A program made the translations under genes and the position numbers. From positions 186,001 to 250,000 of the forward strand of contig NZ_JAFCLU010000005.1 of assembly GCF_018130385.1 (NCBI RefSeq): DNA of 64,000 nt. Direction: 5' to 3'. The notes below the pieces were generated by a model. That model had not been told where the DNA came from. It saw only the letters and a list, made by a program, of their open reading frames with translations, and ran no database searches. Each line of letters starts with the position of its first letter. Within the stretch, counting starts at the first letter, position 1. Shown piece by piece: positions 1 to 64,000 of the stretch. The stretch is from Bradyrhizobium sp. AUGA SZCCT0283 (GTDB taxonomy: Bacteria > Pseudomonadota > Alphaproteobacteria > Rhizobiales > Xanthobacteraceae).

Positions 1-1617
1 CGTCTCGATAACGTCAGCAAGCAAGTCGGCCACCAGATCCTCTTCATCGAAGCCTCCGCGGCCCTTCAGAAGGGCGAGAAGATTGGCCTCGTCGGCCCGA
101 ACGGCGCGGGCAAGACCACGCTTTTCCGGATGATTTCAGGCCAGGAACTGCCCGACGAGGGCCAGGTCTCCCTCGATCGTGGCATTACCATCGGCTATTT
201 CAGCCAGGACGTCGGCGAGATGTCGGGCCGCAGCGCCGTGGCCGAGGTCATGGACGGGGCCGGGCCCGTCAGCGTCGTGGCGGGCGAGCTCCGGGAACTC
301 GAGGCCGCGATGGCCGATCCCGATCGCGCGGATGACATGGACGAGATCATCGCGCGCTATGGCGAGGTGCAGCACCGCTTCGAGGAACTCGACGGCTATG
401 CCCTCGATGGGCGCGCGCGCGAGGCGCTGTCGGGCCTGGGCTTCAGCCAGGAGATGATGGAAGGCGACGTTGGCGCGCTGTCGGGCGGCTGGAAGATGCG
501 GGTGGCGCTGGCGCGCATTCTGTTGATGCGGCCCGACGTGATGCTGTTGGACGAGCCGAGCAACCATCTCGACTTGGAAAGCCTGATCTGGCTGGAACAG
601 TTCCTGAAGGGATACGAGGGCGCGCTCTTGATGACCTCGCATGACCGGGAGTTCATCAACCGTATCATCAACAAGGTCGTCGAGATCGACGGCGGCACGC
701 TTTCGACCTATTCCGGCAATTACGAATTCTATGAGCAGCAGCGCGCGCTGAACGAGAAGCAGCAGCAGGCCCAGTTCGAACGTCAGCAGGCGATGCTGGC
801 CAAGGAAATCAAGTTCATCGAACGCTTCAAGGCGCGCGCCTCGCATGCAGCCCAGGTGCAGAGCCGGGTCAAGAAGCTCGACAAGATCGAGCGCGTCGAG
901 CCGCCGAAGCGCCGCCAGACGGTGGCGTTCGAATTCCTGCCGGCGCCGCGCTCGGGCGAAGATGTCGTCAGCCTGAAGAACGTCCACAAGGGCTATGGCA
1001 GCCGTACCATCTATCAAGGGCTCGATTTCATGATCCGCCGCAAGGAGCGGTGGTGCGTGATGGGCGTCAATGGCGCGGGCAAGTCGACGCTGTTGAAGCT
1101 GGTGGCAGGTTCGACCGAGCCCGACGACGGCACGGTTGCCGTCGGTGGTAGCGTCAAGATGGGCTATTTCGCCCAGCACGCCATGGATCTGCTCGACGGC
1201 GAACGCACGGTGTTCCAGTCGCTTGAAGATTCCTTCCCGCAGGCCGGCCAGGGTTCGCTGCGCGCGCTCGCGGGCTGCTTCGGCTTTTCCGGCGACGATG
1301 TCGAGAAGAAATGCCGGGTACTCTCGGGCGGCGAGAAGGCGCGTCTCGTCATGGCAAAAATGCTCTATGATCCGCCGAATTTCCTGGTGCTGGACGAGCC
1401 GACCAACCATCTGGACCTCGCGACCAAGGAAATGCTGATCAACGCGCTCTCTGAATTCGAGGGCACCATGCTGTTCGTCTCCCACGACCGACATTTTCTG
1501 GCCGCGCTCTCTAATCGCTTGCTGGAGCTGACGCCGGAGGGCCCTCATCAATATGGCGGCGGCTATACCGAGTATGTCGCGCGCACCGGACAGGAAGCGC
1601 CGGGATTGCGGAGCTAG
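1..1617 (+). CDS. ABC-F family ATPase, 5' end cut by window
   Basis: Soluble ABC-F protein of the ribosome-associated EttA/Uup/YheS type, with two ATPase cassettes and no membrane segments. The reading frame is open from base 1, so the start lies outside the window; 538 residues are visible. Cassette 1 has Walker A GPNGAGKT (visible residues 32-39), signature LSGGW near nt 478 and Walker B LLLDEPSNHLD near nt 543. A charged, Gln-rich linker (about nt 730-900) fits the interdomain arm of the family. Cassette 2 has GVNGAGKS (nt 1063-1086), LSGGEK near nt 1321 and LVLDEPTNHLD near nt 1387. ABC-F proteins act on translating ribosomes; which subfamily this is cannot be settled without the N-terminus. 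It converges on the next gene. Confidence 0.93.
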   Translation, partial: RLDNVSKQVGHQILFIEASAALQKGEKIGLVGPNGAGKTTLFRMISGQELPDEGQVSLDRGITIGYFSQDVGEMSGRSAVAEVMDGAGPVSVVAGELRELEAAMADPDRADDMDEIIARYGEVQHRFEELDGYALDGRAREALSGLGFSQEMMEGDVGALSGGWKMRVALARILLMRPDVMLLDEPSNHLDLESLIWLEQFLKGYEGALLMTSHDREFINRIINKVVEIDGGTLSTYSGNYEFYEQQRALNEKQQQAQFERQQAMLAKEIKFIERFKARASHAAQVQSRVKKLDKIERVEPPKRRQTVAFEFLPAPRSGEDVVSLKNVHKGYGSRTIYQGLDFMIRRKERWCVMGVNGAGKSTLLKLVAGSTEPDDGTVAVGGSVKMGYFAQHAMDLLDGERTVFQSLEDSFPQAGQGSLRALAGCFGFSGDDVEKKCRVLSGGEKARLVMAKMLYDPPNFLVLDEPTNHLDLATKEMLINALSEFEGTMLFVSHDRHFLAALSNRLLELTPEGPHQYGGGYTEYVARTGQEAPGLRS

Positions 1618-1620
1618 CGG

Positions 1621-2601
1621 CTAGTTTCGCTTGCCCGTGAGCGGGGCGATCGCCTCGATCTCATTGGTCCAGATACCGCCCGAATAGTTTTGCGGCAGCC
1701 GCGCAAATTGCTCAGGCGTGTCTATTCCAGTCGAGAACTCGCCGCCGCGATAGGGGCCGAGCACGAAGACCTCGCTGTTGGCGGCTTTCATGCGGTTGAG
1801 GAAACGGTCCGGCCAGCCCCACATCCATGGGGCGACGTTGATCGGTAGCATCACCATCGCATTGCTGCAGGCGTTCGGCACCACGCCGCTCCAGCCGTAG
1901 CCGATGTAGCCGAGGAGGCAGCTCTTGATGGTCGCGCGTGAGATCGTTCGGATATCCGGCATACGCTGGCGCACGATCTCGACCGGCTCGTCGCCGCCAT
2001 AGACCATGATCTGCGCTCGGCGTTCGGCGGGAAGCTTGTCCAGTGCGACCGCGAGCTTCTCTCCCTCAGAAGGGTCGCGGCTCTTTACATTGATCAAGAG
2101 CCGCCGCTGTGGGAAGGCCTCGAGCACCTCGCCAAGTGTCGGCATCAGGCCGATGCCCTTGCCGCGAAAGGGAAAGGTCTCGCCGCCATCGGCCGTATAG
2201 CCGTGGCCGATGTCGAGCTTCTTCAAATAGGCCATGGAGTGTTCGCGCGTGACGCCGCGCCCGTCGGTGCGGCAGTCCAGCATCCAGTCATGAAACACCG
2301 CGAACTCGCCGTCGGTGGTCGGATGAATGTCGAGCTCGACGATATCGGCGCCGGCCGCAAAACCGGCCCGCATAGAGCCGATCGTGTTCTCCAGATACTC
2401 GTGCGTCGGTGGTAACATCCGCGCCGCCGTGCAGGTGTCATTCTGCAGGTCGCGTTCGTCGAAGCGCTGCGCCATTCCGCGATGGGCGAGAAGGATCGGT
2501 TGGCCGTCGTGATGCCGGACGAGAAGATTGGTGTTGTTGAGGTAGATCGCGGCCGCGAGAACGGCAATTACCGCCGCGGTATATTTGAGTTTCTTGTTCA
2601 A
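1621..2601 (-). CDS. Glycerophosphodiester phosphodiesterase family protein
   Basis: A 326-residue protein with an N-terminal hydrophobic segment (residues 8-21) that probably anchors it or exports it to the periplasm. The catalytic signature is present: AHRG (His40-Arg41), then NTIGS...GADIVELDIH..TDGEFAVFHD around residues 75-108, the metal-binding and second-histidine region of the GDPD fold. The family hydrolyses glycerophosphodiesters to glycerol-3-phosphate and an alcohol. The start is TTG; the hydrophobic segment lies upstream of the first in-frame ATG, which supports the longer form. A G-rich stretch (gggggcagg) upstream could serve as ribosome site. Its stop lies 3 bp from the convergent ABC-F stop. 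Substrate is not predictable. Confidence 0.85.
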   Translation of the reverse strand: MNKKLKYTAAVIAVLAAAIYLNNTNLLVRHHDGQPILLAHRGMAQRFDERDLQNDTCTAARMLPPTHEYLENTIGSMRAGFAAGADIVELDIHPTTDGEFAVFHDWMLDCRTDGRGVTREHSMAYLKKLDIGHGYTADGGETFPFRGKGIGLMPTLGEVLEAFPQRRLLINVKSRDPSEGEKLAVALDKLPAERRAQIMVYGGDEPVEIVRQRMPDIRTISRATIKSCLLGYIGYGWSGVVPNACSNAMVMLPINVAPWMWGWPDRFLNRMKAANSEVFVLGPYRGGEFSTGIDTPEQFARLPQNYSGGIWTNEIEAIAPLTGKRN

Positions 2602-2707
2602 GGCCTGCCCCCGCGCGCAAGGTGCTTTCGCTAGGCAGCATTTCTGTTCGATTTGCGGCGGAGAACAAGGACAGACCGAAACGATGGCGGTGACGTCCTT
2701 CCCGCCG

Positions 2708-3583
2708 CTAATCCCTTAATCTCTCAACAAATGCGATCGCGCGCTTCAGTACATCCTCGAGCGCAGCGCGATTGCCTGGAATGGATTGGTGGCTTCGTCC
2801 GGGGTCGTCAAAACCATGTGTCGCGCCGGGATAGAGCACGACATCGATCTTGCTGCCCGCGGCGATGGATCGCTGGGCCATGTCCTGGCACCTCGCGGGC
2901 GAGACCTCTTCGTCGTCTGAACCGAGCAACAAGGTGACCGGTGCAGTCGTCGCAAGAGCCGGTGCAAGCAGGGCTTTCGGCCCGCAGCCGGGATAGAGCG
3001 CCAGTGCGGCGCGATAGCCCGAAGTCTTCGCACCCTGCCGTTGCATCACATTCAGCGCGGTGCTGCCGCCATTCGACCAGCCCTGCAGGAAGATGCGATG
3101 GGGAATGACGTCGCGCTGACTGCGCAGCCAGCTCAGCGCGCCCTCGGCATCGAGCGGCCGCACGGTCTTTTCATTGACGTCGGCGCGATCGGGACCGTCA
3201 TGGGTGAAGCGGCCAAAACCGTGCGCCTTGCCGCGCGGTCCAAAACTGTCCGGAAGCAGCGCAATGTAGCCGCGCTCCGCCCAGTACTGGCCCCACATCA
3301 TGTGCCGCTTCGACAGGCCGCTCGCATCGCACGCCGACGAGCTGGCACGCGACACCAGCGTGCAACCCTTGTTGACGTTGGCCGAGTACGGCCCGCCGCG
3401 ACCGTGAAGCATGACGATGGCGGGGTGAGGGCCCCGCGTTTGCGGCTTGAAGAGATAGGCGACGATTTCGGTCGAGCCGTCGGCGCTCGGAAAGAACACC
3501 GTGTCGGGGGCCGCGAAGGCCGCCGGCGTTGGCAGCATTGCAAGCATCAGGAGGACGACAAGCTGAATCGGTTGGTTGGCCAT
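2708..3583 (-). CDS. Secreted dienelactone hydrolase-like alpha/beta hydrolase
   Basis: A 291-residue protein beginning MANQPIQLVV with a signal peptide (cleavage probably near AAFA-AP, residues 21-26). The alpha/beta-hydrolase fold is recognisable: oxyanion-hole region MLHGRGG (58-64), nucleophile motif GWSNGG (Ser170), an acidic GSDDEE turn (221-226) and catalytic His in ATHGFDD (His256). This arrangement matches the dienelactone-hydrolase superfamily, although the nucleophile here is Ser rather than the Cys of classical DLH. The open frame continues about 740 bases upstream across the divergent neighbour; the ATG at 3583 was chosen because the signal peptide starts there. Only 126 bp separate it from the divergent MBL gene. 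Substrate unknown. Confidence 0.85.
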   Translation of the reverse strand: MANQPIQLVVLLMLAMLPTPAAFAAPDTVFFPSADGSTEIVAYLFKPQTRGPHPAIVMLHGRGGPYSANVNKGCTLVSRASSSACDASGLSKRHMMWGQYWAERGYIALLPDSFGPRGKAHGFGRFTHDGPDRADVNEKTVRPLDAEGALSWLRSQRDVIPHRIFLQGWSNGGSTALNVMQRQGAKTSGYRAALALYPGCGPKALLAPALATTAPVTLLLGSDDEEVSPARCQDMAQRSIAAGSKIDVVLYPGATHGFDDPGRSHQSIPGNRAALEDVLKRAIAFVERLRD

Positions 3584-3709
3584 CTGCGCAGCATTAGCAA
3601 CATTTCGGACGGGCAATGCAAGGACGCATGGCAAAAGCATGCTGTACTCGGCTTGTGGAGATTGAGGCTCGCAGCTACGCTTTTCAAAAAATTGGGGAGC
3701 GTAACAGCC

Positions 3710-4585
3710 ATGAAGCAGCTCAGGATCGGGGACATCACCATCGATGCGGTGATCGAGCGCGAGGGACCGTGGCGGCGGCCGCAGGATTTTTTCCCGGCTT
3801 ACGACGAGAAGGTATTCCGGCATCACCTTGCTGGCATGGAGCCGGAAGTGTTCGACGACGCGCTGGGCTTGATGGTGATCACCTATCAGACCTTTGTCGT
3901 CCGCACGCCGCGCTACACTATCCTGGTCGATACCTGCACCGGCGAAGACAAGGGCCATCCACCGCCGTTCGACTTTCCCGGCAAGGAGCGCTGGCGCAAC
4001 GAGCTGTTCGCGCTCGGCATATCCTACGAGCAGGTCGATTACGTGTTCTGCACCCATCTGCACATCGACCATACCGGCTGGAATACCACGCTGCGCGACG
4101 GGCGCTGGGTGCCGACGTTTCCCAATGCGAAGTACATATTCCATAAGCGGGAATATGCCGCATGGGAGGCGGAGAGCGCCAAGGGCGCCAACCCGCCCGG
4201 CACGGTCTTTCGCGACAATTGCCTGCCGATCGTCGAGGCCGGGCAGGCGGTACTGGTTGACGACGATTACGCGCTCGACGATACCGTTACGCTGACGCCG
4301 ACGCCGGGGCATTCGCCCTGTCACTGCTGCGTCAACATCTTCTCAAAGGGCAAACGCGCCGTGGTGGCTGGCGACCTCATGCATCACGTCATCCAGTGCC
4401 GCGAGCCGGAATGGTCGGCGAAGCCCGACTGGGATCCGAAGCAGTCGGCGGTCTCGCGTCGCAAGTTCTTTGCTTCCGTCGCCGGCACCGACACGCTGAT
4501 CCTCCCCGTTCATTTTCCGGCGCCCACCGCCGGCCTGATTACCGCCGACGGCGACCGCTTCGATTATCGTTTCAAAAGGGACTGA
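3710..4585 (+). CDS. Metallo-beta-lactamase fold hydrolase
   Basis: A 291-residue cytoplasmic protein starting MKQLRIGDITID. The zinc motif HLHIDHTGW (about residues 121-129), a further metal-ligand region GHSPCHCC (about 200) and AGDLMHH (about 220) identify the MBL fold of the AHL-lactonase/glyoxalase II-like group. The ATG at 3710 begins the conserved domain; the much longer open frame upstream is antisense to the neighbouring hydrolase. The stop is followed after 2 bp by the nitroreductase start, so the two genes are almost certainly co-transcribed and translationally coupled. Substrate is unknown; a lactone or thioester is typical for the family. Confidence 0.88.
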   Translation: MKQLRIGDITIDAVIEREGPWRRPQDFFPAYDEKVFRHHLAGMEPEVFDDALGLMVITYQTFVVRTPRYTILVDTCTGEDKGHPPPFDFPGKERWRNELFALGISYEQVDYVFCTHLHIDHTGWNTTLRDGRWVPTFPNAKYIFHKREYAAWEAESAKGANPPGTVFRDNCLPIVEAGQAVLVDDDYALDDTVTLTPTPGHSPCHCCVNIFSKGKRAVVAGDLMHHVIQCREPEWSAKPDWDPKQSAVSRRKFFASVAGTDTLILPVHFPAPTAGLITADGDRFDYRFKRD

Positions 4586-4587
4586 CC

Positions 4588-5298
4588 ATGGGAATGCAAC
4601 GGACGGACGGAATGCAACGGATGGATTTCGAGACGCTGGTTCAGACCCGTAAGAGCGTGCGCGGCTTTACCAAGGAGCCGGTCGCCCGCGCCGTCATCGA
4701 GGACATCATCGAGGTTGCCAAGCGCGCGCCGTCGTCGATGAACACCCAGCCCTGGCACATCCACGTCCTGACCGGCGAGCCGCTGGAGGAAGTGCGCCGT
4801 CGCAACATGGAGGAGATGATCGCGGGCGCCAAGCCGAAGCGCGACATCATCAGCCATGGCGAATATCAGGGCGTGCACCGCGGCCGCCAGGTCGATATCG
4901 CGAAAAAACTGTTCGCCGTGATGGGGATTGCCCGCGACGACAAGCCGATGCGGCAGGACTGGGTGCTGCGCGGCTTCCGGCAGTTCGACGCGCCGGTCTC
5001 GCTGGTGCTGACCTATGACAAGATTCTCGATCCCGGCGCGGTGTGCCATTTCGATCTCGGCGCGCTCTGCTACGGCATTGTGCTCGCCGCCTGGGGCCGC
5101 GGGCTTGGCAGCGTCATCAACGGGCAGGGCATCATGCGCTCGGACATCGTGCGCGAGGTCGCCAATATCCCTGAGGACGAGGTCATCATGACCTGCGTCG
5201 CGATGGGCTATCCCGACGACAGCTTTCCCGCCAACTCCGTCCGCTCCGATCGCGAGCCCAATGGCGATTTCGTGCGTTATGTCGGGTTTGCGGATTGA
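4588..5298 (+). CDS. Nitroreductase family FMN oxidoreductase
   Basis: A 236-residue flavoprotein. The N-terminal FMN-binding pattern (TRKSVRGF, then KRAPSSMNTQPWH near residue 50) and the late glycine-rich AWGRGLGSVINGQG segment are those of the nitroreductase superfamily, which reduces nitroaromatics, quinones or flavins with NAD(P)H. The ATG at 4588 lies 2 bp after the MBL stop and uses the GGG in aaaaggg as a weak ribosome site; two further in-frame ATGs (4612, 4621) are possible starts. The gene is downstream partner of the MBL hydrolase, suggesting a shared small-molecule pathway, which is inference. It converges on the chemoreceptor gene 6 bp away. Confidence 0.9.
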   Translation: MGMQRTDGMQRMDFETLVQTRKSVRGFTKEPVARAVIEDIIEVAKRAPSSMNTQPWHIHVLTGEPLEEVRRRNMEEMIAGAKPKRDIISHGEYQGVHRGRQVDIAKKLFAVMGIARDDKPMRQDWVLRGFRQFDAPVSLVLTYDKILDPGAVCHFDLGALCYGIVLAAWGRGLGSVINGQGIMRSDIVREVANIPEDEVIMTCVAMGYPDDSFPANSVRSDREPNGDFVRYVGFAD

Positions 5299-5304
5299 CG
5301 GGAG

Positions 5305-7389
5305 CTACGCCGCACGCACCTCCGACAGGAAGCGGTTGACCTGTCCGGCGAGATCCTTCGACTGCGAGGACAATTGCTCGGCGGCGCCAAGCACCTGATT
5401 GGCGGCGGCGCCGGTGTCGTCGGCGGCCTTCTGGACGCCGGTGATGTTGGAATTGACCTCCTGGGTGCCGCGTGCCGCTTCCTGGACGCTGCGCGAGATT
5501 TCCTTGGTCGCGGAGCCCTGTTCCTCGATCGCCGCCGCAATCGCGGTGCCGATCTGGTCGATCTCGGCGATCACGTTGGCGACGTTCTGGATCGCCGTCA
5601 CGGTCTGGTCACTCGCCGCCTGAATTGAGGCGATCTGCTCGGAGATTTCGGTGGTCGCCTTTGCGGTCTGGCCGGCCAGCGATTTGACTTCGGAGGCGAC
5701 GACGGCAAAGCCGCGGCCGGCATCGCCGGCGCGCGCGGCTTCGATGGTCGCGTTCAGCGCCAAGAGGTTGGTCTGCGCGGCAATGCTCTGGATCAACGTC
5801 ACGACGTCGCCGATCTTCTGCGCGCCCTCGGCGAGCGAGCGGGCGGTGTCGCCGGTGCGCCGCGCATTGTCGACCGCGCGGGCGGCGATCTCGGTCGATT
5901 GCGCGACCTGGCGGCCGATTTCCGAGATCGAGGAGGCCAGTTCCTCGGTGGCGCTGGCAACCGTCTGCACGTTGGCGGAAGTCTGTTCGGAAGCAGCGGC
6001 GACGATGGCCGCCTGACGATTGGTGAGGGTTGCGGTCGATGACATCGACTGCGCGGTGTCTTCCATGACCGACGACGCCGACGACAGCCCGCCGACGAGT
6101 TCGGTGACCTTGGCTTCGAACACGCGGGTGAGTTCGTCGAGCACCTGGGCGCGGCGCATCTTGCCGTCGCTCTCGGCGGCCTTCTCGGCGGCGAGCCGCT
6201 CCGCCTCGATCATGCTGTCCTTGAAGACACCTACGGCAGCAGCCATCGCGCCGATCTCATCGCCGCGGCCGGCGCCGGCGATTTCACCGGAGACATCGCC
6301 GCCGGCCAGCCGCGACATCGTGGCGGTGAGGTCGACGATCGGCCTGCAGACACGGCGGCGCACCATCACGATCAGCGCGGCGCTGGCGGTGACAACCGCA
6401 ATGAGGACCGCGAGCGCGATCAGGAAGCTGACGCGCGCCGAGGAATAGGCCGTGCCAAGAACGTGCTCGGCGTTGTCGTAGAAGGCGTCGCGCAGCCCGA
6501 CCACGGCGCCGAGGCCGATTTGCGATTCCGCGAAAAAGACGTCGACATCGTGCTCGTACTTGCCGGTGGCTGCGCCATCCTTGGCAAGCTTCAATTCCTT
6601 GCCGAAGCGGTCGACATAGAGCTCGTTCATCTTGCCGAGCGCCGCCGCCACATTGGCGGGCGTCGCGGGATTGCCGCGCAGTTCCTGCAGCGTCATCAAG
6701 ATCTGGTCGGCGCGGCCCTGCGAGCGGCTGAACTCCATCTTTTCGGCTTCGGTGGCGGCGCGCTTGGCGCCGACGAGATTCTTGTGAACGCTGGCGTTGT
6801 AGCCGCCGACGTCGCGCAGCGTCCAGGCGACGTTGGCGTAGACCGCCTGCCGGTAGGCGTCGCCGTCGAGCAGCGCCATGCGGCGCACCTGTTCATCGAG
6901 CAGCGTGGTGATCGCGGTGTTGAACACGGCGTTGTCGGCGACGATCTTCTTGGCGGCGTCCTTGCGGGCTTCAGCCGGGCCGTCGATGGCCTTGTCGATG
7001 GCGTCGCGAAGGGCCGCGAACTTTGCATTCAGCGCATCGATGCCGGCGCCGACGGCCGCGGCATCGTCGAGTGCGCCGGACAGGTTCTTGCGGATTGCAT
7101 TCATCTTGTCGCGCGCGGCGTCGGTCTGCTTGCGGTATTTTTCATTCATCTCGGCGCGCATCTTCGGGTCCACCGCGGGCGGGCCGTACAGGATGTTGGT
7201 GGAAAAGCCGCGCTCGGGATTCATGTAGCGCGGGATCTCGCCGACCGCGCGCACCACCTCCAGCCGGCTTTGCGCGACCGAGACCTTCTCCATGGTCTGG
7301 TACTTCGAAGCCGCCACGTAGACGGCGAGACCGCCGCCGACGGCGGAAAGCGAGACGATGGCAGCGGTGAGGAGGGTGCCGATTTTCAT
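5305..7389 (-). CDS. Methyl-accepting chemotaxis protein
   Basis: A 694-residue inner-membrane chemoreceptor. TM1 covers about residues 8-27, followed by a periplasmic helical region of about 290 residues that contains [13 protein letters not shown], reminiscent of the ERG motif of NIT-type (nitrate/nitrite) sensing domains. TM2 lies near 320-345, then a HAMP domain ([17 protein letters not shown]...) to about 395. The C-terminal signalling domain has the conserved hairpin tip [17 protein letters not shown]...[12 protein letters not shown], which contacts CheW/CheA. The ligand is not determined. No che genes lie nearby, so it is a stand-alone receptor. It is divergent from the NmrA-like gene at 7553. 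Confidence 0.93.
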
Positions 7390-7552
7390 GGAATTTCAGG
7401 CCATTTGCGCTGGTGCGGGCGTGCGGGCCACCAGTATAGGTGGTGCAAATTAATCCAGAGTTTACGGTGGGGCGTGTCACACCGGCCCGTTCCATTTCGT
7501 CTTGGTGACGTAGCGTGGGGTGCCGCGGCTACAGAGACAGAGGAGCGAGGAA

Positions 7553-8299
7553 ATGAAGATCGTTATCATCGGCGGTACGGGCCTGATCGGCTTGAAATTG
7601 GCCCCGTTGCTCCGGTCGGGCGGCCATGAGGTGCTGCAGGCGTCGCCGAGCAGGGGCGTCAACGCCGTGACCGGGGAGGGTCTGCAACCAGCGCTTGCAG
7701 GTGCCGATATCGTCGTCGATGTGTCGAATTCGCCCTCGTTCGAGGACAAGGCGGTGCTGCACTTCTTCGAGGCGGCGACGGGCAACCTGATCGCGGCTGC
7801 GAAGCAGGCCGGCGTGCGGCATTGCGTTGCACTGTCGGTCGTCGGCACCGACCGGCTCGAGAGCAGCGGCTATTTCCGCGCCAAGCTGGCACAGGAGCGG
7901 CTGATCGCGAATTCCGGCCTGGCCTACACGATCCTGCGCGCCACCCAGTTCTTCGAATTCGTCGGCGCGATCGCGGATTCCGGGCGCAGGGATGGGGCGG
8001 TCCATGCCTCCAGCCAGTTGATGCAACCGTTGCTTTCCGACGAGGTCGCTGTTGCGCTCGCCGATGCGACCCTCGGCGAGCCCGCCAACGGCATCCTCGA
8101 GGTCGCAGGTCCCGAAGCGGCGCCGCTTGCGGACTTCGTCGGCCGCTGGCTCCGCAAGCAGGGCGACACCAGCGGGATCGTGGCGGGCGCCGACGTGCCG
8201 TATTTCGGCGCACCGCTCGCGTTGCGTACGCTGGTGCCGGACGACGGCGCGCGGATCATGCCGACGCGTTTCGACGATTGGCTGGGCAGGACGGCGTAG
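7553..8299 (+). CDS. NmrA-like NAD(P)-binding protein (atypical SDR)
   Basis: A 248-residue protein whose N-terminus IVIIGGTGLIG (residues 3-13) is the glycine-rich NAD(P)-binding motif of atypical short-chain dehydrogenases (NmrA/NAD(P)H azoreductase-like). SVVGTDRLESSGYFRAK near residues 97-114 carries the Tyr-x-x-x-Lys-like element. The ribosome site AGGAGCGAGG sits 2-3 bp upstream of ATG 7553. Such proteins act as redox-sensing regulators or reductases; a specific role cannot be given. It stands alone between the chemoreceptor and a repeat-filled gap. Confidence 0.85.
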   Translation: MKIVIIGGTGLIGLKLAPLLRSGGHEVLQASPSRGVNAVTGEGLQPALAGADIVVDVSNSPSFEDKAVLHFFEAATGNLIAAAKQAGVRHCVALSVVGTDRLESSGYFRAKLAQERLIANSGLAYTILRATQFFEFVGAIADSGRRDGAVHASSQLMQPLLSDEVAVALADATLGEPANGILEVAGPEAAPLADFVGRWLRKQGDTSGIVAGADVPYFGAPLALRTLVPDDGARIMPTRFDDWLGRTA

Positions 8300-8310
8300 G
8301 CTGCAGCGAT

Positions 8311-8428
8311 CGTCATTGCGAGCCAACGGGTCGGCGCGAAGTGCGGCCCGATGACAGGCTCCGCGAAGCAATCCATCTTTCCGTGCGTGAGGTGACAATG
8401 GATTGCTTCGCTGCGCTCGCAATGACGG
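8311..8428. repeat. Palindromic intergenic repeat (CGTCATTGCGAGC family)
   Basis: The outer arms CGTCATTGCGAGC and GCTCGCAATGACG are inverted, as are the inner arms GCGAAGCAATCCA and TGGATTGCTTCGC. The centre contains a short GAGCCAACGGGTC insert that recurs inside other repeats of the window (14.2, 19.9, 23.1 and 23.6 kb). From general knowledge, this kind of element is dispersed in Bradyrhizobium genomes. Confidence 0.75.
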
Positions 8429-8439
8429 TGGATACAATT

Positions 8440-8990
8440 TCGCGATCTCGCGGCACATTGCGCCCGAGGTTTGCATCTTCGTTTGCCCTCTCGTCGATCA
8501 GAGGGCGCAGGGAAGACCGGGTGCTTGCTGCACCCGCGGTCTCGCGTGCGATTTGCGCTAGAAAATGCACACGAGCATACAGGGCAGCGGGAGCATTCCG
8601 GCCTTCCCTGCGCAATGGCTTTACGGCTTATAACGTGCTCTCCCCGGTGAACGGCTTTCTTGCCACCGTCGCCCGCGAGAGATTTGGTTTCCCGCGAACT
8701 TGACGCCAGCACCGCGGCGTCAGGACCACACGACTTCGCCGTACGCGATAGGCCACACACGTCAGTCGCAGCTCTCGCGTCCATCGCATCTCACCGCGCG
8801 TTCGTGACGATCGCGAGCGCCCCTCATCCGCCGTGAGACAAGCGGAGTTATGCCGATGATTTGCTCTCGAAGTTAAGCGGAATATTTTTGCAAAAGGGGC
8901 TGGACAGGTTTTGGGTGATTTGCCCGTCGTGTTGATTTGTCGCAGTCGTGCATCAAGATTGCGCTTGCGCGCAAAGCAAATCAGTTCGCA
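8440..8990. repeat. Non-coding mosaic of probable dispersed repeats
   Basis: No credible gene lies between 8300 and 9103. The stretch holds several GC-rich blocks (around 8490-8660, 8700-8840 and 8868-8990) with short internal inverted segments. The block GCGGAATATTTTTGCAAAAG...CCCGTCGTGTTGATTTGTC resembles multicopy elements I recall from Bradyrhizobium genomes. Open frames here are low-complexity and lack ribosome sites. Copy number could not be checked from this window. Confidence 0.4.
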
Positions 8991-9000
8991 GAAAATCGGA

Positions 9001-9092
9001 GGGTGGGCAAAGCGACAGCGTGCCCACCATCAAGACGTGCGCACGGCGACAAATGGTGGGCACGTCGCTAACGCGCCTTTGCCCACTCTACG
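9001..9092. repeat. Nested inverted repeat (GGTGGGCA family)
   Basis: GGGTGGGCAAAGCGACAGCGTGCCCACC forms one hairpin, and a second ATGGTGGGCACG...GCGCCTTTGCCCACTCTAC follows, so the outer GTGGGCAAAG and CTTTGCCCAC arms also pair. It lies immediately 3' of the small secreted protein gene on the minus strand. Confidence 0.6.
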
Positions 9093-9103
9093 GACTGTCC
9101 CGG

Positions 9104-9358
9104 TCACCGCGTTTCTTCGGTCGCGCCCTTTGCGGCGGAGCGAGGCTGGGCTGGTGCCTTGGCGCCCATCTCCTGACAGGGCAGTTGCGTCCACGAACCG
9201 TCGGCCGCCTGCTGGTAGGCATGGCAGGAGGAGGCCGCAGGCACCTCGGTTGCTTTCGCCGTATGCGAATTCGCGCTGGAATTTCTGGCGAGCGTCGGCG
9301 CTGCCAACGTGAGGAGAGCTGCCGCCGAACCGAAGAAGATCGCTTGCCCTAACCGCAT
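9104..9358 (-). CDS. Small secreted hypothetical protein
   Basis: An 84-residue protein with a clear Sec signal peptide (residues 1-24, ending near TLA-RN). The mature part is about 60 residues, rich in Ala, Ser, Thr and Gln, with two cysteines (SSCHAY and LPCQEM) that could form one disulfide. An AGGAG ribosome site lies about 9 bp upstream of the ATG, which supports a real gene. No family is recognised. It probably acts in the periplasm or outside the cell; function unknown. Confidence 0.65.
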   Translation of the reverse strand: MRLGQAIFFGSAAALLTLAAPTLARNSSANSHTAKATEVPAASSCHAYQQAADGSWTQLPCQEMGAKAPAQPRSAAKGATEETR

Positions 9359-9573
9359 GGGAAATTCTCCTCTCTCGAAAAGCGGGGTCTTTTAATAAGA
9401 AGGATTGTGGAAATTTTTGGGATGCCCATGGGGTATGCCAGCGCTTGCTTAACGCTTTGCAAACGGCCGGGGACGCTGATGCGCCGCAGCACAAGACGAA
9501 TTCTGTTCTCTCGATGAGGAACCAGTTCCATCGGCCGTGCGTTGGCTTGGCATCATGCCGAGGGCACGGCGTC

Positions 9574-9816
9574 ATGCGTCCGCAAAAAAAGTCACTCTTC
9601 AATGCGCTGCTTACCCATTTCCTGATGGGCGTGGCGCTTGGGCTGTCGCTGGTCCTATTGCTCAGCCTGATCGATGCCTTCCATGTCAGGGACCTCGTTG
9701 CCAAAAGCGGCGCACCGGTTCAGACCATGCTGATGCTGGTCACGACCTACGGGCTGATGTTCGGCATCGGCGCGGCGCTGACCGGTCTGGTGCTGACGCT
9801 GGAGGACGAGAGCTGA
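9574..9816 (+). CDS. Small two-helix membrane protein
   Basis: An 80-residue protein starting MRPQKKSLFNALL. A positively charged N-terminus is followed by two hydrophobic helices (about 12-32 and 48-72) joined by a short loop, and an acidic tail LEDES. The frame is open upstream to another possible start near 9514, but the ATG at 9574 has GAGGG about 9 bp before it and gives the cleaner topology. No family recognised; probably a conserved inner-membrane protein of unknown function. Confidence 0.6.
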   Translation: MRPQKKSLFNALLTHFLMGVALGLSLVLLLSLIDAFHVRDLVAKSGAPVQTMLMLVTTYGLMFGIGAALTGLVLTLEDES

Positions 9817-9844
9817 CGGCGAATGCCGGGCTACCTGCTGCCGA

Positions 9845-10279
9845 TCAACGGCGGAGGCGGGCGATCGCGCCGGCGACGATCTGCATGGTCACGCCGACCA
9901 CCCATCCGGCCATGATCATCCATATCCATGCCATATGCGGATCGTGGCGCAGCACGATCACGCCGACGCAAGCGAACGCCGAGAACGCCGCGAGGAAGGT
10001 GCCGATCGCGCTGAGCAGTTCCGGCGTATCGATCTTGCCGACCCAGGTGCCATCGGCGGGCCGGCCGGTCGATGCGTTGAAGGGCAATGGCGGCGTATCG
10101 ATGCCGAGATAAAAGCCGACGGCGCCGCCGATCATCATCAGGAGCAGGAAGGCCTGGTTAGTGAGTGCGGCGTGGCTCGTTCCCACCAGAGCCGCCACGA
10201 ACAACCCGCTTGCCGCGCCTGCCATTGCAAGCCCAAGACGTTCCAGAACGTGGGCGACTTTTCGAACGCGGGTTTGCAT
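9845..10279 (-). CDS. Hypothetical four-helix membrane protein
   Basis: A 144-residue protein with about four hydrophobic segments (near 14-33, 41-60, 90-108 and 115-137) and a central loop PPLPFNASTGRPADGTWVGKID. The tail is basic (RLRR), consistent with an inner-membrane protein. No catalytic motif or known domain is visible. It is convergent with the two-helix protein ending at 9816, 28 bp away. Confidence 0.65.
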   Translation of the reverse strand: MQTRVRKVAHVLERLGLAMAGAASGLFVAALVGTSHAALTNQAFLLLMMIGGAVGFYLGIDTPPLPFNASTGRPADGTWVGKIDTPELLSAIGTFLAAFSAFACVGVIVLRHDPHMAWIWMIMAGWVVGVTMQIVAGAIARLRR

Positions 10280-10457
10280 GGTGGTTGAGCCCCGCCGGTT
10301 GCTGGGAGGACATTAGGACGGTTTCCGATAAGGTGGAAGCAACCTAGCGGTGCAGGTGGCGCCCGTATTGATGCAGCGCAAGGTTCGGCCAGCAACGCCG
10401 CGCGTAGGGCTGCAATAGCGAAGTGTACCAAGACTTGTTTCTATGGGAGACGCGAAC

Positions 10458-11246
10458 ATGAGCCTGTTCAACAATCCATTCGATCCCGCACGCGAGGCGG
10501 CGCTCGTCACCGGCGCAGGTAACGGAATCGGCCGCGCGATCGCGCAAGCCCTGGTCGGTGAGGGCGTGCGCACGGTATTCGCCGACGTGAACCGGGATAC
10601 GGTGACTGCGGCCGTGAAAGCTTCGGCCCGGCCGGAACTGGCGGTGCCCTGGATCGGCGATCTCGCTGATCCTGCCGCGCGCGAGGCGTTGCTGGCGGAA
10701 GCAGCCGCCGCCGTCGGGCGCGTGACGCATTTTGTGCACAGCGCCTCGCCGCCGCGGCGTGAAGCCGATCACGTGCTTGGCGTCAGCACGGAGACCTGGG
10801 CGCAGATGCATGCGGTGAACCTTGAAGCCGGATTCCATCTCTCGCGCGAACTGGCGCGAAAGCTGATCGCCGACAAACAGCCCGGTTCGTTCCTGCTGCT
10901 GACCTCGCTGCATGCCGGCACGCCGCGCAACCTGCCGCACTACTCGACGTCGAAGGCGGGACTTTCGATGCTGGTGAAGGAATTGGCCAAGACGTTCGGC
11001 CGCTTCGACATCCGCGTCAACGCGCTGGTGCCCGGCGCGATCGCGGCCGGCGGCTTCGTCGCCGATCCCGCGCTCGCACGACACATTCCGCTCGGCCGGC
11101 TCGGCCAGGCCGCGGATCTTGCGCCGCTGGCGCTGGCGGTGCTGTCGAACCGGATATCGGCCTACGTCACGGGCGCGGCGATCGTAATCGACGGCGGCCT
11201 GTCGCTGACGAACTGGTTCGAGCCGCCGGAGTTGGGGGATGTGTAG
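10458..11246 (+). CDS. SDR family oxidoreductase
   Basis: A 262-residue classical short-chain dehydrogenase. It has the cofactor motif VTGAGNGIG near residues 17-25, the active-site region with LLLTSLH and HYSTSKAGL (Tyr-x-x-x-Lys) near 155, and a C-terminal VIDGGLSLTNW typical of the fold. An in-frame ATG lies 15 bp upstream at 10443, but only the ATG at 10458 is preceded by a ribosome site (GGGAGA, 7 bp spacing). Cofactor and substrate specificity cannot be read reliably. Monocistronic; followed by a palindromic repeat. Confidence 0.88.
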   Translation: MSLFNNPFDPAREAALVTGAGNGIGRAIAQALVGEGVRTVFADVNRDTVTAAVKASARPELAVPWIGDLADPAAREALLAEAAAAVGRVTHFVHSASPPRREADHVLGVSTETWAQMHAVNLEAGFHLSRELARKLIADKQPGSFLLLTSLHAGTPRNLPHYSTSKAGLSMLVKELAKTFGRFDIRVNALVPGAIAAGGFVADPALARHIPLGRLGQAADLAPLALAVLSNRISAYVTGAAIVIDGGLSLTNWFEPPELGDV

Positions 11247-11256
11247 GTGTAGATCT

Positions 11257-11336
11257 GTAGGATGGGTGGAGCGAAGCGATGCCCATCGCGCCTATGGCCG
11301 CGATTGATGGGTTTCGCTGCGCTTTACCCATCCTAC
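11257..11336. repeat. Palindromic repeat (GTAGGATGGG family)
   Basis: TGTAGGATGGGTGGAGCGAAGCGATGCCCATC is mirrored by GATGGGTTTCGCTGCGCTTTACCCATCCTAC. It lies between the SDR stop and the 51-residue gene on the other strand and may act as a bidirectional transcription end. Confidence 0.75.
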
Positions 11337-11354
11337 GGGAGCGGGGTTACAGGG

Positions 11355-11510
11355 CTACTGAATGCCCTGATGCTTCGCGTGCCATTTCGGGCCGGGGCCG
11401 CGCATGTAGTGCAACTCGGGGCGGTAGGGGTTGCGGGCGAGATTGATCAGCCTGTGCCAATGAATCACGATCTCTGTCAGGTGTCGGAGCAGCGGTTGCA
11501 TGGCCAGCAT
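11355..11510 (-). CDS. 51-residue basic protein, partner of DUF6894-like gene (copy A)
   Basis: Begins MLAMQPLLRHLTEIV and ends with the block RNPYRPELHYMRGPGPKWHAKH. The same C-terminal block occurs in the 60-residue protein at 13536..13718, so both are probably real. The upstream sequence gagaggtcgcc is almost identical to the one before copy B and supplies a ribosome site. It starts 9 bp after the stop of the DUF6894-like gene, as in copy B. Rich in His, Arg and aromatic residues, with no membrane segment. No family or function is recognised. Confidence 0.6.
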   Translation of the reverse strand: MLAMQPLLRHLTEIVIHWHRLINLARNPYRPELHYMRGPGPKWHAKHQGIQ

Positions 11511-11519
11511 GGCGACCTC

Positions 11520-11753
11520 TCAATGCAGCCTGCCGAGCATGGACGAAAACGGCAGGACGAAGATTTCGTCGTTGAGATCGTCGCTGACATGCAGCGTCCA
11601 ATCGCGCCAGTCTTCCGGGCCCTGCGCCGCTATCAGCGACTGCACGACGCGGGCGGCGTGGTCGCGCATCTCGGCCATGTTTCCGACGGCGGTGCCGCGA
11701 TGATCGACGCATACGCCCTCGGAATTGGAGTAGTGGAAATAGACTCTGGCCAT
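11520..11753 (-). CDS. DUF6894-like small protein (copy A)
   Basis: A 77-residue protein: MARVYFHYSNS...VCVDHRGTAVGNMAEMRDHAARVV...WTLHVSDDLNDEIFVLPF. The layout (beta strand, Asp-x-x-Gly, an acidic helix, then a C-terminal strand with DDLNDEIF) matches the DUF6894 family common in Bradyrhizobium and Methylobacterium. The paralogue at 13728..13961 has the same length and shares most positions, including YFHxSNS, EDWRDW and HVSDD. First gene of a two-gene cassette with the 51-residue protein. Biochemical role unknown. Confidence 0.72.
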   Translation of the reverse strand: MARVYFHYSNSEGVCVDHRGTAVGNMAEMRDHAARVVQSLIAAQGPEDWRDWTLHVSDDLNDEIFVLPFSSMLGRLH

Positions 11754-11999
11754 GTCCGACTCCCGCCATTGCGATTCACGCTAAAAAAATAGCAGGCGGG
11801 AGATCGACTTAATATTCGGGGAGATTGCGTACGGGATACTACGGGGGCCAGCGACCTCAGGTGGAACTGGTCGGTAAACTTGTTCGAAAATTATCTATTG
11901 CCGCGGGAGGAACGAGACTTTCGGTTCGGCAGTTTCCACGAGGAAGCCGCGACGAGTGAGTCGCTGCGGCGTGGACTGGTGGAACCCTGGGAGAGCGAC

Positions 12000-12185
12000 A
12001 TGATGTCGGAAATGCAGATCCACACGATTGCGCGCCAGATGATGGAGAAGCACGGCCTGACCGCGATCGCGCAAGCCGCCCACAATGCCCAGGCTAGCGA
12101 GAGCAAGGGCGATGCCGAGGAAGCCAGGGAGTGGCGTCATATCGAGGACGCTATGAAGATGATGCGGGGACCGCACCAGAGCTGA
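12000..12185 (+). CDS. Small conserved hypothetical protein, 61 residues
   Basis: Begins MMSEMQIHTIARQMMEKHG and continues as a charged helical protein ending MKMMRGPHQS. The frame is open from 11880, but the ATG pair at 12000/12003 is preceded by GGGAGAGCGAC, a good ribosome site, so the short form was chosen. A predicted amphipathic helix with many Ala, Glu and Met and no hydrophobic segment suggests a cytosolic protein. I recall similar small proteins in Bradyrhizobium; function unknown. Confidence 0.65.
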   Translation: MMSEMQIHTIARQMMEKHGLTAIAQAAHNAQASESKGDAEEAREWRHIEDAMKMMRGPHQS

Positions 12186-12220
12186 GTTCCGCGCGATCCG
12201 AAGGCCTGGAAGGAGCAATG

Positions 12221-12246
12221 CAGTCGCGCGAATGCGCGACTGACAG
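12221..12246. terminator. Hairpin between convergent genes
   Basis: CAGTCGCGC-GAAT-GCGCGACTG is a perfect 9-bp stem with a tetraloop, between the 61-residue gene (+) and the coiled-coil membrane gene (-). A CTTTT run follows a few bases later on the plus strand. Confidence 0.5.
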
Positions 12247-12267
12247 GCTTTTGTCGAACCCGGCTTG

Positions 12268-13281
12268 CTACCGCAGCGGCATCGGCGGGCGCACCACCGG
12301 CTCGCCGTCATCGGCGATCGTTTGCTTGGGCGGTGCAGGCGATAACGGTGCGGCGGCCTGCGCCGGCGGGAGCGGCGCTGCAGGAGCGGCGGCAATCGGC
12401 GCAGGCGAGTAGGAAGGCGAATAGGAATAGGCCGGCTTCGGCTTGCGCACGGGCGGCGGCGGGGCGGCCGGCCGCGATGCAGGCGGCGTCAGCGCCGACA
12501 CCCTGGGCCGCAGGTTCTGCTCGACAGGCCTGGTTTCGGCCGCTTTGCCCTCTGAAGCCTTGGCAAGTTCACGCGCCATTTGGGCCTGGCTCGCCTTGAG
12601 CTGCGCGATGGTGGTTTTCAGCTCCTCGACCTGCTGGCCCATCGTGGTGAGATCCTGCGCCATCGATTGCAACTGGGCCGATTCCGCAGCAGGAGCAACC
12701 GCGGCAGTGGCAGTAGTGGCGGCGGGTTCGGGCTGAGCCGGTGCTGCGGCTGCCGTCGGTTGCGCGGCGGCCTGATCCGTTGCGGCGGTTTCAGTGGCCG
12801 GGGCGCTCGGCTGTTCCGCGGCGGCAGGCCTAGTTGCCGAAGGCAATGCCGCCAGCACGAAGGGCGGCGCCCACTCGGCGGCCATCGCCTTGGCCTGATC
12901 GCCATAATGCTGCCAGGCCGCGGCGGCCATTGCGCCGCACAGGCCGAGCAGCGCCATGACCACGCGCTTCACCCATTTGGACATCGGCCGTTCGCCCGGA
13001 GGCTTGAGACCATCCACCTTGATCTCGCTTGGCCTGACGTTCTCGAGCTGGATATCGCTGGCCCGAAACGTCGGTTCGACCTGCGGTATCGGCGCGCCGG
13101 CCGAAATCGGCGGCGTAACGTGGACTTGCGGCTTCGCCGCGACCTGGACGTGCGGCGCCGCTGGCGGGGCGGCCGGATCGTGCGCCAGCGGCGGCGCCTT
13201 TTCGGCATGCGCGTGCAGCAGCGATTCGATTGCGAAGACGTCGTGCGGATCGGTGTCTTTCAGCGTCGGCGTGGATTGCAT
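12268..13281 (-). CDS. Single-pass membrane protein with Ala/Pro-rich periplasmic region
   Basis: A 337-residue protein. The N-terminal 100 residues are cytosolic and Pro/Ala-rich. One transmembrane helix follows (KRVVMALLGLCGAMAAAAW, about residues 105-125). The remainder is low-complexity Ala/Pro/Glu with a short predicted coiled coil (MAQDLTTMGQQVEELKTTIAQLKASQ, about 205-240) and a Pro-rich tail. The ATG at 13281 has AAGGGA 8 bp upstream; the open frame extends further but without a ribosome site. It may be an envelope-associated scaffold, which is inference. It lies between the two DUF6894 cassettes. Confidence 0.7.
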   Translation of the reverse strand: MQSTPTLKDTDPHDVFAIESLLHAHAEKAPPLAHDPAAPPAAPHVQVAAKPQVHVTPPISAGAPIPQVEPTFRASDIQLENVRPSEIKVDGLKPPGERPMSKWVKRVVMALLGLCGAMAAAAWQHYGDQAKAMAAEWAPPFVLAALPSATRPAAAEQPSAPATETAATDQAAAQPTAAAAPAQPEPAATTATAAVAPAAESAQLQSMAQDLTTMGQQVEELKTTIAQLKASQAQMARELAKASEGKAAETRPVEQNLRPRVSALTPPASRPAAPPPPVRKPKPAYSYSPSYSPAPIAAAPAAPLPPAQAAAPLSPAPPKQTIADDGEPVVRPPMPLR

Positions 13282-13535
13282 TGGCGGTCCCTTGCTCAGT
13301 CCAATGTCACCCGCATCGGGCGGCGAGCATGCTTTGCGGCGTGGAAAACCCTCTGCCCAGAAAGCCTTGTCCAAGCCGCCACACGGCCAGCGAGGTTTGA
13401 CCAAAGCAAGGCGATCTCGTGGAGAGGTTGGGGCCGCGGGTTCCGGTGCTGGAACCGGCACGCGAAGAAAGCGCGAAGGGAATAGGGGGATTTTCGGGAT
13501 CTGGCGCAGAACGCCCCCGGGTGCGCGCTCGCGTC

Positions 13536-13718
13536 TTAGAGGGCGACGCCTGCGACGTCAGCGCGATGCCTGGCGTGCCATTTCGGGCCGGGGCCGCGCA
13601 TGTAGTGGCGCTCGGGACGATAGGGGTCGCGGGCGCGCTCGATCAGGCGGTGGCACCGCGCCACGATCGCATCGAGGCGGCGAAGCAGCGGCATGAAGGG
13701 CGGTCGCGCCGGCAGCAT
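13536..13718 (-). CDS. 60-residue basic protein, partner of DUF6894-like gene (copy B)
   Basis: Begins MLPARPPFMPLLRRLDAIV and shares RDPYRPERHYMRGPGPKWHARH with the 51-residue protein at 11355..11510. Its ribosome site region gagaggttgcc is nearly the same as in copy A, and it also starts 9 bp after the preceding DUF6894-like stop. Strongly basic and His-rich, which might suggest nucleic-acid or metal binding, but there is no recognised fold. Confidence 0.62.
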   Translation of the reverse strand: MLPARPPFMPLLRRLDAIVARCHRLIERARDPYRPERHYMRGPGPKWHARHRADVAGVAL

Positions 13719-13727
13719 GGCAACCTC

Positions 13728-13961
13728 TCAGTGCGGTTTGCCGAGGACGAAGGCGAACGGCAACACGAAGATCTCGTCGTCGAAATCGTCGCTGACATGC
13801 ACGACCCAGTCGCGCCAGTCTTCCGCGTCGCGTCCCATGATCAGCGACCGGACGATGCAGGCAGCGCGGTCGCGCGCCTCGGCAAGGTCGCTTACCGCTT
13901 CGCCGGATCGATCGAGCCGGACTTCCCGTGAGTTCGAGCAGTGGAAATAGACTTGCGTCAT
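13728..13961 (-). CDS. DUF6894-like small protein (copy B)
   Basis: A 77-residue paralogue of the protein at 11520..11753: MTQVYFHCSNSREVRLDRSG..., EDWRDWVVHVSDDFDDEIFVLPF. Length, strand order and spacing to the downstream tiny gene are the same as in copy A, which shows a duplication of the whole cassette. The copies have diverged in the helix region and at the C-terminus (LGKPH versus LGRLH). No catalytic residues are evident. Function unknown. Confidence 0.72.
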   Translation of the reverse strand: MTQVYFHCSNSREVRLDRSGEAVSDLAEARDRAACIVRSLIMGRDAEDWRDWVVHVSDDFDDEIFVLPFAFVLGKPH

Positions 13962-14130
13962 GTTGGCCTCCTGTAAGCGAAGCTACTCTTATTGGTACGA
14001 AGCTAGCGCCAGAAGGTTCTGCCCATCCGTGATGCACCTCACATCCGGTCGTTAAGATTTTATTAATGCTGTAGAGGTCAAACTTTAGGCATGGAATCGC
14101 AGCGGAACCGGACCTCCCGAGCCGGCAGTT

Positions 14131-14176
14131 GCAAGAGAAGGCCGGCGGCGTAATGCCCGCCGGCCTTTTCTCTTGC
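14131..14176 (+). terminator. Strong hairpin with T-run, no clear upstream gene
   Basis: GCAAGAGAAGGCCGGCGG (14131-14148) pairs with CCGCCGGCCTTTTCTCTTGC (14157-14176) around an 8-base loop, with TTTTCTCTT after the GC-rich core. It lies in a gap where both flanking genes point away, so it would end an unannotated plus-strand transcript. A 20-codon ORF starting at 14091 ends inside the stem. Confidence 0.5.
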
Positions 14177-14184
14177 AGCGAGCG

Positions 14185-14319
14185 CAGCCCGGATGAGCCA
14201 ACGGGTCGCGCGAATGCGCGCCCCGCGACGAGCGCAATTGCGCTCGCGCAGTGATGGAGCTCCGCGAAATCCGGGTGCGGTGTTGGAGTGGTCCCGGATA
14301 TCGCTAACGCTCATCCGGT
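14185..14319. repeat. Palindromic repeat (CCGGATGAG family, long form)
   Basis: AGCCCGGATGAGCCAACGGGTCGCGCG...AAATCCGGGTGCGGTGTTGGAGTGGTCCCGGATATCGCTAACGCTCATCCGG. It is the long variant, with an inserted CAACGGGTCGCGCGAATGCGCG segment, of the element also found at 15038, 15937, 19034, 23557 and 25387. Confidence 0.8.
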
Positions 14320-14429
14320 GTGCTCGCGGCAGCGCAAGACGCGGCAGGCTCGGGCCTTGCATGGGAAGGACCCGCATGGTTCGACTGCATCATCCAATGT
14401 CTTAAGGTGCAGTCTAAGGTACAAGTGTC

Positions 14430-15020
14430 ATGAGCAACCGCATTCTCGTGTTTTACGGCTCCTACCGTTCCGACCGCATGGGCATCCGGCTGGCGCAATT
14501 CGTCGTCGATGGGTTTGCTGCGCGCGGCGACGATGTCGAACTGATCGACGCCAAGGCGATCGGCCTGCCGATGCTGGACCGGATGTACAAGGAATATCCG
14601 AAAGGCGGCGCGCCGGACGCGCTCGAAAAACTGGCCGAGCAGATCCGCACCGCCGACGGCTTTGTCTTCGTTACCGGCGAATACAATTGGGGCATGCAGC
14701 CGGGGCTGAAAAACCTCACCGACCATTTCCTCGAGGAGTGGTTCTGGCGGCCTGCGGCGATTGCGAGCTACTCCGCCGGCCGCTTCTCCGGCGCGCGCGC
14801 AGCGCTGGCATGGCACGGCACGCTTTCGGAAATGGGCATGGTGGTGATTTCGAGTTCGATCGCGGTCGGGCCGATCGCGCAGACGCTGACCGAAGACGGC
14901 AAGCCGGCCGGCGAGGGCGGCAAGGCGCTGTCGCACGCGTTTCCGCGCTTTGCGGATGACCTCGTGTGGTGGATGGAGGCGGCAAAAGCGCAGCGGGAAA
15001 AGAAGAAGCCGCCTTATTGA
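14430..15020 (+). CDS. NADPH-dependent FMN reductase family protein
   Basis: A 196-residue flavodoxin-like protein. ILVFYGSYRSDRMG (residues 5-18) is the phosphate-binding loop for FMN, and VFVTGEYNWGMQPGLKNLTDHF (about 73-95) matches the conserved P-E-Y-N-x-x-x-P region of the family, with Gly in place of the usual Pro before Glu. It likely reduces flavin or quinone-like substrates with NAD(P)H in the cytosol. The C-terminus is Lys/Glu-rich. Monocistronic, followed by a palindromic repeat that may end its transcript. Confidence 0.9.
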   Translation: MSNRILVFYGSYRSDRMGIRLAQFVVDGFAARGDDVELIDAKAIGLPMLDRMYKEYPKGGAPDALEKLAEQIRTADGFVFVTGEYNWGMQPGLKNLTDHFLEEWFWRPAAIASYSAGRFSGARAALAWHGTLSEMGMVVISSSIAVGPIAQTLTEDGKPAGEGGKALSHAFPRFADDLVWWMEAAKAQREKKKPPY

Positions 15021-15037
15021 GGGGGGCGTGCGCAATT

Positions 15038-15113
15038 GTAGCCCGGATGAGCGCAGCGATATCCGGGGGGATGTTAGAGTGGTCCCGGATGTCGCTGCGC
15101 TCATCCGGGCTAC
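15038..15113. repeat. Palindromic repeat (CCGGATGAGCG family)
   Basis: GTAGCCCGGATGAGCGCAGCGATATCCGG and its inverted arm CCGGATGTCGCTGCGCTCATCCGGGCTAC flank a centre ATGTTAGAGTGGT. Downstream of the FMN reductase gene. Confidence 0.85.
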
Positions 15114-15263
15114 CGCTCGACGCCCCGATTGGAACGCAATTGTGGCAGAGGCGCACCCACTTTTCGCCACGCCTGGACAGCAGATTGCGCTTCGCCTGCC
15201 ATCTTCCGTCTTCTTCCCCGAGCCGCCGCAGGCAGCTCATCCGCTCCGTGTACCGGAAAACTG

Positions 15264-15620
15264 ATGTCGCCAATGAAAGCGCGCTGCGGTCTGCTTGTTC
15301 TTGCCGTGATAGTCGCGCTCGGCGGATCGGTGGCCGTCGCGCAGAATCTCGATCAGGGCAAGCCGGCGCCAAAATTGTTTGCCGAAAGTTGCGCGTCCTG
15401 CCATCGCAGCCCGCGCGGGCTCGCCAAGGGCCGCTTTCACCTCACGCTCTATCTGTTTCTGCAAAAACACTATTCCAGCGGTTCGAGCTCGGCCTGGGCG
15501 ATGACGTCCTATCTGGAATCCATCGACAGCGGAAAGCGCGTCGCGGCGAAACGGCCGGCTACGACAGGCGCGTCGCGGTCACGCTTGTTGCGGCCGCCGG
15601 CGCCGGTGCCGGCGCGATAG
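15264..15620 (+). CDS. Small c-type cytochrome-like protein
   Basis: A 118-residue protein with a signal peptide (residues 5-26, AVA-QN) and one heme-attachment motif CASCH (residues 43-47), so it is probably a periplasmic monoheme protein. The region after the motif (GLAKGRFHLTLYLFLQKHY...AMTSYLESIDS) is short and has no obvious axial Met in a typical position, so it is not a standard cytochrome c. The C-terminus is Arg/Pro-rich. Its ATG at 15264 begins the signal peptide; no strong ribosome site is seen. Confidence 0.75.
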   Translation: MSPMKARCGLLVLAVIVALGGSVAVAQNLDQGKPAPKLFAESCASCHRSPRGLAKGRFHLTLYLFLQKHYSSGSSSAWAMTSYLESIDSGKRVAAKRPATTGASRSRLLRPPAPVPAR

Positions 15621-15741
15621 GCCTCGCGCGATCAGTCACGACTTGCTCACGGCTACGCTACGAAATCTCCTCAGCCCGGCCATCTTTTCGACCTTTGCCG
15701 GCCTAGCATTCTAGGCGTGTGTGTGGCGGGGAGTAACGACG

Positions 15742-15924
15742 ATGGTGGTGGCCGAGCTTAAGACCAAGGTGGAGAAGTACGAAACGAAAGCCTCGCGCTG
15801 CGAACAGCAGGCGCGGGCAGCGACCGACAAGGCCGAGCAGAGCTTTTACGAGGTGCTCGCCGGCTATTATGGCAGCTTGGCAACGGATTTTCGCAAAATC
15901 CTCGAGAAGCGGCTGGTTGCGTAA
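15742..15924 (+). CDS. Small hypothetical helical protein, 60 residues
   Basis: MVVAELKTKVEKYETKASRCEQQARAATDKAEQSFYEV..., a charged, entirely helical sequence with a single Cys. GGGGAG lies 9 bp upstream of ATG 15742. The frame is open 21 bases further, but that extension lacks a ribosome site. No family is recognised. It ends just before a palindromic repeat. Could be a small coiled-coil adaptor; function unknown. Confidence 0.6.
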   Translation: MVVAELKTKVEKYETKASRCEQQARAATDKAEQSFYEVLAGYYGSLATDFRKILEKRLVA

Positions 15925-15936
15925 GGCTGCGGCCCT

Positions 15937-16012
15937 TAGCCCGGATGAGCGTTAGCGATATCCGGAGCGGTGTTGGAGTTGTCCCGGATGTCGCTAACGT
16001 TCATCCGGGCTT
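15937..16012. repeat. Palindromic repeat overlapping the panE-like stop codon
   Basis: TTAGCCCGGATGAGCGTTAGCGATATCCGG...CCGGATGTCGCTAACGTTCATCCGGGCTT. The minus-strand TGA stop of the ketopantoate reductase gene (16001-16003) lies inside the right arm, which encodes its last few residues. Confidence 0.85.
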
Positions 16013-16927
16013 GTAGCTATTCCGCCGCCCGGATATCTCCTTGCCCCGTTCTACCAGCTTCACCATTACCTGCAGGGCGTGATTGGTCGGCGTGGGAATG
16101 CCGAGCTCGGCGCCCTTTCGCACCACATAGCCGTTGAGAAAGTCGATCTCGCTGGGCTTGCCGCGCGCGAGATCCTGCGCGGTGGACGACATCTGGTTCG
16201 GCATGGCGGCGGGAATTTTGAGGATCTGCTCGATGATGTCGTCGGCAATCGATACGCCGCAGGCACGCGCGACCGTTACAGCTTCCTGCACCGCGCTTGC
16301 GACGACATCCCTTGTACCCTCGACTTCCAGCATCGGGCCGTAGGAAATATCAGCCACGGCAGAAAGCGCGTTGAAGGCGCAGTTGATGATCAGCTTGCTC
16401 CACAGTGTGACCTCGATGTCGTCGGCGATCGTGGTGTTGATGCCGGCGGCCTGAAGCGTTTGTGCCAGCGCTTCGCTCGCGGCGGAGGGGCCGATGGCGA
16501 GGTCGCCGCCGCCGTGGTGCCTGACATGGCCGGGACCGGCCATCTCGCTGCCGACATAGACCACCACGGGAATGACGGCGTGGCCGGTCACGGCGGCAAG
16601 ACGCGGCGCATTGTCGACGCCGTTCTGCAGGCTGAGAACGGAAGTTTCCGGCAGCAAGCGCCCCGCGAGCGACCGGCCGGCCTGCTCGGTATCGGCCGAC
16701 TTCACGCAGACTAGCACCAGATCGGGCGAGGCAAGCGCGGTTGCGTCGGTCGCGGCTTTGGCGGGCAGGTGGCCGTTGAAAGTCTTGGTGTCCAGCAGCA
16801 GGCCATGGGCGTTGATGGCGTCGACATGCGGCTGCCTGCCGATGAACGTCACGTCGTGTCCGGCCCGCAGCAGCAGTCCGCCATAATAGCATCCGACCGC
16901 TCCGGCACCGACGACCGCGACTCGCAT
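16001..16927 (-). CDS. panE: 2-dehydropantoate 2-reductase (ketopantoate reductase)
   Basis: A 308-residue protein of normal family length. The N-terminal Rossmann motif VAVVGAGAVGCYYGGLL (residues 3-19), the CVKSADT segment near 75, and the helical C-domain with LWSKLIINCAFNALSA (catalytic Lys near 177, Asn near 181) identify ApbA/PanE, which reduces ketopantoate with NADPH in pantothenate and CoA synthesis. GGAGAAG lies just before the ATG at 16927. The last codons (SYKPG-stop) come from a palindromic repeat. Paralogous reductases of other 2-oxo acids exist, so the exact substrate is likely but not certain. Confidence 0.85.
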   Translation of the reverse strand: MRVAVVGAGAVGCYYGGLLLRAGHDVTFIGRQPHVDAINAHGLLLDTKTFNGHLPAKAATDATALASPDLVLVCVKSADTEQAGRSLAGRLLPETSVLSLQNGVDNAPRLAAVTGHAVIPVVVYVGSEMAGPGHVRHHGGGDLAIGPSAASEALAQTLQAAGINTTIADDIEVTLWSKLIINCAFNALSAVADISYGPMLEVEGTRDVVASAVQEAVTVARACGVSIADDIIEQILKIPAAMPNQMSSTAQDLARGKPSEIDFLNGYVVRKGAELGIPTPTNHALQVMVKLVERGKEISGRRNSYKPG

Positions 16928-17087
16928 GCTCTTCTCCCGTTCGGCCTGACGCTGCGCGTAGGGCGAGTTAGCGCCCATGACAGGCTCAGCGTAACCCGCC
17001 GATAAGCCGCGAACGAAGGGCGGATACGGCCTTTCTGCTAACTATTTGGCCTCTCACTATTAATTGAGTGTCGGCGGCTGCATTGTT

Positions 17088-17118
17088 GCAATGCAATATA
17101 ATGATATCGCAACGCAAT
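17088..17118 (+). promoter_or_regulatory. TATAAT promoter flanked by GCAAYGCAAT direct repeats
   Basis: A perfect TATAAT (17097-17102) lies between two direct repeats, GCAATGCAAT (17088-17097) and GCAACGCAAT (17109-17118), spaced 21 bp start to start, two helical turns. No good -35 hexamer is present. This suggests a regulator-controlled promoter for the small secreted protein at 17169. The regulator is unknown. Confidence 0.4.
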
Positions 17119-17168
17119 AAAAGGGGTGTAGGCTTTGACTTAGAATCCTTATCGTTCGGAGAATTGAA

Positions 17169-17444
17169 GTGAAGAAAACTTACCTTTCCATCGCTGCCGC
17201 CGCCGCATTCTCGATTGCGGGTGCCACTGCCGGCTTTGCGGCGGAGTTGCCGAGCTATCAAGCGAAGGGGCTGCCGATATCGGCGGTGCAGGTTCGCGTG
17301 CTGGGAGCCGCCGATGTCAGGGAGCAGTCGCCGGCGCTGACCTCCACAGCCACTGCTCATCAACTCAGCGTCCTGACACCGCGGACGACATGGACGGCCG
17401 AGACGGCCGCGCCAACCCCGACCACCGGTCGCGTCATTCGCTGA
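17169..17444 (+). CDS. Small secreted hypothetical protein
   Basis: A 91-residue exported protein with a textbook signal peptide (MKKTYLSIAAAAAFSIAGATAGFAA, residues 1-25). The mature part is about 66 residues, Thr/Ala-rich, with PSYQAKGLPISAVQVRVLGAADVRE. The start is GTG, with GGAGAATTGAA just upstream as ribosome site. It has its own AT-rich promoter region with a TATAAT between two direct repeats, and a strong terminator just downstream, so it is an independent unit. Function unknown. Confidence 0.7.
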   Translation: MKKTYLSIAAAAAFSIAGATAGFAAELPSYQAKGLPISAVQVRVLGAADVREQSPALTSTATAHQLSVLTPRTTWTAETAAPTPTTGRVIR

Positions 17445-17469
17445 CCGACATCTCCATCGCCGTTTGAGC

Positions 17470-17500
17470 AAAAAGCCCGCGATTTCGTCGCGGGCTTTTT
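17470..17500. terminator. Rho-independent terminator
   Basis: AAAAAGCCCGCGA-TTTCG-TCGCGGGCTTTTT, with A-run and T-run on both sides, so it can act in either direction. It ends the small secreted protein gene. Confidence 0.9.
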
Positions 17501-17613
17501 GTCTTGAGCAAACCGGCAAAGGCCACGAACAACGCGCGGGTTCCGTGGTTCGGTGCGCGCACGAGATGGGTTAGCGGGTGTTCGCGCTGCCTTCTTTCAG
17601 GTAGCATTGTCGC

Positions 17614-19020
17614 ATGAGCGAAACCGATACTTTGTTTGCGGCCCTGCGTCAGTCGTCCGACGGAGCCGTTGTCGACATGCTCGAGCGTATGGTGCGGGAT
17701 GCCCCGGATCATGCCTTGAACAAGATGAACGCGCTTGATCTCGCACGCACGGCAGGCATCGACGAAGAGCGGCTCATCGCAGCATTTCTGAATGCGGTCG
17801 GGCTCGGCATGTTCGAGATGACATGGAGCGTGATGTGCCCGAGCTGCGCCGGGGTTCTTTCCGCCAACAAAAGCCTGAAGACGCTGAATAGCGCGCAGTA
17901 TAATTGCGCTTTCTGCGCCGCGGGCTACGAGACGACGCTCGACAATCTGGTCGAGGTGACGTTTACGGTAAGCCCGCGCGTGCGGAAGATCGCGGCCCAT
18001 AATCCCGACGAATTGTCCGCACCCGAATATTATCGCCAGATCTTCTGGAGTTCGGCGATCGATCTTCCGGACGATCTGGAGAAGCTGCTGGACGAGGTCA
18101 CGCTCGAAATCGTCGACTTGCCGGCAGGGGAGCGGGCCATCCTTTCCTTGCAGGTGCCGCAGGGCACGCTGATCGTGTTCGATCCCGTGACGCATGCGGC
18201 CCAGTTCCTGGAGGTCAGCGGCGACGAGGCCAGCGAGCGCCAGAACCTGTCGGTGATCTTCAACAGGGTCCAGGTTCCCGTCGACACCGTCACCTTGCGC
18301 CCCGGGCCACTGCGTCTCGCTTTGGACAACCGCACCGACGGTCGCGTGCTGCCGGCGGTATGGGTGGCGAACCCGGCACTGGACGACCTGCTGAAGCGAC
18401 GAAAGCCGGTTCTCACGGCAACGCGGCTCCTCACCAATCAGACGTTTCGCGATATCTACCGGACCGATACGCTCGCCATCGGCCAGCGCCTCAAGATCCT
18501 CAGCCTGACTTTCCTGTTCAGCGATCTCAAGGATTCCACCGAGCTCTATGAGCGCGTCGGTGACCTCACAGCCTTCGATCTCGTCAACGAGCATTTCAGG
18601 CTGCTGCAGGAGATTATCGCCTCCGAAAGGGGCGCGGTCGTGAAGACCATTGGGGATGCCGTGATGGCGACCTTCGAGACGCCCGACCGCGCCATTGCCG
18701 CGGCGATCCGCATGCGCGAGGCGATGAGCGATCTTGGCGCCGAGCGTCAGCACCAGAGCCTGCGCCTGAAGATGGGCATCCATGAAGGCTCATGCCTCGC
18801 GGTCACCCTCAATGGCCAGCAGGATTATTTTGGCCAGACGGTCAATATCGCCTCGCGCGTCCAGGGCCTTGCGGCCTCGCGCTCGATCGTGGTGACGGAA
18901 TCGGTGGTCGAGAACACGTATGCCCGGGCCCTGCTCGAGACCAGCGGGCTAAAGCCAGCGCCCCGGCGCGTGGCGTTGAGCGGCATTGCGGACAAGGTGT
19001 CGGTCTACGAGATTTCCTGA
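17614..19020 (+). CDS. DUF5939 / class III adenylate-guanylate cyclase
   Basis: A 468-residue soluble protein. The N-terminal region (about 1-290) resembles the DUF5939 module and holds two CxxC pairs, CPSC (about 76-79) and CAFC (about 97-100), that could bind zinc. The C-terminal class III cyclase domain shows FLFSDLKDSTELYE (metal-binding Asp near 308), VVKTIGDAVMATF (second metal Asp), and DYFGQTVNIASRVQ (Asn-x-x-x-Arg). It would make cAMP or cGMP; the substrate-defining residues were not assigned. Cytosolic, no membrane helix. Followed by a palindromic repeat. Signal sensed is unknown. Confidence 0.87.
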   Translation: MSETDTLFAALRQSSDGAVVDMLERMVRDAPDHALNKMNALDLARTAGIDEERLIAAFLNAVGLGMFEMTWSVMCPSCAGVLSANKSLKTLNSAQYNCAFCAAGYETTLDNLVEVTFTVSPRVRKIAAHNPDELSAPEYYRQIFWSSAIDLPDDLEKLLDEVTLEIVDLPAGERAILSLQVPQGTLIVFDPVTHAAQFLEVSGDEASERQNLSVIFNRVQVPVDTVTLRPGPLRLALDNRTDGRVLPAVWVANPALDDLLKRRKPVLTATRLLTNQTFRDIYRTDTLAIGQRLKILSLTFLFSDLKDSTELYERVGDLTAFDLVNEHFRLLQEIIASERGAVVKTIGDAVMATFETPDRAIAAAIRMREAMSDLGAERQHQSLRLKMGIHEGSCLAVTLNGQQDYFGQTVNIASRVQGLAASRSIVVTESVVENTYARALLETSGLKPAPRRVALSGIADKVSVYEIS

Positions 19021-19033
19021 CGTAGCTAGCTGG

Positions 19034-19108
19034 TGGCCCGGATGAGCGCAGCGATATCCGGGGCGGTGGTCGTGTGGTCCCGGATATCGCTGCGCTCATC
19101 CAGGCTAC
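19034..19108. repeat. Palindromic repeat (CCGGATGAGCG family)
   Basis: GGCCCGGATGAGCGCAGCGATATCCGG...CCGGATATCGCTGCGCTCATCCAGGCTAC, 14 bp after the cyclase stop. Confidence 0.85.
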
Positions 19109-19373
19109 AGGATTCCAGCTAATCCTGTGACGCAATCACCACACTCGAACGGAATTGCGCTGGGGAAACCGCGCCTGATCGCGTCCGGCCACGCTTCCGC
19201 CCGGATTCGGTCCCGCCATTGCCGCGTGTTGGTTTTCGGCTTGGGCTGGGGCGCGAGCGGGGGATTGCAACATGTCTTCCATTGGCTGCACCGGTACTTC
19301 GTGCGTCGACGTCAGAGCAGGCCGCACTCAACTTGAAGCGCCGTTAGTTTCGGCTGCGCGTGCAGGGAAATTC

Positions 19374-19859
19374 ATGCGGCTGCTGGCTGTCACGCTCGCA
19401 GCCGCATCGCTTGCGGCCTGCGCGCAGTCTTCGGTCGTCACCCAGAAATCCGAACATCGTGCCAGCCGGCAGGCGTCGCTGGATTACGATCGAACGACAC
19501 CGTCCGTGACGACCAGGCGCGTGGCCGTGAGAAAGCACACCCCGTTTGCGTCGCGCAGAAATGCAGGCGACGTCAAAACGGCCTCGCATGGGGTTGCAAG
19601 CTTCTACACCGAGGGAACGAAGACCGCGAGCGGCGAAAAGTTCGACGCGATGGAAATGACCGCCGCCCATCCGACATTGCCCTTCGGCACCAAATTGCGC
19701 GTGACAAACGTCGCGACCGGCCGGTCGGTGACGGTACGGGTCAATGACCGCGGCCCCTATGTTCAGGGGCGTGTTGTCGACGTCTCCTATTCCGCGGCCG
19801 ACGCGCTGGGAATGGTGGGGAAGGGTGTTGCCAAGGTCAAACTCGACGTCGTGCCGTGA
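19374..19859 (+). CDS. rlpA: Septal ring lytic transglycosylase RlpA-like lipoprotein
   Basis: A 161-residue protein with a lipoprotein signal (LLAVTLAAASLAAC, lipobox Cys17) and a C-terminal double-psi beta-barrel: GVASFYTEGTKTASGEKFD, MTAAHPTLPFGTKLRVTN, VTVRVNDRGPYVQGRVVDVS. Those three blocks define RlpA, which cleaves denuded peptidoglycan glycan strands during division. There is no SPOR domain, as in many short alphaproteobacterial forms. ATG 19374 has CAGGGAAA upstream; an earlier in-frame ATG at 19272 would bury the lipobox and was rejected. About 265 bp upstream holds no recognisable gene. Confidence 0.88.
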   Translation: MRLLAVTLAAASLAACAQSSVVTQKSEHRASRQASLDYDRTTPSVTTRRVAVRKHTPFASRRNAGDVKTASHGVASFYTEGTKTASGEKFDAMEMTAAHPTLPFGTKLRVTNVATGRSVTVRVNDRGPYVQGRVVDVSYSAADALGMVGKGVAKVKLDVVP

Positions 19860-20031
19860 GTAGGGCGGATGAGCCAACGGGTCGCGCGAACGCGCGCCCG
19901 ATGATAAACTCCGCGTAATCCGCCGATTGGTCGCGAATGACCGCGCTTCGCGCAACGAGGGTTGACGCGCATCAATATCATCGTGCGAGCCGTCGCTATC
20001 GTGCCGTGGAAACCGGACACGGAGGCGATCG

Positions 20032-20484
20032 ATGGATGATGCAATCAGACAGAAGATCCAATCGCTGCTGGATCGGCACCGCACGATGCGGATCGCGACC
20101 TTGCGGCCGGACGGCTGGCCGCAGGTGACGACCGTCGGCTATGCAAACGAAGGCTTCACCATCTACTTTCTCTGCGGCCCTGACAGCCAGAAGGCGGCGA
20201 ACATCGCGCGGGACGACCGGGTGTCGCTTGCGATCGATGATGATCCCGCGGAGGTGATGGAGATCACCGGCCTTTCGATGGCGGCGCGGGCACGCGCCGT
20301 GACCGACCCGGCCGAAGCCGAGAAGGCAATCGGCCTCCTGATGTCGCGATATCCCGAGCAGAAGGCAATCGGCCTGCCAATGCCGAAACCTTCCGAGGTC
20401 AGGCTGTTTCGCCTGACGCCGACGGTGATTTCCGTGCTCGACTACGCGAAGGGATTCGGCCACACCGATCTTGTAACGTGCTGA
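20032..20484 (+). CDS. Pyridoxamine 5'-phosphate oxidase family protein
   Basis: A 150-residue PNPOx-like split-barrel flavoprotein: RHRTMRIATLRPDGWPQVTTVGY (residues 15-37), then DDRVSLAID near 65 and a C-terminal VRLFRLTPTVISVLDYAKGF. This family binds FMN or F420 or acts in pyridoxal phosphate metabolism; residues specific for true PdxH are not apparent. GGAGGCGATCG is an excellent ribosome site 1-2 bp from the usual spacing. It is convergent with hisC-like and sits near pdxY, giving a vitamin-B6-flavoured neighbourhood. Confidence 0.85.
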   Translation: MDDAIRQKIQSLLDRHRTMRIATLRPDGWPQVTTVGYANEGFTIYFLCGPDSQKAANIARDDRVSLAIDDDPAEVMEITGLSMAARARAVTDPAEAEKAIGLLMSRYPEQKAIGLPMPKPSEVRLFRLTPTVISVLDYAKGFGHTDLVTC

Positions 20485-20514
20485 GCGATGCCCTGCGGCT
20501 CAGTCGCGCAGCGA

Positions 20515-20596
20515 GTAGGGCGGATTAGCGGAGCGTAATCCGCCGATCGGTTGCGGATGCATGGCGGATTACGCCTTTCGGCTAATCCGCCCTACG
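20515..20596. repeat. Palindromic repeat (TAGGGCGGATTAGCG family)
   Basis: GTAGGGCGGATTAGCGGAGCGTAATCCGCC...GGCGGATTACGCCTTTCGGCTAATCCGCCCTAC. It lies between convergent genes and contains the TAG stop of the hisC-like gene (20592-20594). Confidence 0.85.
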
Positions 20597-21656
20597 CGCT
20601 GCCCAGGATGTCCGACAGGGCTGACAGCAGCCGGTCGATTTGCCCGTCGTTGCCCACGGTGATCCGCAGATAGTCGGAGATACGCGGCGCGGGAAAATGG
20701 CGGACGATCACCGCCCGTTGGCGCAACGCGGTGGCCAGCGCCGCGCCCTCGCGCGCCGGATGACGCGCGAACACGAAGTTGGCGGACGACGGCAGCACGT
20801 CGAAGCCGAGCCCGGCCAGTCCGCGGTTCAGCCGCTCGCGGCCTTCGATCACGCGGGCGCGGCTCCGTTGAAACCAGGCTTCGTCCTCCAAAGAGGCGAT
20901 GGCGCCGGCCTGGGCGGGCCGGCCAAGAGGGTAGGAGTTGAAACTGTCCTTGACCCGGGTGAGCGCCTCGATCAGGTCGGCGTCGCCGATCGCATAGCCA
21001 ACCCTTAAACCCGCCAGGGCCCGGGATTTTGACATGGTTTGAACGACCAGAAGGTTCGGGTGGGAGGCGACCAGCGGTATCGCGGTCTCGGCGCCGAAAT
21101 CGACATAGGCCTCGTCGATGACAACGGGCGCGTCGGGATGTTGCTCCAGCAGGGTCACGATCTCGGCCCGTGACAGCGCAACGCCTGTCGGCGCATTCGG
21201 ATTGGGTATGATGAGCGCGCCGGCCGGCCGGCGATAGTCGGAACTGCGGATCTGCATGGCCTGATCGAGCGGCACGGCCTCGTAAGCGATGCCGAACAGG
21301 CGGCAATAGACCGGGTAGAAACTGTACGTGATGTCAGGGAACAGCAACGGCGCATCATGCTTCAGCAGCGCGGCGAAGGCGTGGGCCAGCACCTCGTCCG
21401 AGCCGTTGCCGACGAACACCTGTTCGGGGCGTACCTGGTGGTAGGTGGCCAAAGCGGCGCGCAGCGCTGACGCCTGTGGGTCCGGATAGAGACGCAGCGT
21501 GTCGGCCGCCTCGCCACGAATGGCTTCCAGCGCGCGTGGCGAAGGACCAAACGGACTTTCATTGGTGTTGAGCTTGACCAGCTCCGCCATGCGCGGCTGT
21601 TCGCCCGGCACATAGGGTTTCAGGTCGTGCGTCAAGCTGCTCCAGAAACGGCTCAT
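20592..21656 (-). CDS. hisC: Histidinol-phosphate aminotransferase-like PLP enzyme
   Basis: A 354-residue fold-type I aminotransferase. Visible landmarks are [13 protein letters not shown] (residues 28-40), GNGSDEVL near 83-90, [10 protein letters not shown] near 149-158, DEAYVDF near 180-186, the PLP lysine in [12 protein letters not shown] (Lys near 210), and an Arg-containing YLRITVGN near the end. These fit HisC, which converts imidazole-acetol phosphate to histidinol phosphate. It is not next to other his genes, so it may be a second copy or act on another substrate such as an aromatic amino acid. The stop lies in a repeat. Confidence 0.85.
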
Positions 21657-21678
21657 TGTTCTCTCCGGCGAGTAGCGA

Positions 21679-21758
21679 GTAGGGCGGATTAGCGAAGCGT
21701 AATCCGCCGAATAGTTGCGGATAAATGGCGGATTACGCCTTCGGATATCCGCCCTACG
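21679..21758. repeat. Palindromic repeat (TAGGGCGGATTAGCG family)
   Basis: GTAGGGCGGATTAGCGAAGCGTAATCCGCC...GGCGGATTACGCCTTCGGATATCCGCCCTAC, between hisC and pdxY, directly abutting the pdxY stop. Confidence 0.85.
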
Positions 21759-21760
21759 GG

Positions 21761-22609
21761 CTACGGGCTGATCGCGATGCAGTCAAATTTCCGCTCCGGG
21801 TGGACGAGCAACGTCGCGCTCTCGACGATGCGCATTTCCTCGGTGCCGCTGGCCGCCGTGCGTTCCAGCACGGCGAAGATGGCGGAGGCGGCATGAACGA
21901 GCGCATCCGGCGTGTCGGCGCCGCGGACGCGCGCGGCGACCAGGAGCGCGGCAAACAGATCGCCGGTGCCGTTCGGGCTGATCGGCAGTTTTGGCGTACG
22001 CACGCGCCAGGCCTTTGCGCGCTCGACCGCCAGCGTCTCGATCTCGTGCCGCTGCGTGTCGGCAAGCTCGGCGCTGGTGACGACGACCGTCCCGCGCGCC
22101 ATGAACGCGCGCGCCGCCTTGAGCACCTGATCGATCGTGGCCGTCTGCGCCCCGCTCAGCCATTCGAACTCGAAATGATTGGGCGTGATGATATCGGCGA
22201 GCGGACACAACAGATCGCGTACCAGCGGCGGGATGTCGGCATGGACGAACAGGCCGCGGTCGCGATCTCCGAGCACGGGATCGCAGCAATAAAGCAGCGC
22301 GGGATTTTTGGCCTTGGCGCGCGCGACAAAATCCGCGACCACGGCGGCGTTGTCGGCCGAACCGAGATAGCCGGACAGGATCATCGTGGCGGTATCGACC
22401 GCGCCGCGCTCTTCGATTCCGCGCAAGAGATCGGCAACCAGCTCGGCATCGAGCACCCGGCCGCGGATGGTCTTGTAGCCCGGCCGGTTGCTCAACAGCG
22501 TGGTCGGCACCGCGATTACGTCGATCCCGTGCATCTGCATGGGAAAGACCGCGGCGCTGTTGCCGACATGGCCGAAAGCGACCTGCGACTGAATTGAAAT
22601 CACATTCAT
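21761..22609 (-). CDS. pdxY: Pyridoxal kinase
   Basis: A 282-residue ribokinase-fold kinase. [22 protein letters not shown] (residues 4-25) is the characteristic N-terminal pyridoxal-binding motif, [14 protein letters not shown] (about 109-122) and [11 protein letters not shown] (about 143-153) match the family, and [15 protein letters not shown] (about 211-225) carries the anion hole and catalytic Asp. It phosphorylates pyridoxal to PLP with ATP in the salvage pathway. Length is normal for PdxY/PdxK. Same strand as hisC, separated by about 100 bp including a repeat; co-transcription is possible but unproven. Confidence 0.93.
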
Positions 22610-22720
22610 GCGATGAGTTCTGGGGATTATCTGATTTGCCGGGGCGGGAACCGTCCGAGGTTAACACATTGGTTATTTGTTTGCGGGCATTTTCACAACC
22701 TCATTAAACAGGGAGGCACC

Positions 22721-22990
22721 ATGTCTGACGTCACCATTCCCGGCGGCCGGATTCGTTCTTTCGTCGAGCGGATCGAGAACATCGACGGCGAATTGCAGGA
22801 GCTGAACGAGCAGAAGAAGGAAGTGTTTTCGGAGGCCAAGGGCGAAGGGTTCGATGTGAAGATCCTCAAGGAGATCATCAAGTTGCGCAAGCAGGACCAG
22901 GACGAGCGCGACGAGCGCGAAAGCCTGCTCGATCTCTACATGCGGGCGATGGAAACCGCGCCGCCGGAAAAGACCGCGAAGGCGGCCTGA
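22721..22990 (+). CDS. gapR: GapR family DNA-binding protein (DUF2312)
   Basis: An 89-residue coiled-coil protein: RIRSFVERIENIDGELQELNEQKKEV and GFDVKILKEIIKLRKQDQDERDE, the GapR/DUF2312 signature. GapR of Caulobacter clamps overtwisted A+T-rich DNA and assists topoisomerases during replication. GGGAGGCACC before ATG 22721 is a clear ribosome site. Highly conserved in alphaproteobacteria and usually a single gene, as here. The C-terminal tail PPEKTAKAA is a short Lys/Ala extension. Confidence 0.93.
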   Translation: MSDVTIPGGRIRSFVERIENIDGELQELNEQKKEVFSEAKGEGFDVKILKEIIKLRKQDQDERDERESLLDLYMRAMETAPPEKTAKAA

Positions 22991-23011
22991 GCGAAACGAA
23001 GAGCGTAGCTG

Positions 23012-23118
23012 AACCCTCATGGTGAGGAGGCGCGTAGCGCCGTCTCGAACCATGAGGCCCCGCTAGTGCCACTCATCCTTCGAGACGCCGCTTCGCGGCT
23101 CCTCAGGATGAGGTCTGA
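23012..23118. repeat. Inverted repeat pair (CCTCATGGTGAGGAGGCGC family)
   Basis: CCCTCATGGTGAGGAGGCGCGTAGCGCCGTCTCGAACCATGAGGCC is followed by CTCATCCTTCGAGACGCCGCTTCGCGGCTCCTCAGGATGAGG. Each half is a hairpin and the halves are related. I recall similar dispersed elements in Bradyrhizobium. Confidence 0.7.
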
Positions 23119-23125
23119 CAGGGCG

Positions 23126-23183
23126 TAGATCGGATGAGCCAACGGGTTGCGCGAATGCACGCCTCGTTGGCTCATCCGGGCTA
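23126..23183. repeat. Palindromic repeat, short CGGATGAGCCAACGGG form
   Basis: GTAGATCGGATGAGCCAACGGGTTGCGCGAATGCACGCCTCGTTGGCTCATCCGGGCTAC, a compact hairpin form of the CCGGATGAG family, 3' of the 57-residue membrane gene. Confidence 0.75.
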
Positions 23184-23190
23184 CTTACTA

Positions 23191-23364
23191 TCACCCGAAC
23201 AGCGCGATGTAGATCACGTAGAGCCAGCCCAGGATGCCGTGGATGATCGCCCACAGGATCGAGTGATTATTGGTGTAGGAGATCGCGATGGCGAGCGCCG
23301 AGCCGAAGCCGACGCCGTATTTCGCGCCCTCGACCCGAACCCCGTAATATCGATTTCCGTTCAT
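23191..23364 (-). CDS. Small hypothetical membrane protein, 57 residues
   Basis: MNGNRYYGVRVEGAKYGVGFGSALAIAISYTN then a second hydrophobic stretch WAIIHGILGWLYVIYIALFG to the end, giving two probable membrane helices. GGAAGGATCGCC before the ATG is a good ribosome site, so the short form was preferred over the much longer open frame upstream. No family or function recognised. Confidence 0.65.
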   Translation of the reverse strand: MNGNRYYGVRVEGAKYGVGFGSALAIAISYTNNHSILWAIIHGILGWLYVIYIALFG

Positions 23365-23556
23365 GGCGATCCTTCCAATGCGATAGACGTGGGGCAGGTT
23401 AGCGCAGCGTAACCCGCCATTTGTCGCCAATTCAACGGCGGATTGCGCCTTCCGCCTTCGCTCGTGGAGCTGCCAGTTGGCCCGCGCGGAAGAGACGGGA
23501 AGCCGGCGGCTGGCGCAGAAGATGCGGGCGCCGCGGCCGGGGCTTGGCCATGAGCA

Positions 23557-23692
23557 GTAGCCCGGATGAGCCAACGGGTCGCGCGAATGCGCGCCCGGCG
23601 ACGAGCGCAATGCGCTCGCGCAGTGATGACAGGCTCCGCGATATCCGGGGCGGTGTCAGAGTGGTCCCGGATGTCGCCGCGCTCATCCCGGC
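23557..23692. repeat. Palindromic repeat (CCGGATGAG family, long form)
   Basis: GTAGCCCGGATGAGCCAACGGGTCGCGCG...GCGATATCCGGGGCGGTGTCAGAGTGGTCCCGGATGTCGCCGCGCTCATCC. It fills most of the 334-bp gap from 23365 to 23698. The rest of that gap has a half-element of the TAGGGCGGATTAGCG family near 23391-23460 and no gene. Confidence 0.8.
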
Positions 23693-23698
23693 GACTTG

Positions 23699-24049
23699 CT
23701 ACGCCTTCTTCACGAATTCCGATTTCAGATTCATCGCGCCGATGCCGTCGATCTTGCAGGCGATGTTGTGGCCATCGGTCGCCTCGGTCAGGCGGATGTT
23801 CCTGACCTTGGTTCCGCCTTTAACGACCGATGACGATCCCTTGACCTTGAGATCCTTGATGACGATGACGCTGTCGCCATCGACCAGCAGGTTGCCATGG
23901 GCATCGCGGACGCCCGGCTCCGGCGAGGCCTCCGCGGCTGCCGCCGCCTCGGCGCTCCATTCATGCGCGCATTCCGGGCAAACCCACAGGCCGCGATCCT
24001 GATAGGCATGCTCGGAATTGCATGCCGGGCACTTCATTGCATCGTCCAT
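23699..24049 (-). CDS. yjdM: PhnA/YjdM-type zinc ribbon protein
   Basis: A 116-residue protein with an N-terminal zinc ribbon ([27 protein letters not shown], Cys pairs near residues 7-10 and 25-28) and a C-terminal PhnA domain ([29 protein letters not shown]...[18 protein letters not shown]). This is the YjdM family, once called alkylphosphonate utilisation protein PhnA, whose true role is unsettled. Start at ATG 24049, preceded by AGAGGGGAACGAG. No phosphonate genes lie nearby. Confidence 0.9.
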
Positions 24050-24210
24050 AATCGGTCTCGTTCCCCTCTTGGCGGAGCGCACCGTAGGGTCATGCCCGGG
24101 CAAATCAAGCGAAAAAGGGGAGCCAGACGTCAGGCTTGACGTCGTCCGATGGCTGATGCCATCGGCTGCAAAATCTCGATCAGGGCAAATCGGCCAAGGG
24201 GTAGCCAGGG

Positions 24211-24276
24211 GTAGCTCGGATGAGCGAAGCGACATCCGGGTCTCGAATGATCCCGCATCTCGCTCATGCGGGCTAC
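24211..24276. repeat. Short palindromic repeat (CGGATGAGCG family)
   Basis: GTAGCTCGGATGAGCGAAGCGACATCCGGGTCTCGAATGATCCCGCATCTCGCTCATGCGGGCTAC, a degenerate member in the 444-bp gap between yjdM and the ROK kinase. Confidence 0.7.
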
Positions 24277-24324
24277 TTGCTGCCGTGCAGGACGGAGAAG
24301 TGCAGCGGCATGGCGCAGCACGAA

Positions 24325-24362
24325 GCAAACGCGTTGTTAAGAATTGGCTCGGGCTGATTTGC
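24325..24362. repeat. 38-bp direct repeat, copy 1
   Basis: GCAAACGCGTTGTTAAGAAT then TGGCTCGGGCTGATTTGC. It matches 28492..28529 at 35 of 38 positions in the same orientation. It lies upstream of the ROK kinase gene. The 24050-24493 gap otherwise holds one palindromic repeat and no gene. Confidence 0.7.
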
Positions 24363-24493
24363 ACGATTCCGATTCGTTCTTTGCGAACAAAATGGAGTCG
24401 GATGGAGAACAAAGCTGTGGTGCTGTTTGTTTCTCGACCTCGGCAGAGTATCGGCTACAGTTGTGCTTGTCCGACAGCGCAGGACGCGAGTTC

Positions 24494-25207
24494 ATGGTGA
24501 AGAAAACGGGCAAGCGTGCATCGCGACACACGATCCTGGCGATCGACGTCGGCGGTTCGCGCGTGAAGGTCATGACCGACAGGGAGCGAACCAGGCGCGC
24601 GTTTGCGTCCGGTCCCGACCTTTCCGCGAAAATGATGGTGAGGAAGGTCAAGGCGCTGACGAAAGACTGGTCCTATGACGTCATCTCGATCGGATATCCG
24701 GGGCCTGTGATCAACAACCGGCCCTTGTCGGAGCCTCACAATCTCGGTCTCGGGTGGGCCGGTTTCAATTTCGAAAAGGCCTTCGGCCGCCCGACGAAGG
24801 TCGTCAACGATGCGCTGATGCAGGCGATCGGCAGCTACCAGGGCGGCCGGATGCTGTTCTTAGGGCTAGGAACGGGTCTGGGCTCCGCGATGATCGTGGA
24901 TGGCACTCTGGAGCCGATGGAGCTCGCTCACCTGCCGTACCGCGGCGGCAAGACGTTCGAGCAATGCGTCGGCGCCGCAGCCCTCAGGCGCGTTGGCAGG
25001 AAGAAATGGCAACGCGCTGTCGATGATGTCTTGAAACGTCTGCTCGCCGCGCTGGAGCCGGATTACGTCATGCTGGGCGGCGGCAACGCCGACAAGATCG
25101 ACAACCTGCCGCGCAAGGTCCGGCTCGGCGTCAACACCAACGCATTCGAGGGCGGATTTCGGCTGTGGAAGAAGGGGGTAGTAAAACCGCCCGGCGTACG
25201 CCGATAG
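24494..25207 (+). CDS. ROK family kinase, polyphosphate glucokinase-like
   Basis: A 237-residue sugar kinase of the ROK fold. ILAIDVGGSRVKV (about residues 14-26) is the ATP phosphate-1 loop, and FLGLGTGLGSAMIVDG (about 122-137) is the phosphate-2 region; SIGYPGPV and VVNDALMQA (likely catalytic Asp) match the polyphosphate/ATP glucokinase branch, which phosphorylates glucose. The family's zinc motif is not visible, consistent with this shorter branch. The ATG at 24494 begins the conserved domain; the open frame continues upstream without a ribosome site. Monocistronic, with repeats on both sides. Confidence 0.82.
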   Translation: MVKKTGKRASRHTILAIDVGGSRVKVMTDRERTRRAFASGPDLSAKMMVRKVKALTKDWSYDVISIGYPGPVINNRPLSEPHNLGLGWAGFNFEKAFGRPTKVVNDALMQAIGSYQGGRMLFLGLGTGLGSAMIVDGTLEPMELAHLPYRGGKTFEQCVGAAALRRVGRKKWQRAVDDVLKRLLAALEPDYVMLGGGNADKIDNLPRKVRLGVNTNAFEGGFRLWKKGVVKPPGVRR

Positions 25208-25234
25208 AGAATGCCGTCCTGGCGGCGTCAGGGA

Positions 25235-25315
25235 GTAGGGTGGGTTAGCGCAGCGTAACCCGCCGACTCGGTCGCTGAGAACGGCGGATTACGCCTTCGG
25301 CTAATCCGCCCTACG
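25235..25315. repeat. Palindromic repeat (TAGGGCGGATTAGCG family)
   Basis: GTAGGGTGGGTTAGCGCAGCGTAACCCGCC...GGCGGATTACGCCTTCGGCTAATCCGCCCTAC, downstream of the ROK kinase. The two arms have diverged (GGGTTA versus GGATTA). Confidence 0.85.
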
Positions 25316-25386
25316 CTTGCTCTTCCGCAGTACACGCAGGGCCCCAGGCACAAATCGCGAAAACAACCCCATGCAAAGTAGCGAGC

Positions 25387-25463
25387 GTAGCCCGGATGAG
25401 CGCAGCGATATCCGGGGGTGATGTTAGAGTTGTCCCGGATGTCGCTGCGCTCATCCGGGCTAC
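25387..25463. repeat. Palindromic repeat (CCGGATGAGCG family)
   Basis: GTAGCCCGGATGAGCGCAGCGATATCCGG...CCGGATGTCGCTGCGCTCATCCGGGCTAC, a near-perfect member, 15 bp from the stop of the secreted protein at 25478. Confidence 0.88.
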
Positions 25464-25477
25464 TAGCTAGCACTGCT

Positions 25478-26173
25478 TTATCGCTTCGGTCTCCTTTGGT
25501 AGACCCCTGAAAACGACACGTTGGCGCCGCCGCAATGGAGATTGTCGCCGACAACCAGTGACTTGCCGACGAGCTGCATAGTGACCTGGCAGTCGAGTTC
25601 GTCCGTCCCGTCGCCGAACTTCATTTTACCGGCAGAAGGTTTTGCGTCGTAATCGAGTTCGCCGGTATGGGTGCGGCTGCCCGAACCCCATGTGGCCTCG
25701 CCCTTGACGGCGAGCGTACCGGCCTCTTTCGATTTCGAGATGCTGATAACATTGTCGTAGGCGCGCCATTCGCCGAGCCAATCCCGCATCGCCGGTGGTC
25801 GGACGTCCTCCTGCCACGCAAGCCGGTCGGTCGCGATCCAGCCGACCGTTTCGGTGCCCTTGCGAGGTTGAAACCAGCTGCACGCGAACTTGCCGAACGT
25901 CCTGGAAATAATGACTTCATCGTTGGGAACGACATAGGTTTTCAGACGACAGGCCTGGTCGTCGGGGCAACGCTCGTTGTCATCGCCATGGAAGTAGATC
26001 CTGTCGCCTGCCGCGCCCTTGATCTTCGCCAGCCTGTAGTTCGTGCTCTCGCGTGGAAAATATCCGTTCCGACAAACGTTGTCGGCGTTGCCCTTGAGCT
26101 GGGCGGATGCGGGCGAGGCCTGGAGAAGGCTCCATGCGAGGAGTCCGAGCGAAGCCTGGACAAGGCGGTTCAT
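25478..26173 (-). CDS. Secreted hypothetical protein, 231 residues
   Basis: Signal peptide MNRLVQASLGLLAWSLLQASPASA (cut near 24-25) and a mature part with five or more cysteines (VCRNGYF, ERCPDDQACRLK, FACSWF, LDCQV, LHCGG) that probably form disulfides in the periplasm. The first half resembles an SH3-like region (YVVPNDEVIISRTFGKFACSWF...GWIATDRL), the second a beta-rich domain (EWRAYDNVISISKSK...). No enzyme motif. Alone between a repeat and the helicase gene. Function unknown. Confidence 0.72.
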   Translation of the reverse strand: MNRLVQASLGLLAWSLLQASPASAQLKGNADNVCRNGYFPRESTNYRLAKIKGAAGDRIYFHGDDNERCPDDQACRLKTYVVPNDEVIISRTFGKFACSWFQPRKGTETVGWIATDRLAWQEDVRPPAMRDWLGEWRAYDNVISISKSKEAGTLAVKGEATWGSGSRTHTGELDYDAKPSAGKMKFGDGTDELDCQVTMQLVGKSLVVGDNLHCGGANVSFSGVYQRRPKR

Positions 26174-26342
26174 TTGGTTTTCACTTTCGGTTCATTCTCC
26201 GCGTGAAGTATAGCCGCGTGGTTGCACGGTGATTCCATTCTAATTTGGCCCGCCAGAGCGTCGCAGATCAATCGCGGAGAGGCATGATCAACAAGGCGTT
26301 GCCCGACAGGATTGAGCGAGTAGCGGCAGGATCGCAGGCCGA

Positions 26343-28412
26343 CTAACGCCACATGCCGCGCATGCGCTCACGAATATCCATCTGCACGGCTTGATTTGGC
26401 GTCGCGCGGGCCGCCGGGGCCGCCGCCGGCCATACCTGCCGATCGAACAGCTTCACCAGATGGTCCGGTATGAACCGCGTCCGCGACGCATAGACATGGC
26501 GGTCGCCGCGGGCCTGCTGACCATGCACGAAGAAGCGCTGCGGCACGATCAGGTGCAGATCGTCCTTGGCGCGCGTCATCGCAACGTAGAGCAGGCGCCG
26601 CTCTTCTTCGAGTTCAGCCGTCGTGCCGGCGCCGAGATCGGACGGCATGCAGCCGTCGACGACGTTGAGGGCGTATACCGATTTCCATTCCTGCCCCTTT
26701 GCAGAATGGATGGTGGACAGGATCAGATAGTCTTCGTCGCGCAGCGGCGGCCCCGAGCGATCGCTGGTCGCATCAGGCGGATCGAGCGTGAGTTCGGTGA
26801 GGAAGCGCTCGCGGGAGGGATAACCCGAGGCGATCTGCTCGAGCTGTAGCAGATCGGCGAGCCGCACCTCGGCATCCTCGTGGATGCGCTCCAGATGCGG
26901 GGTGTACCAGAGCCTGATGCGTTCGATGTCGACAGGCCATTCCGAATAGCTGACATTGCGCAGCGTTTCGACAAAGGCGGTCCAGTCCTGGCCGGCGCGG
27001 GGCGGGGTGGGCAGCGCCGCGAGGGCAGAGATCGGATCGGCCATGACAGTGGTTTGATCGAGAATGCGCTGCGCCGACGCCGGCCCGATGCCGGGCAGCA
27101 GGTGCAGCACGCGGAATCCGGCGACGCGGTCACGCGGGTTCTCGATGAACTTTAGTAGCGCCAGAACGTCCTTGACATGGGCGGCGTCCAGAAACTTCAA
27201 GCCGCCGAACTTGACGAAGGGAATATTGCGCCGTGTCAGCTCGACCTCCAGCGGGCCGCTGTGCGACGACGTCCGGAACAGGACAGCCTGCTCCTTGAGC
27301 CGCGTTCCTTCCTCGCGATTCGCCAGCACCTGCTCGACGATGTAGCGCGCCTGGTCGGCCTCATCGCGCACCGTAACCAGGCGCGGCAGCCGGGCCGAAT
27401 GGCGCTCGGTCCAGAGGTTCTTGGTGAAGCGTTCCCGGGCAAGCCCAATCACGCCATTGGCCGCCGCCAGAATCGGCTGGGTCGAGCGATAGTTGCGGTC
27501 GAGCGTGACGATCTCCGCCCGCGGGCTGAAATGGTCAGGAAAATCCAGAATGTTCCTGATGGTGGCGGCGCGAAACGAATAGATCGATTGGGCGTCGTCT
27601 CCCACCACGGTGAGGCCACGCCCATCAGGCTTGAGCGCCAGCAGGATCGCCGCCTGCAGCTTGTTGGTGTCCTGATACTCGTCGACCATGACATGATCGA
27701 ACCGGCCGCCGATCTCCTGTGCGATTGTAGGCTCCGATACCATCTGCGACCACCACAGCAGCAGGTCATCATAGTCGAGCACATTCTGCTTCTGCTTGGC
27801 CTCGACGTAAGCCGCGAACAGTTGCTTGAGCTCATCCACCCATCCCGAACACCATGGATAGTGCTGTCCGAGTACCGTCTCGATCGGCATCTGCGCGTTC
27901 ACGCAACGGGAATAGATCGCAAGGCAGGTGCCCTTGGTCGGAAACCGAGACTCGGTCTTTGAAAATCCGAGTTCGTGGCGCACCAGGTTGAGCAGGTCGG
28001 CCGAATCCTCGCGGTCGTGGATCGTGAAGGCCGGATCGAAGCCGATGCTCTCGGCGTATTCACGCAGCAGCCGCGCCCCGATGCCGTGAAAGGTTCCGGC
28101 CCAGGTCAGCGCCTCCGTCATGATGCCGGCCTTGTCGCCGAGCACGCGGCGCGCGATGCGTTCGACACGCTGGGTCATCTCGGCGGCGGCACGGCGCGAG
28201 AACGTCATCAGCAGCATGCGGCGCGGGTCGGCGCCGCTGATGATGAGGTGGGCCACACGATGCGCGAGCGTGTTGGTCTTTCCGGATCCAGCACCGGCAA
28301 TGACCAGAAGCGGCGAGCCGATGGTTCCATCGGCGCCGATGCCGTGCTCGACGGCCCGGCGCTGTTCCGGATTGAGGCTTTCCAGATATTTATCGGTCGT
28401 TTCAGGCAGCAC
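26343..28412 (-). CDS. UvrD/PcrA-type DNA helicase (superfamily 1)
   Basis: A 689-residue ATP-dependent 3'-5' DNA helicase. Motifs appear in order: Walker A GAGSGKTNTLAHR (about 41-53), Ia MLLMTFSRRAAAEM, II VDEYQDTNKLQ, III VVGDDAQSIYSFRAA, IV LDRNYRSTQ, V TIHSAKGQEWKSVY, VI LLYVAMTRAKDDLHL. It is shorter than full UvrD (about 720-850) and lacks the RNA-polymerase/Tudor-like C-tail. The start is GTG 28412, with ATGGGGTGATTC upstream. Probable role in DNA repair or recombination; exact subgroup not determined. A repeat element lies 80 bp upstream. Confidence 0.9.
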   Translation of the reverse strand: MLPETTDKYLESLNPEQRRAVEHGIGADGTIGSPLLVIAGAGSGKTNTLAHRVAHLIISGADPRRMLLMTFSRRAAAEMTQRVERIARRVLGDKAGIMTEALTWAGTFHGIGARLLREYAESIGFDPAFTIHDREDSADLLNLVRHELGFSKTESRFPTKGTCLAIYSRCVNAQMPIETVLGQHYPWCSGWVDELKQLFAAYVEAKQKQNVLDYDDLLLWWSQMVSEPTIAQEIGGRFDHVMVDEYQDTNKLQAAILLALKPDGRGLTVVGDDAQSIYSFRAATIRNILDFPDHFSPRAEIVTLDRNYRSTQPILAAANGVIGLARERFTKNLWTERHSARLPRLVTVRDEADQARYIVEQVLANREEGTRLKEQAVLFRTSSHSGPLEVELTRRNIPFVKFGGLKFLDAAHVKDVLALLKFIENPRDRVAGFRVLHLLPGIGPASAQRILDQTTVMADPISALAALPTPPRAGQDWTAFVETLRNVSYSEWPVDIERIRLWYTPHLERIHEDAEVRLADLLQLEQIASGYPSRERFLTELTLDPPDATSDRSGPPLRDEDYLILSTIHSAKGQEWKSVYALNVVDGCMPSDLGAGTTAELEEERRLLYVAMTRAKDDLHLIVPQRFFVHGQQARGDRHVYASRTRFIPDHLVKLFDRQVWPAAAPAARATPNQAVQMDIRERMRGMWR

Positions 28413-28491
28413 GAATCACCCCATGTCATCGGAGACTCGGCCGATTCGCAGGGGCTCGCAACGACGAATGTCCGCTCTTTCCCGTTATCCG

Positions 28492-28529
28492 GCAAACGCG
28501 TTGTTAAGGATTGGCCCGCGCTGATTTGC
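28492..28529. repeat. 38-bp direct repeat, copy 2
   Basis: GCAAACGCGTTGTTAAGGAT then TGGCCCGCGCTGATTTGC, three mismatches from 24325..24362 and in the same orientation. It separates the helicase gene from the low-GC gene block. Confidence 0.7.
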
Positions 28530-28552
28530 GCTTACCCTACGCTTGCTACAGG

Positions 28553-28966
28553 CTACTCACCGTAAATCATGACTCGTTCAAAAACTGCTTTGCAATGCGG
28601 GCAAACGTCTTTGCCCATTAGGCGGGTCAAGTGATAGAACTGTCCATGCTTCTGCTCGCACACCGGACAAAATGCTGCGCCCTTTGGTTTGCCGTCCTCA
28701 CCCTTCTTGTATTTGAATCCCTTTACTTCGATCGTCTGAGCTGAACGCTGAAATTGCTTCTTGAGAGCTGCAATCTCAGCGTCCTTGCCTGTTAGTTCCT
28801 CCTTCGCTTCCGCGAGAGCCAGCTTTATCTCGGAAAGCGCCACGGTCAGATCGGCGATCTTCAGCTTGAACTCGGCCGCGTTGATCGCTTTGTCGATGCC
28901 ACGCAGCTCTTGCGCTAGTTTAATAGCTTGGCCAGCGGTCGCGAGCGCTGTCATTATGTCGACCAT
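28553..28966 (-). CDS. Coiled-coil protein with C-terminal zinc ribbon
   Basis: A 137-residue protein. Residues 1-80 are helical with heptads (VALSEIKLALAEAKEELTGKDAEIAALKKQF), followed by a domain with CPVC (about 103-106) and CPHC (about 125-128) that likely binds one zinc. The ATG at 28966 begins MVDIMTALATAG; the open frame extends 10 codons further without better support. Base composition is visibly lower in G+C than the flanking genes. First of five minus-strand genes in a block ending at a tRNA fragment. Likely mobile-element cargo; function unknown. Confidence 0.7.
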   Translation of the reverse strand: MVDIMTALATAGQAIKLAQELRGIDKAINAAEFKLKIADLTVALSEIKLALAEAKEELTGKDAEIAALKKQFQRSAQTIEVKGFKYKKGEDGKPKGAAFCPVCEQKHGQFYHLTRLMGKDVCPHCKAVFERVMIYGE

Positions 28967-29017
28967 GCTTAATCCTTCAAAACAAAGTAAGGCCAATTGT
29001 GATTGCGCGTGCAGCGA

Positions 29018-29097
29018 GTAGGGCGGGTTAGCGGAGCGTACCCCGCCGACTTGGTCACTTGGAAAGGCGGATTAGGCTTCGGCTAATCCGTCCTACG
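29018..29097. repeat. Palindromic repeat (TAGGGCGGATTAGCG family)
   Basis: GTAGGGCGGGTTAGCGGAGCGTACCCCGCC...GGCGGATTAGGCTTCGGCTAATCCGTCCTACG, a degenerate member inside the otherwise foreign-looking gene block. Confidence 0.8.
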
Positions 29098-29134
29098 CTT
29101 GCTCCCAACTTCCACGCCATCGCTAATCCTCCCT

Positions 29135-29617
29135 CTAGTATGCAGACCAATTCTTCCCGTCCCATACAAATCCTGTCGAAGCGAAAGATCCGGCTATCGA
29201 CCATTCCGGTAACCCGTCAATCGTGCCGCCCTCGGCCCGGACTTTGATTTCGCGCAGATGCGATGTTCCACTCTTGTCTTTGATTGAAACTGTCTTGCCC
29301 TTCAGAAAACCTGAAGGCAGCAGGATCACTGGAGATACGTCATTGGTTGCTAGATTGACTTGAACAAGATCGTCGGTTGGTTGAACCCGATAGGGGTTTT
29401 CATTCGTCACTTCCGCAATTCGAATGTGATAAGGCGACTTAGTCTCTTGGGCTAGTTTTAGGCGCTCTTCGAGAGTTGCAATCTTCCCAGATGACTGGAA
29501 GTAGGCTGCGCTATATCCAGTGCTTGCGGCAACGATGGCGACAAAGATTGTCCACTTTATCGCAGCGCGCTTGGTCGGAAACCCGTCAACAATGCGGTCA
29601 AGCTGGTCGGTGCCCAT
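29135..29617 (-). CDS. Membrane-anchored hypothetical protein, 160 residues
   Basis: Short cytosolic N-terminus, one transmembrane helix (AIKWTIFVAIVAASTGYSAAYF, about residues 17-39), a short coiled coil (IATLEERLKLAQET) and a beta-rich outer domain with no cysteines. ATG 29617 was chosen over a GTG 15 bp upstream, since a GTGGGGT stretch serves as ribosome site for the ATG. Low G+C compared with core genes. No domain recognised; part of the 28.5-30.8 kb block. It starts 15 bp after the stop of the zinc-ribbon gene at 29633, so they are probably one operon. Confidence 0.65.
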   Translation of the reverse strand: MGTDQLDRIVDGFPTKRAAIKWTIFVAIVAASTGYSAAYFQSSGKIATLEERLKLAQETKSPYHIRIAEVTNENPYRVQPTDDLVQVNLATNDVSPVILLPSGFLKGKTVSIKDKSGTSHLREIKVRAEGGTIDGLPEWSIAGSFASTGFVWDGKNWSAY

Positions 29618-29632
29618 TGGAACGCACCCCAC

Positions 29633-29923
29633 TCAAATAGCCGAGCGCGGCCTAAAAAATCTATTTTCGGATCTATTACAGATTTCACATGTCCAATCTT
29701 CGCGAACGTTGCCTTTGGCGTCGGTTGACGGGTACGAGTGATATAGTCGCATTCCGCGCTCTCCACAGAACTTGCAAACGTCGGCGGGCCATTTGCCATT
29801 CAACTTGTCTTCTAATGCGGATAGTCTTTCTTCCAGGGACTTTGTTCGGTCTGGAATGGTGCCCAACTCTTTCCAAAGCGGAACGTCGTTGAGCCATTTG
29901 CGTACATCATCAAGAACGCCCAT
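29633..29923 (-). CDS. Small protein with coiled coil and zinc ribbon
   Basis: A 96-residue protein starting MGVLDDVRKWLNDVPLWKEL. A heptad segment (SLEERLSALEDKLNG, about 29-43) precedes a zinc-ribbon-like domain with CKFCGE (about 50-53) and CEICNR (about 80-83). The arrangement, coiled coil then two CxxC knuckles, resembles the protein at 28553..28966, though sequence identity is low. A ribosome site is weak (GGGTGAGAACACAAAA). The two zinc proteins may belong to one mobile module. Function unknown. Confidence 0.68.
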   Translation of the reverse strand: MGVLDDVRKWLNDVPLWKELGTIPDRTKSLEERLSALEDKLNGKWPADVCKFCGERGMRLYHSYPSTDAKGNVREDWTCEICNRSENRFFRPRSAI

Positions 29924-30050
29924 TTTTGTGTTCTCACCCCGTGGTTGAAACCTCCCGCAACCGGAGAACGCGCGCAAGCTCAATTTTCCCCCTGATGGAG
30001 TTGCTTCACGAGGGCCGGCATTGTTCTCATGGATCAACTTACGCCCCTTG

Positions 30051-30293
30051 CTAGCGCGTCGTGGCTGTGGAGGGTTCGATTACCGATCCACGATCCGGCG
30101 ACTCCTGATTATTGCCTGATCCGGCTCGGAATTGTTCGAGTTCGTCGATCGCTTGCTCTACTAGCTGCGCCATCTTTTCCAGGGACTCGATGATTTCGCG
30201 GCCTTCCAAAGGTCCGCTGCCGAATAGCAAAACCGCCATGGCGTTACCGTGATTCGTTATTTTTATGGGTCCGGGTACCTCAGCATAATTCAA
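30051..30293 (-). CDS. Small protein, possible Phd/YefM-like antitoxin relative
   Basis: An 80-residue protein if translation begins at TTG 30293, which overlaps the TGA of the upstream gene as TTGA (a coupled start). The segment GPIKITNHGNAMAVLLFGSG resembles the strand-helix core of Phd/YefM antitoxins (P-I-x-I-T-x-x-G-x-x-x-A-V-L), and a helical acidic part (REIIESLEKMAQLVEQAIDELEQ) follows. The usual N-terminal helix of that family is missing or very short, so the match is weak. No toxin of a known family lies next to it unless the 183-residue gene serves as one. Confidence 0.5.
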   Translation of the reverse strand: MNYAEVPGPIKITNHGNAMAVLLFGSGPLEGREIIESLEKMAQLVEQAIDELEQFRAGSGNNQESPDRGSVIEPSTATTR

Positions 30294-30841
30294 CCGTCCA
30301 CCGCTGCGCCGCAACGTGTGTAAGTCGCCCCACTTACTTCGTTGATAAAGTCGAAATTTTCAATCGCTTGCACTGAAACAAAGGGAATGAGCAAGTTGTG
30401 CTTGGCGGTATTGTCTAGCTGACTGATTGCCCAGATGCATACGTCGCCAGTGTCGTGGATGACGATCTTGTCCACGAGAAGCGTTGCCAAGTCCGGAAAT
30501 CGTTTCTTGATAAGCTGAAAGGTGGAATGCGCGCCCGGATTGCTTTTATCCTTAGCAACCGGGAAAGCGTGCTTGGCTCCCTCTGCACCAAGAATGTCCA
30601 CAACTGCATGATCAAGGGCGGCTCTAAGATTATGTACCGCGTCTCCGATCGAAAGAGCAATTTCGGCTGGGGGCTCAGCGGTAGACACGACAGAAATAGC
30701 CGCTTGGCCGGTACTGGCGTCGGTCTCGACGTGAAGCTTGCAAAACTCTTTTGTAAGAAAATCTTCGATGGCTCGCTTGGTCTCATCGATAAAGTTGCGG
30801 GCTCGTTTGATCTTTAGCCGCGAGCTCTGAAATTGCTGCAT
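30290..30841 (-). CDS. Hypothetical protein with GDAVHNLRAALDHA motif
   Basis: A 183-residue soluble protein. The segment ALSIGDAVHNLRAALDHAVVDIL (about residues 63-85) is a recurring motif in an uncharacterised bacterial family often found in accessory regions; a helical character is predicted. The rest alternates helix and strand with two cysteines in the N- and C-terminal parts. Starts ATG 30841 next to the tRNA fragment. Overlaps the downstream small gene by 4 bp, which implies co-translation. Lower G+C than core genes. Function unknown; a toxin role for the pair is only a guess. Confidence 0.65.
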   Translation of the reverse strand: MQQFQSSRLKIKRARNFIDETKRAIEDFLTKEFCKLHVETDASTGQAAISVVSTAEPPAEIALSIGDAVHNLRAALDHAVVDILGAEGAKHAFPVAKDKSNPGAHSTFQLIKKRFPDLATLLVDKIVIHDTGDVCIWAISQLDNTAKHNLLIPFVSVQAIENFDFINEVSGATYTRCGAAVDG

Positions 30842-30991
30842 AACGCCGTCCCTCGTTCAGCGCACTCTGACGCGAACTCAACCTCAACGCGCAGGCAAAG
30901 GCAATTCCCCTAAAGGGGTGCCGAGGGGCTCGTTCGAACAATCCAGAGGGTAATGAAGGAACCGCTATGGCAATGCGCGAATTGATTTCAT

Positions 30992-31041
30992 TGGTGAACG
31001 CGGAGGGAATCGAACCCTCGACCCCATGATTAAAAGTCACA
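30992..31041 (-). pseudogene. 3' fragment of tRNA-Lys(UUU), att-like
   Basis: The minus strand holds anticodon stem-loop TGTGA-CTTTTAA-TCATG (anticodon TTT), five variable-loop bases, a perfect T-stem GAGGG/CCCTC around TTCGATT, then CGCGTTCA-CCA. The D-arm and 5' acceptor strand are missing: the upstream sequence does not pair with the 3' acceptor strand. This is what site-specific integration into a tRNA gene leaves at the far end of an island. Confidence 0.65.
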
Positions 31042-31075
31042 GGGGCGAGGGTCACCTTCAAATAACAGCCAGCTC

Positions 31076-34000
31076 TCAACTACACCCCGTCGTGGACCCA
31101 CACGTATCGCACTTCATGCAGGTGCCGTTCCGCACCAGCGTGAAGTTGCCGCACTCCGAGCACATCTCGCCTTCGTAGCCTTTGGCTTTCGCTTCCGCCC
31201 GGCGTTCGGCCTTGCTTGGTGCGATGGCCTGGGCGGCGCTGCCGGCCTTGCTCCACTGCATCGCTTCCAGCTTTTCCGTTGGCGACAAATCGTGCTGGGA
31301 TTCCTGCTTAAGCGCCACCGCGCCTTCGATGGTGTCGGCGAGGCGGGCGCTGGGGCCGTGTCCGCCGATCGCGGTGACGTTGCCGGAACCGCGGGCGTCG
31401 ACGTCGACGCCGCGCATGACCACCAGTCTATCCGAGCGCGAGCGGGTCAGGCCCTTGGACAGATATTTGTTGGCCTGGTGGCTGCCGTCGGACGGCTCCT
31501 TGCCTTCCTCGACGCCTTTGCCCATCGCGTCGAAGTTGGACTCAGAAGGATCGACGTGGGCGAGATCGAAGCGCGACATGTAGCTGACCGCGAGTTCGCG
31601 GAACACATAGTCGAGGATCGAGGTCGCGTACTTGATGGAGTCGTTGCCCTGCACGGGGCCCGCCGGCTCGAAGCGGGTGAAGGTGAAGGCGTCGACATAT
31701 TCTTCGAGCGGCACGCCGTATTGCAGGCCGAGCGAGACCGCGATGGCAAAATTGTTGATGAAGGAGCGGAGGGCCGCGCCTTCCTTGTGCATGTCGATGA
31801 AGATCTCGCCGAGACGGCCGTCGTCATACTCGCCGGTGCGCAAGTACACCTTGTGCCCGCCGACCACCGCCTTCTGGGTGTAACCCTTGCGGCGATCCGG
31901 CATCTTCTCGCGCTCGCGCATCACCACGATGCGCTCGACCAGCTTCTCGACGATCTTTTCCGACACCTGGGCAGCACGTGCGGCCATCGGCTTGTCGTAA
32001 TACGCTTCCGTCGCATCATCCTCGTCGTCATCATCGCTGATGAGCTGCGAGTTCAAGGGTTGCGAAAGCTTCGAGCCGTCGCGGTAGAGCGCGTTGGCCT
32101 TCAGCGCGAGCTTCCAGGACAAGAGATACGCCGACTTGCAATCCTCGACGGTGGCGTCGTTCGGCATGTTGATGGTTTTTGAGATCGCGCCCGAGATGAA
32201 TGGCTGCGACGCCGCCATCATGCGGATGTGGCTCTCGACCGACAGATAGCGCTTGCCGATCTTGCCGCAGGGGTTGGCGCAGTCGAACACCGCGTAATGT
32301 TCTGCCTTGAGGTGGGGAGCTCCCTCGACCGTCATCGCGCCGCAGATGTGCACGTTGGCGGCCTCGATTTCGCGTTTTGTAAACCCGAGCGCGGCGAGCA
32401 GGTCGAAGCCGGGGGCCGCGATGACTTCGGGCGCGATGTTCAGCGTCTCGCGCAAAAAGTCTTCGCCGAAGGTCCACTTGTTGAAGGCGAACTTGATGTC
32501 GAACGCGGTCGGCAGCGCCTTCTCCACCTTGGCCAGCGCTTCGTCGGTGAAGCCCTTGGCCTTCAGGGTCGAGACGTTGATGCCGGGCGCATTGGAGAGC
32601 GAGCCGTGGCCGACGGCATAGGCCTCGATCTCCGCGATGTCGGCCTCGCTATAGCCGAGCGTCCGCAGCGCCACCGGGACGGCCTGGTTGATGATCTTCC
32701 AGTAGCCGCCGCCGGCGAGCTTCTTGAACTTGACCAGCGCGAAATCAGGCTCGATGCCGGTGGTGTCGCAATCCATCACCAGGCCGATGGTGCCGGTCGG
32801 CGCCACCACCGTGGTCTGCGCGTTGCGGTAGCCATTGAGCTCGCCGAGCTCGAGCGCCTTGTCCCAGGCGGCCTTGGCGTGGGTGATCACATCTGCCTGC
32901 GGGCAGGAGGCGTGATCGAGCGGCACGGGGCTGACCGCCAGCGCCTCATAACCACGGGATTCGCCATGCGCCGCGCGGCGATGGTTGCGGATCACGCGCA
33001 GCATGTGCTGGGCGTTCTTCTTGTAGCCGGGGAAGGGGCCAAGCTCCTTCGCCATCTCGGCCGAGGTGGCATAGGCCACGCCGGTCATGATGGCGGTCAG
33101 CGCGCCGCACAGCGAGCGGCCTTCCTTGGAGTCGTAGGGCAGGCCCATGGTCATCAGCAGGCCGCCGATGTTGGCAAAGCCGAGGCCCAGCGTGCGGAAC
33201 TCGTAGGAGAGTTCGGCAATCGCTTTTGAGGGGAACTGCGCCATCATGACGGAGATTTCCAGCACGATGGTCCAGAGCCGGCAGAGATGCTCGTAGGACT
33301 CGACGTCGAACCGTTTTGTGGTGGTCGAATAGAAGGTGATCAAATTGGCGGAGGCGAGGTTACACGCCGTGTCGTCCAGGAACATGTATTCCGAGCACGG
33401 ATTCGACGCGCGGATCTCGCCGGACGCCTTGCAGGTGTGCCAGTCGTTCATGGTGGTGTTGAAGTGCAGGCCGGGATCGGCCGAGGCCCAGGCGGCGTGG
33501 CCGATCTTCTCCCAGAGCTCGCGCGCCTTGAGAGTCTTCGTGATCTTCTTGTTGGTGCGGCCGATCAGGTTCCAGTCGCCGTCGGTTTCCACGGCGCGGA
33601 GGAAATCGTCCTTCAGCGAGACCGAGTTGTTGGAGTTCTGGCCGGATACCGTGAGGTAGGCTTCCGAATCCCAGTCGGTGTCGTAGGTCGGGAAGTCGAT
33701 CTCCTTGTAGCCCTGCTTAGCGAACTGGATCACGCGCTTGATGACGTTGTCGGACACCAGCGCACGGCGCGCCAGCTTGATTTCGCGACGGAGCGCAGGG
33801 TTTTTCTCGGGGTCGAAGCAGTCGTCGCCGGAGCCTTCGCAATTGACGCAGGCCTTCAGCACGGCTTTCAGGTGCTTCTGGTTGATCTTGGAGCCGGTGA
33901 CGAGAGCGGCAACCTTCTGCTCCTCCTTCACCTTCCAGTCGATATAGGTCTCGATGTCGGGATGGTCGGCGTCGACCACGACCATCTTGGCCGCGCGGCG

Positions 34001-34822
34001 CGTGGTGCCGCCGCTCTTGATGGCGCCCGCGGCCCGGTCGCCGATTTTGAGGAAACTCATCAGGCCGCTTGAGCGGCCGCCGCCGGAAAGCTTTTCGCCT
34101 TCGCCGCGCAGGCGGGAGAAGTTGGAGCCGGTGCCGGAGCCGTATTTGAACAGCCGCGCTTCACGCACCCAGAGGTCCATGATGCCGCCCTCGTTGACGA
34201 GGTCGTCACCCACGCCCTGGATGAAGCAGGCGTGCGGCTGCGGATGCTCGTAGGCCGACTTCGACTTGGTCAGCTTCCCCGTGAACGGATCGACATAATA
34301 GTGGCCCTGGCCGGGGCCATCGACGCCGTAGGCCCAGTGCAGCCCGGTGTTGAACCACTGCGGCGAGTTCGGCGCGACCATCTGTTTGGCGAGCATGTAG
34401 CGCAACTCGTCGAAGAAGGCCTGCGCGTCCTCTTCTGTGGAGAAATAGTTGCCCTTCCAGCCCCAATAGGTCCAGCAGCCGGCCAGCCGGTCGAACACCT
34501 GCTTTGCCGAGAGTTCACTGACGAATCGTTCAGATTCGGGGAGGAGGGCCAGCGCCTCGGTGTCGGGCACCGAGCGCCACAGCCAGGACGGCACGGTCTC
34601 TTCCTCGACCTTCTTCAGCCGCGCGGCGACGCCCGCTTTGCGAAAGTACTTCTGGGCCAGCACGTCGGAGGCGACCTGCGACCAGAACTGGGGCACTTCG
34701 ACATTTTCGAGCCGGAACACGATCGAACCGTCGGGGTTGCGGATCTCGGATGTCGTCAGCCTGAAATCAATCCCTGCATAGGGTGACTGGCCGGAAGTGG
34801 TGTTGCGCCGTTCGATTCGCAT
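31076..34822 (-). CDS. nrdJ: Adenosylcobalamin-dependent (class II) ribonucleotide reductase
   Basis: A 1248-residue enzyme that reduces ribonucleotides to deoxyribonucleotides using adenosylcobalamin, without oxygen requirement. Landmarks: [15 protein letters not shown] near residue 150, [14 protein letters not shown] near 220, [11 protein letters not shown] (active-site Cys), [21 protein letters not shown], and a C-terminal cysteine-rich tail CSECGNFTL...[14 protein letters not shown] that could relay electrons or bind zinc. The ATG at 34822 starts [11 protein letters not shown]; the open frame runs 145 codons further into a leader without family similarity. The 3' end borders the tRNA fragment. 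Confidence 0.95.
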
Positions 34823-35018
34823 AGGTCGTGCCCCGTCTTCTTGACCGGTCCGCATTTCCCGCGGTTGCCGGATGTTATCAATGAGCGAACTTTCGGCACC
34901 AAGGTTGAAGACAACCTTGGGCCTGAGATCCGCAAGCTCTACCGGTGGACCCGGCCCTGTTCTGTCTTCGCCACCCCAAGGTCCCGCCGATCGACGGGGC
35001 CAATCCCTCTTCAGATTT

Positions 35019-35068
35019 GAGCATGATCCGCTTCGGAAAACCGGTTCCCACTTTTCCGGATCATGCTC
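35019..35068. repeat. Palindromic repeat (GAGCATGATCCG family)
   Basis: GAGCATGATCCGCTTCGGAA...TTCCGGATCATGCTC around AACCGGTTCCCACT. I recall this element as widely dispersed in Bradyrhizobium and relatives. It sits in the nrdJ leader. Confidence 0.8.
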
Positions 35069-35094
35069 CAACTCAACGCCGCAACTCGTCACCT

Positions 35095-35116
35095 GGGCCG
35101 GTTTCGGCCCTTTTTT
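35095..35116 (+). terminator. Rho-independent terminator facing away from nrdJ
   Basis: GGGCCG-GTTT-CGGCCC followed directly by TTTTTT on the plus strand. No plus-strand gene precedes it within the nrdJ leader, so it would end an unannotated RNA antisense to that leader. On the minus strand the same hairpin is preceded, not followed, by the tract. Confidence 0.55.
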
Positions 35117-35277
35117 ACCGCCCCAAAACCCCACGGAATTCCGGGAGGAATGTTGGGGTCCCGAAGGCAGACAAGTCCTCCACCCGTGCCTCAACCGGCT
35201 GACGGAGTGCTCGTTTCGGAACCCATTTGGGAGCGACCGGCGGGACCCAAAACTCACTCGCGCCGAACAGGAAGAAA

Positions 35278-35346
35278 GCTAGGCCAAACCCGTCGCGCCC
35301 GTCAAGGACTAGTACGAGTTCCTGAATCAAATACTAAATATGGTGG
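35278..35346 (-). promoter_or_regulatory. Possible nrdJ promoter and NrdR box
   Basis: On the minus strand TTGACG (35305-35300), a 16-bp spacer and CTAGCT (35283-35278) resemble a sigma-70 promoter. Just upstream, ATACTAAATATGGTGG (plus-strand 35331-35346) matches 12 of 16 positions of the general NrdR box. NrdR represses nrd genes when dATP is high. This gives a leader of about 450 nt. The 34823-35644 gap holds no gene; no cobalamin riboswitch was recognised in it. Confidence 0.35.
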
Positions 35347-35644
35347 AAAGTAAGGGATAACAGGGGGTGATGCCGCCCCTGTGATGGGCCCAAGTATCAG
35401 TGAGTCCTCAGGGATTCCCAAGGGAAAAAAATTGTTGCGGCGTGTGGAAACCAGCTTCGCCCCGCTGTTCACAGGGCAGGTATTTTTTCAGCCGCCGGGA
35501 TTGCACTGGAGAGACTCACGTAGGCCTACGGAGCGCGCTTCCGTAAGGCTACGGGCAGGGGAGGTCTGGCATGTCCGCGCATCCGTGGTCGGAGGGGCGG
35601 ATACGCGCCATGGTGCGGGCTGATTCCATCCCTTGCCGGGCTCC

Positions 35645-36541
35645 ATGACAGAATCAAAACCCACCGCGCCTTCGCGGATCGCGCCCGCAGGCCTGATGTT
35701 CCTCGCCATCACCTCGGTGGGCTGGGGCTTTAATTGGCCGGTCACAAAGTATCTCCTGAGCGAGCTGCCGCCGCTGACGCTGCGCGGCACCACCGGCATG
35801 ATCGGCGCGCTGTTGCTGGCGCTACTGGCGCTGGCGCGCTCCCAGAGCCTGAAGGTCGAGCGCCATTTGTGGCCGCGGCTGATGCTGGCGGCGCTACTCA
35901 ACGTCACCGGCTGGATGGTGCTGATGGGGCTGGCGCTATTGTGGCTGCCGGCGAGCGAGGCGGCGCTGATCGCCTACACCATGCCAGTCTGGGCCTCGCT
36001 TCTGGCCTGGCCGGTGCTCGGCGAGCGGCCGACGATCCTGCGCACGGTGGCGCTGGTGATGGCGTTTGCGGGGTTGGCCGCGATCATGGGCGGCAACGGC
36101 ATCACTGCCACGACCGAAAAACTGCCGGGCATGGTGATGGCGCTCGGCGGCGCGTTCGGCTTTGCGCTCGGCACGGTGCTGGCAAAGAAGTTGCCGGTGC
36201 CGCTGCCGCCGATCCCGGCTGCCGCCTGGCAGATCGGGCTCGGATGTTTCCCGATCGTCATCATCGGTCTCGCCTTCGAGACCACGCATATCGATGGCGT
36301 GACGCAGCTCGGCTGGTGGTTGCTGGTCTATTCGACCGTGATCCAGTTCTGCATCGCCTATGTCAGCTGGTTCGCCGCGCTGGCCCGCCTGCCGGCTTCG
36401 GTGGCGGCGATCGGCACCATGGCGGTGCCCGTGATCGGCGTCGTGGCGTCGGCGATCGCATTGGGCGAGCCGCTCGGGCTGACGCAGATCGTGGCGCTGG
36501 TCTTTACGCTGGCCGGCGTGGTGCTGGCGACGCGGTCTTGA
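35645..36541 (+). CDS. EamA/DMT superfamily transporter, copy 1
   Basis: A 298-residue inner-membrane protein with about ten hydrophobic helices in two EamA repeats (residues about 15-145 and 160-295). Typical signatures are SVGWGFNWPVTKYLL near the start, PVWASLLAWPVLGE near 115-130 and PVIGVVASAIALGEPLGLTQI near the end. The family exports amino acids or other metabolites. It shares strong similarity across its length with the protein at 43572..44462. The ATG at 35645 was taken over the TTG 12 bp upstream. Substrate unknown. Confidence 0.88.
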   Translation: MTESKPTAPSRIAPAGLMFLAITSVGWGFNWPVTKYLLSELPPLTLRGTTGMIGALLLALLALARSQSLKVERHLWPRLMLAALLNVTGWMVLMGLALLWLPASEAALIAYTMPVWASLLAWPVLGERPTILRTVALVMAFAGLAAIMGGNGITATTEKLPGMVMALGGAFGFALGTVLAKKLPVPLPPIPAAAWQIGLGCFPIVIIGLAFETTHIDGVTQLGWWLLVYSTVIQFCIAYVSWFAALARLPASVAAIGTMAVPVIGVVASAIALGEPLGLTQIVALVFTLAGVVLATRS

Positions 36542-36712
36542 GGCAAGTCTCGCCCTTTCAATCCCATCGCAGGCGGGCCGCAAAGGTTGGATTCCGGCCT
36601 GCTATGTGATTGTAACGCCTATTAATATACTGTATGCCACGGGCGAAGTTTGCGGCCCGGCTGGGGTCGGGGCGTTCGGGAAAATTCCGGCATCACCTGT
36701 GAAAGAGAGAGT

Positions 36713-37774
36713 ATGGCGCGCAACATTTTGATCCTTGGGGCCTCGTACGGCTCCTTGCTGGCGACAAAGCTTTTGATGGCAGGTCACAACGTGACCCTGG
36801 TTTGCCGGCGGAAGACGGCAGACCTCATCAATCGCGACGGCACCGAGGTTCGCATCAAGCTGCGCGACGAGGCGGTGCACCGCGCGATCTTCTCGCGCGA
36901 TCTGCCGGGCAAGCTGGACGCGACCACGCCCGCCGAGGTCGACCTTTCCCGCTACGATCTGGTCGGTCTTGCGATGCAGGAGCCGCAATACACCAACCAT
37001 ACGATCCGCGTTCTGATGATCAAAATCGCCGCGGCCGGGCTTCCTTGTCTTTCGATCATGAACATGCCGCCCTTGCCCTATCTCAAACGGATCCCGGCGC
37101 TGGCGGAGATGGACCTGGAGGAGGCCTATACCAACGCGTCGGTGTGGGAGCGGTTCAAGCCGGGGCTGGTGACGCTGTGTTCGCCCGATCCGCAGGCCTT
37201 CCGCCCGCCGGAAGAGGCCGCGAACGTCCTTCATGTCGGGCTGCCGACCAACTTCAAGGCCGCGGTTTTTGAGGACGAGCAGCACAACAAGATGCTTCGC
37301 GAGCTCGAAGCCGACATCGACGCGGTGACGCTGGATGGCAAGGACGTTCCGGTGAAGCTCAAGGTGTTCGACTCGCTGTTCGTACCCCTGGCCAAATGGT
37401 CGATGCTGCTGACCGGCAATTACCGCTGCATCACGCCGCACGAGCCGCAGTCGATCCGCGATGCCGTGCACGGCGATCTGAAGCTCTCGCAGTCGATCTA
37501 TGACCATGTCGACGGCATCGCTCGCCGTCTGGGCGCCGATCCGCAGGATCAGGTGCCCTTCGCGAAATACGCCAAGGCGGCAGAGAGCCTGCTCAAGCCG
37601 TCATCGGCGGCCCGTGCGGTTGCTGCTGGAGCGCCCTTCATCGAGCGGGTCGACCTCCTGGTGAAGCTGGTTTCCGATCAGCTCGGCGCGCCCAGCGCCG
37701 AGATCGACCGCACGGTGCAGACTGTCGATCAGAAACTGAACGAGAAGATCGTGGCGGGCGGATCGGGCTCGTAG
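36713..37774 (+). CDS. Ketopantoate reductase-like NAD(P)-binding protein
   Basis: A 353-residue protein with an N-terminal Rossmann fold, NILILGASYGSLLATKLLMAGHNVTLVCRRK. The glycine motif is GASYGS rather than GAGAIG of true PanE. A C-terminal helical domain contains LKVFDSLFVPLAKWSMLLTGNYRC, where a Lys sits in the region corresponding to the PanE catalytic lysine. It is about 45 residues longer than PanE. GAAAGAGAGAGT precedes the ATG. I read it as a diverged relative of ApbA/PanE with unknown substrate, distinct from the panE-like gene at 16001. Confidence 0.72.
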   Translation: MARNILILGASYGSLLATKLLMAGHNVTLVCRRKTADLINRDGTEVRIKLRDEAVHRAIFSRDLPGKLDATTPAEVDLSRYDLVGLAMQEPQYTNHTIRVLMIKIAAAGLPCLSIMNMPPLPYLKRIPALAEMDLEEAYTNASVWERFKPGLVTLCSPDPQAFRPPEEAANVLHVGLPTNFKAAVFEDEQHNKMLRELEADIDAVTLDGKDVPVKLKVFDSLFVPLAKWSMLLTGNYRCITPHEPQSIRDAVHGDLKLSQSIYDHVDGIARRLGADPQDQVPFAKYAKAAESLLKPSSAARAVAAGAPFIERVDLLVKLVSDQLGAPSAEIDRTVQTVDQKLNEKIVAGGSGS

Positions 37775-37855
37775 CGACGGGCTTGCGATCGTAACTTGGA
37801 GAAGCCTCCACGCACTTCACCCGCGCACCCCGATAGCTTCCCGGCGGATCAAGCC

Positions 37856-38194
37856 TTAGGCGTAAACCTGCTTCACCAATTCGGGCAGGATCTCTTTGAG
37901 TCGCCGGTGACTGATGAGCGGGGTGGCGGCGATCTCGGCGAGCCGCCGTTCAATATGAGGCCATTGATTTGTTTCGCGCGGGTCGGTGTCGTTCTTGGCG
38001 AGATTGCAGGGGTAGCAGGAGAGCACGCGATTGCCCCGGATATTCTGCCCTCCCTTTGAGAGCGGGATGAAATGGTCGATGCCGGCTCTGACTTTGCCGT
38101 CCCATTTTATTCTGGGGAGTCCTGTGTTGCAGTAGGCGCATCGTCCACCCCAATCCACGTAGCAGCGTTTGTAGTTCAAATTGGGCACGGTCAT
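37856..38194 (-). CDS. HNH endonuclease family protein
   Basis: A 112-residue protein with the beta-beta-alpha metal finger of HNH nucleases: CAYCNTGLP (Cys pair), AGIDHFIPLSKGG (first His), then GNRVLSCYPCNLAKND (Asn and the second Cys pair). This combination of CxxC pairs and D-H...N...N fits the HNH_1 type. The catalytic His is present. Stand-alone HNH genes of this size occur in phage, mobile introns and restriction loci; no cognate methylase is adjacent. Next to a truncated duplicate of a sensor kinase domain, which suggests local rearrangement. Confidence 0.85.
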   Translation of the reverse strand: MTVPNLNYKRCYVDWGGRCAYCNTGLPRIKWDGKVRAGIDHFIPLSKGGQNIRGNRVLSCYPCNLAKNDTDPRETNQWPHIERRLAEIAATPLISHRRLKEILPELVKQVYA

Positions 38195-38303
38195 TGGCTC
38201 TTCCGAGAATCCTTATATCCAGGTTTTCCTTCTCCATACACCAACTCGGCACTCAAAACGACGCTTGCTAGCGCGGAGAAGCTTGCGCCTTGCCCGCTCA
38301 CCC

Positions 38304-38507
38304 CGTCAGCGCGCGGCGGACCATGTTGGCCAGCTGAGACTTCCGATACGGCTTGGTCAGCAGCAGCACGCCGGGATCGAGGCGGCCCTGATGCACGATG
38401 GCGTTGTCGGTATAGCCTGAGGTGTAGAGCACCTTGATGCCGGGCCGGAGCTTCAACACCTTCTCCGCCAGTTCGCGGCCGGACGTAATGACATCGGTGA
38501 ACAGGAG
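38304..38507 (-). pseudogene. Truncated duplicate of hybrid kinase receiver domain
   Basis: The minus strand matches the 3' part of the hybrid histidine kinase at 40724..42967 (region 40736-40950) almost base for base, with an internal deletion near 38490 that removes the block holding the receiver-domain PGGMSG codons. It lacks a start, the phosphoacceptor Asp region and most of the kinase. It ends abruptly at about 38507, beside the HNH gene. It is clearly a fragment, not a gene. Confidence 0.75.
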
Positions 38508-38547
38508 GTGGTGGAGATGCTGCCTGCATCTCCAATGTCAGCCGCGA

Positions 38548-39216
38548 TCAGCCCCCCGGGGTCCGCAGATTGTCGATCAGGATATAGACGCTGACCAGAA
38601 GCACCCAAACGGGCAATACAGCAAAACTCCAGCTGATGAACGAGCTGCCGATCAGAAGTACCAGTGCCAGTAAAAATCCGACCAAGGCAATCCAGCGCGG
38701 AACGATGCCGGTGCGGATTACGACGGTTGACGTAGAAATCATGAACACCGCAGCCATCTTGATCGCGTACACGTTCATGATGATGTATGAGGCGGCGCGC
38801 GCGAAGCGAAAGGTGGTGGAACTGATCAACTCGTTGGGCTCGGAAACCGAAGCTACCAGCATGATTGCGCCTATTGTCGCGGCGGACGTGAACAGCATCG
38901 CCAGAAACAATAAAGCGCTGCCGAAAAATACAGTCGCGAAAAAGCGGTCCTCAAGGTGACCGAGCCGATCGCGCAGTACGCCGATGAACCAAAGGAAGGC
39001 GACACCGGCAAACGGGACCAGGTTCAACGCAACAGCTATCGTTCTTGTATCGGAAGCAAGCCACGCGCCGGCCTCCAGCGGATCGTCCGGAATGGAGCGC
39101 CGTAGCAGCCCAAGGATCGCAAATATCAAGACGGAAAAGGCGATGCCCGCGATGGCGGCGGCCTTCGGAGTTTTCAACCCCGCATGAGTGAGAGTGCCAT
39201 TCTCCGGCATCGCCAT
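38548..39216 (-). CDS. Hypothetical polytopic membrane protein, 222 residues
   Basis: About six hydrophobic helices (near 21-38, 61-80, 88-107, 110-130, 142-162, 170-215). Motifs such as RDRLGHLEDRFFATVF between helices 2 and 3 suggest a conserved cytosolic loop. AAGGATCA immediately before the ATG is a good ribosome site. No known family recognised. It lies between the receiver-domain fragment and the DUF2254 gene, on the same strand as the latter, about 58 bp downstream, so they may be co-transcribed. Confidence 0.68.
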   Translation of the reverse strand: MAMPENGTLTHAGLKTPKAAAIAGIAFSVLIFAILGLLRRSIPDDPLEAGAWLASDTRTIAVALNLVPFAGVAFLWFIGVLRDRLGHLEDRFFATVFFGSALLFLAMLFTSAATIGAIMLVASVSEPNELISSTTFRFARAASYIIMNVYAIKMAAVFMISTSTVVIRTGIVPRWIALVGFLLALVLLIGSSFISWSFAVLPVWVLLVSVYILIDNLRTPGG

Positions 39217-39274
39217 TGATCCTTGTTACTGCAACCAGTCGACTTGAAGCTCAAGTTGAACTCGCAGGATGCCT

Positions 39275-40555
39275 TCAGTGTGCTGTTCCAGGGTGGCCGC
39301 CCAGCCCCTGAGCATCCGCGACACGGGCGAGCGCCAACTCTTCGGGATACGTGAAGTGTTTCTCGATTTCGAGGTCGAGCAAGGCCAGCTGTTGAAGCAG
39401 CGCTGCATGGCGGTGGGCCGGCAACGTCTGGACCAGGTTTTCGATCATCGCCCGCAGCCGCCTCACGACTTGCAGGTTGTTCGCACCGCAGCTGCGGATC
39501 TCGCTGAATGCCAGATGCACAAATTCCTCCCAGTTGGGTGTCCGGAAGATCACGCGCAGCTGTCCGGAGGCATCCAGCAATTCGTCAGTACGCAGGTTAC
39601 GTTTGCCGACCAGCCGGAGCATGCGATGGAGTTGGTCTATCGCGAGTACGGCTGTGGTCGGATCGTTGATCGCCGGGGACAACGCCTTGAGCGCAATGTC
39701 GACGACAATGCGAAACGCGAATGTGGGGTCTTGCTCCATCGTGCGCTCCGACCCGAGGGCGACCGACGCACGCAATGTTTCTTCGGCGATCGAGCGATCG
39801 CTGAAATACAGGTTGAACATGGGTTCGTCCACCGCGACAAAATCGCCGATTTGGGGAACGAATTCGATCACGCCGTTCGACCGCGCGGCCGCAGCCTTTA
39901 GCAGATCAAGATTGACCGCAAGAATGATGCCCGACGTTCCCTGATGGCAAATGACGCCGCTTGGAGAGCCGAGATTGGGGTTTTGGTTTTCCCGGGTGTC
40001 GGGCCTGGCAGCTGGATCTGGATACACGCTTTCGATGACCGCCAAGCCGTCTGCACCAACTTGGACCAGAATACTAACAGGGCGCAGCAATCGCGATGCG
40101 TAATCAATCAAATAGAAGAAGGCTGCGAAGGACAATATGCCGAGCAGGGTGGCGAGCAGCATGACCAATTGGTGAACATCCTTGACCATTTTATTCTGCG
40201 CGCTAAGCGAGAACATCAACGTAAAGATGAAAAGACCAACGGTGTATCTGACGACATCGTTTCGCAACAGCGTGGTGGCGATAATTCGGGGGGTCATCTG
40301 CGCGCTGGCGACCTGAATGGCTACGAGCAACGACCCAAAGGTGAAAACCACGAACGAAAGCGTTGCCGTGACGAAAGTCTGGAGCAACGCCTGTGCGCCG
40401 CTCACGCTGTAGTCCATGGGGCTCCATCCGTACCAGGCGTCAAGGCCGTGCACTAACCGCGTGGCGATCAATTCAAGCGGGATGGCAACGAATGGTACGA
40501 CCCAGAGTGACGCCTTGATATAGCTCCTGACGCCGAATAATCGATTCCAGTTCAT
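39275..40555 (-). CDS. DUF2254 family membrane protein
   Basis: A 426-residue protein. Four N-terminal membrane helices (about 16-32, 55-80, 103-125, 130-150) precede a cytosolic or periplasmic domain. Segment FTFGSLLVAIQVASAQMTPRII, and later ALKALSPAINDPTTAVLAIDQLHRML (about 285-310), match the DUF2254 family of predicted membrane proteins. The family has no assigned biochemistry. It has an ATG start with a weak ribosome site. Possibly co-transcribed with the 222-residue membrane protein downstream. Confidence 0.82.
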   Translation of the reverse strand: MNWNRLFGVRSYIKASLWVVPFVAIPLELIATRLVHGLDAWYGWSPMDYSVSGAQALLQTFVTATLSFVVFTFGSLLVAIQVASAQMTPRIIATTLLRNDVVRYTVGLFIFTLMFSLSAQNKMVKDVHQLVMLLATLLGILSFAAFFYLIDYASRLLRPVSILVQVGADGLAVIESVYPDPAARPDTRENQNPNLGSPSGVICHQGTSGIILAVNLDLLKAAAARSNGVIEFVPQIGDFVAVDEPMFNLYFSDRSIAEETLRASVALGSERTMEQDPTFAFRIVVDIALKALSPAINDPTTAVLAIDQLHRMLRLVGKRNLRTDELLDASGQLRVIFRTPNWEEFVHLAFSEIRSCGANNLQVVRRLRAMIENLVQTLPAHRHAALLQQLALLDLEIEKHFTYPEELALARVADAQGLGGHPGTAH

Positions 40556-40723
40556 CGAGCTATTCTCTGCTGAAATGCCAAAAGGGGCACGGATAGAATC
40601 TCGAAAGTCCTGCGTCGGAAATCAATTTTAGCTTTGCTGCCCTTTTTCCCGGCGCTGCTTGACCCAAATCAATCAAAGCGGGGGCGCAGGGGCCCGATTG
40701 TTCGCAGAGATCTCCGCCCGGGT

Positions 40724-42967
40724 TTACGCGGCGCCGCCGGTCAGCGCGCGGCGGATCATGTTGGCCAGCTGAGACTTCCGATACGGCTTGGTCAGTAGCA
40801 GCACGCCGGGGTCGAGGCGGCCCTGGTGCACGATGGCGTTGTCGGTATAGCCGGAGGTATAAAGCACCTTGATGCCGGGCCGGAGCTTCAGCACCTTCTC
40901 CGCCAGTTCGCGGCCGGACATGCCGCCGGGCATGATCACATCGGTGAACAGGAGATCGAACGCCTGGCCGCCTTCGATCAGGTTCAGCGCCGCCGGTCCA
41001 TTGGCGGCGCCGACCGTGCGGTAGCCGAGGCTCTGCAATTGCGCGGTGACGAAGTTGCGCACCAGCGCGTCGTCTTCCACCACCATGATGGTTTCGTTGC
41101 CATGCGGCAGCGGCGCCACCGCGGCTGGCGCGGCCTCGATCTGGCCGCGGGCAGGCGGCAGATAGAGCTTGATGGTGGTGCCGTGGCCGATCTCGCTGTA
41201 GATCCGGATGTGCCCGCCCGACTGCTTGACGAAGCCGTACACCATGCTCAGGCCGAGGCCCGAGCCTTTGCCGACCTCCTTGGTGGTGAAGAACGGCTCG
41301 AACACCTTGTCCAGCACGTCCCGCGACATGCCGGCGCCGGTGTCGCTGACCGCGAGCATCACATAGGGGCCGGGTTTCACGCCGGGGTTGGCCTGCGCAT
41401 AGGCTTCGTCGAGCACGACGTTGCGCGTCTCCAGCAGCAGCTTGCCGCCGTTCGGCATCGCGTCGCGGGCGTTGATCGCCATGTTGAGCAGGGAGTTGGC
41501 GAGCTGCGAGGCGTCGATGTGGGCGGTCGCCGTTTCCTGCTCGAGGATCGAGTTGACCTCGATCTGCTCGCCAAGTGTCGGGCGAAGCAATTTTGCGATG
41601 TCGAGCACGGTGGCGTTGATGTCGACATTGCGCGGCTGCAGCGGCTGGCGGCGGGCGAAGGCGAGCAGATGCTGGATCAGCTCGCTGCAGCGTTCCGCCG
41701 CCTGGTCGATCAGTTCGGCTGTTTTCTGCAACCCCGGCTCATGCGCGAGGCTCGCGACCAGCGTTTCGGTGGTGCCGGTGATCACCGTCAGCATGTTGTT
41801 GAAGTCGTGCGCGACGCCGCCGGTGAGCTTGCCGATGGCGTCGAGTTTCTGCGATTGCAGCAGCTTGTGCTCGGTTTCGCGCGAGGCGGTGGCGTCGTGA
41901 TAGACCAGCGCCGCGCCGCTGATGGCACCCGCGGCGTCGCGCAGCGGCCGGCCACTGATCATCAGATGAACGGGCGGATTGCCGCTGACGGGTCGCACCA
42001 CGATTTCGGTGGCGTCGAACGCTTCGCCGCGCAGCGCCCGCGAGGCGGGCATGTCCTGGACCAGCAGGGGCGTGACGCCGTCGGCATGAAAAACCGTGCT
42101 GAGCGACCGCAACAATTCGACCGTCATGCCGGGACGATAGCGCAGCATCTTCTCCGCGGCCGGATTGGAAAGCAAAATCTCTCCCTTGGGGTCGATGACG
42201 AGCACGGCCTCCGCCATGCTGTGAAAGGTGCTCCGCAGTACGGCCGCCGAAAGCCTGAGTTCGTCATGGGCTGCGACCAGATGCTCGGTGCGCTCGGCGA
42301 CCGCTGCCTCCAGCGCCTCGTTGGTGGCCTGGGTGGCGCTGAGCGAATCCTGCAGTTGCCGGCGCGAGCGGCGGGTCGACACCGTCAGAACGGTGGCGAG
42401 GATCAGAATCAGTGCGACGCCGGCGAGATCGATCGCCAGCAGGAACATCCCGTTGGTTTCGGATTCGGCGCGTCTCGCGAAGAGCAGCCTGCGCTCTTCC
42501 GCCACCGCCTTTTCAAGGTTCCCCGCAATCGCGGCCGTCGCCGCACGGTCCTCCTGGCCGACGAGTGCCGCGACGGCGGCGCTGTCTCCCGCGGTCCGGA
42601 GCCTGATCAGCTCGCCATTGATGGCAATCTGGCGCTCCACCAGCGCCTTGGTCTCTTCGATCAGCTGCTTTTCGGTGGGATTGGCCTTGACGGCCTCGAT
42701 CAGTGTCGCGAGCGCGGGCAGGATCGTGTCGCTGGCCTCGCGGTATTCCCTGGCGAATTCTTGATCGCCGCTGATCGCGAAGGCGCGCGCCGCGCTTTCC
42801 GTCCGGCGCAGCAGCGGGCGCATGTCGGAGATTTTGCTGAGTATTCCAAGCGCGCGGTCGACGGAAGCGTTGTCGGACCGCGACTTGAGGTCCAGACCGA
42901 TCGAGGCAGCGCCGATAACGAGGAGGATAGCGAGGCCAATTCCAAGAATGATACGCTGCGAGGGCAT
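40724..42967 (-). CDS. CHASE3 hybrid sensor histidine kinase
   Basis: A 747-residue membrane kinase. TM1 (6-24), a CHASE3 sensory region with LLRRTESAARAFAISGD (about 50-70), TM2 (about 175-195), a coiled linker, a PAS domain (AVLIVDPKG-like, near 255-350), HisKA with GGVAHDFNNMLTVI (phospho-His near 379), HATPase (NLLNMAINARDAMP near 490, DTGAGMSRDV, GSGLGLSMVYG), and a C-terminal receiver domain (VVEDDALVRNF near 632, LLFTDVIMPGG phosphoacceptor, SGYTDNA, TKPYRKS). It passes phosphate from ATP to His to Asp. The response regulator at 42986, same strand and 18 bp upstream, is its probable operon partner. Confidence 0.92.
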   Translation of the reverse strand: MPSQRIILGIGLAILLVIGAASIGLDLKSRSDNASVDRALGILSKISDMRPLLRRTESAARAFAISGDQEFAREYREASDTILPALATLIEAVKANPTEKQLIEETKALVERQIAINGELIRLRTAGDSAAVAALVGQEDRAATAAIAGNLEKAVAEERRLLFARRAESETNGMFLLAIDLAGVALILILATVLTVSTRRSRRQLQDSLSATQATNEALEAAVAERTEHLVAAHDELRLSAAVLRSTFHSMAEAVLVIDPKGEILLSNPAAEKMLRYRPGMTVELLRSLSTVFHADGVTPLLVQDMPASRALRGEAFDATEIVVRPVSGNPPVHLMISGRPLRDAAGAISGAALVYHDATASRETEHKLLQSQKLDAIGKLTGGVAHDFNNMLTVITGTTETLVASLAHEPGLQKTAELIDQAAERCSELIQHLLAFARRQPLQPRNVDINATVLDIAKLLRPTLGEQIEVNSILEQETATAHIDASQLANSLLNMAINARDAMPNGGKLLLETRNVVLDEAYAQANPGVKPGPYVMLAVSDTGAGMSRDVLDKVFEPFFTTKEVGKGSGLGLSMVYGFVKQSGGHIRIYSEIGHGTTIKLYLPPARGQIEAAPAAVAPLPHGNETIMVVEDDALVRNFVTAQLQSLGYRTVGAANGPAALNLIEGGQAFDLLFTDVIMPGGMSGRELAEKVLKLRPGIKVLYTSGYTDNAIVHQGRLDPGVLLLTKPYRKSQLANMIRRALTGGAA

Positions 42968-42985
42968 TGCCAGTTGCTTACTTCA

Positions 42986-43390
42986 CTATTTCGAGTGGCG
43001 CGCGGAAGCTTTCGGTGTGGTGATGCACTGATTGACCGAGGTCAACAGCGCATCCGGCGTGAACGGCTTGCGCAGGCAGCGTACCGCGCCGAGCTCGATG
43101 GTCATGCGCAGGAAATCCGGTGCGCGCTCGGCGTTGGCGAAGGCGTAGCCCGACATCGCGATGATCGGTATGTCCGGCTTGCGCTCGTGAAACATCCGGA
43201 TGGCTTCGAAGCCGCGCATATGCGGCATGAACACGTCGACCAGCATGACGTCGAAATCGGAGGCTTCGAGTGCGCGCATTCCCGCTTCACCACCGTCGGC
43301 AACGGTGACCTCGAAACCCTTGCGCGTCAGACAGACCTCGATGGCAACGCATACCATCGGGTCGTCATCGACCACGAGAACGCGCGGCAC
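42986..43390 (-). CDS. Single-domain response regulator
   Basis: A 134-residue receiver: VLVVDDDPMV (acidic cluster, residues 5-14), DVMLVDVFMPHM (phosphoacceptor Asp near 53), IIAMSGYAF (Ser switch) and RCLRKPFTP (Lys near 110). There is no output domain, so it probably relays phosphate or binds a partner protein. The GTG at 43390 with AAGGAATCATC upstream gives the usual family length; an ATG-started reading to 43510 adds 40 non-homologous residues and was rejected. Only 18 bp separate it from the CHASE3 kinase start. Confidence 0.85.
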   Translation of the reverse strand: MPRVLVVDDDPMVCVAIEVCLTRKGFEVTVADGGEAGMRALEASDFDVMLVDVFMPHMRGFEAIRMFHERKPDIPIIAMSGYAFANAERAPDFLRMTIELGAVRCLRKPFTPDALLTSVNQCITTPKASARHSK

Positions 43391-43571
43391 GATGATTCCT
43401 TCTTCCTCGGGCGGCGGCCAGATGACCAGCACATCCCATGTGACGATTAAGTCGAAACGCCGACAGGTCGTCTGTATGATAGAGTGCACATAAAAGTTGT
43501 TTGAGGGCAATTCCGTTTCACTGTGTCAGAACGAGAACAAATGTACTTCCGGTTCCGGATCTAAGCCCGCC

Positions 43572-44462
43572 ATGCCCCCGATCGATCGCGCGGGGCGGCT
43601 GTCGCCGCTCGGGCTCGTCCTGCTCGCCATTACGTCGGTCGGGTGGGGCCTCAACTTTCCGATCATGAAAAATTTACTGACCGAATGGCCGCCATTGTCC
43701 TCGCGCGGGCTGTGCGGCATCGCGGGCGCGGTGGCGTTGGCGCTGTTTGCGCTCGCGCGGCGGCAGAAGTTGAGCGTGCCGCGGCCGATGTGGCTGCGGT
43801 TGCTGCTGGTCTCGATGCTGACGATCGGCGGCTGGGTCGCGTTCATGGGGCTCGCGCTGTTGTGGCTCAACGCCAGCGAGGCTGCGGTGCTCGGCATATC
43901 GATCCCGGTCTGGGTGGCGTTTCTGGCATGGCCGATCCTGGGTGAACGGCTTTCGCCGCTGCGCGCCGTCGCGCTGACGGTCGCGCTCGGCGGCATCGCC
44001 GTGCTGATCGGTGGCAACGGCATCGAGGCCAGCGTCGAAAAATTGCCGGGCATCGCGTGCGCGCTGGCTGGTGCGGTGTGCGTCGGCCTCGGCACCGTAC
44101 TGACCAAGCATTTCCCGCTGGCGATGCCGCCGCTGTCGCTGGCCGCCTGGCAGATCGGGCTCGGCTGCCTGCCGATCGCGATCGTTGGCCTTGCGGTCGA
44201 GCAGCCGCAACTGGCCGCGTTGTCATACGTCGGCTGGCTGTCGCTGCTCTATATGACGCTGATCCAGTTCTGCCTTTGCTATGTGTGCTGGTTTGCCGCA
44301 CTGGAGCGGCTGCCGGCGGCGACGGCCTCGATTGGAACCTTGCTGGTCCCTGTCATCGGGGTGCTTGCGGCGGCGGCGATGCTGCGCGAGCCGCTCGGTC
44401 TGCGCGAGATCGCGGCGCTGGTGTTCACGCTGGGCGGCGTTGCCGTCGCGCTACGCTCCTAG
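43572..44462 (+). CDS. EamA/DMT superfamily transporter, copy 2
   Basis: A 296-residue, ten-helix transporter closely related to the protein at 35645..36541. Shared signatures: AITSVGWGLNFPIMKNLL near the start, IPVWVAFLAWPILGERL near 120, LPGIACALAGAVCVGLGTVLTKHFPL near 165-190. It likely exports small metabolites; substrate unknown. Upstream open reading to 43497 is not supported by a ribosome site. It is divergent from the response regulator, with the 181-bp intergenic region serving both promoters. Confidence 0.88.
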   Translation: MPPIDRAGRLSPLGLVLLAITSVGWGLNFPIMKNLLTEWPPLSSRGLCGIAGAVALALFALARRQKLSVPRPMWLRLLLVSMLTIGGWVAFMGLALLWLNASEAAVLGISIPVWVAFLAWPILGERLSPLRAVALTVALGGIAVLIGGNGIEASVEKLPGIACALAGAVCVGLGTVLTKHFPLAMPPLSLAAWQIGLGCLPIAIVGLAVEQPQLAALSYVGWLSLLYMTLIQFCLCYVCWFAALERLPAATASIGTLLVPVIGVLAAAAMLREPLGLREIAALVFTLGGVAVALRS

Positions 44463-44469
44463 TTCTGGC

Positions 44470-44506
44470 ACGAGAAGGGCGGCGCACTGGAATGCGCCGC
44501 CCTTCG
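44470..44506. terminator. Hairpin between convergent genes
   Basis: GAGAAGGGCGGCGCA-CTGGA-ATGCGCCGCCCTTCG forms a long GC-rich stem between the transporter stop (44462) and the BA14K stop (44523). No T-run follows on either strand, so it is a hairpin-type or Rho-assisted terminator. Confidence 0.65.
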
Positions 44507-44522
44507 AACTCATGACATCGTG

Positions 44523-45197
44523 CTATTCCGCCGGGCAGGGGTGCCGTAGCCCGTCATAGCCGAGATACGTTCCTGATGCCGGATCGTAGGATTTGTACCT
44601 CTGCATGCAGTACGCCACGGCATCATCGCCGACCGGTGGCGCCGCGGCGACCACGCTGTCGTCGTAATACCCATAGGAGTCGTCGTAGTAATAGCCGTAG
44701 GTCGACCCGATGCCGGCACCGACCACGAACCCCGGCCAGAAACCGCCGCCACGGTGGCGATGATGATGGCGATAGCCGCCGCCTTGGTAGACGCCACCTT
44801 GGTAGACGCCGCCCGCGACTGGACCTGCGCTGACGCGGGGCTGAACAACGCCAGTGCCGGCAACGGCGCCAGATCTGAAGCCGCGATCACCGCTGGGTGC
44901 AATGGCCGCCGCGCCAGCTCTGAAGCCGCCACCGCCGCCGGGTGCAACGGCCATGCCGCCACCTCTAAAGCCGCCACCACCGCTAAAGCCGCCACCACCG
45001 CCGGGTGCAACGGAAGCGCCACCACCGCCCCTACCGCCACCACCGAGAGCTGCTGCGCCGCCACCCCTGGCACCGCCGCCACCGGCCGCCGCGCCGCCTC
45101 TACCGGAATCCTGCGCCTGCACGGCGCTGATAGGGGCGACCATCGGCAACACCAGCGCGATTGTCGCGGCTGTACTCAAAACTTTCAGATTGATCAT
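44523..45197 (-). CDS. Secreted Gly-rich protein with BA14K-like C-terminus
   Basis: A 224-residue exported protein: signal peptide (residues 1-30, AVQA-QD), a long low-complexity Gly/Ala-rich stretch with GGGGGF repeats (about 35-110), a His/Gly-rich HHHRHRGGGF, a hydrophobic FVVGAGIGST, then a C-terminal YCMQRYKSYDPASGTYLGYDGLRHPC that matches the BA14K family (named from a Brucella immunoreactive protein). GGAGCCAACA is the ribosome site. The mature protein probably sits in the periplasm or outer envelope. Function unknown. Confidence 0.8.
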   Translation of the reverse strand: MINLKVLSTAATIALVLPMVAPISAVQAQDSGRGGAAAGGGGARGGGAAALGGGGRGGGGASVAPGGGGGFSGGGGFRGGGMAVAPGGGGGFRAGAAAIAPSGDRGFRSGAVAGTGVVQPRVSAGPVAGGVYQGGVYQGGGYRHHHRHRGGGFWPGFVVGAGIGSTYGYYYDDSYGYYDDSVVAAAPPVGDDAVAYCMQRYKSYDPASGTYLGYDGLRHPCPAE

Positions 45198-45465
45198 TGT
45201 TGGCTCCATTTGCGGGATATAGGGCCTAATCCGTTCAGCGGGCGGACGTTCCCGAGGCCGCGTATTGATTGCGCGCAAGCTGAGCCTGTCAGGCTGGAAC
45301 TGTACGTGGAATGAACGGATTGCGCCGATTCCGCGACCATGCGCGGGCGTGATCGGGCGGTGCAAAGTACGGGTCCGGCAGGGCTGCAATATCAGCCTTT
45401 GTCTGGACAATCCGTCCCGCCGGTGGCATCAGAGCGGCACGACATCTCGAACCGGCCGAGCCCTC

Positions 45466-45876
45466 ATGAAGCTGTTTCTGCTGAAATTTTTCACCTGGTG
45501 GAGCGGCCAGACGTTCGGCACGCAATTGTGGACGTGGCGATTCGGCGAGTTGGTCGGCCAGGACGAGCAGGGCAACCTTTACTATCGCACCAAGGGCCGC
45601 AAGATCGATCCGACGCTCGGCTTCGAGCGGCGCTGGGTGATCTACAACGGCTATGCCGAGGCGAGCCGGGTGCCGCCGTCATGGCATGGCTGGCTGCATC
45701 ACACCGTCGATGTCGCCCCGACCGAAGAGAACTACACGCCGCGGGAATGGGAAAAGCCGCATGTTCCCAACATGACCGGCACACCCGCGGCCTACCGTCC
45801 CTCCGGCTCGACGCTCGCCAGCGGCCGCCGCCCCAAGGCGACCGGCGACTACCAGGCCTGGACGCCGGGAAGCTGA
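45466..45876 (+). CDS. NADH:ubiquinone oxidoreductase NDUFA12-type subunit
   Basis: A 136-residue protein. KFFTWWSGQTFGTQLWTWRFGELVGQDEQGNLYYRTK near the N-terminus and ERRWVIYNGYAEASRVPPSWHGWLHHT in the middle match the NDUFA12/B17.2 accessory subunit of complex I, found in mitochondria and alphaproteobacteria. It binds the peripheral arm facing the membrane and helps assembly. In most alphaproteobacteria it lies apart from the nuo operon, as here. The ATG at 45466 starts the conserved domain; earlier open frame discarded. Confidence 0.92.
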   Translation: MKLFLLKFFTWWSGQTFGTQLWTWRFGELVGQDEQGNLYYRTKGRKIDPTLGFERRWVIYNGYAEASRVPPSWHGWLHHTVDVAPTEENYTPREWEKPHVPNMTGTPAAYRPSGSTLASGRRPKATGDYQAWTPGS

Positions 45877-45931
45877 CTTCACGTTTATTTTAGCTGATGA
45901 GCTTTCGGGATCCTCTTGCCGGCTTCGATAC

Positions 45932-45943
45932 GTGTATATACAC
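45932..45943. promoter_or_regulatory. MarR operator candidate 1
   Basis: GTGTATATACAC is a perfect 12-bp palindrome ending 8 bp before the marR-like ATG. Its inner TATATA may be the -10 box; then the mRNA would be nearly leaderless. A closely matching palindrome occurs before the next gene. Confidence 0.6.
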
Positions 45944-45951
45944 TTATATCC

Positions 45952-46395
45952 ATGAAGCAACTGAACGAGACGGATTCCACTGACTACATGGCTGCGGCCG
46001 GCTGTTTCTGCCTGGCGTCGCGGCAGGCCGCCCGAAAGATCACGCGGCTCTATGATTCGTACATGCAGGAAGCGGGAATTAGGGTCACCCAGTTCACCAT
46101 CCTGTCGCAGTTGATGCTGCGGGGTGAACTGCCGATCGGCAGGCTGGCCGGCATTCTCGGCATGGAGCGCACCACGCTGACCCGCAACCTCGCGCCGCTC
46201 GAGGAGCAAAAGTGGATATCGATCAAGGCGGGCGACGATCCGCGGGCCCGCATGATCGGCATTACCGGGCAGGGGCGGAGTGCGGTGCGCCGCAGCTTTC
46301 CCTATTGGTCGAAGGCGCAGGCGCACATCGGCAAGTTGCTCGGTGCTGACGGGCAGGCCGCGCTGAAACTTTTGGGATCCCGGAATTTGGAGTGA
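45952..46395 (+). CDS. MarR family transcriptional regulator
   Basis: A 147-residue winged-helix protein: CFCLASRQAARKITRLYDSYM (dimer helix, about residues 16-36), VTQFTILSQLMLRGELPIGRLAGILGMERTTLTRNLAPLEEQKWISIKAG (HTH, recognition helix and wing, about 43-95), and a C-terminal dimer helix. Two cysteines near the N-terminus (Cys16, Cys18) could be redox sensitive. The operator-like GTGTATATACAC just upstream and GTGTAAATACAC before the next gene indicate autoregulation and control of its neighbour. Ligand unknown. Confidence 0.88.
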   Translation: MKQLNETDSTDYMAAAGCFCLASRQAARKITRLYDSYMQEAGIRVTQFTILSQLMLRGELPIGRLAGILGMERTTLTRNLAPLEEQKWISIKAGDDPRARMIGITGQGRSAVRRSFPYWSKAQAHIGKLLGADGQAALKLLGSRNLE

Positions 46396-46438
46396 GACAG
46401 GACGGGACCTTCGTCCGGCGTTTCGTTCATCTCAATAG

Positions 46439-46450
46439 GTGTAAATACAC
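46439..46450. promoter_or_regulatory. MarR operator candidate 2
   Basis: GTGTAAATACAC matches 11 of 12 positions of the palindrome before marR. It lies 16 bp upstream of the membrane-protein ATG, just before its GGAG ribosome site. Confidence 0.6.
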
Positions 46451-46466
46451 GTAATGGAGAAATGTC

Positions 46467-47189
46467 ATGCTCGACTTCATCGGAACCATCGTCCTCGTTG
46501 CCGCGATCATCTTCAGCATCAATGCGCTCACTGGCGCGATGCCGATCGGCACATCACAGCGTATTGCGCTTTCCATCGGCGCGGGCCTGTGGACCGGTCT
46601 GGCCGCTGCGCTTGCGGGCGCGAACCTGTTCCTCGGAACAAATCCGGTGGGGCCGCCGACGATCGGCACGATGATCGTGCTTCCGCTCGTCGCCACTGCC
46701 GTTGCGGCCTCGATCTCGCCGTCGGTGCGCGCTGCGCTGCTGGGGATGCCGATGCCCTTCCTGATCGGTCTGAATGTCTGGCGTGTGGCGGGAGGATTTT
46801 TCCTTCTCCTCGCGGCCGAAGGCCGGCTTGCGGGACCATTTCCAACCTCGGCGGGCTGGGGCGACATCATAACCGGCGTGTTGGCCTTGCCGGTGGCCTG
46901 GCTCGCACTGCGCGGGCAAGGCAGGGCGCTGGTCTGGACCTGGAATGCATTCGGCATGCTCGATCTTGTGGCCGCGCTTGCATTCGGAATCATCTCCGCG
47001 AACGGCTCGCCGCTGCAGATCATTCACGTCGGGCAAGGTTCGGAAGCGGTGCAGCTGCTGCCATGGTCGCTGATTCCGACCGTGCTGGTGCCGATGTATC
47101 TGATCGTGCACGGCATTATCTTTGCGAAGCTGGCGAAGGTTGGCCAGCGCGCGCCGGGGCTGAAGCCTGGCGTTGCGCTGCACATATGA
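46467..47189 (+). CDS. Polytopic membrane protein next to MarR
   Basis: A 240-residue protein with six or seven hydrophobic helices, beginning MLDFIGTIVLVAAIIFSINALTG. Segment LIGLNVWRVAGGFFLLLAAEGRLAGPFPTSAGWGDIITGVLALPVAWL resembles a conserved but unassigned family of bacterial membrane proteins. GGAG precedes the ATG. Separated from marR by 71 bp containing an operator-like palindrome, so it is likely the regulator's target. A transport or stress role is guesswork. The following 429 bp are gene-free. Confidence 0.72.
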   Translation: MLDFIGTIVLVAAIIFSINALTGAMPIGTSQRIALSIGAGLWTGLAAALAGANLFLGTNPVGPPTIGTMIVLPLVATAVAASISPSVRAALLGMPMPFLIGLNVWRVAGGFFLLLAAEGRLAGPFPTSAGWGDIITGVLALPVAWLALRGQGRALVWTWNAFGMLDLVAALAFGIISANGSPLQIIHVGQGSEAVQLLPWSLIPTVLVPMYLIVHGIIFAKLAKVGQRAPGLKPGVALHI

Positions 47190-47247
47190 TCCCGTTTTGC
47201 ATCGGCTCGGCTGTGGATAGCGGGATCAGCGGGTACAACCATCGCGG

Positions 47248-47442
47248 CCGCCTTGCGCTCCCCGCGAGGCTGCGGCTCAATAGGGACATCTTACGGAGAT
47301 GGGAAACCATCGCGTCGGTGTCGGGCTCCAGTCGCGACTGTCCCGGCGAGCAGCGGCCACCGAGTAGGACACGGCCGGGAAATAGGCCCCTGGTGCAGAG
47401 GTTCTGAAATCGCCCGCTAATGTGTGGCTGCCGTAGGACAGG
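47248..47442 (+). ncRNA. Orphan structured-RNA candidate, cobalamin-riboswitch-like
   Basis: Blocks occur in the order of a cobalamin riboswitch: a GCCGCCTTGCG...CGCGAGGCTGCGGC hairpin, GATGGGAAACC, GGGCTCC, CGCGACTGT, CGGCGAGC, GGCCACCG, and CCGGGAAATAGGC. The canonical AGCCAGGAGACCTGCC box is absent or degraded. An intrinsic terminator follows directly and no plus-strand gene lies downstream, so it would be an orphan. The 47190-47618 gap holds nothing else. Confidence 0.3.
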
Positions 47443-47444
47443 AA

Positions 47445-47475
47445 AGGCCGTCTGGGAAACCAGGCGGCCTTTTTC
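47445..47475 (+). terminator. Rho-independent terminator
   Basis: AGGCCGTCTGG-GAAA-CCAGGCGGCCT followed by TTTTC. It ends the transcript carrying the membrane gene at 46467 or the RNA candidate. Confidence 0.85.
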
Positions 47476-47618
47476 TTTGTTGCTCTTCGTCATCGTCCGC
47501 CCTGTGCGCAATTGCGCACTGGGGCGGACGATCCATTACTCCGTGATCTCTCGGCTCCAGTTGACACCTGCGATTACTGGATGCCCGCCTGCGCGGGGCA
47601 TGACGGCGGAGGGAGAAG

Positions 47619-48323
47619 TCACTCCAGCCGCGCGGCGGCACGGTCGATCATCTCGCCGCGGCGGATCTGCGCCTGCGCAATCCTGTCTTTCATGAAGGCG
47701 AGCACTTCCGGCGGCGCTGTGTCCGGCGAGCCGGAATTGAACGGCGGCGCGGGATTGTATTCGAGGCGGAGCTGGATCGCTTCCGCGGTCCTTTGGTCAT
47801 GCAGCAGCGAGACCAGCGTCAGCGCGAAATCAATCCCTGCGGTGACGCCGCCGCCGGTGACACGGTTGCGGTCGACGCAGACGCGCGTCTTGGTCGGGAT
47901 CGCGCCGAAGGCTTTCAGGAAATCCATCGCCGTCCAGTGCGTCGCCGCGCGGTAGCCTTTGAGCAGGCCGGCGGCGCCGAGCACCAGCGAACCCGTGCAG
48001 ACCGAGGTGATGTATTTTGCGCCGGGTGCCTGCTTGCGCAAGAAGGCCAGCATCTCCTCGTCGTTGATCATGTCGTCGGTGCCGAACCCGCCGGGCACGC
48101 AGATGACGTCGAGCTGCGGGCAGTCCGCAAAGGTCGTGGTCGGCGTCAGCACCAGCACGGAATCGCTCGTCACCGGCTCGATCCGTTTCCAGATCAAATG
48201 CAACTTGGCGCCGGGCAGGCTGGAGAACACCTGCAAGGGGCCGGTGAAATCAAGCTGGGTGACCTTTGGGAACAGCACGAGACCGATCTGCAGCGGCGTG
48301 GGCGTGGGAGACGGCGCGGACAT
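47619..48323 (-). CDS. DJ-1/PfpI family protein, isocyanide hydratase-like
   Basis: A 234-residue DJ-1 superfamily protein: IGLVLFPKVTQLDFTGPLQVFSSL (about residues 13-36), ICVPGGFGTDDM, and the nucleophile elbow SVCTGSLVLGAAGLLKG (Cys near 105). The Thr-x-Leu context after Cys and the LDFTGP start resemble isocyanide hydratase, which converts isocyanides to N-formamides; related members act on other substrates. GGAGGTCACG before ATG 48323 sets the start. Divergent from a GlxA-type regulator 109 bp away, a common regulator-target layout. Confidence 0.85.
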   Translation of the reverse strand: MSAPSPTPTPLQIGLVLFPKVTQLDFTGPLQVFSSLPGAKLHLIWKRIEPVTSDSVLVLTPTTTFADCPQLDVICVPGGFGTDDMINDEEMLAFLRKQAPGAKYITSVCTGSLVLGAAGLLKGYRAATHWTAMDFLKAFGAIPTKTRVCVDRNRVTGGGVTAGIDFALTLVSLLHDQRTAEAIQLRLEYNPAPPFNSGSPDTAPPEVLAFMKDRIAQAQIRRGEMIDRAAARLE

Positions 48324-48432
48324 CGTGACCTCCGGAAAAATTGGCTTGACGGGAGGCATCCTGACATGGTCGCTTCATGTCAGAAATGGCATATTTCCCT
48401 CATTTCAGGACATCAGCCAAAAAGCGAGCTGC

Positions 48433-49374
48433 ATGATGATCGGCGTTCTCGTGTTTCCGGATTTCCAGTTGCTCGATGCCGCCGGTCCGATTTCGGTGTT
48501 CGAGATCGGAGCGCGCTTTGCCGTTGGCGCCCCCGCGATCAGGGTTGTGGCGGTGACGCCGGGACCGGTGCGTTCATCCTCGGGCGTCGAGATGCTCGCA
48601 CGCGGACTAAAGCCGTCGGGCGCGATCACCACCCTGATCGTCGCGGGCGGCGAGGGCGTGCGGCAGGCGGCGGCCTGCGCGAAGACGCTCGGCTTCGTGC
48701 GCGCCATGGCCAGGCGTGGCGTCCGCATCGCCAGCGTCTGCTCCGGCGCCTATATCCTCGCGGAGGCCGGCCTGCTCGACGGCCGCCGCGCCACCACGCA
48801 CTGGCAGCGCACGCGGCATTTTCTCAAAACCTATCCACAGGTGAAGCTCGAGCCGGACCGCATCTTCGTCCGCGACGGCGACATCTGGACGTCGGCCGGG
48901 ATCTCGGCCGGCATCGACCTGTCGCTGGCGATGATCGCGGAAGACTACGGCGACGAGATCGCGCAGAAGGCCGCAAAGCAACTCGTGCTCTATCACCGCC
49001 GCAGCGGCGGCCAGTCGCAATTCTCCTCGCTGCTGGAACTGAAGGCGCCGAATGGCCGCTTCGGGCCGCTATTGGCCTGGGCCCGCGAGAATCTCGATGC
49101 GCCGCTCACGGTCGAGGATCTCGCCGAACAGGCCGGCATGAGCTCACGGCACTTTACCCGCGCCTTCATGGCGGAGACCGGGACCACGCCGTCAAAGGCG
49201 GTGGAGCGGTTGCGCATCGAGGTGGCGCGGCAGCGCGTGCAGTCCTCCAGCGAGGCGATCGAGCGTGTCGCGCAAACCACCGGCTTCCGCGATCCGGAGC
49301 GGATGCGCCGCGCCTTCATCCGCGCCTTCGGCCAGCCGCCGCAATCGCTGCGCCGCGCGGCAAGGGCGGGGTAA
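48433..49374 (+). CDS. GlxA family transcriptional regulator (DJ-1 + AraC HTH)
   Basis: A 313-residue regulator. The N-terminal DJ-1/PfpI domain (IGVLVFPDFQLLDAAGPISVF, residues 3-23; SVCSGAYILAEAGLLDG with Cys near 103) acts as a ligand sensor, and the C-terminal AraC domain has two HTH motifs (LTVEDLAEQAGMSSRHFTRAF and IERVAQTTGFRDPERMRRAFIRAFG). This is the GlxA/FtrA architecture. Starts at ATG 48433 or 48436. It probably controls the divergent DJ-1 gene; the shared 109-bp region would hold the sites, not identified here. Confidence 0.9.
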   Translation: MMIGVLVFPDFQLLDAAGPISVFEIGARFAVGAPAIRVVAVTPGPVRSSSGVEMLARGLKPSGAITTLIVAGGEGVRQAAACAKTLGFVRAMARRGVRIASVCSGAYILAEAGLLDGRRATTHWQRTRHFLKTYPQVKLEPDRIFVRDGDIWTSAGISAGIDLSLAMIAEDYGDEIAQKAAKQLVLYHRRSGGQSQFSSLLELKAPNGRFGPLLAWARENLDAPLTVEDLAEQAGMSSRHFTRAFMAETGTTPSKAVERLRIEVARQRVQSSSEAIERVAQTTGFRDPERMRRAFIRAFGQPPQSLRRAARAG

Positions 49375-49391
49375 GGACATTGGCAAGGCCG

Positions 49392-49904
49392 TCATCTGCG
49401 AAAATCCACCCGGCCTTGTGTAAAGTAACCGTCTATTCTCCGATCGCTCACCACCAGGCCGACCCAGGGCACCGTGATCTCCGGGTTGTTCAGGTTGATA
49501 TACTTGCCCACCAGCCGGCGCGGACCTTCGCGCCTTGCGTCGATGAGGCCCCGGCGCTTGCCGGAATCCCAGTCGAATAACAGGTACACGCGGACCCCCA
49601 CGATTCTCGCTTCGCCCCGGCCCTGTTTCCATTTATCGGGGGCGTCGCCCGGTATGGTGGGATCCGCAGCACCCTTCCAGCGGCTCGACCACTGACCTTC
49701 GATCGTGTCGTGCGGATAGCTGTTATCTCCAGCGCTCCACGGCTTTGCATTTTCATCGGTGGCGGATTCTTCCGGCGCCGTGTTGCGGGCGAACTGCGTC
49801 ACGTCATCATCGTTGGGGTTTGGAACGTCCAAGACGCCGAACGGATTTCGGGTTGCCGGATCGTTTCCGGACACGGCGTTTCGCTTGGCGCTTTCGGATT
49901 TCAT
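49392..49904 (-). CDS. Hypothetical protein, 170 residues
   Basis: A soluble protein with an acidic, Asn/Pro-rich N-terminal half (NPFGVLDVPNPNDDDVTQFARN, DENAKPWSAGDNSYPHDTIEGQWSSRW) and a beta-rich C-terminal half (ARIVGVRVYLLFDWDSGKRRGLIDARREGPRRLVGKYINL). No signal peptide. The ATG at 49904 has GGAGACACCG upstream, better than the GTG at 49916. Similar proteins are known to me only as unnamed. It may be an adaptor or stress protein; function unknown. Convergent with the GlxA-type gene. Confidence 0.6.
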   Translation of the reverse strand: MKSESAKRNAVSGNDPATRNPFGVLDVPNPNDDDVTQFARNTAPEESATDENAKPWSAGDNSYPHDTIEGQWSSRWKGAADPTIPGDAPDKWKQGRGEARIVGVRVYLLFDWDSGKRRGLIDARREGPRRLVGKYINLNNPEITVPWVGLVVSDRRIDGYFTQGRVDFRR

Positions 49905-50070
49905 CGGTGTCTCCACTGCAATGGCCGTGCTTCGCTCCGAACGGCATGGCCGGCTTCGTGAACGGTGCGATCGCAGAATGGAGGCGTGGTGGCCACCCGA
50001 TTTCCGGGGAAACCTTGCTGGCTATGTCGAACGTCTTCGACGCTCTATGACTGAGCGCCGTTCACTGGGC

Positions 50071-50952
50071 TCAGGCGACGTCGGCTTGCGCGCTCGGCGT
50101 CTCCTCCGCGAGCAAGGCGTCGAGATCGACGAGCTGCGGATCGTCATGCTCGGGTTCGCCGAGTCCTGCGCTGCCGTGAAGATGCATCAGGGTCTGCACA
50201 CGACGGGCGTTGAGATGGTCCACATGCTGATGCTGCAGCGCTACCGGCAGCAGCGCTTTGGGCAGTCCGACCAGCGCAAAGGCCGGAACCTTGCGCACCT
50301 CGTCGCCCTCGCGCCAAAGCAAGGGATGGAGGGTGTAGATCAATTGCCGGTCGATCTCCGCCGATTGTGGCTGCTCCGACTCGGATGGCGCGAGGCTGGC
50401 GAGGTTGGCATTGCCCGCACGCGTGCGCACCGCGGCGGACCGCAGCTCCCAACATATCAAGTCCGCCGCCGCGAGAACCTCGCGGCGCACGGCATCCACG
50501 TTGCTCGAAAACCTGGTCGCTTCCGGTATCGACATCGCGCCTTTGGTGACGGCCTCGACCAGCGCGGTGGCGCCGCCATCAAATCCTGGCGCAGCCCGCT
50601 CGATCGCCGCAGCCATCGCTTCGATCTGGTCAGCCATCGTGTCGCGATCGCGCTGCGCCTTGGCATCGGCCAGGGCGCGCTCGGCCGAGGCGACCTGCTC
50701 GTCGAACTCCGCCAATTCGGCACGCCATGTCTTGGCGCGGTCTTCGACGGCGCGCATGGCGGCTTCTGCGCGATCGAGCCGGGCATTGGCCGCCCCGGCT
50801 ACCGCCAGCCGTTCGGCGGCGGCGCGTTTTTCTGCAAGTTCCGCTTCGGCGACGCTCAGCCGCTCGGCCAGCTTCTGCCGAGCCGCCAACTTTTCCTTCA
50901 GCGCGTTCTCGAAGCGCTCGATCGGGCCGAGCTCGCGCTTAAAAAATGCCAT
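50071..50952 (-). CDS. Long coiled-coil hypothetical protein
   Basis: A 293-residue protein starting MAFFKRELGPIERFEN. Residues 8-120 form an almost uninterrupted coiled coil (LAERLSVAEAELAEKRAAAERLAV..., RAELAEFDEQVASAERALADAKAQRDRD). The C-terminal part is globular, with an acidic tail. Start at ATG 50952 with GGGGGTATTGCC upstream; the longer open frame (MRRGG) is less likely. No membrane segment. It may be a structural or scaffolding protein; unassigned. Confidence 0.68.
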   Translation of the reverse strand: MAFFKRELGPIERFENALKEKLAARQKLAERLSVAEAELAEKRAAAERLAVAGAANARLDRAEAAMRAVEDRAKTWRAELAEFDEQVASAERALADAKAQRDRDTMADQIEAMAAAIERAAPGFDGGATALVEAVTKGAMSIPEATRFSSNVDAVRREVLAAADLICWELRSAAVRTRAGNANLASLAPSESEQPQSAEIDRQLIYTLHPLLWREGDEVRKVPAFALVGLPKALLPVALQHQHVDHLNARRVQTLMHLHGSAGLGEPEHDDPQLVDLDALLAEETPSAQADVA

Positions 50953-51077
50953 GGCAATACCCCCGCGCCTCACGATCGTCCGCCGAATCAGCGGGCCGAT
51001 TCGTTACAGGCAAAATCTAGCCTGAAACTTGGATGACATTGCGGCTTAAGTCTGTTTGGCGAAACCGCGCGGTGGAT

Positions 51078-51102
51078 GATGGCCGGCGATGGGCCGGCCA
51101 TC
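51078..51102 (-). terminator. Hairpin downstream of small secreted gene
   Basis: GATGGCCGGC-GATG-GGCCGGCCATC, a strong stem about 36 bp beyond the stop of the gene at 51138. No T-run on the minus strand (an A-poor tail follows), so termination may be Rho-assisted. Confidence 0.5.
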
Positions 51103-51137
51103 ACCTTCGGTGCGCGCGGGCTGAGGCGCGCCGTCGC

Positions 51138-51434
51138 TCAGCTATGCTTCTTCAGGAAGATGCGCGCGCTCTGGATATTTTGCGCGGCGTGGATGCGGGC
51201 GCGCTCGAGCGGTGTGACGACACCGTTCGCCTTGGCTTGGTTCTCCAGGTTCTGCACGCGCGCCTGGCCCTTCAGCAGCTTCTGGGTTTCATTGAAGTTC
51301 AGGTCGCCATCCTGGACGCCCTTGAAGATGCGGTGCTGTTGTGCGTTCTGGCGCGCGTTGATCAAGGGCGTGCCGGCGAAGCTGGTGGCCGATGTAACGG
51401 CCAGAAGCAGCGAAGCAAGAATAACGGTCCTCAT
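51138..51434 (-). CDS. Small secreted hypothetical protein, 98 residues
   Basis: Signal peptide MRTVILASLLLAVTSATSFAG (cut near 20-21). The mature 78 residues are helical and contain DLNFNETQKLLKGQARVQNLENQAKANGVVTPLERARIHAAQNIQS, with a repeated (x)LxxxQ/NxRxxN pattern; it resembles EF-hand-like or FeS-free periplasmic proteins only loosely. GCAAAGGAGAATTGTG gives an ideal ribosome site. Basic pI. Function unknown; a periplasmic location is likely. Confidence 0.72.
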   Translation of the reverse strand: MRTVILASLLLAVTSATSFAGTPLINARQNAQQHRIFKGVQDGDLNFNETQKLLKGQARVQNLENQAKANGVVTPLERARIHAAQNIQSARIFLKKHS

Positions 51435-51615
51435 CACAATTCTCCTTTGCGTTGCTGTCGCGGGCTGCGACGACACCACGTCGGCGCTCGACCCGCGAAC
51501 ACGCACAGGATGGCCGACGACGGCTGCGAGGAATGTGCGCGCTGTCACGAAATCGCGTGGAATTACAAACGTTTAATGACCTCGCAGATGAATGGATTGT
51601 CAGAATTGAAAGCGG

Positions 51616-52836
51616 CTAATGCGGCGCGTCGGGGTGCCAGCCGAGCACCGCCAGCATCACTAAGAATCCGATGACATAGGCAACGGCCACCGGCCAGCCC
51701 TGGCCGACCCAGCGGCCGACGGATTTGGCTTCCGGATACATGTTCGACAGCGCGACGCCCGCCGACGAGCCGAACCAGATCATCGATCCGCCGAAGCCGA
51801 CGGCATAGGCCAGATAGCCCCAGTCGTAACCGCCCTGCTTCAGCGCGAGCGCGGTGAGGGGAATGTTGTCGAACACGGCGGAGACGAAGCCGAGGCCGAG
51901 CGCGGTCGGCCACGAGGCGGCGGGTAGTTTCTCGACCGGCATCAACGAGGCCGCGGTGACGAGCGCGAGCAGAAAGACGGTGCCCTTGAAGGTTTCGGGC
52001 ATCACCTTCCAGTCCGGTGCGCGCAATCCGGCCGTCAGCAGAATGACAGCCCAGACGGCGATACCGAGGACGGGGAGGGCGTCGAGCAGGGCAGGGAACT
52101 TGACGTTGGCGGTGATGTTTGCGGCCAGCGCGGCAATCAGAATGGCCGCGACGATGAAGACCCGCACGGGATCGATCTTCAGGCCTTTCGACGGGTCTTT
52201 CTGGATCGGCGAGTAGCGCTGTTGCTGAATGGAGGCGGGCACCGCAAAGATCAGCATCGCGACGATGGCTGCAACATAGGCTTCCACCACGGCGAGCGGG
52301 CTCACGCCGGCGATCCACATCATGGTGGTGGTGGTGTCGCCGACGACGCTGCCCGATCCGCCGGCGTTCGAGGCCGCGACGATGGCGGCGAGATAGCCGA
52401 TGTGAACCTTGCCCTGGAACACGTGGCGCGCAACAGTGCCGCCGATCAGGGCGGCGGCGATATTGTCGAGGAAGCTCGACAGCACGAACACCAGGACGAG
52501 CAGCACGACGCCGCCCTTCCAGTCGTCCGGCAGCAGCGCCGGCATCTCATCCGGAATCCGGCTTTCCTCGAAATGCCGGGACAGCAGCGCAAACCCCATC
52601 AGCAGCAGGAACAGATTGGCGAGCGTGACCCACTCATGCGCCATGTGATGGCCGAGGCCGGCCAGGCCCGCACTGTGCTTGAATCCAGTGAAGACCAGTT
52701 TGTAGACGATGATCGCGGCAAGGCCGGTCAGCGCGACCTGAAGCGTCTTGTGATGGAACAGCGCGACCCCGAGCAGCGTCAGCGCGAACAGGATGAAGTC
52801 AACGGGTATCCCGAATACAAGGATGGGTTCGATCAC
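51616..52836 (-). CDS. NhaD/ArsB-type ion transporter
   Basis: A 406-residue membrane protein with about 11-12 helices of the IT superfamily. Two inverted-repeat signature segments contain SSFLDNIAAALIGG (about 127-140) and SAVFDNIPLTALAL (about 325-338), where the D-N pairs form the ion site as in NhaD Na+/H+ antiporters and citrate/SLC13 carriers. AASNAGGSGSVVGDTTTTMMWIAG is also typical. The start is GTG 52836, with an overlapping ATG one base pair off frame. Exchanger substrate (Na+, arsenite or a carboxylate) unresolved; Na+/H+ most likely. Confidence 0.83.
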   Translation of the reverse strand: MIEPILVFGIPVDFILFALTLLGVALFHHKTLQVALTGLAAIIVYKLVFTGFKHSAGLAGLGHHMAHEWVTLANLFLLLMGFALLSRHFEESRIPDEMPALLPDDWKGGVVLLVLVFVLSSFLDNIAAALIGGTVARHVFQGKVHIGYLAAIVAASNAGGSGSVVGDTTTTMMWIAGVSPLAVVEAYVAAIVAMLIFAVPASIQQQRYSPIQKDPSKGLKIDPVRVFIVAAILIAALAANITANVKFPALLDALPVLGIAVWAVILLTAGLRAPDWKVMPETFKGTVFLLALVTAASLMPVEKLPAASWPTALGLGFVSAVFDNIPLTALALKQGGYDWGYLAYAVGFGGSMIWFGSSAGVALSNMYPEAKSVGRWVGQGWPVAVAYVIGFLVMLAVLGWHPDAPH

Positions 52837-52896
52837 ATCGGCCTCGGATAAGCGCGAGAGAAATTCACAGGTTCAGGTCGCAATCTGCAATGTGCA

Positions 52897-53844
52897 TTAT
52901 TTCAGCGCCTTGAGCCAATCAGCGATCTCGCTGACCGCGACGTTGGCCTGCTGAAGTAGCTTGCCCATGGTGAAGAAGCCGTGGAACTGGCCGGGAAAGT
53001 GCCGGTAGGTCATGGGTACGCCGGCTTCCTTGAGCCGCGCGGCATATTCGGCGCCCTCATCGCGCAGCGGATCGGCGCCCGCGGTCAGCACATAGGAAGG
53101 TGGCAAGCCGGCGAGCGTCTTGGCGCGCGCGGGCGAGGCCTTCCAGTGATCGATGTCGGCTGTGCCGTTGAGATAATGGTTGCAGAACCATTTGATCACG
53201 GAGTGCGTCAGCAAGATGCTGGTCTCGGGTTCGCTGTGCGAGGGATGGCTCATCGCAAAGTCGGTGGCGGGATAGATCAATACCTGGCCGGCGAGTTTTG
53301 GGCCGTCGCCGTCGCGCGCGGCCAGTGCCACCACGGCGGCAAGATTGCCGCCGGCACTGTCGCCACCGACCAGCAGGTGCCCGGCGTCGATGCCGAGTTG
53401 CGCGGCGTTGGCGGCAACCCATTTCGTAGCGGTGATGGCGTCATCGGCGGCGGCGGGGAATTTGTGCTCAGGCGCGAGGCGGTAATCGACGGAGATGACA
53501 ATCAGCTCGCCTTGATGGGCGAGCATGCGGCACACCACGTCATGAGAGTCGAGATTGCCGATCACCCAGCCGCCGCCGTGGAAGAATACGAGGCAGGGCG
53601 CGAGACCGTTGGCCTTGCGCAATTTCTTCGGCGTGTAGATGCGGGCCGGGAGCACGCCATGTGGCGCGGGGATCGAAAGCGATTTGTCCGATTCCAGTTC
53701 GGGCGGCTCGGGATTGCTGACGAAGCGGGCGTTCAGATAGTATTCGCGGGCTTCCGGTGCGGTCAGCGTCTCATAGGCCGGGCGGCCGGCCTCCTGAAAA
53801 GCCTTGTAGACGGCGGCGGCATCGGGATCGAGCGTGACGGGCAT
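52897..53844 (-). CDS. Alpha/beta hydrolase, hormone-sensitive lipase family
   Basis: A 315-residue esterase. HGGGWVIGN (oxyanion hole, about residues 90-98), GGDSAGGNLAAV (nucleophile Ser, about 163-174), ADPLRDEG (acid, about 261-268) and a terminal PGQFHGF (catalytic His near 289) define the bacterial hormone-sensitive-lipase group, which hydrolyses short-chain esters. It starts 32 bp after the SDR stop on the same strand and is thus probably its operon partner, hinting at a shared small-molecule pathway. Confidence 0.9.
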   Translation of the reverse strand: MPVTLDPDAAAVYKAFQEAGRPAYETLTAPEAREYYLNARFVSNPEPPELESDKSLSIPAPHGVLPARIYTPKKLRKANGLAPCLVFFHGGGWVIGNLDSHDVVCRMLAHQGELIVISVDYRLAPEHKFPAAADDAITATKWVAANAAQLGIDAGHLLVGGDSAGGNLAAVVALAARDGDGPKLAGQVLIYPATDFAMSHPSHSEPETSILLTHSVIKWFCNHYLNGTADIDHWKASPARAKTLAGLPPSYVLTAGADPLRDEGAEYAARLKEAGVPMTYRHFPGQFHGFFTMGKLLQQANVAVSEIADWLKALK

Positions 53845-53876
53845 GATAGTGAAGACCTCGTGCGTTGATTGAAAGC

Positions 53877-54656
53877 TCAGGCGGCGGTGCGGCCGCCGTC
53901 GACGGTGTAGGCGGAGCCCGAGACGTAGCTTGCCTCGTCGGAGGCGAGGAACGCCACGATGGAGGCGACTTCGGACGCCTGTCCGAGCCGCCGCGCCGGA
54001 ATCCGGTCGACGATCTTTTCGTTCGGCGGCGGCTCATTGCCGGGATTGCGGCCCTGCAGGATCGTGCTCAGCATCCGGCTGTCGATCAGGCCAGGACAGA
54101 CGCAATTGACCCGCACGCCGGTCCCGGTGCATTCCCAGGCCGCGCTCTTGGTGAGCCCGATCACCGCGTGCTTGCTGGCGCTGTAGACGGCGATCATCGG
54201 CGATCCGATCAGGCCGGCGATCGAGGCGGTGTTGATGATGCTGCCCTTGTTCTGTTTGAGCATCACCGGCAGCACGTGCTTCATGCCGAGAAAGACGCCG
54301 ATCACGTTGACGTCGAGCACGCGCCGAAAACTCTCCAGCGAATATTCCGGGATCGGCTTGATGTCGCCCTCGATGCCGGCGTTGTTGTAGAACGCGTCGA
54401 TCGCGCCGAACCTGTCGACCGTGGCGCGGACATAATCCGCGACTTCGTCCTCCTGGGTGACATCAGCCGTGACCGCGAGCGCTTCGGCGGAGGCGGGCAG
54501 GTCCTTGATCGCGGCCTTGAGGTCGTCTTCCCTGCGGTCGACGGCGACGATACGGGCGCCGCGCTCGGCCAACAGGCGGATGGTCGCGGTTCCGATGACG
54601 CCGGCCGCGCCGGTCACGACGGCAACCCGGCCATCGAGGCGAATTCGATCGGGCAT
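53877..54656 (-). CDS. SDR family oxidoreductase
   Basis: A 259-residue classical SDR. VAVVTGAAGVIGTATIRLL (residues 11-29) binds NAD(P), DVTQEDEV and FYNNAGIEGD follow, catalytic Ser in INTASIAG, and YSASKHAV with Tyr-x-x-x-Lys (about 158-162). The PGLIDSRM segment and C-terminal YTVDGGRTAA complete the fold. Upstream partner of the lipase-like gene, 32 bp apart. Acidic Asp near the end of beta2 (VAVDRRED) suggests NAD over NADP. Substrate unknown. Confidence 0.9.
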   Translation of the reverse strand: MPDRIRLDGRVAVVTGAAGVIGTATIRLLAERGARIVAVDRREDDLKAAIKDLPASAEALAVTADVTQEDEVADYVRATVDRFGAIDAFYNNAGIEGDIKPIPEYSLESFRRVLDVNVIGVFLGMKHVLPVMLKQNKGSIINTASIAGLIGSPMIAVYSASKHAVIGLTKSAAWECTGTGVRVNCVCPGLIDSRMLSTILQGRNPGNEPPPNEKIVDRIPARRLGQASEVASIVAFLASDEASYVSGSAYTVDGGRTAA

Positions 54657-54783
54657 GTCTGGGGTTTCCTCTCGCTTCTCCGGTTATCCCGGATTTTGGT
54701 GGTTTTCGCGCCAGGAGTGGGCACGTCAGCGCGAACGGAAGCGACTATTTCATCTGAAACGGAGCGTGACTAGATCATGGCAC

Positions 54784-54943
54784 ACTATCCGAAACCCGGT
54801 TTCTGCCTTCCCGGGCCATGATTGAGATCACGGCGCGACTATCGGAAGCCGGTTTCCACCTTCCGGGGGCCATGATCGAGATCATGGCGCGACTATCCGA
54901 AAACCGCTCTCCGCCCTTCCGGGCCGTGATCGAGTGCGGCGAG
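54784..54943. repeat. Tandem 54-bp repeat, about three units
   Basis: Units at 54784-54837, 54838-54891 and 54892-54943 share ACTATCSGAA..CCGGTTT..GCCTTCCGGG..CCATGATYGAGATCA(T/C)GGCGCG, each about 54 bp (18 codons). They fill the gap between the SDR and DUF2155 genes (54657-55021); no promoter or gene was identified there. Confidence 0.8.
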
Positions 54944-55021
54944 AAGGGGGCGAGCCGCCCTTTCCGCGCCGTATTCGCCGTGTTAACCGGGTGGGACGCG
55001 AGCGGCGGATAAGTCTGTACT

Positions 55022-56065
55022 ATGTCGCAAGCCCGATTCGCCTGTAAAAGCCGCGAGATGCTTCGAACCATTGCCCTGACCGGTCTTGCGGCCCTGATCG
55101 CCGCCACCACAGTCTCGCTTGTGCCGCCGGCGCAGGCGCAGATCGGCAATATCTTTTCCGATCCGCCGCTGCGGCCGCCGGGCGCCATTCCCCGCGGTAA
55201 TCAGCAGCAGCAACCCTTCCCCGACGACGACGAGGAAGTGCCGGAACTGCCGCGCGGCCGCCTGTTGCCGACCCCGAACCGTCCGCCGCCGGGGCAGGGC
55301 GCTCCGCCGCCGGGAAGCTTCCAGTCGCAGCCGCTGGCGCCGCCGCCCGGCACGACCGTCGCTCCCCAGGGCACCCAGCCGGGCGTTGCCGTTCAGCCGC
55401 CGCAGCCGGGCCAGCCGGGCGTCGCCAACGCGCCGCCCAATGCGCTGCCGGGATTGCCGCCGGGCCAGCGCCAGCCCAAGGGCGTGCCCAATTCGCCGGC
55501 GACCCTGCAGCCGGGCGACGAGGTCGTGTCCGAGCCGCCGGCAACCAAGATCACCAACAAGAAGGCGAGCTTCTCCGGCCTCGACAAGATCACCGGCCGC
55601 ATCATCAATTTCGATGAGGATATCGGCGAGACCGTGCAGTTCGGCGCGCTGCGCGTGAAGACCAGTGCCTGCTACACGCGGCCGTCGACCGAAGCTGCCA
55701 ACACCGATGCCTTTGTCGAGGTCGACGAGATCACGCTGCAGGGCGAGGTGAAGCGGATCTTCTCGGGCTGGATGTACGCTGCAAGCCCCGGCCTGCATGG
55801 CGTCGAGCACCCGGTCTACGACATCTGGCTGACCGACTGCAAAGGCCCCGACCAGACCATCGTCAGCGCGCAGCCCGATCCGCCGAAGGCGGCGACGCCG
55901 CCGCCGGCCGCAAAGCGTCCGCCGCAGCCGAAGCAGGCGGCGCCGCGCCCGCCGGGATTGCCGCCGCAACCGCAATTCCAGCCGCAGCCGCAGCAGGCTC
56001 CTCCACCGCCGCCTCCGCCGCAGCAACGGCCGGGTGGACTGTTTGGCGGATTGTTCGGGAATTGA
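55022..56065 (+). CDS. DUF2155 domain-containing exported protein
   Basis: A 347-residue protein. A signal peptide (hydrophobic segment about 14-39, AQA-QI) is followed by a long Pro/Gln-rich linker, then the DUF2155 domain: KKASFSGLDKITGRIINFDEDIGETVQFGALRVKTSACYTR and GEVKRIFSGWMYAASPGLHGVEHPVYDIWLTDCK (about 183-275). A second Pro/Gln-rich tail ends in GGLFGN. The domain is typical of alphaproteobacteria and of unknown role. An alternative start at ATG 55058 (MLRT) would give a shorter signal peptide. It is upstream of, and convergent with, aat. Confidence 0.85.
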   Translation: MSQARFACKSREMLRTIALTGLAALIAATTVSLVPPAQAQIGNIFSDPPLRPPGAIPRGNQQQQPFPDDDEEVPELPRGRLLPTPNRPPPGQGAPPPGSFQSQPLAPPPGTTVAPQGTQPGVAVQPPQPGQPGVANAPPNALPGLPPGQRQPKGVPNSPATLQPGDEVVSEPPATKITNKKASFSGLDKITGRIINFDEDIGETVQFGALRVKTSACYTRPSTEAANTDAFVEVDEITLQGEVKRIFSGWMYAASPGLHGVEHPVYDIWLTDCKGPDQTIVSAQPDPPKAATPPPAAKRPPQPKQAAPRPPGLPPQPQFQPQPQQAPPPPPPPQQRPGGLFGGLFGN

Positions 56066-56087
56066 GCGCTCCGGGCTACGCGCTACG

Positions 56088-56762
56088 TCAATTGCGCTTC
56101 GCAATGATCGCGAGCGCGTCGGCACCGCTGATGCTGGGCGGTAACCGCATGAAATCCGCAGGCTCGCCCGCGATCGCCTTGTCGAGCAAGGCGCGATAGC
56201 GGCGCCTCGAAATTTCGACCGCGCCGAAGCTGCGCAGATGTTCGGTGACATATTGGGTGTCGAGCAGCTCGAACCCGCCCGCGATCAGCCGCGCCACCAG
56301 ATGCACCAGCGCCACTTTCGACGCGTCGCGGGTCCGGTGAAACATGCTTTCGCCGAAGAAGGCGCGTCCCAGGCTGACGCCGTAGAGGCCGCCTGCGAGG
56401 TCGCCGTTCTGCCAGACCTCGACGCTGTGGCAGTGCCCGAGCTCGTAGAGCCCGAGATAGAGATCGCGGATACGCTTGTTGATCCAGGTGTCGTCGCGGC
56501 CCGGCTGCGGCGCCGCGCAGCCCGCGATGACCGCCTTGAAGGCGGTATCGACGGTAACGCTGAAGGCGTCCGAGCGCACGGTGCGGGCCAGCCGCGAGGC
56601 GATGCGGAAGCCCTCGAGCGGAATCAGGCCCCGCATTTCCGGCTCGACCCAGAACAGCGTCGGGTCACCGGCGCTCTCGGCCATCGGGAAGATGCCGCAG
56701 GCATAGGCCCGCAGCAGCACTTCGGGCGTGATTTCGGAAGCGGCTGACTCGCGCGATGTCAT
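56088..56762 (-). CDS. aat: Leucyl/phenylalanyl-tRNA--protein transferase
   Basis: A 224-residue enzyme that adds Leu or Phe to the N-terminus of proteins with basic N-termini, marking them for ClpS/ClpAP degradation (N-end rule). [12 protein letters not shown] (residues 16-27), [40 protein letters not shown], and [32 protein letters not shown] define the family. Normal length. Start ATG 56762; no strong ribosome site. DUF2155 and aat neighbour each other in several alphaproteobacteria, to my recollection. Confidence 0.95.
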
Positions 56763-56848
56763 GCACTCATGATAGCAGGACGGATGGGGCGAATGCTACG
56801 TTCCGCAATAGTGACGGTGCGGCCCGATCGCGGGTGAATGAGTGCAGC

Positions 56849-57200
56849 ATGAGCACAGTGTTGATCGTTGTGCCGGTGTTCGCCTTGATCGCGGCCGGCT
56901 ATGCGGCGGTAGCGCTACACTTCATTTCCCCGACGGCGCACAAGGGCATTTCCGAGTTCGCCTTCAGCATTGCCATTCCGGCGCTGCTGTTCCGGATCGT
57001 GGTCGTTGCGGAATTTCCCGCCGTCAACGCCTTCGCGGTGTGGGGCACGCACCTATTATGGGGCAACGGCGGCGACTTGGATCGTCGCGCTTCTGGCGTC
57101 ATCCGTTCTTCGGCAATCCCGGGCCGACGGCGTGGTCCTCGCGACTCGTCCTGCAGCTTGCGATGCAGGCAATACGGCTATCGAGGGATGCACGGGCCTT
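56849..57200 (+). pseudogene. Frameshifted, truncated AEC-family transporter
   Basis: MSTVLIVVPVFALIAAGYAAV...SEFAFSIAIPALLFRIVVVAEF...AFAVWG in one frame resembles the N-terminus of auxin-efflux-carrier-type transporters. Near 57050 the matching frame shifts (YYGATAATWIVALLASSVLRQ), then GNTAIEG resembles the next conserved motif. The family is about 300 residues; only about 115 remain before the gene degrades. A one- or two-base indel plus 3' deletion explains it. Confidence 0.7.
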
Positions 57201-57212
57201 AACTCGAGGGCT

Positions 57213-58304
57213 TCAGCCCGCCGCGGCGTCGGTCGGTTTCGGCGCGGCCGTCGGCACGCGGCGGAAGCGCAGCACGATCCTGGTGCCGTGATGGTCGGGA
57301 TCGCGCTCGGCAGTCGCGTCCAGCTTGGCGGCCATCGCGCTCACGATGCGTTGTCCCATGCCGGTGGAGCGCGGATCGGCCTTGGCGTTGAGGCCGACGC
57401 CGTCGTCCGCAATCGCGACCACGAGGTCGTCGCCCTCGGACTTCAGCTCGACGTGAATGGGACCGGCGCCGTCGGGATAGGCGTATTTGACGGCGTTCAT
57501 CACCAGTTCGTTGACGATGATGCCGATCGCCACCGCGCGGTCCGGGTCGATCTCGATCGGCTCGGCCTTGAGCGTCAGGCGCGACATCTTGTTGCCTTCG
57601 GCCGAACGCCTGAGGTCTTCCAGCAGGGCTTCGAGATACTGGTTCAGCAGCACGCTCTTGAGATCATGCGAGGTGTAGAGGCGGCGATGCACCTGGGCGA
57701 CCGCGGCGACGCGGCCCATCGCATTGGTCAGCGCCGCCTTGACGTCGTCCTGGGTCGTCGAATTGGCCTGCAAGTGCAGCAGCGAGGCGATGATCTGCAA
57801 GGAGTTGCCGACGCGGTGGTTGACTTCGCGCAGCAGCACTTCGCGTTCGGCGGCGAGCGCCGCATAGCGGTCGCGCGAGCGGTGAACCTCGGCCTCGGCC
57901 TCGTCGCGGGCGCGCTGAAGTTCGGCCTGCCGCAGCGCGCCGTTGATGGCGACCTGGAGCAACGGAATGAAGTCGCCCCTGACGTCCTTGACCAGATAGT
58001 CGGCGGCGCCGGCCTTCAGCGCGGTGACGGCGATCGCCGAATCCTGCGAGGCCGTGACGAACACGACCGGCGGCGCATTCGGGATCGCCATGATCTGTTC
58101 CAGCGTTTCGAGACCATCGAGGCCCGGCATGTACTGGTCGAGCGCAATGACATCGATGCCGCCTTGCGCCAGCCGCGCCAGCCCGTGATCGCCGCCGGCC
58201 GCATGCACGACCCTGAAACCGGCCCGCGTCAGGCCACGGTCGACCAGCCGCGCCAGCGCCACGTCGTCATCGATATACAGGAGTGTCGGCGTCGCTTTGT
58301 TCAT
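57213..58304 (-). CDS. Receiver domain fused to HWE/HisKA_2-type histidine kinase
   Basis: A 363-residue soluble kinase. N-terminal receiver: LLYIDDDVAL, ALDQYMPGLDG (phosphoacceptor Asp), VTASQDSAI, VKDVRGDF (Lys variant). A helical linker follows, then HisKA_2-like EREVLLREVNHRVGNSLQIIASLLHLQA (phospho-His near 195), and HATPase with IGIIVNELVMNAVKYAYPDGA and a DDGVGLN motif. Its ATG overlaps the preceding stop as ATGA (58301-58304), so it is translationally coupled to the response regulator. It may accept signal from the CHASE3 kinase and pass it on. Confidence 0.88.
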   Translation of the reverse strand: MNKATPTLLYIDDDVALARLVDRGLTRAGFRVVHAAGGDHGLARLAQGGIDVIALDQYMPGLDGLETLEQIMAIPNAPPVVFVTASQDSAIAVTALKAGAADYLVKDVRGDFIPLLQVAINGALRQAELQRARDEAEAEVHRSRDRYAALAAEREVLLREVNHRVGNSLQIIASLLHLQANSTTQDDVKAALTNAMGRVAAVAQVHRRLYTSHDLKSVLLNQYLEALLEDLRRSAEGNKMSRLTLKAEPIEIDPDRAVAIGIIVNELVMNAVKYAYPDGAGPIHVELKSEGDDLVVAIADDGVGLNAKADPRSTGMGQRIVSAMAAKLDATAERDPDHHGTRIVLRFRRVPTAAPKPTDAAAG

Positions 58305-58741
58305 GTGGCGGCTGGAGGTACCTGAATGACGGAAAAGAACAGGCCGAGCTGGCGAATGGCGTTGGCGAAGCTTTCGTAGTTCACGGGCTTGGTAATGTAG
58401 ACGTTGCAACCGAGTTCGTAGCAGCGCTTGATCTCGTGGGAATCGTCGGTCGTGGTCAGCACCACCACCGGCGTGGTCTTGAGATATTTGTTTTCCTTGA
58501 CCCGCTTCAGGATATCGATGCCGGTCGTGTCGGGCAAATTGAGATCGAGCAGGATAAGTAGCGCATTGCCCTTGTGGTCGAGGCCCGATCCATCCTTGCC
58601 GAACAGATAGTCCAGCGCGGCTGTACCGTTGGTGAACGGGATTATCTCATTGTTGACACCGGATCGGCGGATATTCCGCTCGATCAGGCGGGCATGGCCC
58701 TCATCGTCCTCGATCATGATGATGGTGACTGGATTAGTCAT
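58301..58741 (-). CDS. CheY-like response regulator (Rcp1-like)
   Basis: A 146-residue receiver without output domain. MIEDDEGHARLIERNIRRSG (acid cluster near 11-12), LLILLDLNLPDTTGID (phosphoacceptor Asp near 66), VVVLTTTDDSHEI (Thr switch), and YITKPVNYESF (Lys near 118) match the Rcp1/phytochrome-type subgroup, in which a long loop precedes the phosphoacceptor. Both its start (with the CHASE3 kinase stop) and its stop (with the next kinase start) overlap as ATGA, so all three genes form one coupled unit. Confidence 0.92.
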   Translation of the reverse strand: MTNPVTIIMIEDDEGHARLIERNIRRSGVNNEIIPFTNGTAALDYLFGKDGSGLDHKGNALLILLDLNLPDTTGIDILKRVKENKYLKTTPVVVLTTTDDSHEIKRCYELGCNVYITKPVNYESFANAIRQLGLFFSVIQVPPAAT

Positions 58742-60270
58742 GTCCGTGTGTTCCGATTACCCACTGGCCAATTGATAGGCAGCGTGATCGTGAACGTGCT
58801 GCCTTGGTGAAGTTCCGACGCGACCGACATGGTTCCTCCCAGGCGACGCACCAGGGCGCGGACATGGGCAAGGCCGATGCCCTGTCCCGGCCTATCCTGG
58901 GTTCCAGCGCGGCGGAACAATTCGAAAATGCGCTGATGGTCCTTGGGATCGATGCCGCGCCCATTGTCTGATATCTCGAAAATCGCAAAGCCGAGCTTGG
59001 TGCGGCCGCGCACCGTGATTTCGCCGGGGACCCCGGTCTTGAGGTATTTGAGCGCATTATCGATCAGATTGGAGAAGATCTGCTCCAGCGCAAGCCGATC
59101 GCTGACGATATTCGGCAGCGCGTCGATCCGGATCTCGGCCTGGGCTTCCGCGGCCTGATGCGCCACGGTCGCCACGATGCCTTCGATCAGCTCCCTGGTA
59201 TCGATCCAGACCGGCTCGAACTCGCGCCGGCCCTCGCGGGTGAGATTGAGGATCGCCGATATCAGCCGGTCCATCTTGCCGATCGACGATTTGATGAAGG
59301 CGAGCGCCTCGGAGAAGTCTTCCGAGAGCTGCTTGTCGGAGCCCTCGAGGCGGGGTTCGGCGGTATCGGTGGCGTTTTCCGGGGCTGATGGCGCGGCGGA
59401 CTGCTCGCGGGAAAGCGCCGCGATCCGCTTGAAGATGTCGCCGCGCAACTCCTCCAACTCACTGGTGAAGCCCATGATGTTCACCAGCGGCGAGCGCAGG
59501 TCGTGGCTGACGATGTAGGCGAAACGCTGGATCTCGTCATTGGCTTCGCGCAGGTCCGCGGTGCGCTCGTCGATCGTGGCCTCGAGGTTGATATGACTGT
59601 CGCGCAGCCTGGCGTCGGCCTGGTCGCGCGCGTGCGACGAACGCCTGACTAGGAAGATCGCGATGCCGGCCAGCACGACCACGAAGCCTGAGCCGATGCC
59701 GGTGATCGAGGCCGCCAGCGTCTGGCTGCGATCGGCGTTGGTCGTGCGCTCGACAAACAGACGGTCTTCCTCCGCCCGCATCCGCACCGCGAGATCATCG
59801 ATATGTTTCATGGTGTCGCGCCCGATGCCCTCGCGAACGATCTTGGCGGCGTCGCTCATGCGCTGCGACCGGGCCAGTTCAATGGTCTTACGGAATTCCG
59901 CGATCCGCTGGTCGTAGAGCGGCATCATCTCGTTGATGAGGCGCTTTTGAACCGGATTGTCGCTGGCAAGCTCACTCAACCGCGTCAGCGCCGGCGCCAG
60001 TTCGGATATGGCTTGATTGAAATCGGTCTGAAAATCAGGCCGCAATGTTGCGAGGTAGCCGCGCTGTGCGCTTTCGGCGCGGCGCAACTGCAGTTGGACG
60101 AGCGATATCTGATTTTCGACCTCGAGGGTGTGCAGCACCGCGCGCGCGTCCTCTCGCGCCTTGTTCACCAGATGGACTGAACCGGCGCTGATGGCGGTCA
60201 ACACCAGGAGCCCCGCCGCAAGCAGCAGGATGTGCCCGATGGCGCGCTTACGCTGGGCATCAGCGGTCAC
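58738..60270 (-). CDS. CHASE3 sensor histidine kinase
   Basis: A 510-residue membrane kinase. TM1 (about 12-33), a CHASE3-like extracytoplasmic region with LQLRRAESAQRGYLATLRPDF (about 55-75), TM2 (about 188-210), a coiled linker, HisKA FAYIVSHDLRSPLVNIMGFTSELEE (phospho-His near 255), and HATPase IFSNLIDNALKYL (Asn box), DNGRGIDPKD, GQGIGLAHVRALV. No PAS or receiver domain. Start is GTG 60270 with GAGATCACC upstream. First gene of the coupled three-gene phosphorelay operon. Stimulus unknown. Confidence 0.92.
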   Translation of the reverse strand: MTADAQRKRAIGHILLLAAGLLVLTAISAGSVHLVNKAREDARAVLHTLEVENQISLVQLQLRRAESAQRGYLATLRPDFQTDFNQAISELAPALTRLSELASDNPVQKRLINEMMPLYDQRIAEFRKTIELARSQRMSDAAKIVREGIGRDTMKHIDDLAVRMRAEEDRLFVERTTNADRSQTLAASITGIGSGFVVVLAGIAIFLVRRSSHARDQADARLRDSHINLEATIDERTADLREANDEIQRFAYIVSHDLRSPLVNIMGFTSELEELRGDIFKRIAALSREQSAAPSAPENATDTAEPRLEGSDKQLSEDFSEALAFIKSSIGKMDRLISAILNLTREGRREFEPVWIDTRELIEGIVATVAHQAAEAQAEIRIDALPNIVSDRLALEQIFSNLIDNALKYLKTGVPGEITVRGRTKLGFAIFEISDNGRGIDPKDHQRIFELFRRAGTQDRPGQGIGLAHVRALVRRLGGTMSVASELHQGSTFTITLPINWPVGNRNTRT

Positions 60271-60386
60271 GGTGATCTCGCGTCATGACAAACGGACAAG
60301 CGCCCCTGGCAACCCCTGTACACCCCAACGTGCGATGGAACCCATCGGTTCCGTGCGCCATCGAATATTTCAGGAGGTCTTGTCGC

Positions 60387-61745
60387 TCAGGTCTTGCCGT
60401 CCACCGGCTGGCCGGCGAGGTACTGCTCGAGCCAGTGGATGTGGTAGTCGCCGTTGATAATATCGGCCTCCCGGACCAGCGCCCGGAACAGCGGCAGAGT
60501 GGTTTCGATGCCGTCGACCACCATCTCGTCGAGCGCCCGGCGCAGCCGCATCAGGCATTCGGCGCGGGTCTTGCCGTGCACGATCAGCTTGCCGACGAGG
60601 CTGTCGTAATATGGCGGAATGACGTAGCCCTGATAGACAGCGGAATCGATCCGCACGCCGAGCCCGCCGGGCGGATGGAATTGGGTGATCCTGCCGGGCG
60701 ACGGGCGGAAGGTCTGCGGGTTTTCCGCATTGACGCGGCATTCGATGGCATGCCCGATGATGGCGATCTCTTCCTGCTTTGCAGGCAGGTCGCCGCCGGC
60801 GGCGATGCGGATCTGCTCCAGCACGAGGTCGATGTCGGTAATGCTCTCGGTGACGGGATGCTCGACCTGGATGCGGGTGTTCATCTCGATGAAGTAGAAC
60901 TCGCCATCCTCGTAGAGAAATTCGATGGTGCCGACGCCGAGATATTTCATGTCCCGCATCGCCTTGGCGCAGGTCTCGCCGATCCTGGCTCGGGCGGCGG
61001 CGGAAAGAACCGGCGAGGGGCCTTCTTCCCAGACCTTCTGGTGACGGCGCTGCAGCGAGCAGTCGCGCTCGCCGAGATGGATCGCGCCGCCGCGGCCGTC
61101 GCCGAGAATCTGGATCTCGATGTGGCGCGGCTTCTGCAGGTATTTTTCGAGATAGACCGAAGCGTCGCCGAACGCCGATTTGGCCTCGTTGGACGCGGTC
61201 GACAGCGCCATCATCAGATCGTCGGCGGTGTGCGCCACCTTCATGCCGCGTCCGCCGCCACCGGCGGCCGCCTTGACCAGCACGGGGAAGCCGATCGCCT
61301 TGCCGATCGCCAGGGCGTCGTCGTCGGGCGAGACCGCGCCATCGGAGCCCGGAACGACGGGGATGCCGAGCCGCTTGGCGGTCTTCTTGGCCTCGATCTT
61401 GTCGCCCATCAGGCGGATATGCTCGGCTTTCGGGCCGATGAAATGCAGATTGTGGTCGGCGAGGATTTCGGCGAAGCGGGCGTTCTCCGACAGGAAGCCG
61501 TAGCCGGGATGCACGGCATCCGCACCCGTGATCTCGCAGGCCGCGAGCAGTGCGGGGATGTTGAGATAAGAATCCTTTGACGGCGGCGGCCCGATGCAGA
61601 CGCTCTCGTCGGCGAGCCGCACATGCATGGCGTCGGCATCGGCGGTGGAATGCACCGCCACGGTGTTGATGCCGAGCTCCTTGCACGCGCGAAGCACGCG
61701 GAGCGCGATCTCGCCGCGATTGGCTATGAGGATCTTGTCGAACAT
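60387..61745 (-). CDS. accC: Acetyl-CoA carboxylase biotin carboxylase subunit
   Basis: A 452-residue ATP-grasp enzyme that carboxylates biotin on AccB, the first half of malonyl-CoA synthesis for fatty acids. [23 protein letters not shown] (residues 2-24), ATP-binding [14 protein letters not shown] (about 163-176), [17 protein letters not shown] (about 288-304, catalytic Arg and Glu) and the C-terminal RMPG-type SPGRI segment are complete. Normal length. The downstream 116 bp run to the CHASE3 kinase. It follows accB on the same strand across an inverted repeat of about 70 bp, the usual accBC order. Confidence 0.96.
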
Positions 61746-61765
61746 GGTGTCCTAACGAAGAGGGC

Positions 61766-61837
61766 GAGTAGCGAATGGCCAATAGCGAATAGATAGCTTG
61801 CTTCTATTCGCCATTCGCCACTCCCCATTCGCTATTC
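61766..61837. repeat. Inverted repeat between accB and accC
   Basis: GAGTAGCGAATGGCCAATAGCGAATAGA is mirrored by TCTATTCGCCATTCGCCACTC, and a further ATTCGCTATTC follows. It contains the accB TAG stop (61832-61834). It may form a hairpin in the accBC mRNA and affect accC expression. Confidence 0.75.
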
Positions 61838-62323
61838 AATGATCACGAGCGGTTCGCCGAATTCAACCGGCTGGCCGTCCTCGACGAGAATTTGCGTCAC
61901 CGTGCCCGCGCGCGGCGACGGGATCTGGTTCATCGTCTTCATCGCTTCGATGATCAGCAGCGTTTGCCCGGCCGATACCTTGCTGCCGACATCGATGAAC
62001 GGCTTGGCGCCGGGCTCAGGCGCCCAATAGGCGGTACCGACCATCGGCGAGGGGACCACGCCCGGATGCTTGGCCAGGTCGGCACCCGCCGCAGGGACGG
62101 CCGCCGCCGCAGCAATCGGCGCCGGCTGGAAGCCCGCCGGCATCGCCGCCGACACGCTGATGGTGCGCGCGACCCGCACCCGCAAGCCGGAGCGCTCGAT
62201 CTCGATCTCGGTCAGGCTGGTCTCATCCAGCAGCAGCGCGAGTTCGCGAATGAGCGCGCTGTCGTCGCTCTTCAGATTTGCGGCTGATTTGTCCGCTGAC
62301 TTGTTGTCGGGCTGGCGGGCCAT
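61832..62323 (-). CDS. accB: Acetyl-CoA carboxylase biotin carboxyl carrier protein
   Basis: A 163-residue protein. The N-terminal part (about 1-50) is charged; an Ala/Pro-rich hinge (about 60-80) links it to the biotinyl domain: [24 protein letters not shown], the biotinylation site EAMKTMN (Lys near 128) and the closing [14 protein letters not shown]. Carries CO2 from AccC to the carboxyltransferase. Upstream of accC and 76 bp downstream of aroQ on the same strand; aroQ-accB-accC is a frequent order. Stop lies in an inverted repeat. Confidence 0.96.
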
Positions 62324-62399
62324 GCTCTTGATCCGGAATTCTCGATGTGGGTGACGGCTGAAGCGTCAGGCTTGATATCGTTCGACGTCAGGTTTGAAG

Positions 62400-62867
62400 T
62401 CAGGTCTTGGCCTTGGCGCCGAGTTTGGCGGCAAGGCCATTGATTGCGAGGCGGTAGCCATCGATGCCGAAGCCGCAGAGCGATGCAAAGGCGGCCATGG
62501 CCGTGTACGAGTGATGACGGAAGCTCTCACGGGCGTGGATGTTGCTGATATGCACTTCCACCGTCGGGATTTTCACGGCGACCAGCGCGTCATGCAGCGC
62601 GATCGAGGTGTGCGAATAGCCGCCGGCGTTGATGATGATGCCGACCGCCTTTTTGGCGTGCGCCTCGTGGATGAAGTCGATCAACTCGCCTTCGCGGTTG
62701 GACTGCCGGCAATCGGCCTTGAGGCCGAACTGCGCCGCCGTTTCCACGCACAGGCGTTCGACGTCGGCGAGCGACGCATGGCCATACTTTTCCGGCTCCC
62801 GTATCCCCAACATGTTGAGGTTCGGGCCATTGAGGACATAGATCGTCGCGGCAGAAGCTTGGGCCAT
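62400..62867 (-). CDS. aroQ: Type II 3-dehydroquinate dehydratase
   Basis: A 155-residue enzyme of the shikimate pathway: dehydroquinate to dehydroshikimate. [24 protein letters not shown] (residues 8-31, catalytic Tyr near 27 and Asn near 15), [15 protein letters not shown] (Arg loop), [16 protein letters not shown] (about 81-96) and [20 protein letters not shown] (active-site His near 107). Normal length, dodecameric family. First gene of the aroQ-accB-accC group. Upstream 486 bp is gene-free. Confidence 0.96.
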
Positions 62868-63353
62868 CCGGATTCCAGCAAAGCGGGGGGCAGGCAGGTC
62901 GCGGGGTTATAGGTAACAACGAGGCCAAGGGGAAGCCTTTAGGCCGCTCCGGCGCCCATTCGAGGGCCTCATCTTGTTCATAAAAAGGTCCGGAGAACCT
63001 GCTGAAATTGCACGTTAACCCAATGCCAAGGAATCGAGCCGGGGGCCTCCGGCGCGCCGTCATCCACCACCATTGGGCTTAAAGACCCCAAGCCCAGGCC
63101 AAGATCGCCACGGTTGTGCTGCCGGAGATGGGTGGCGCAGGCCGACACGGATTTTTTCCGCCAATGTCGGGCCGGGCTTTCCGAATGCATATGCACCATA
63201 CACTGCAGGCCAAACCCGGTTTGTTAGGTCTCCACCCGAAATGATGAATTCGCTGGGAACGCTCGGTCGCTGCAGCTCTTGTGTATCGGCCGAGCAAAAG
63301 AGGGCGGGCATTTCTGCCCGCCCTCTTAGTTGCGTAGTTGCGAAAGCCCGCTG
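62868..63353. other. Gene-free region upstream of aroQ
   Basis: No convincing gene. Open frames are short, lack ribosome sites and overlap on opposite strands. The promoter of aroQ should be in the first 100-150 bp, but no clear -35/-10 pair was identified. The right end holds the terminator of the next gene (63299-63326). Confidence 0.6.
63299..63326 (-). terminator. Rho-independent terminator of the DUF1236 gene
   Basis: AGAGGGCGGGCA-TTTC-TGCCCGCCCTCT; on the minus strand it is followed by TTTTGCTC. It lies about 28 bp beyond the stop at 63354. Confidence 0.9.
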
Positions 63354-64000
63354 TTAGACTTCCAGAATCGCTACGATCTCGTAGGTGTTCGGATCCACGA
63401 TCACGATCTGCTCCTTGACGAGGATATACTTATACCTGCGCCATTCCGGATAGATCGTCACCACTCGCTCCGGCAAGGTGTGGAAGGTCACGTCGCGCGG
63501 TACGCGAGTGCCGACCGAAATCGAGAAGTTAACGTTCGTCACCGGCGCAACGCGCTGTTCCTTGATCACGCTGGTGATCTGGGTGCGCTGCTCGGTCGAG
63601 AGCTTCGCGGCCGCGCCGGCTTGGCCCGTCGTGGTCGTGCTTTGGCCGGCGGCTCCGCCCTGGGTCTGCGTCTGCATGCGATCCTGCTGGCCCTGAGCCT
63701 TCTGGTCCTTTTGGGTCGTAGTCTGGTCGCGACCCTGCGTCGTGGTCTGGTCACGATGCTGGGTCGTGCTTTGATCACGCTGCATCGTGCCCTGGCCAGT
63801 GGTCTGTCCCTTCTGTTCGGACTTCTGCTCGGCCTTTTGCTCGGATTTCATGCCGCCGCGGTCTTCCTTACCCTCGGCCTTCATGTCCTTGCCGCCCTTC
63901 ATGTGGTCTTCGGCGCGCTGGTTCTTTTCAGCGCCCATCGACTTCTGCTCGGACTGCGAGGACTTCATGCCCGACGTGCCGCCGCTCTCGCGCCCGCTAT
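63354..64000 (-). CDS. DUF1236 domain protein, N-terminus cut by window end
   Basis: The frame is open to the window edge (codons for SGRESGGTSG precede the first ATG at 63968), so the N-terminus, probably with a signal peptide, is missing. The first 130 visible residues are a low-complexity Gln/Lys/Thr/Glu-rich region (repeats such as QDRDQTTTQ). A C-terminal DUF1236 domain follows: SVGTRVPRDVTFHTLPERVVTIYPEW and YKYILVKEQIVIVDPNTYEIVAIL. This domain is frequent in Bradyrhizobium exported proteins and has no known activity. A strong terminator follows the stop. Confidence 0.82.
   Translation of the reverse strand, partial: SGRESGGTSGMKSSQSEQKSMGAEKNQRAEDHMKGGKDMKAEGKEDRGGMKSEQKAEQKSEQKGQTTGQGTMQRDQSTTQHRDQTTTQGRDQTTTQKDQKAQGQQDRMQTQTQGGAAGQSTTTTGQAGAAAKLSTEQRTQITSVIKEQRVAPVTNVNFSISVGTRVPRDVTFHTLPERVVTIYPEWRRYKYILVKEQIVIVDPNTYEIVAILEV

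Follow-up and report, generated by a model that had tools for sequence, protein, structure and literature searches.

The locus raises the question of whether a very small basic gene that twice follows a DUF6894 gene encodes a real protein and, if so, whether that protein works with its neighbour. In the window, that is, the whole stretch of 64,000 nucleotides analysed, there are two cassettes on the minus strand, each represented by a 77-residue DUF6894 gene, a gap of 9 bp and a tiny basic gene. In cassette 2 the DUF6894 gene occupies positions 13728..13961 and the tiny gene, starting 9 bp past the DUF6894 stop, positions 13536..13718 (60 residues, pI 11.5, net charge +8). The corresponding genes of cassette 1 lie at 11520..11753 and, with the same distance from stop to start, at 11355..11510 (51 residues, pI 10.9, net charge +5). 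The ribosome sites of the tiny genes read gagaggtcgcc and gagaggttgcc. Coordinates, lengths, gaps and ribosome sites were all as described in the first-pass annotation, and its DUF6894-like label was borne out, since both larger genes scored above the curated cut-off of 24.1 of PF21834 (46 bits for copy 1, 45.7 bits for copy 2; the two alignments span profile positions 1-69 and 3-69 of 69). The Pfam entry itself gives no function. The near-invariant block noticed in the two tiny proteins is shared beyond chance, the two copies being 72-79% identical in DNA. It holds a 13-residue motif, YRPERHYMRGPGP in copy 2 (13584..13622, minus strand) and YRPELHYMRGPGP in copy 1 (11388..11426, minus strand), in which 12 of the 13 columns showed no variation, or an identity of 90% or more, when 32 members were aligned.

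By codon evidence the tiny proteins are probably the products of real, translated genes, as had been proposed. Purifying selection was found in their own frame only: pN/pS was 0.20 for the 9 sequences of the 60-residue form and 0.32 for a set of 25 sequences, against values of 1.05-2.17 (about 1.05-2.2) in the shifted frames. The DUF6894 partners gave 0.09 and 0.18 and, by this measure, both ORFs of the cassette are under selection at the protein level. Long alternative ORFs overlap both tiny genes, and they would fit a different reading, in which no tiny protein exists and the stretch is conserved as an RNA or DNA element or through constraint from an overlapping frame. The first-pass annotation had named mere overlapping constraint as the outcome that could undo its proposal; the result went the other way, with pN/pS of at least 1.05 in every shifted frame and variable sites of the 60-residue form favouring the third codon position (11, 10 and 32 sites at the three positions). 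Moreover, no Rfam family reached its gathering score, and across the order it is the protein motif that stays constant, amid variable flanking protein sequence. The codon statistics already speak strongly against the non-protein reading, which we considered extremely improbable. As for existing annotation, of five annotated plasmid records, two label the related ORF a hypothetical protein and two show no gene there (that gene table being incomplete); the fifth comes without a gene table, and its match failed the tiny-protein profile.

Within Bradyrhizobium the tie between the two genes is tight. A DUF6894 gene preceded 85 of the 89 tiny matches in 79 named loci, which had been found by their likeness to coupled members. 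In the reverse test, run on 30 genomes of the genus, a tiny gene followed 36 of the 48 DUF6894 genes of the subfamily; the remaining 12 lacked an intact one downstream, and in two of them the remains of its start could be made out by eye. One to five coupled-type DUF6894 genes were found in 28 of the 30 genomes and none in the other 2. Of the 126 pairs distinct in DNA (out of 131), 96 had a gap of exactly 9 bp, and in 122 the DUF6894 gene ended in TGA. The two genes share a frame in 97 pairs and differ in frame in 29, and because of these 29 we did not adopt a fusion made by read-through of the TGA stop. In our genome 2 of the 10 examined DUF6894-type loci (17 such loci were listed) are coupled to a tiny gene, and coupling appears to be limited to one DUF6894 subfamily. 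Both cassettes occur together, a copy of the first kind beside one of the second, in 16 loci of different DNA, 15 of them besides the window. The arrangement is probably an old duplication that has been kept, because each of the 32 copies in these loci resembles another locus's copy more than its own sibling. The closest proteins to the DUF6894 protein of copy 2, in other Bradyrhizobium loci, are 97-99% identical to it.

The tiny protein also has a much wider distribution than the cassette. With stand-alone copies counted, 194 of 195 Bradyrhizobium genomes, including all 183 near-complete ones, gave a match at E<=0.1 (in one genome, G126, the only match had an E of 0.07), and the protein belongs to an unnamed, mainly Hyphomicrobiales family with the motif YxPExHYMRGxGP. 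Motif positions 4, 12 and 13 were kept in 192, 194 and 194 of 194 sequences, these being the only free positions, as the search pattern itself demands part of the motif. Our own genome holds two further members without an adjoining DUF6894 gene. Among 53 loci collected at family and order level, the coupled DUF6894 profile matched within about 1.5 kb in 15, all from the genus of the window, and in none of the other 38. In a set of 81 larger loci, picked for their stand-alone copies, 80 had no coupled DUF6894; the sole exception, L255, from another genus of the same family, proved to be a DUF6894 cassette whose gap measures 15 bp. The genome-search tallies are lower bounds, because only first-look candidates were scored (21-26 per genome). 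The block does not always follow a DUF6894 gene, even within this genome. The proposal that the tiny protein works with DUF6894 stands in part: cooperation is plausible in Bradyrhizobium, and it cannot be the general job of the motif, because members without DUF6894 exist in the genome, the family and the order.

The family lay outside the collections that we scanned. Pfam assigned no family to 31 coupled and 1 stand-alone members, nor to 10 further stand-alone ones (including one repeat), the stray matches among these 42 being one to TetR_C_9 and one to YmjE (E 0.05-0.1). NCBIfam gave only two stray matches, both to one other family, for 32 members; PADLOC gave none for the tiny proteins, phages none for the 60-residue protein, and plasmids one at E<=0.1. 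No paper naming DUF6894, PF21834, HYMRGPGP or MRGPGP was found in the literature searched, which mostly left out subscription journals. According to one report, DUF1127 or YjiS-like proteins are often shorter than 50 residues, are widespread in bacteria and act in Agrobacterium by binding the kinase PhoR (PMC12501420). Their common trait with the tiny family is small size, but none of the 42 members matched DUF1127 at E<=1. The family spans an order and nearly every Bradyrhizobium genome searched, and lies outside Pfam and NCBIfam in the scans made.

To describe the neighbours of stand-alone members we took 72 loci from ranked lists, of which 71 had a tiny match (L316 was dropped) and 52 were from outside the family of our strain; the 52 are not independent, several coming from close relatives. 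After removal of L255 the own-family set consisted of 28 loci, and in 19 of them the tiny gene is divergent from ettA: 8 of 10 in one set (L237-L244, L253, L256) and 11 of 17 in a second, with ettA absent from L246, which is from our own genome. The EttA query matched in 2 of 40 control windows. Outside the family, a three-subunit molybdoenzyme was near the tiny gene in 12 of the 52 loci (five family labels) and in none of the 40 controls. In 11 of these 12 the tiny gene precedes the catalytic subunit by 29-113 bp; in L320 it comes directly after the DmsC-like subunit. A divergent LysR gene stood within about 200 bp in 10 loci; 3 of the 52 loci, from two genomes of a single genus, had a sulfatase maturase no further than 180 bp away, and TctA lay within 130 bp in 2; the controls gave one match each for TauE, LysR, TctA and two of the three sulfatase queries. 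The tiny gene also follows anion transporters, namely TctA in L314, a TRAP permease in L250 and SulP in L246.

The molybdoenzyme has molybdopterin, Fe4S4 and DmsC-type parts (PF00384, PF04879 and PF04976 in L249), as in operons of the PhsA/PsrA/SoeA type, but its catalytic and Fe-S subunits fell below every NCBIfam cut-off. We putatively call it SoeABC-like (sulfite dehydrogenase), because all three subunit queries (MopB catalytic subunit, Fe-S subunit, DmsC/NrfD-type anchor) matched in the 12 loci and because 5 of the 12 carry a TauE-like gene, named by eye and without an NCBIfam match. TIGR02811, which we take to be a small TAT protein of formate-dehydrogenase regions, is likewise tiny and encoded beside a molybdoenzyme, but no twin-arginine signal was evident by eye in our tiny proteins.

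The partners are oppositely charged, the median net charge being -6 for the DUF6894 protein and +8 for the tiny one. The DUF6894 protein was modelled as a small alpha/beta fold (pLDDT 84.6) and the tiny protein as a helix followed by a tail of falling confidence that carries the motif. Modelling both as a read-through fusion gave a pTM of 0.49 and no interface, and the mean pLDDT of the tail dropped from 61 to 40. Among solved folds the DUF6894 model was near AcrIF9 (Z 7.2, rmsd 2.6, 61 aligned) and the phage antitoxin Dmd (Z 6.7, rmsd 2.5, 56 aligned), at Z values below 8 that may reflect a common arrangement. Foldseek gave no match to this model at E<=0.001 in the PDB or the viral library, and a sequence search of solved structures gave nothing convincing (best E 0.49 for DUF6894, 1.9 for the tiny family).

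Our preferred explanation, to which as a whole we give somewhat less than an even chance, is the following. The two genes of each cassette most likely form an operon with translational coupling, in which the ribosome site of the tiny gene sits at the DUF6894 stop and, in most pairs, its start lies 9 bp past that stop. The acidic DUF6894 protein would bind the basic microprotein and control when the motif is free. The motif, in turn, would dock on a partner common in Hyphomicrobiales and other than DUF6894, because the other members are single genes beside ettA, the molybdoenzyme, anion transporters or the sulfatase maturase. The family would then be a modular accessory microprotein, made of a helix and a docking motif, of which Bradyrhizobium may have placed several copies, with upstream elements that differ, under a DUF6894 partner. 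Against this explanation are the fusion model without an interface, the 12 subfamily DUF6894 genes without an intact tiny gene, the 2 genomes without coupled-type DUF6894 and the interdependence of the 52 outside loci; neighbouring genes can also be co-inherited without interacting. A broader and more doubtful proposal is that YxPExHYMRGxGP is a general Hyphomicrobiales docking module attached to unrelated operons (DUF6894, EttA, the SoeABC-like molybdoenzyme with LysR, sulfatase maturation, TctA/TRAP/SulP), recruiting all of them to one common target or subjecting them to the same kind of control; several of the partners suggest a link to the metabolism of sulfur compounds or anions. The recurrence of a near-invariant motif across unrelated operons may be the sign of a partner that they share. 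For DUF6894, a domain without an assigned function, there is now a concrete candidate partner, and the 13 residues offer a defined bait for finding the family's binding target.

The stand-alone members throughout the order also suit a tiny protein that acts alone in trans, for example on the ribosome or on RNA, with DUF6894 merely a co-expressed neighbour; the general function would then be seen in the stand-alone copies, and in Bradyrhizobium with a few relatives the pairing would amount to an expression unit. The strong basic charge and the divergent ettA, a translation-factor gene, agree with this. However, the pairing rate and the mostly constant spacing exceed the needs of co-expression, the charges of the partners are complementary, and the link to ettA may be mere synteny; we regard action in trans as possible, though less likely than the preferred explanation. 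The same stand-alone members argue against a toxin-antitoxin pair with DUF6894 as acidic antitoxin and the tiny protein as basic toxin, DUF6894 being the only antitoxin candidate sought around them. Gene order, coupling, opposite charges, the one to five coupled-type genes in 28 of 30 genomes and the nearness of Dmd (at a Z not meaningful per the tool) would all suit such a pair, but presence in every near-complete genome of the genus is unlike a mobile addiction module, and PADLOC, Pfam and NCBIfam did not recognise the tiny proteins; we judged this reading quite improbable. An arrest or leader peptide, whose RGPGP end would stall the ribosome and thereby control the downstream gene, seems improbable too. 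It would explain a short near-invariant motif ending in Arg-Gly-Pro-Gly-Pro, which presumably resembles known arrest motifs, the first place of the tiny gene in 11 of the 12 molybdoenzyme operons, and the neighbouring ettA, as EttA is a factor acting on paused ribosomes. A leader peptide, however, lies upstream of the controlled gene on the same strand, and in L320, L314, L250, L246 and cassette 1 the called gene that comes next lies on the other strand.

The two cassettes differ in their upstream elements. Upstream of cassette 1 lies CCGTA-N3-TCCC-N13-CCGAAT (11814..11844, minus strand), the only perfect match in its own 8.07-Mb genome. In eight other genomes it had one match each in five, all beside a cassette, and none in three, so that the nine genomes together hold six matches, every one at a cassette; we infer that it has a function there. 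Boxes of EcfG (general stress) promoters, looked for as another candidate, were upstream of 0 of 129 coupled DUF6894 genes, against 0.5 expected. Upstream of cassette 2 lies TGTGA-N6-TCACGGA (14026..14043, minus strand), a candidate CRP-family-like site with a putative function. In the window alone the pattern TGTGA-N6-TCAC is unremarkable (one match, 0.34 expected), but among 129 distinct, though related, coupled DUF6894 genes 65 have it in the 250 bp upstream, where plain shuffling leads one to expect 0.03.

For the window, the first-pass annotation had described two cassettes with 9-bp gaps and gagaggTYgcc sites, and this layout was borne out on the sequence. Precisely, copy 1 consists of a 77-residue DUF6894 (PF21834) gene (11520-11753) followed by a tiny gene of 51 residues (11355-11510), and copy 2 of a 77-residue DUF6894 gene (13728-13961) followed by a tiny gene of 60 residues (13536-13718), all on the minus strand, with a gap of 9 bp in each copy and about 2.2 kb between the cassettes. 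The gagaggTYgcc site of each tiny gene starts at the DUF6894 stop. Both 77-residue proteins were above the Pfam cut-off and were considered members of DUF6894, while the two tiny proteins gave zero matches at E ≤ 1 in Pfam, NCBIfam, PADLOC and PHROGs. Around cassette 1 there are also an inverted repeat (11257-11336, 84%, 31-nt arms), between an SDR gene and the cassette, and a divergent 61-residue ORF on the plus strand (12000-12185, ATG at 12000); relatives of a longer reading of this ORF adjoin many cassettes in other Bradyrhizobium loci.

That the tiny gene is real, as had been claimed, was supported by pN/pS, which was 0.20 for the 60-residue form (9 sequences) and 0.32 for the 58-residue form common in Bradyrhizobium (25 sequences), versus 1.05 to 2.17 in shifted frames. 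The corresponding values for DUF6894 were 0.09 and 0.18. On this substitution pattern, we consider the tiny gene a real coding gene.

A DUF6894 gene precedes 85 of 89 tiny matches, on the same strand, across 79 loci from titled genome records, nearly all of them from Bradyrhizobium; this ratio is not representative of the whole tiny family, given that these loci were picked by similarity to coupled members, and the stand-alone members of the wider family have no such pairing. The gap was exactly 9 bp in 96 of 126 distinct pairs, with most remaining gaps of 7-11 bp, and the DUF6894 stop was TGA in 122 of them. In the reverse search, 48 DUF6894 genes, present in 28/30 Bradyrhizobium genomes, matched the alignment of the coupled subfamily; a tiny gene came after 36 of them (28/30, 7/17 and window copy 1) and after none of the other 12, two of which (loci L300 and L305) retain a tiny-gene start readable by eye, with the motif lost. 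Eight other DUF6894-type loci inspected in the same genome as the window were without a tiny partner. At L302, clpX (named by eye) lies directly downstream of a coupled-subfamily DUF6894 gene, in place of the tiny gene. Outside Bradyrhizobium the cassette is rare, yet present: L255, from another genus of Xanthobacteraceae, holds it on its minus strand with a gap of 15 bp (DUF6894 6911-7144, tiny motif 6740-6853), and L225, from a metagenome-assembled genome titled Reyranella, outside the family, holds a pair attributable to transfer or binning error.

The tiny profile matched 170/248 genomes (36/47 genera) in the Xanthobacteraceae search and 47/297 genomes (17/122 genera; Xanthobacteraceae account for ten of these genomes) in the order search (both E ≤ 0.001), and 6/289 genomes, the window's own included, in the class search (E ≤ 1e-6). 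In 38 of 53 loci from the family and order searches there was no coupled-DUF6894 profile match within about 1.5 kb. The constant part is YxPExHYMRGxGP, which in most cases comes after a variable, often basic stretch. In six loci of one genus of another family (L131-L135 and L137, order level) the protein carries the motif close to its N-terminus, and its C-terminal end looks, by eye, hydrophobic and membrane-like, so that a different anchor is attached to the same motif there. Neither Pfam nor NCBIfam has an entry for the members scanned, and the literature searched contained no mention of DUF6894, its accession or the motif.

The window's own genome has four members. Besides the two of the cassettes, these are L003/L237, which is divergent from ettA, and L004/L246, which comes 44 bp after a SulP permease and has a sulfatase at a distance of 2.6 kb. 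Within Xanthobacteraceae ettA is the usual divergent gene (19/28 stand-alone loci; EttA identity was tested on L240, TIGR03719, 955 bits against a cut-off of 807). Among 52 loci from outside the family, 12, under five family labels, hold a three-subunit, SoeABC-like molybdoenzyme operon (L249, L320, L321, L323-L325, L330, L338, L340, L344, L348 and L349). In 11 of these the tiny gene precedes the catalytic subunit by 29-113 bp, and in the remaining one it comes directly after the DmsC-type subunit; ten have a divergent LysR gene within about 200 bp, and five a TauE-like gene in reach. Three of the 52 (L248, L341 and L355, which represent two genomes and a single genus) have the tiny gene 116-177 bp, hence less than 180 bp, upstream of an anaerobic sulfatase maturase of the radical SAM/SPASM type; these loci also gave matches to sulfatase and TctA. 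The one maturase tested, that of L248, reached the TIGR03942 cut-off. The tiny gene also comes after TctA in two loci and after a fused TRAP permease in one. All these loci are related by descent, so that their counts are not independent events. The 40 control windows (800 kb in total), drawn from genomes belonging to the same family and order plus one other, contained no molybdoenzyme, maturase or SulP genes; TauE, LysR and TctA occurred once each and EttA twice.

We consider the family as predicted accessory microproteins, alike only in kind to the DUF1127 microproteins (PMC12501420); the DUF1127 profile did not match the tiny members scanned. Among 125 coupled members the tiny protein is basic, with a net charge between 4 and 12 and a median of +8, and its DUF6894 partner, with values from -13 to 0 and a median of -6, is acidic or neutral. 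For DUF6894 the structure prediction, of fair confidence (pLDDT 84.6, pTM 0.71), is a small beta-beta-alpha-beta-beta domain. In a read-through single-chain model (pTM 0.49) the tiny part was a helix and then a tail, mean pLDDT falling from 61 to 40, and no DUF6894-tiny interface was seen. DUF6894 would hold the microprotein via helix and charge, and the motif would dock on another partner; that DUF6894 itself is the docking partner is unlikely, because the motif is identical with and without it. The proposal that the tiny protein works with DUF6894 is consistent with the pairing, the spacing and the opposite charges, but the motif is kept also where DUF6894 is missing. The stand-alone members, which lack the DUF6894 partner, together with the presence of the family in every near-complete Bradyrhizobium genome searched, make a toxin-antitoxin pair unlikely, and a cis-acting leader peptide is opposed by the several loci in which the tiny gene is the last on its strand.

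Both cassettes occur together in 16 loci, with different DNA in every one, and in all 32 copies the DUF6894 protein resembles one from another locus more than that of its own neighbour; judged from these comparisons, the duplication is old. All four flanking genes of the window adjoin 29 of 131 pairs, and some of the four adjoin more; 48 pairs have a different common flank. The copies may be differently controlled via putative upstream elements, CCGTA-N3-TCCC-N13-CCGAAT for cassette 1 and the CRP-like TGTGA-N6-TCACGGA for cassette 2. A single TGTGA-N6-TCAC match within the window alone is unremarkable. Of 129 coupled genes, however, 65 have this element ≤250 bp upstream, where plain shuffles would give 0.03, although the genes are related sequences and have the element at two different distances. 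Elsewhere in the window's own genome TGTGA-N6-TCACGGA recurs just once (L236, C79:149535-149552), upstream of an ORF of 64 residues that includes a hydrophobic stretch.
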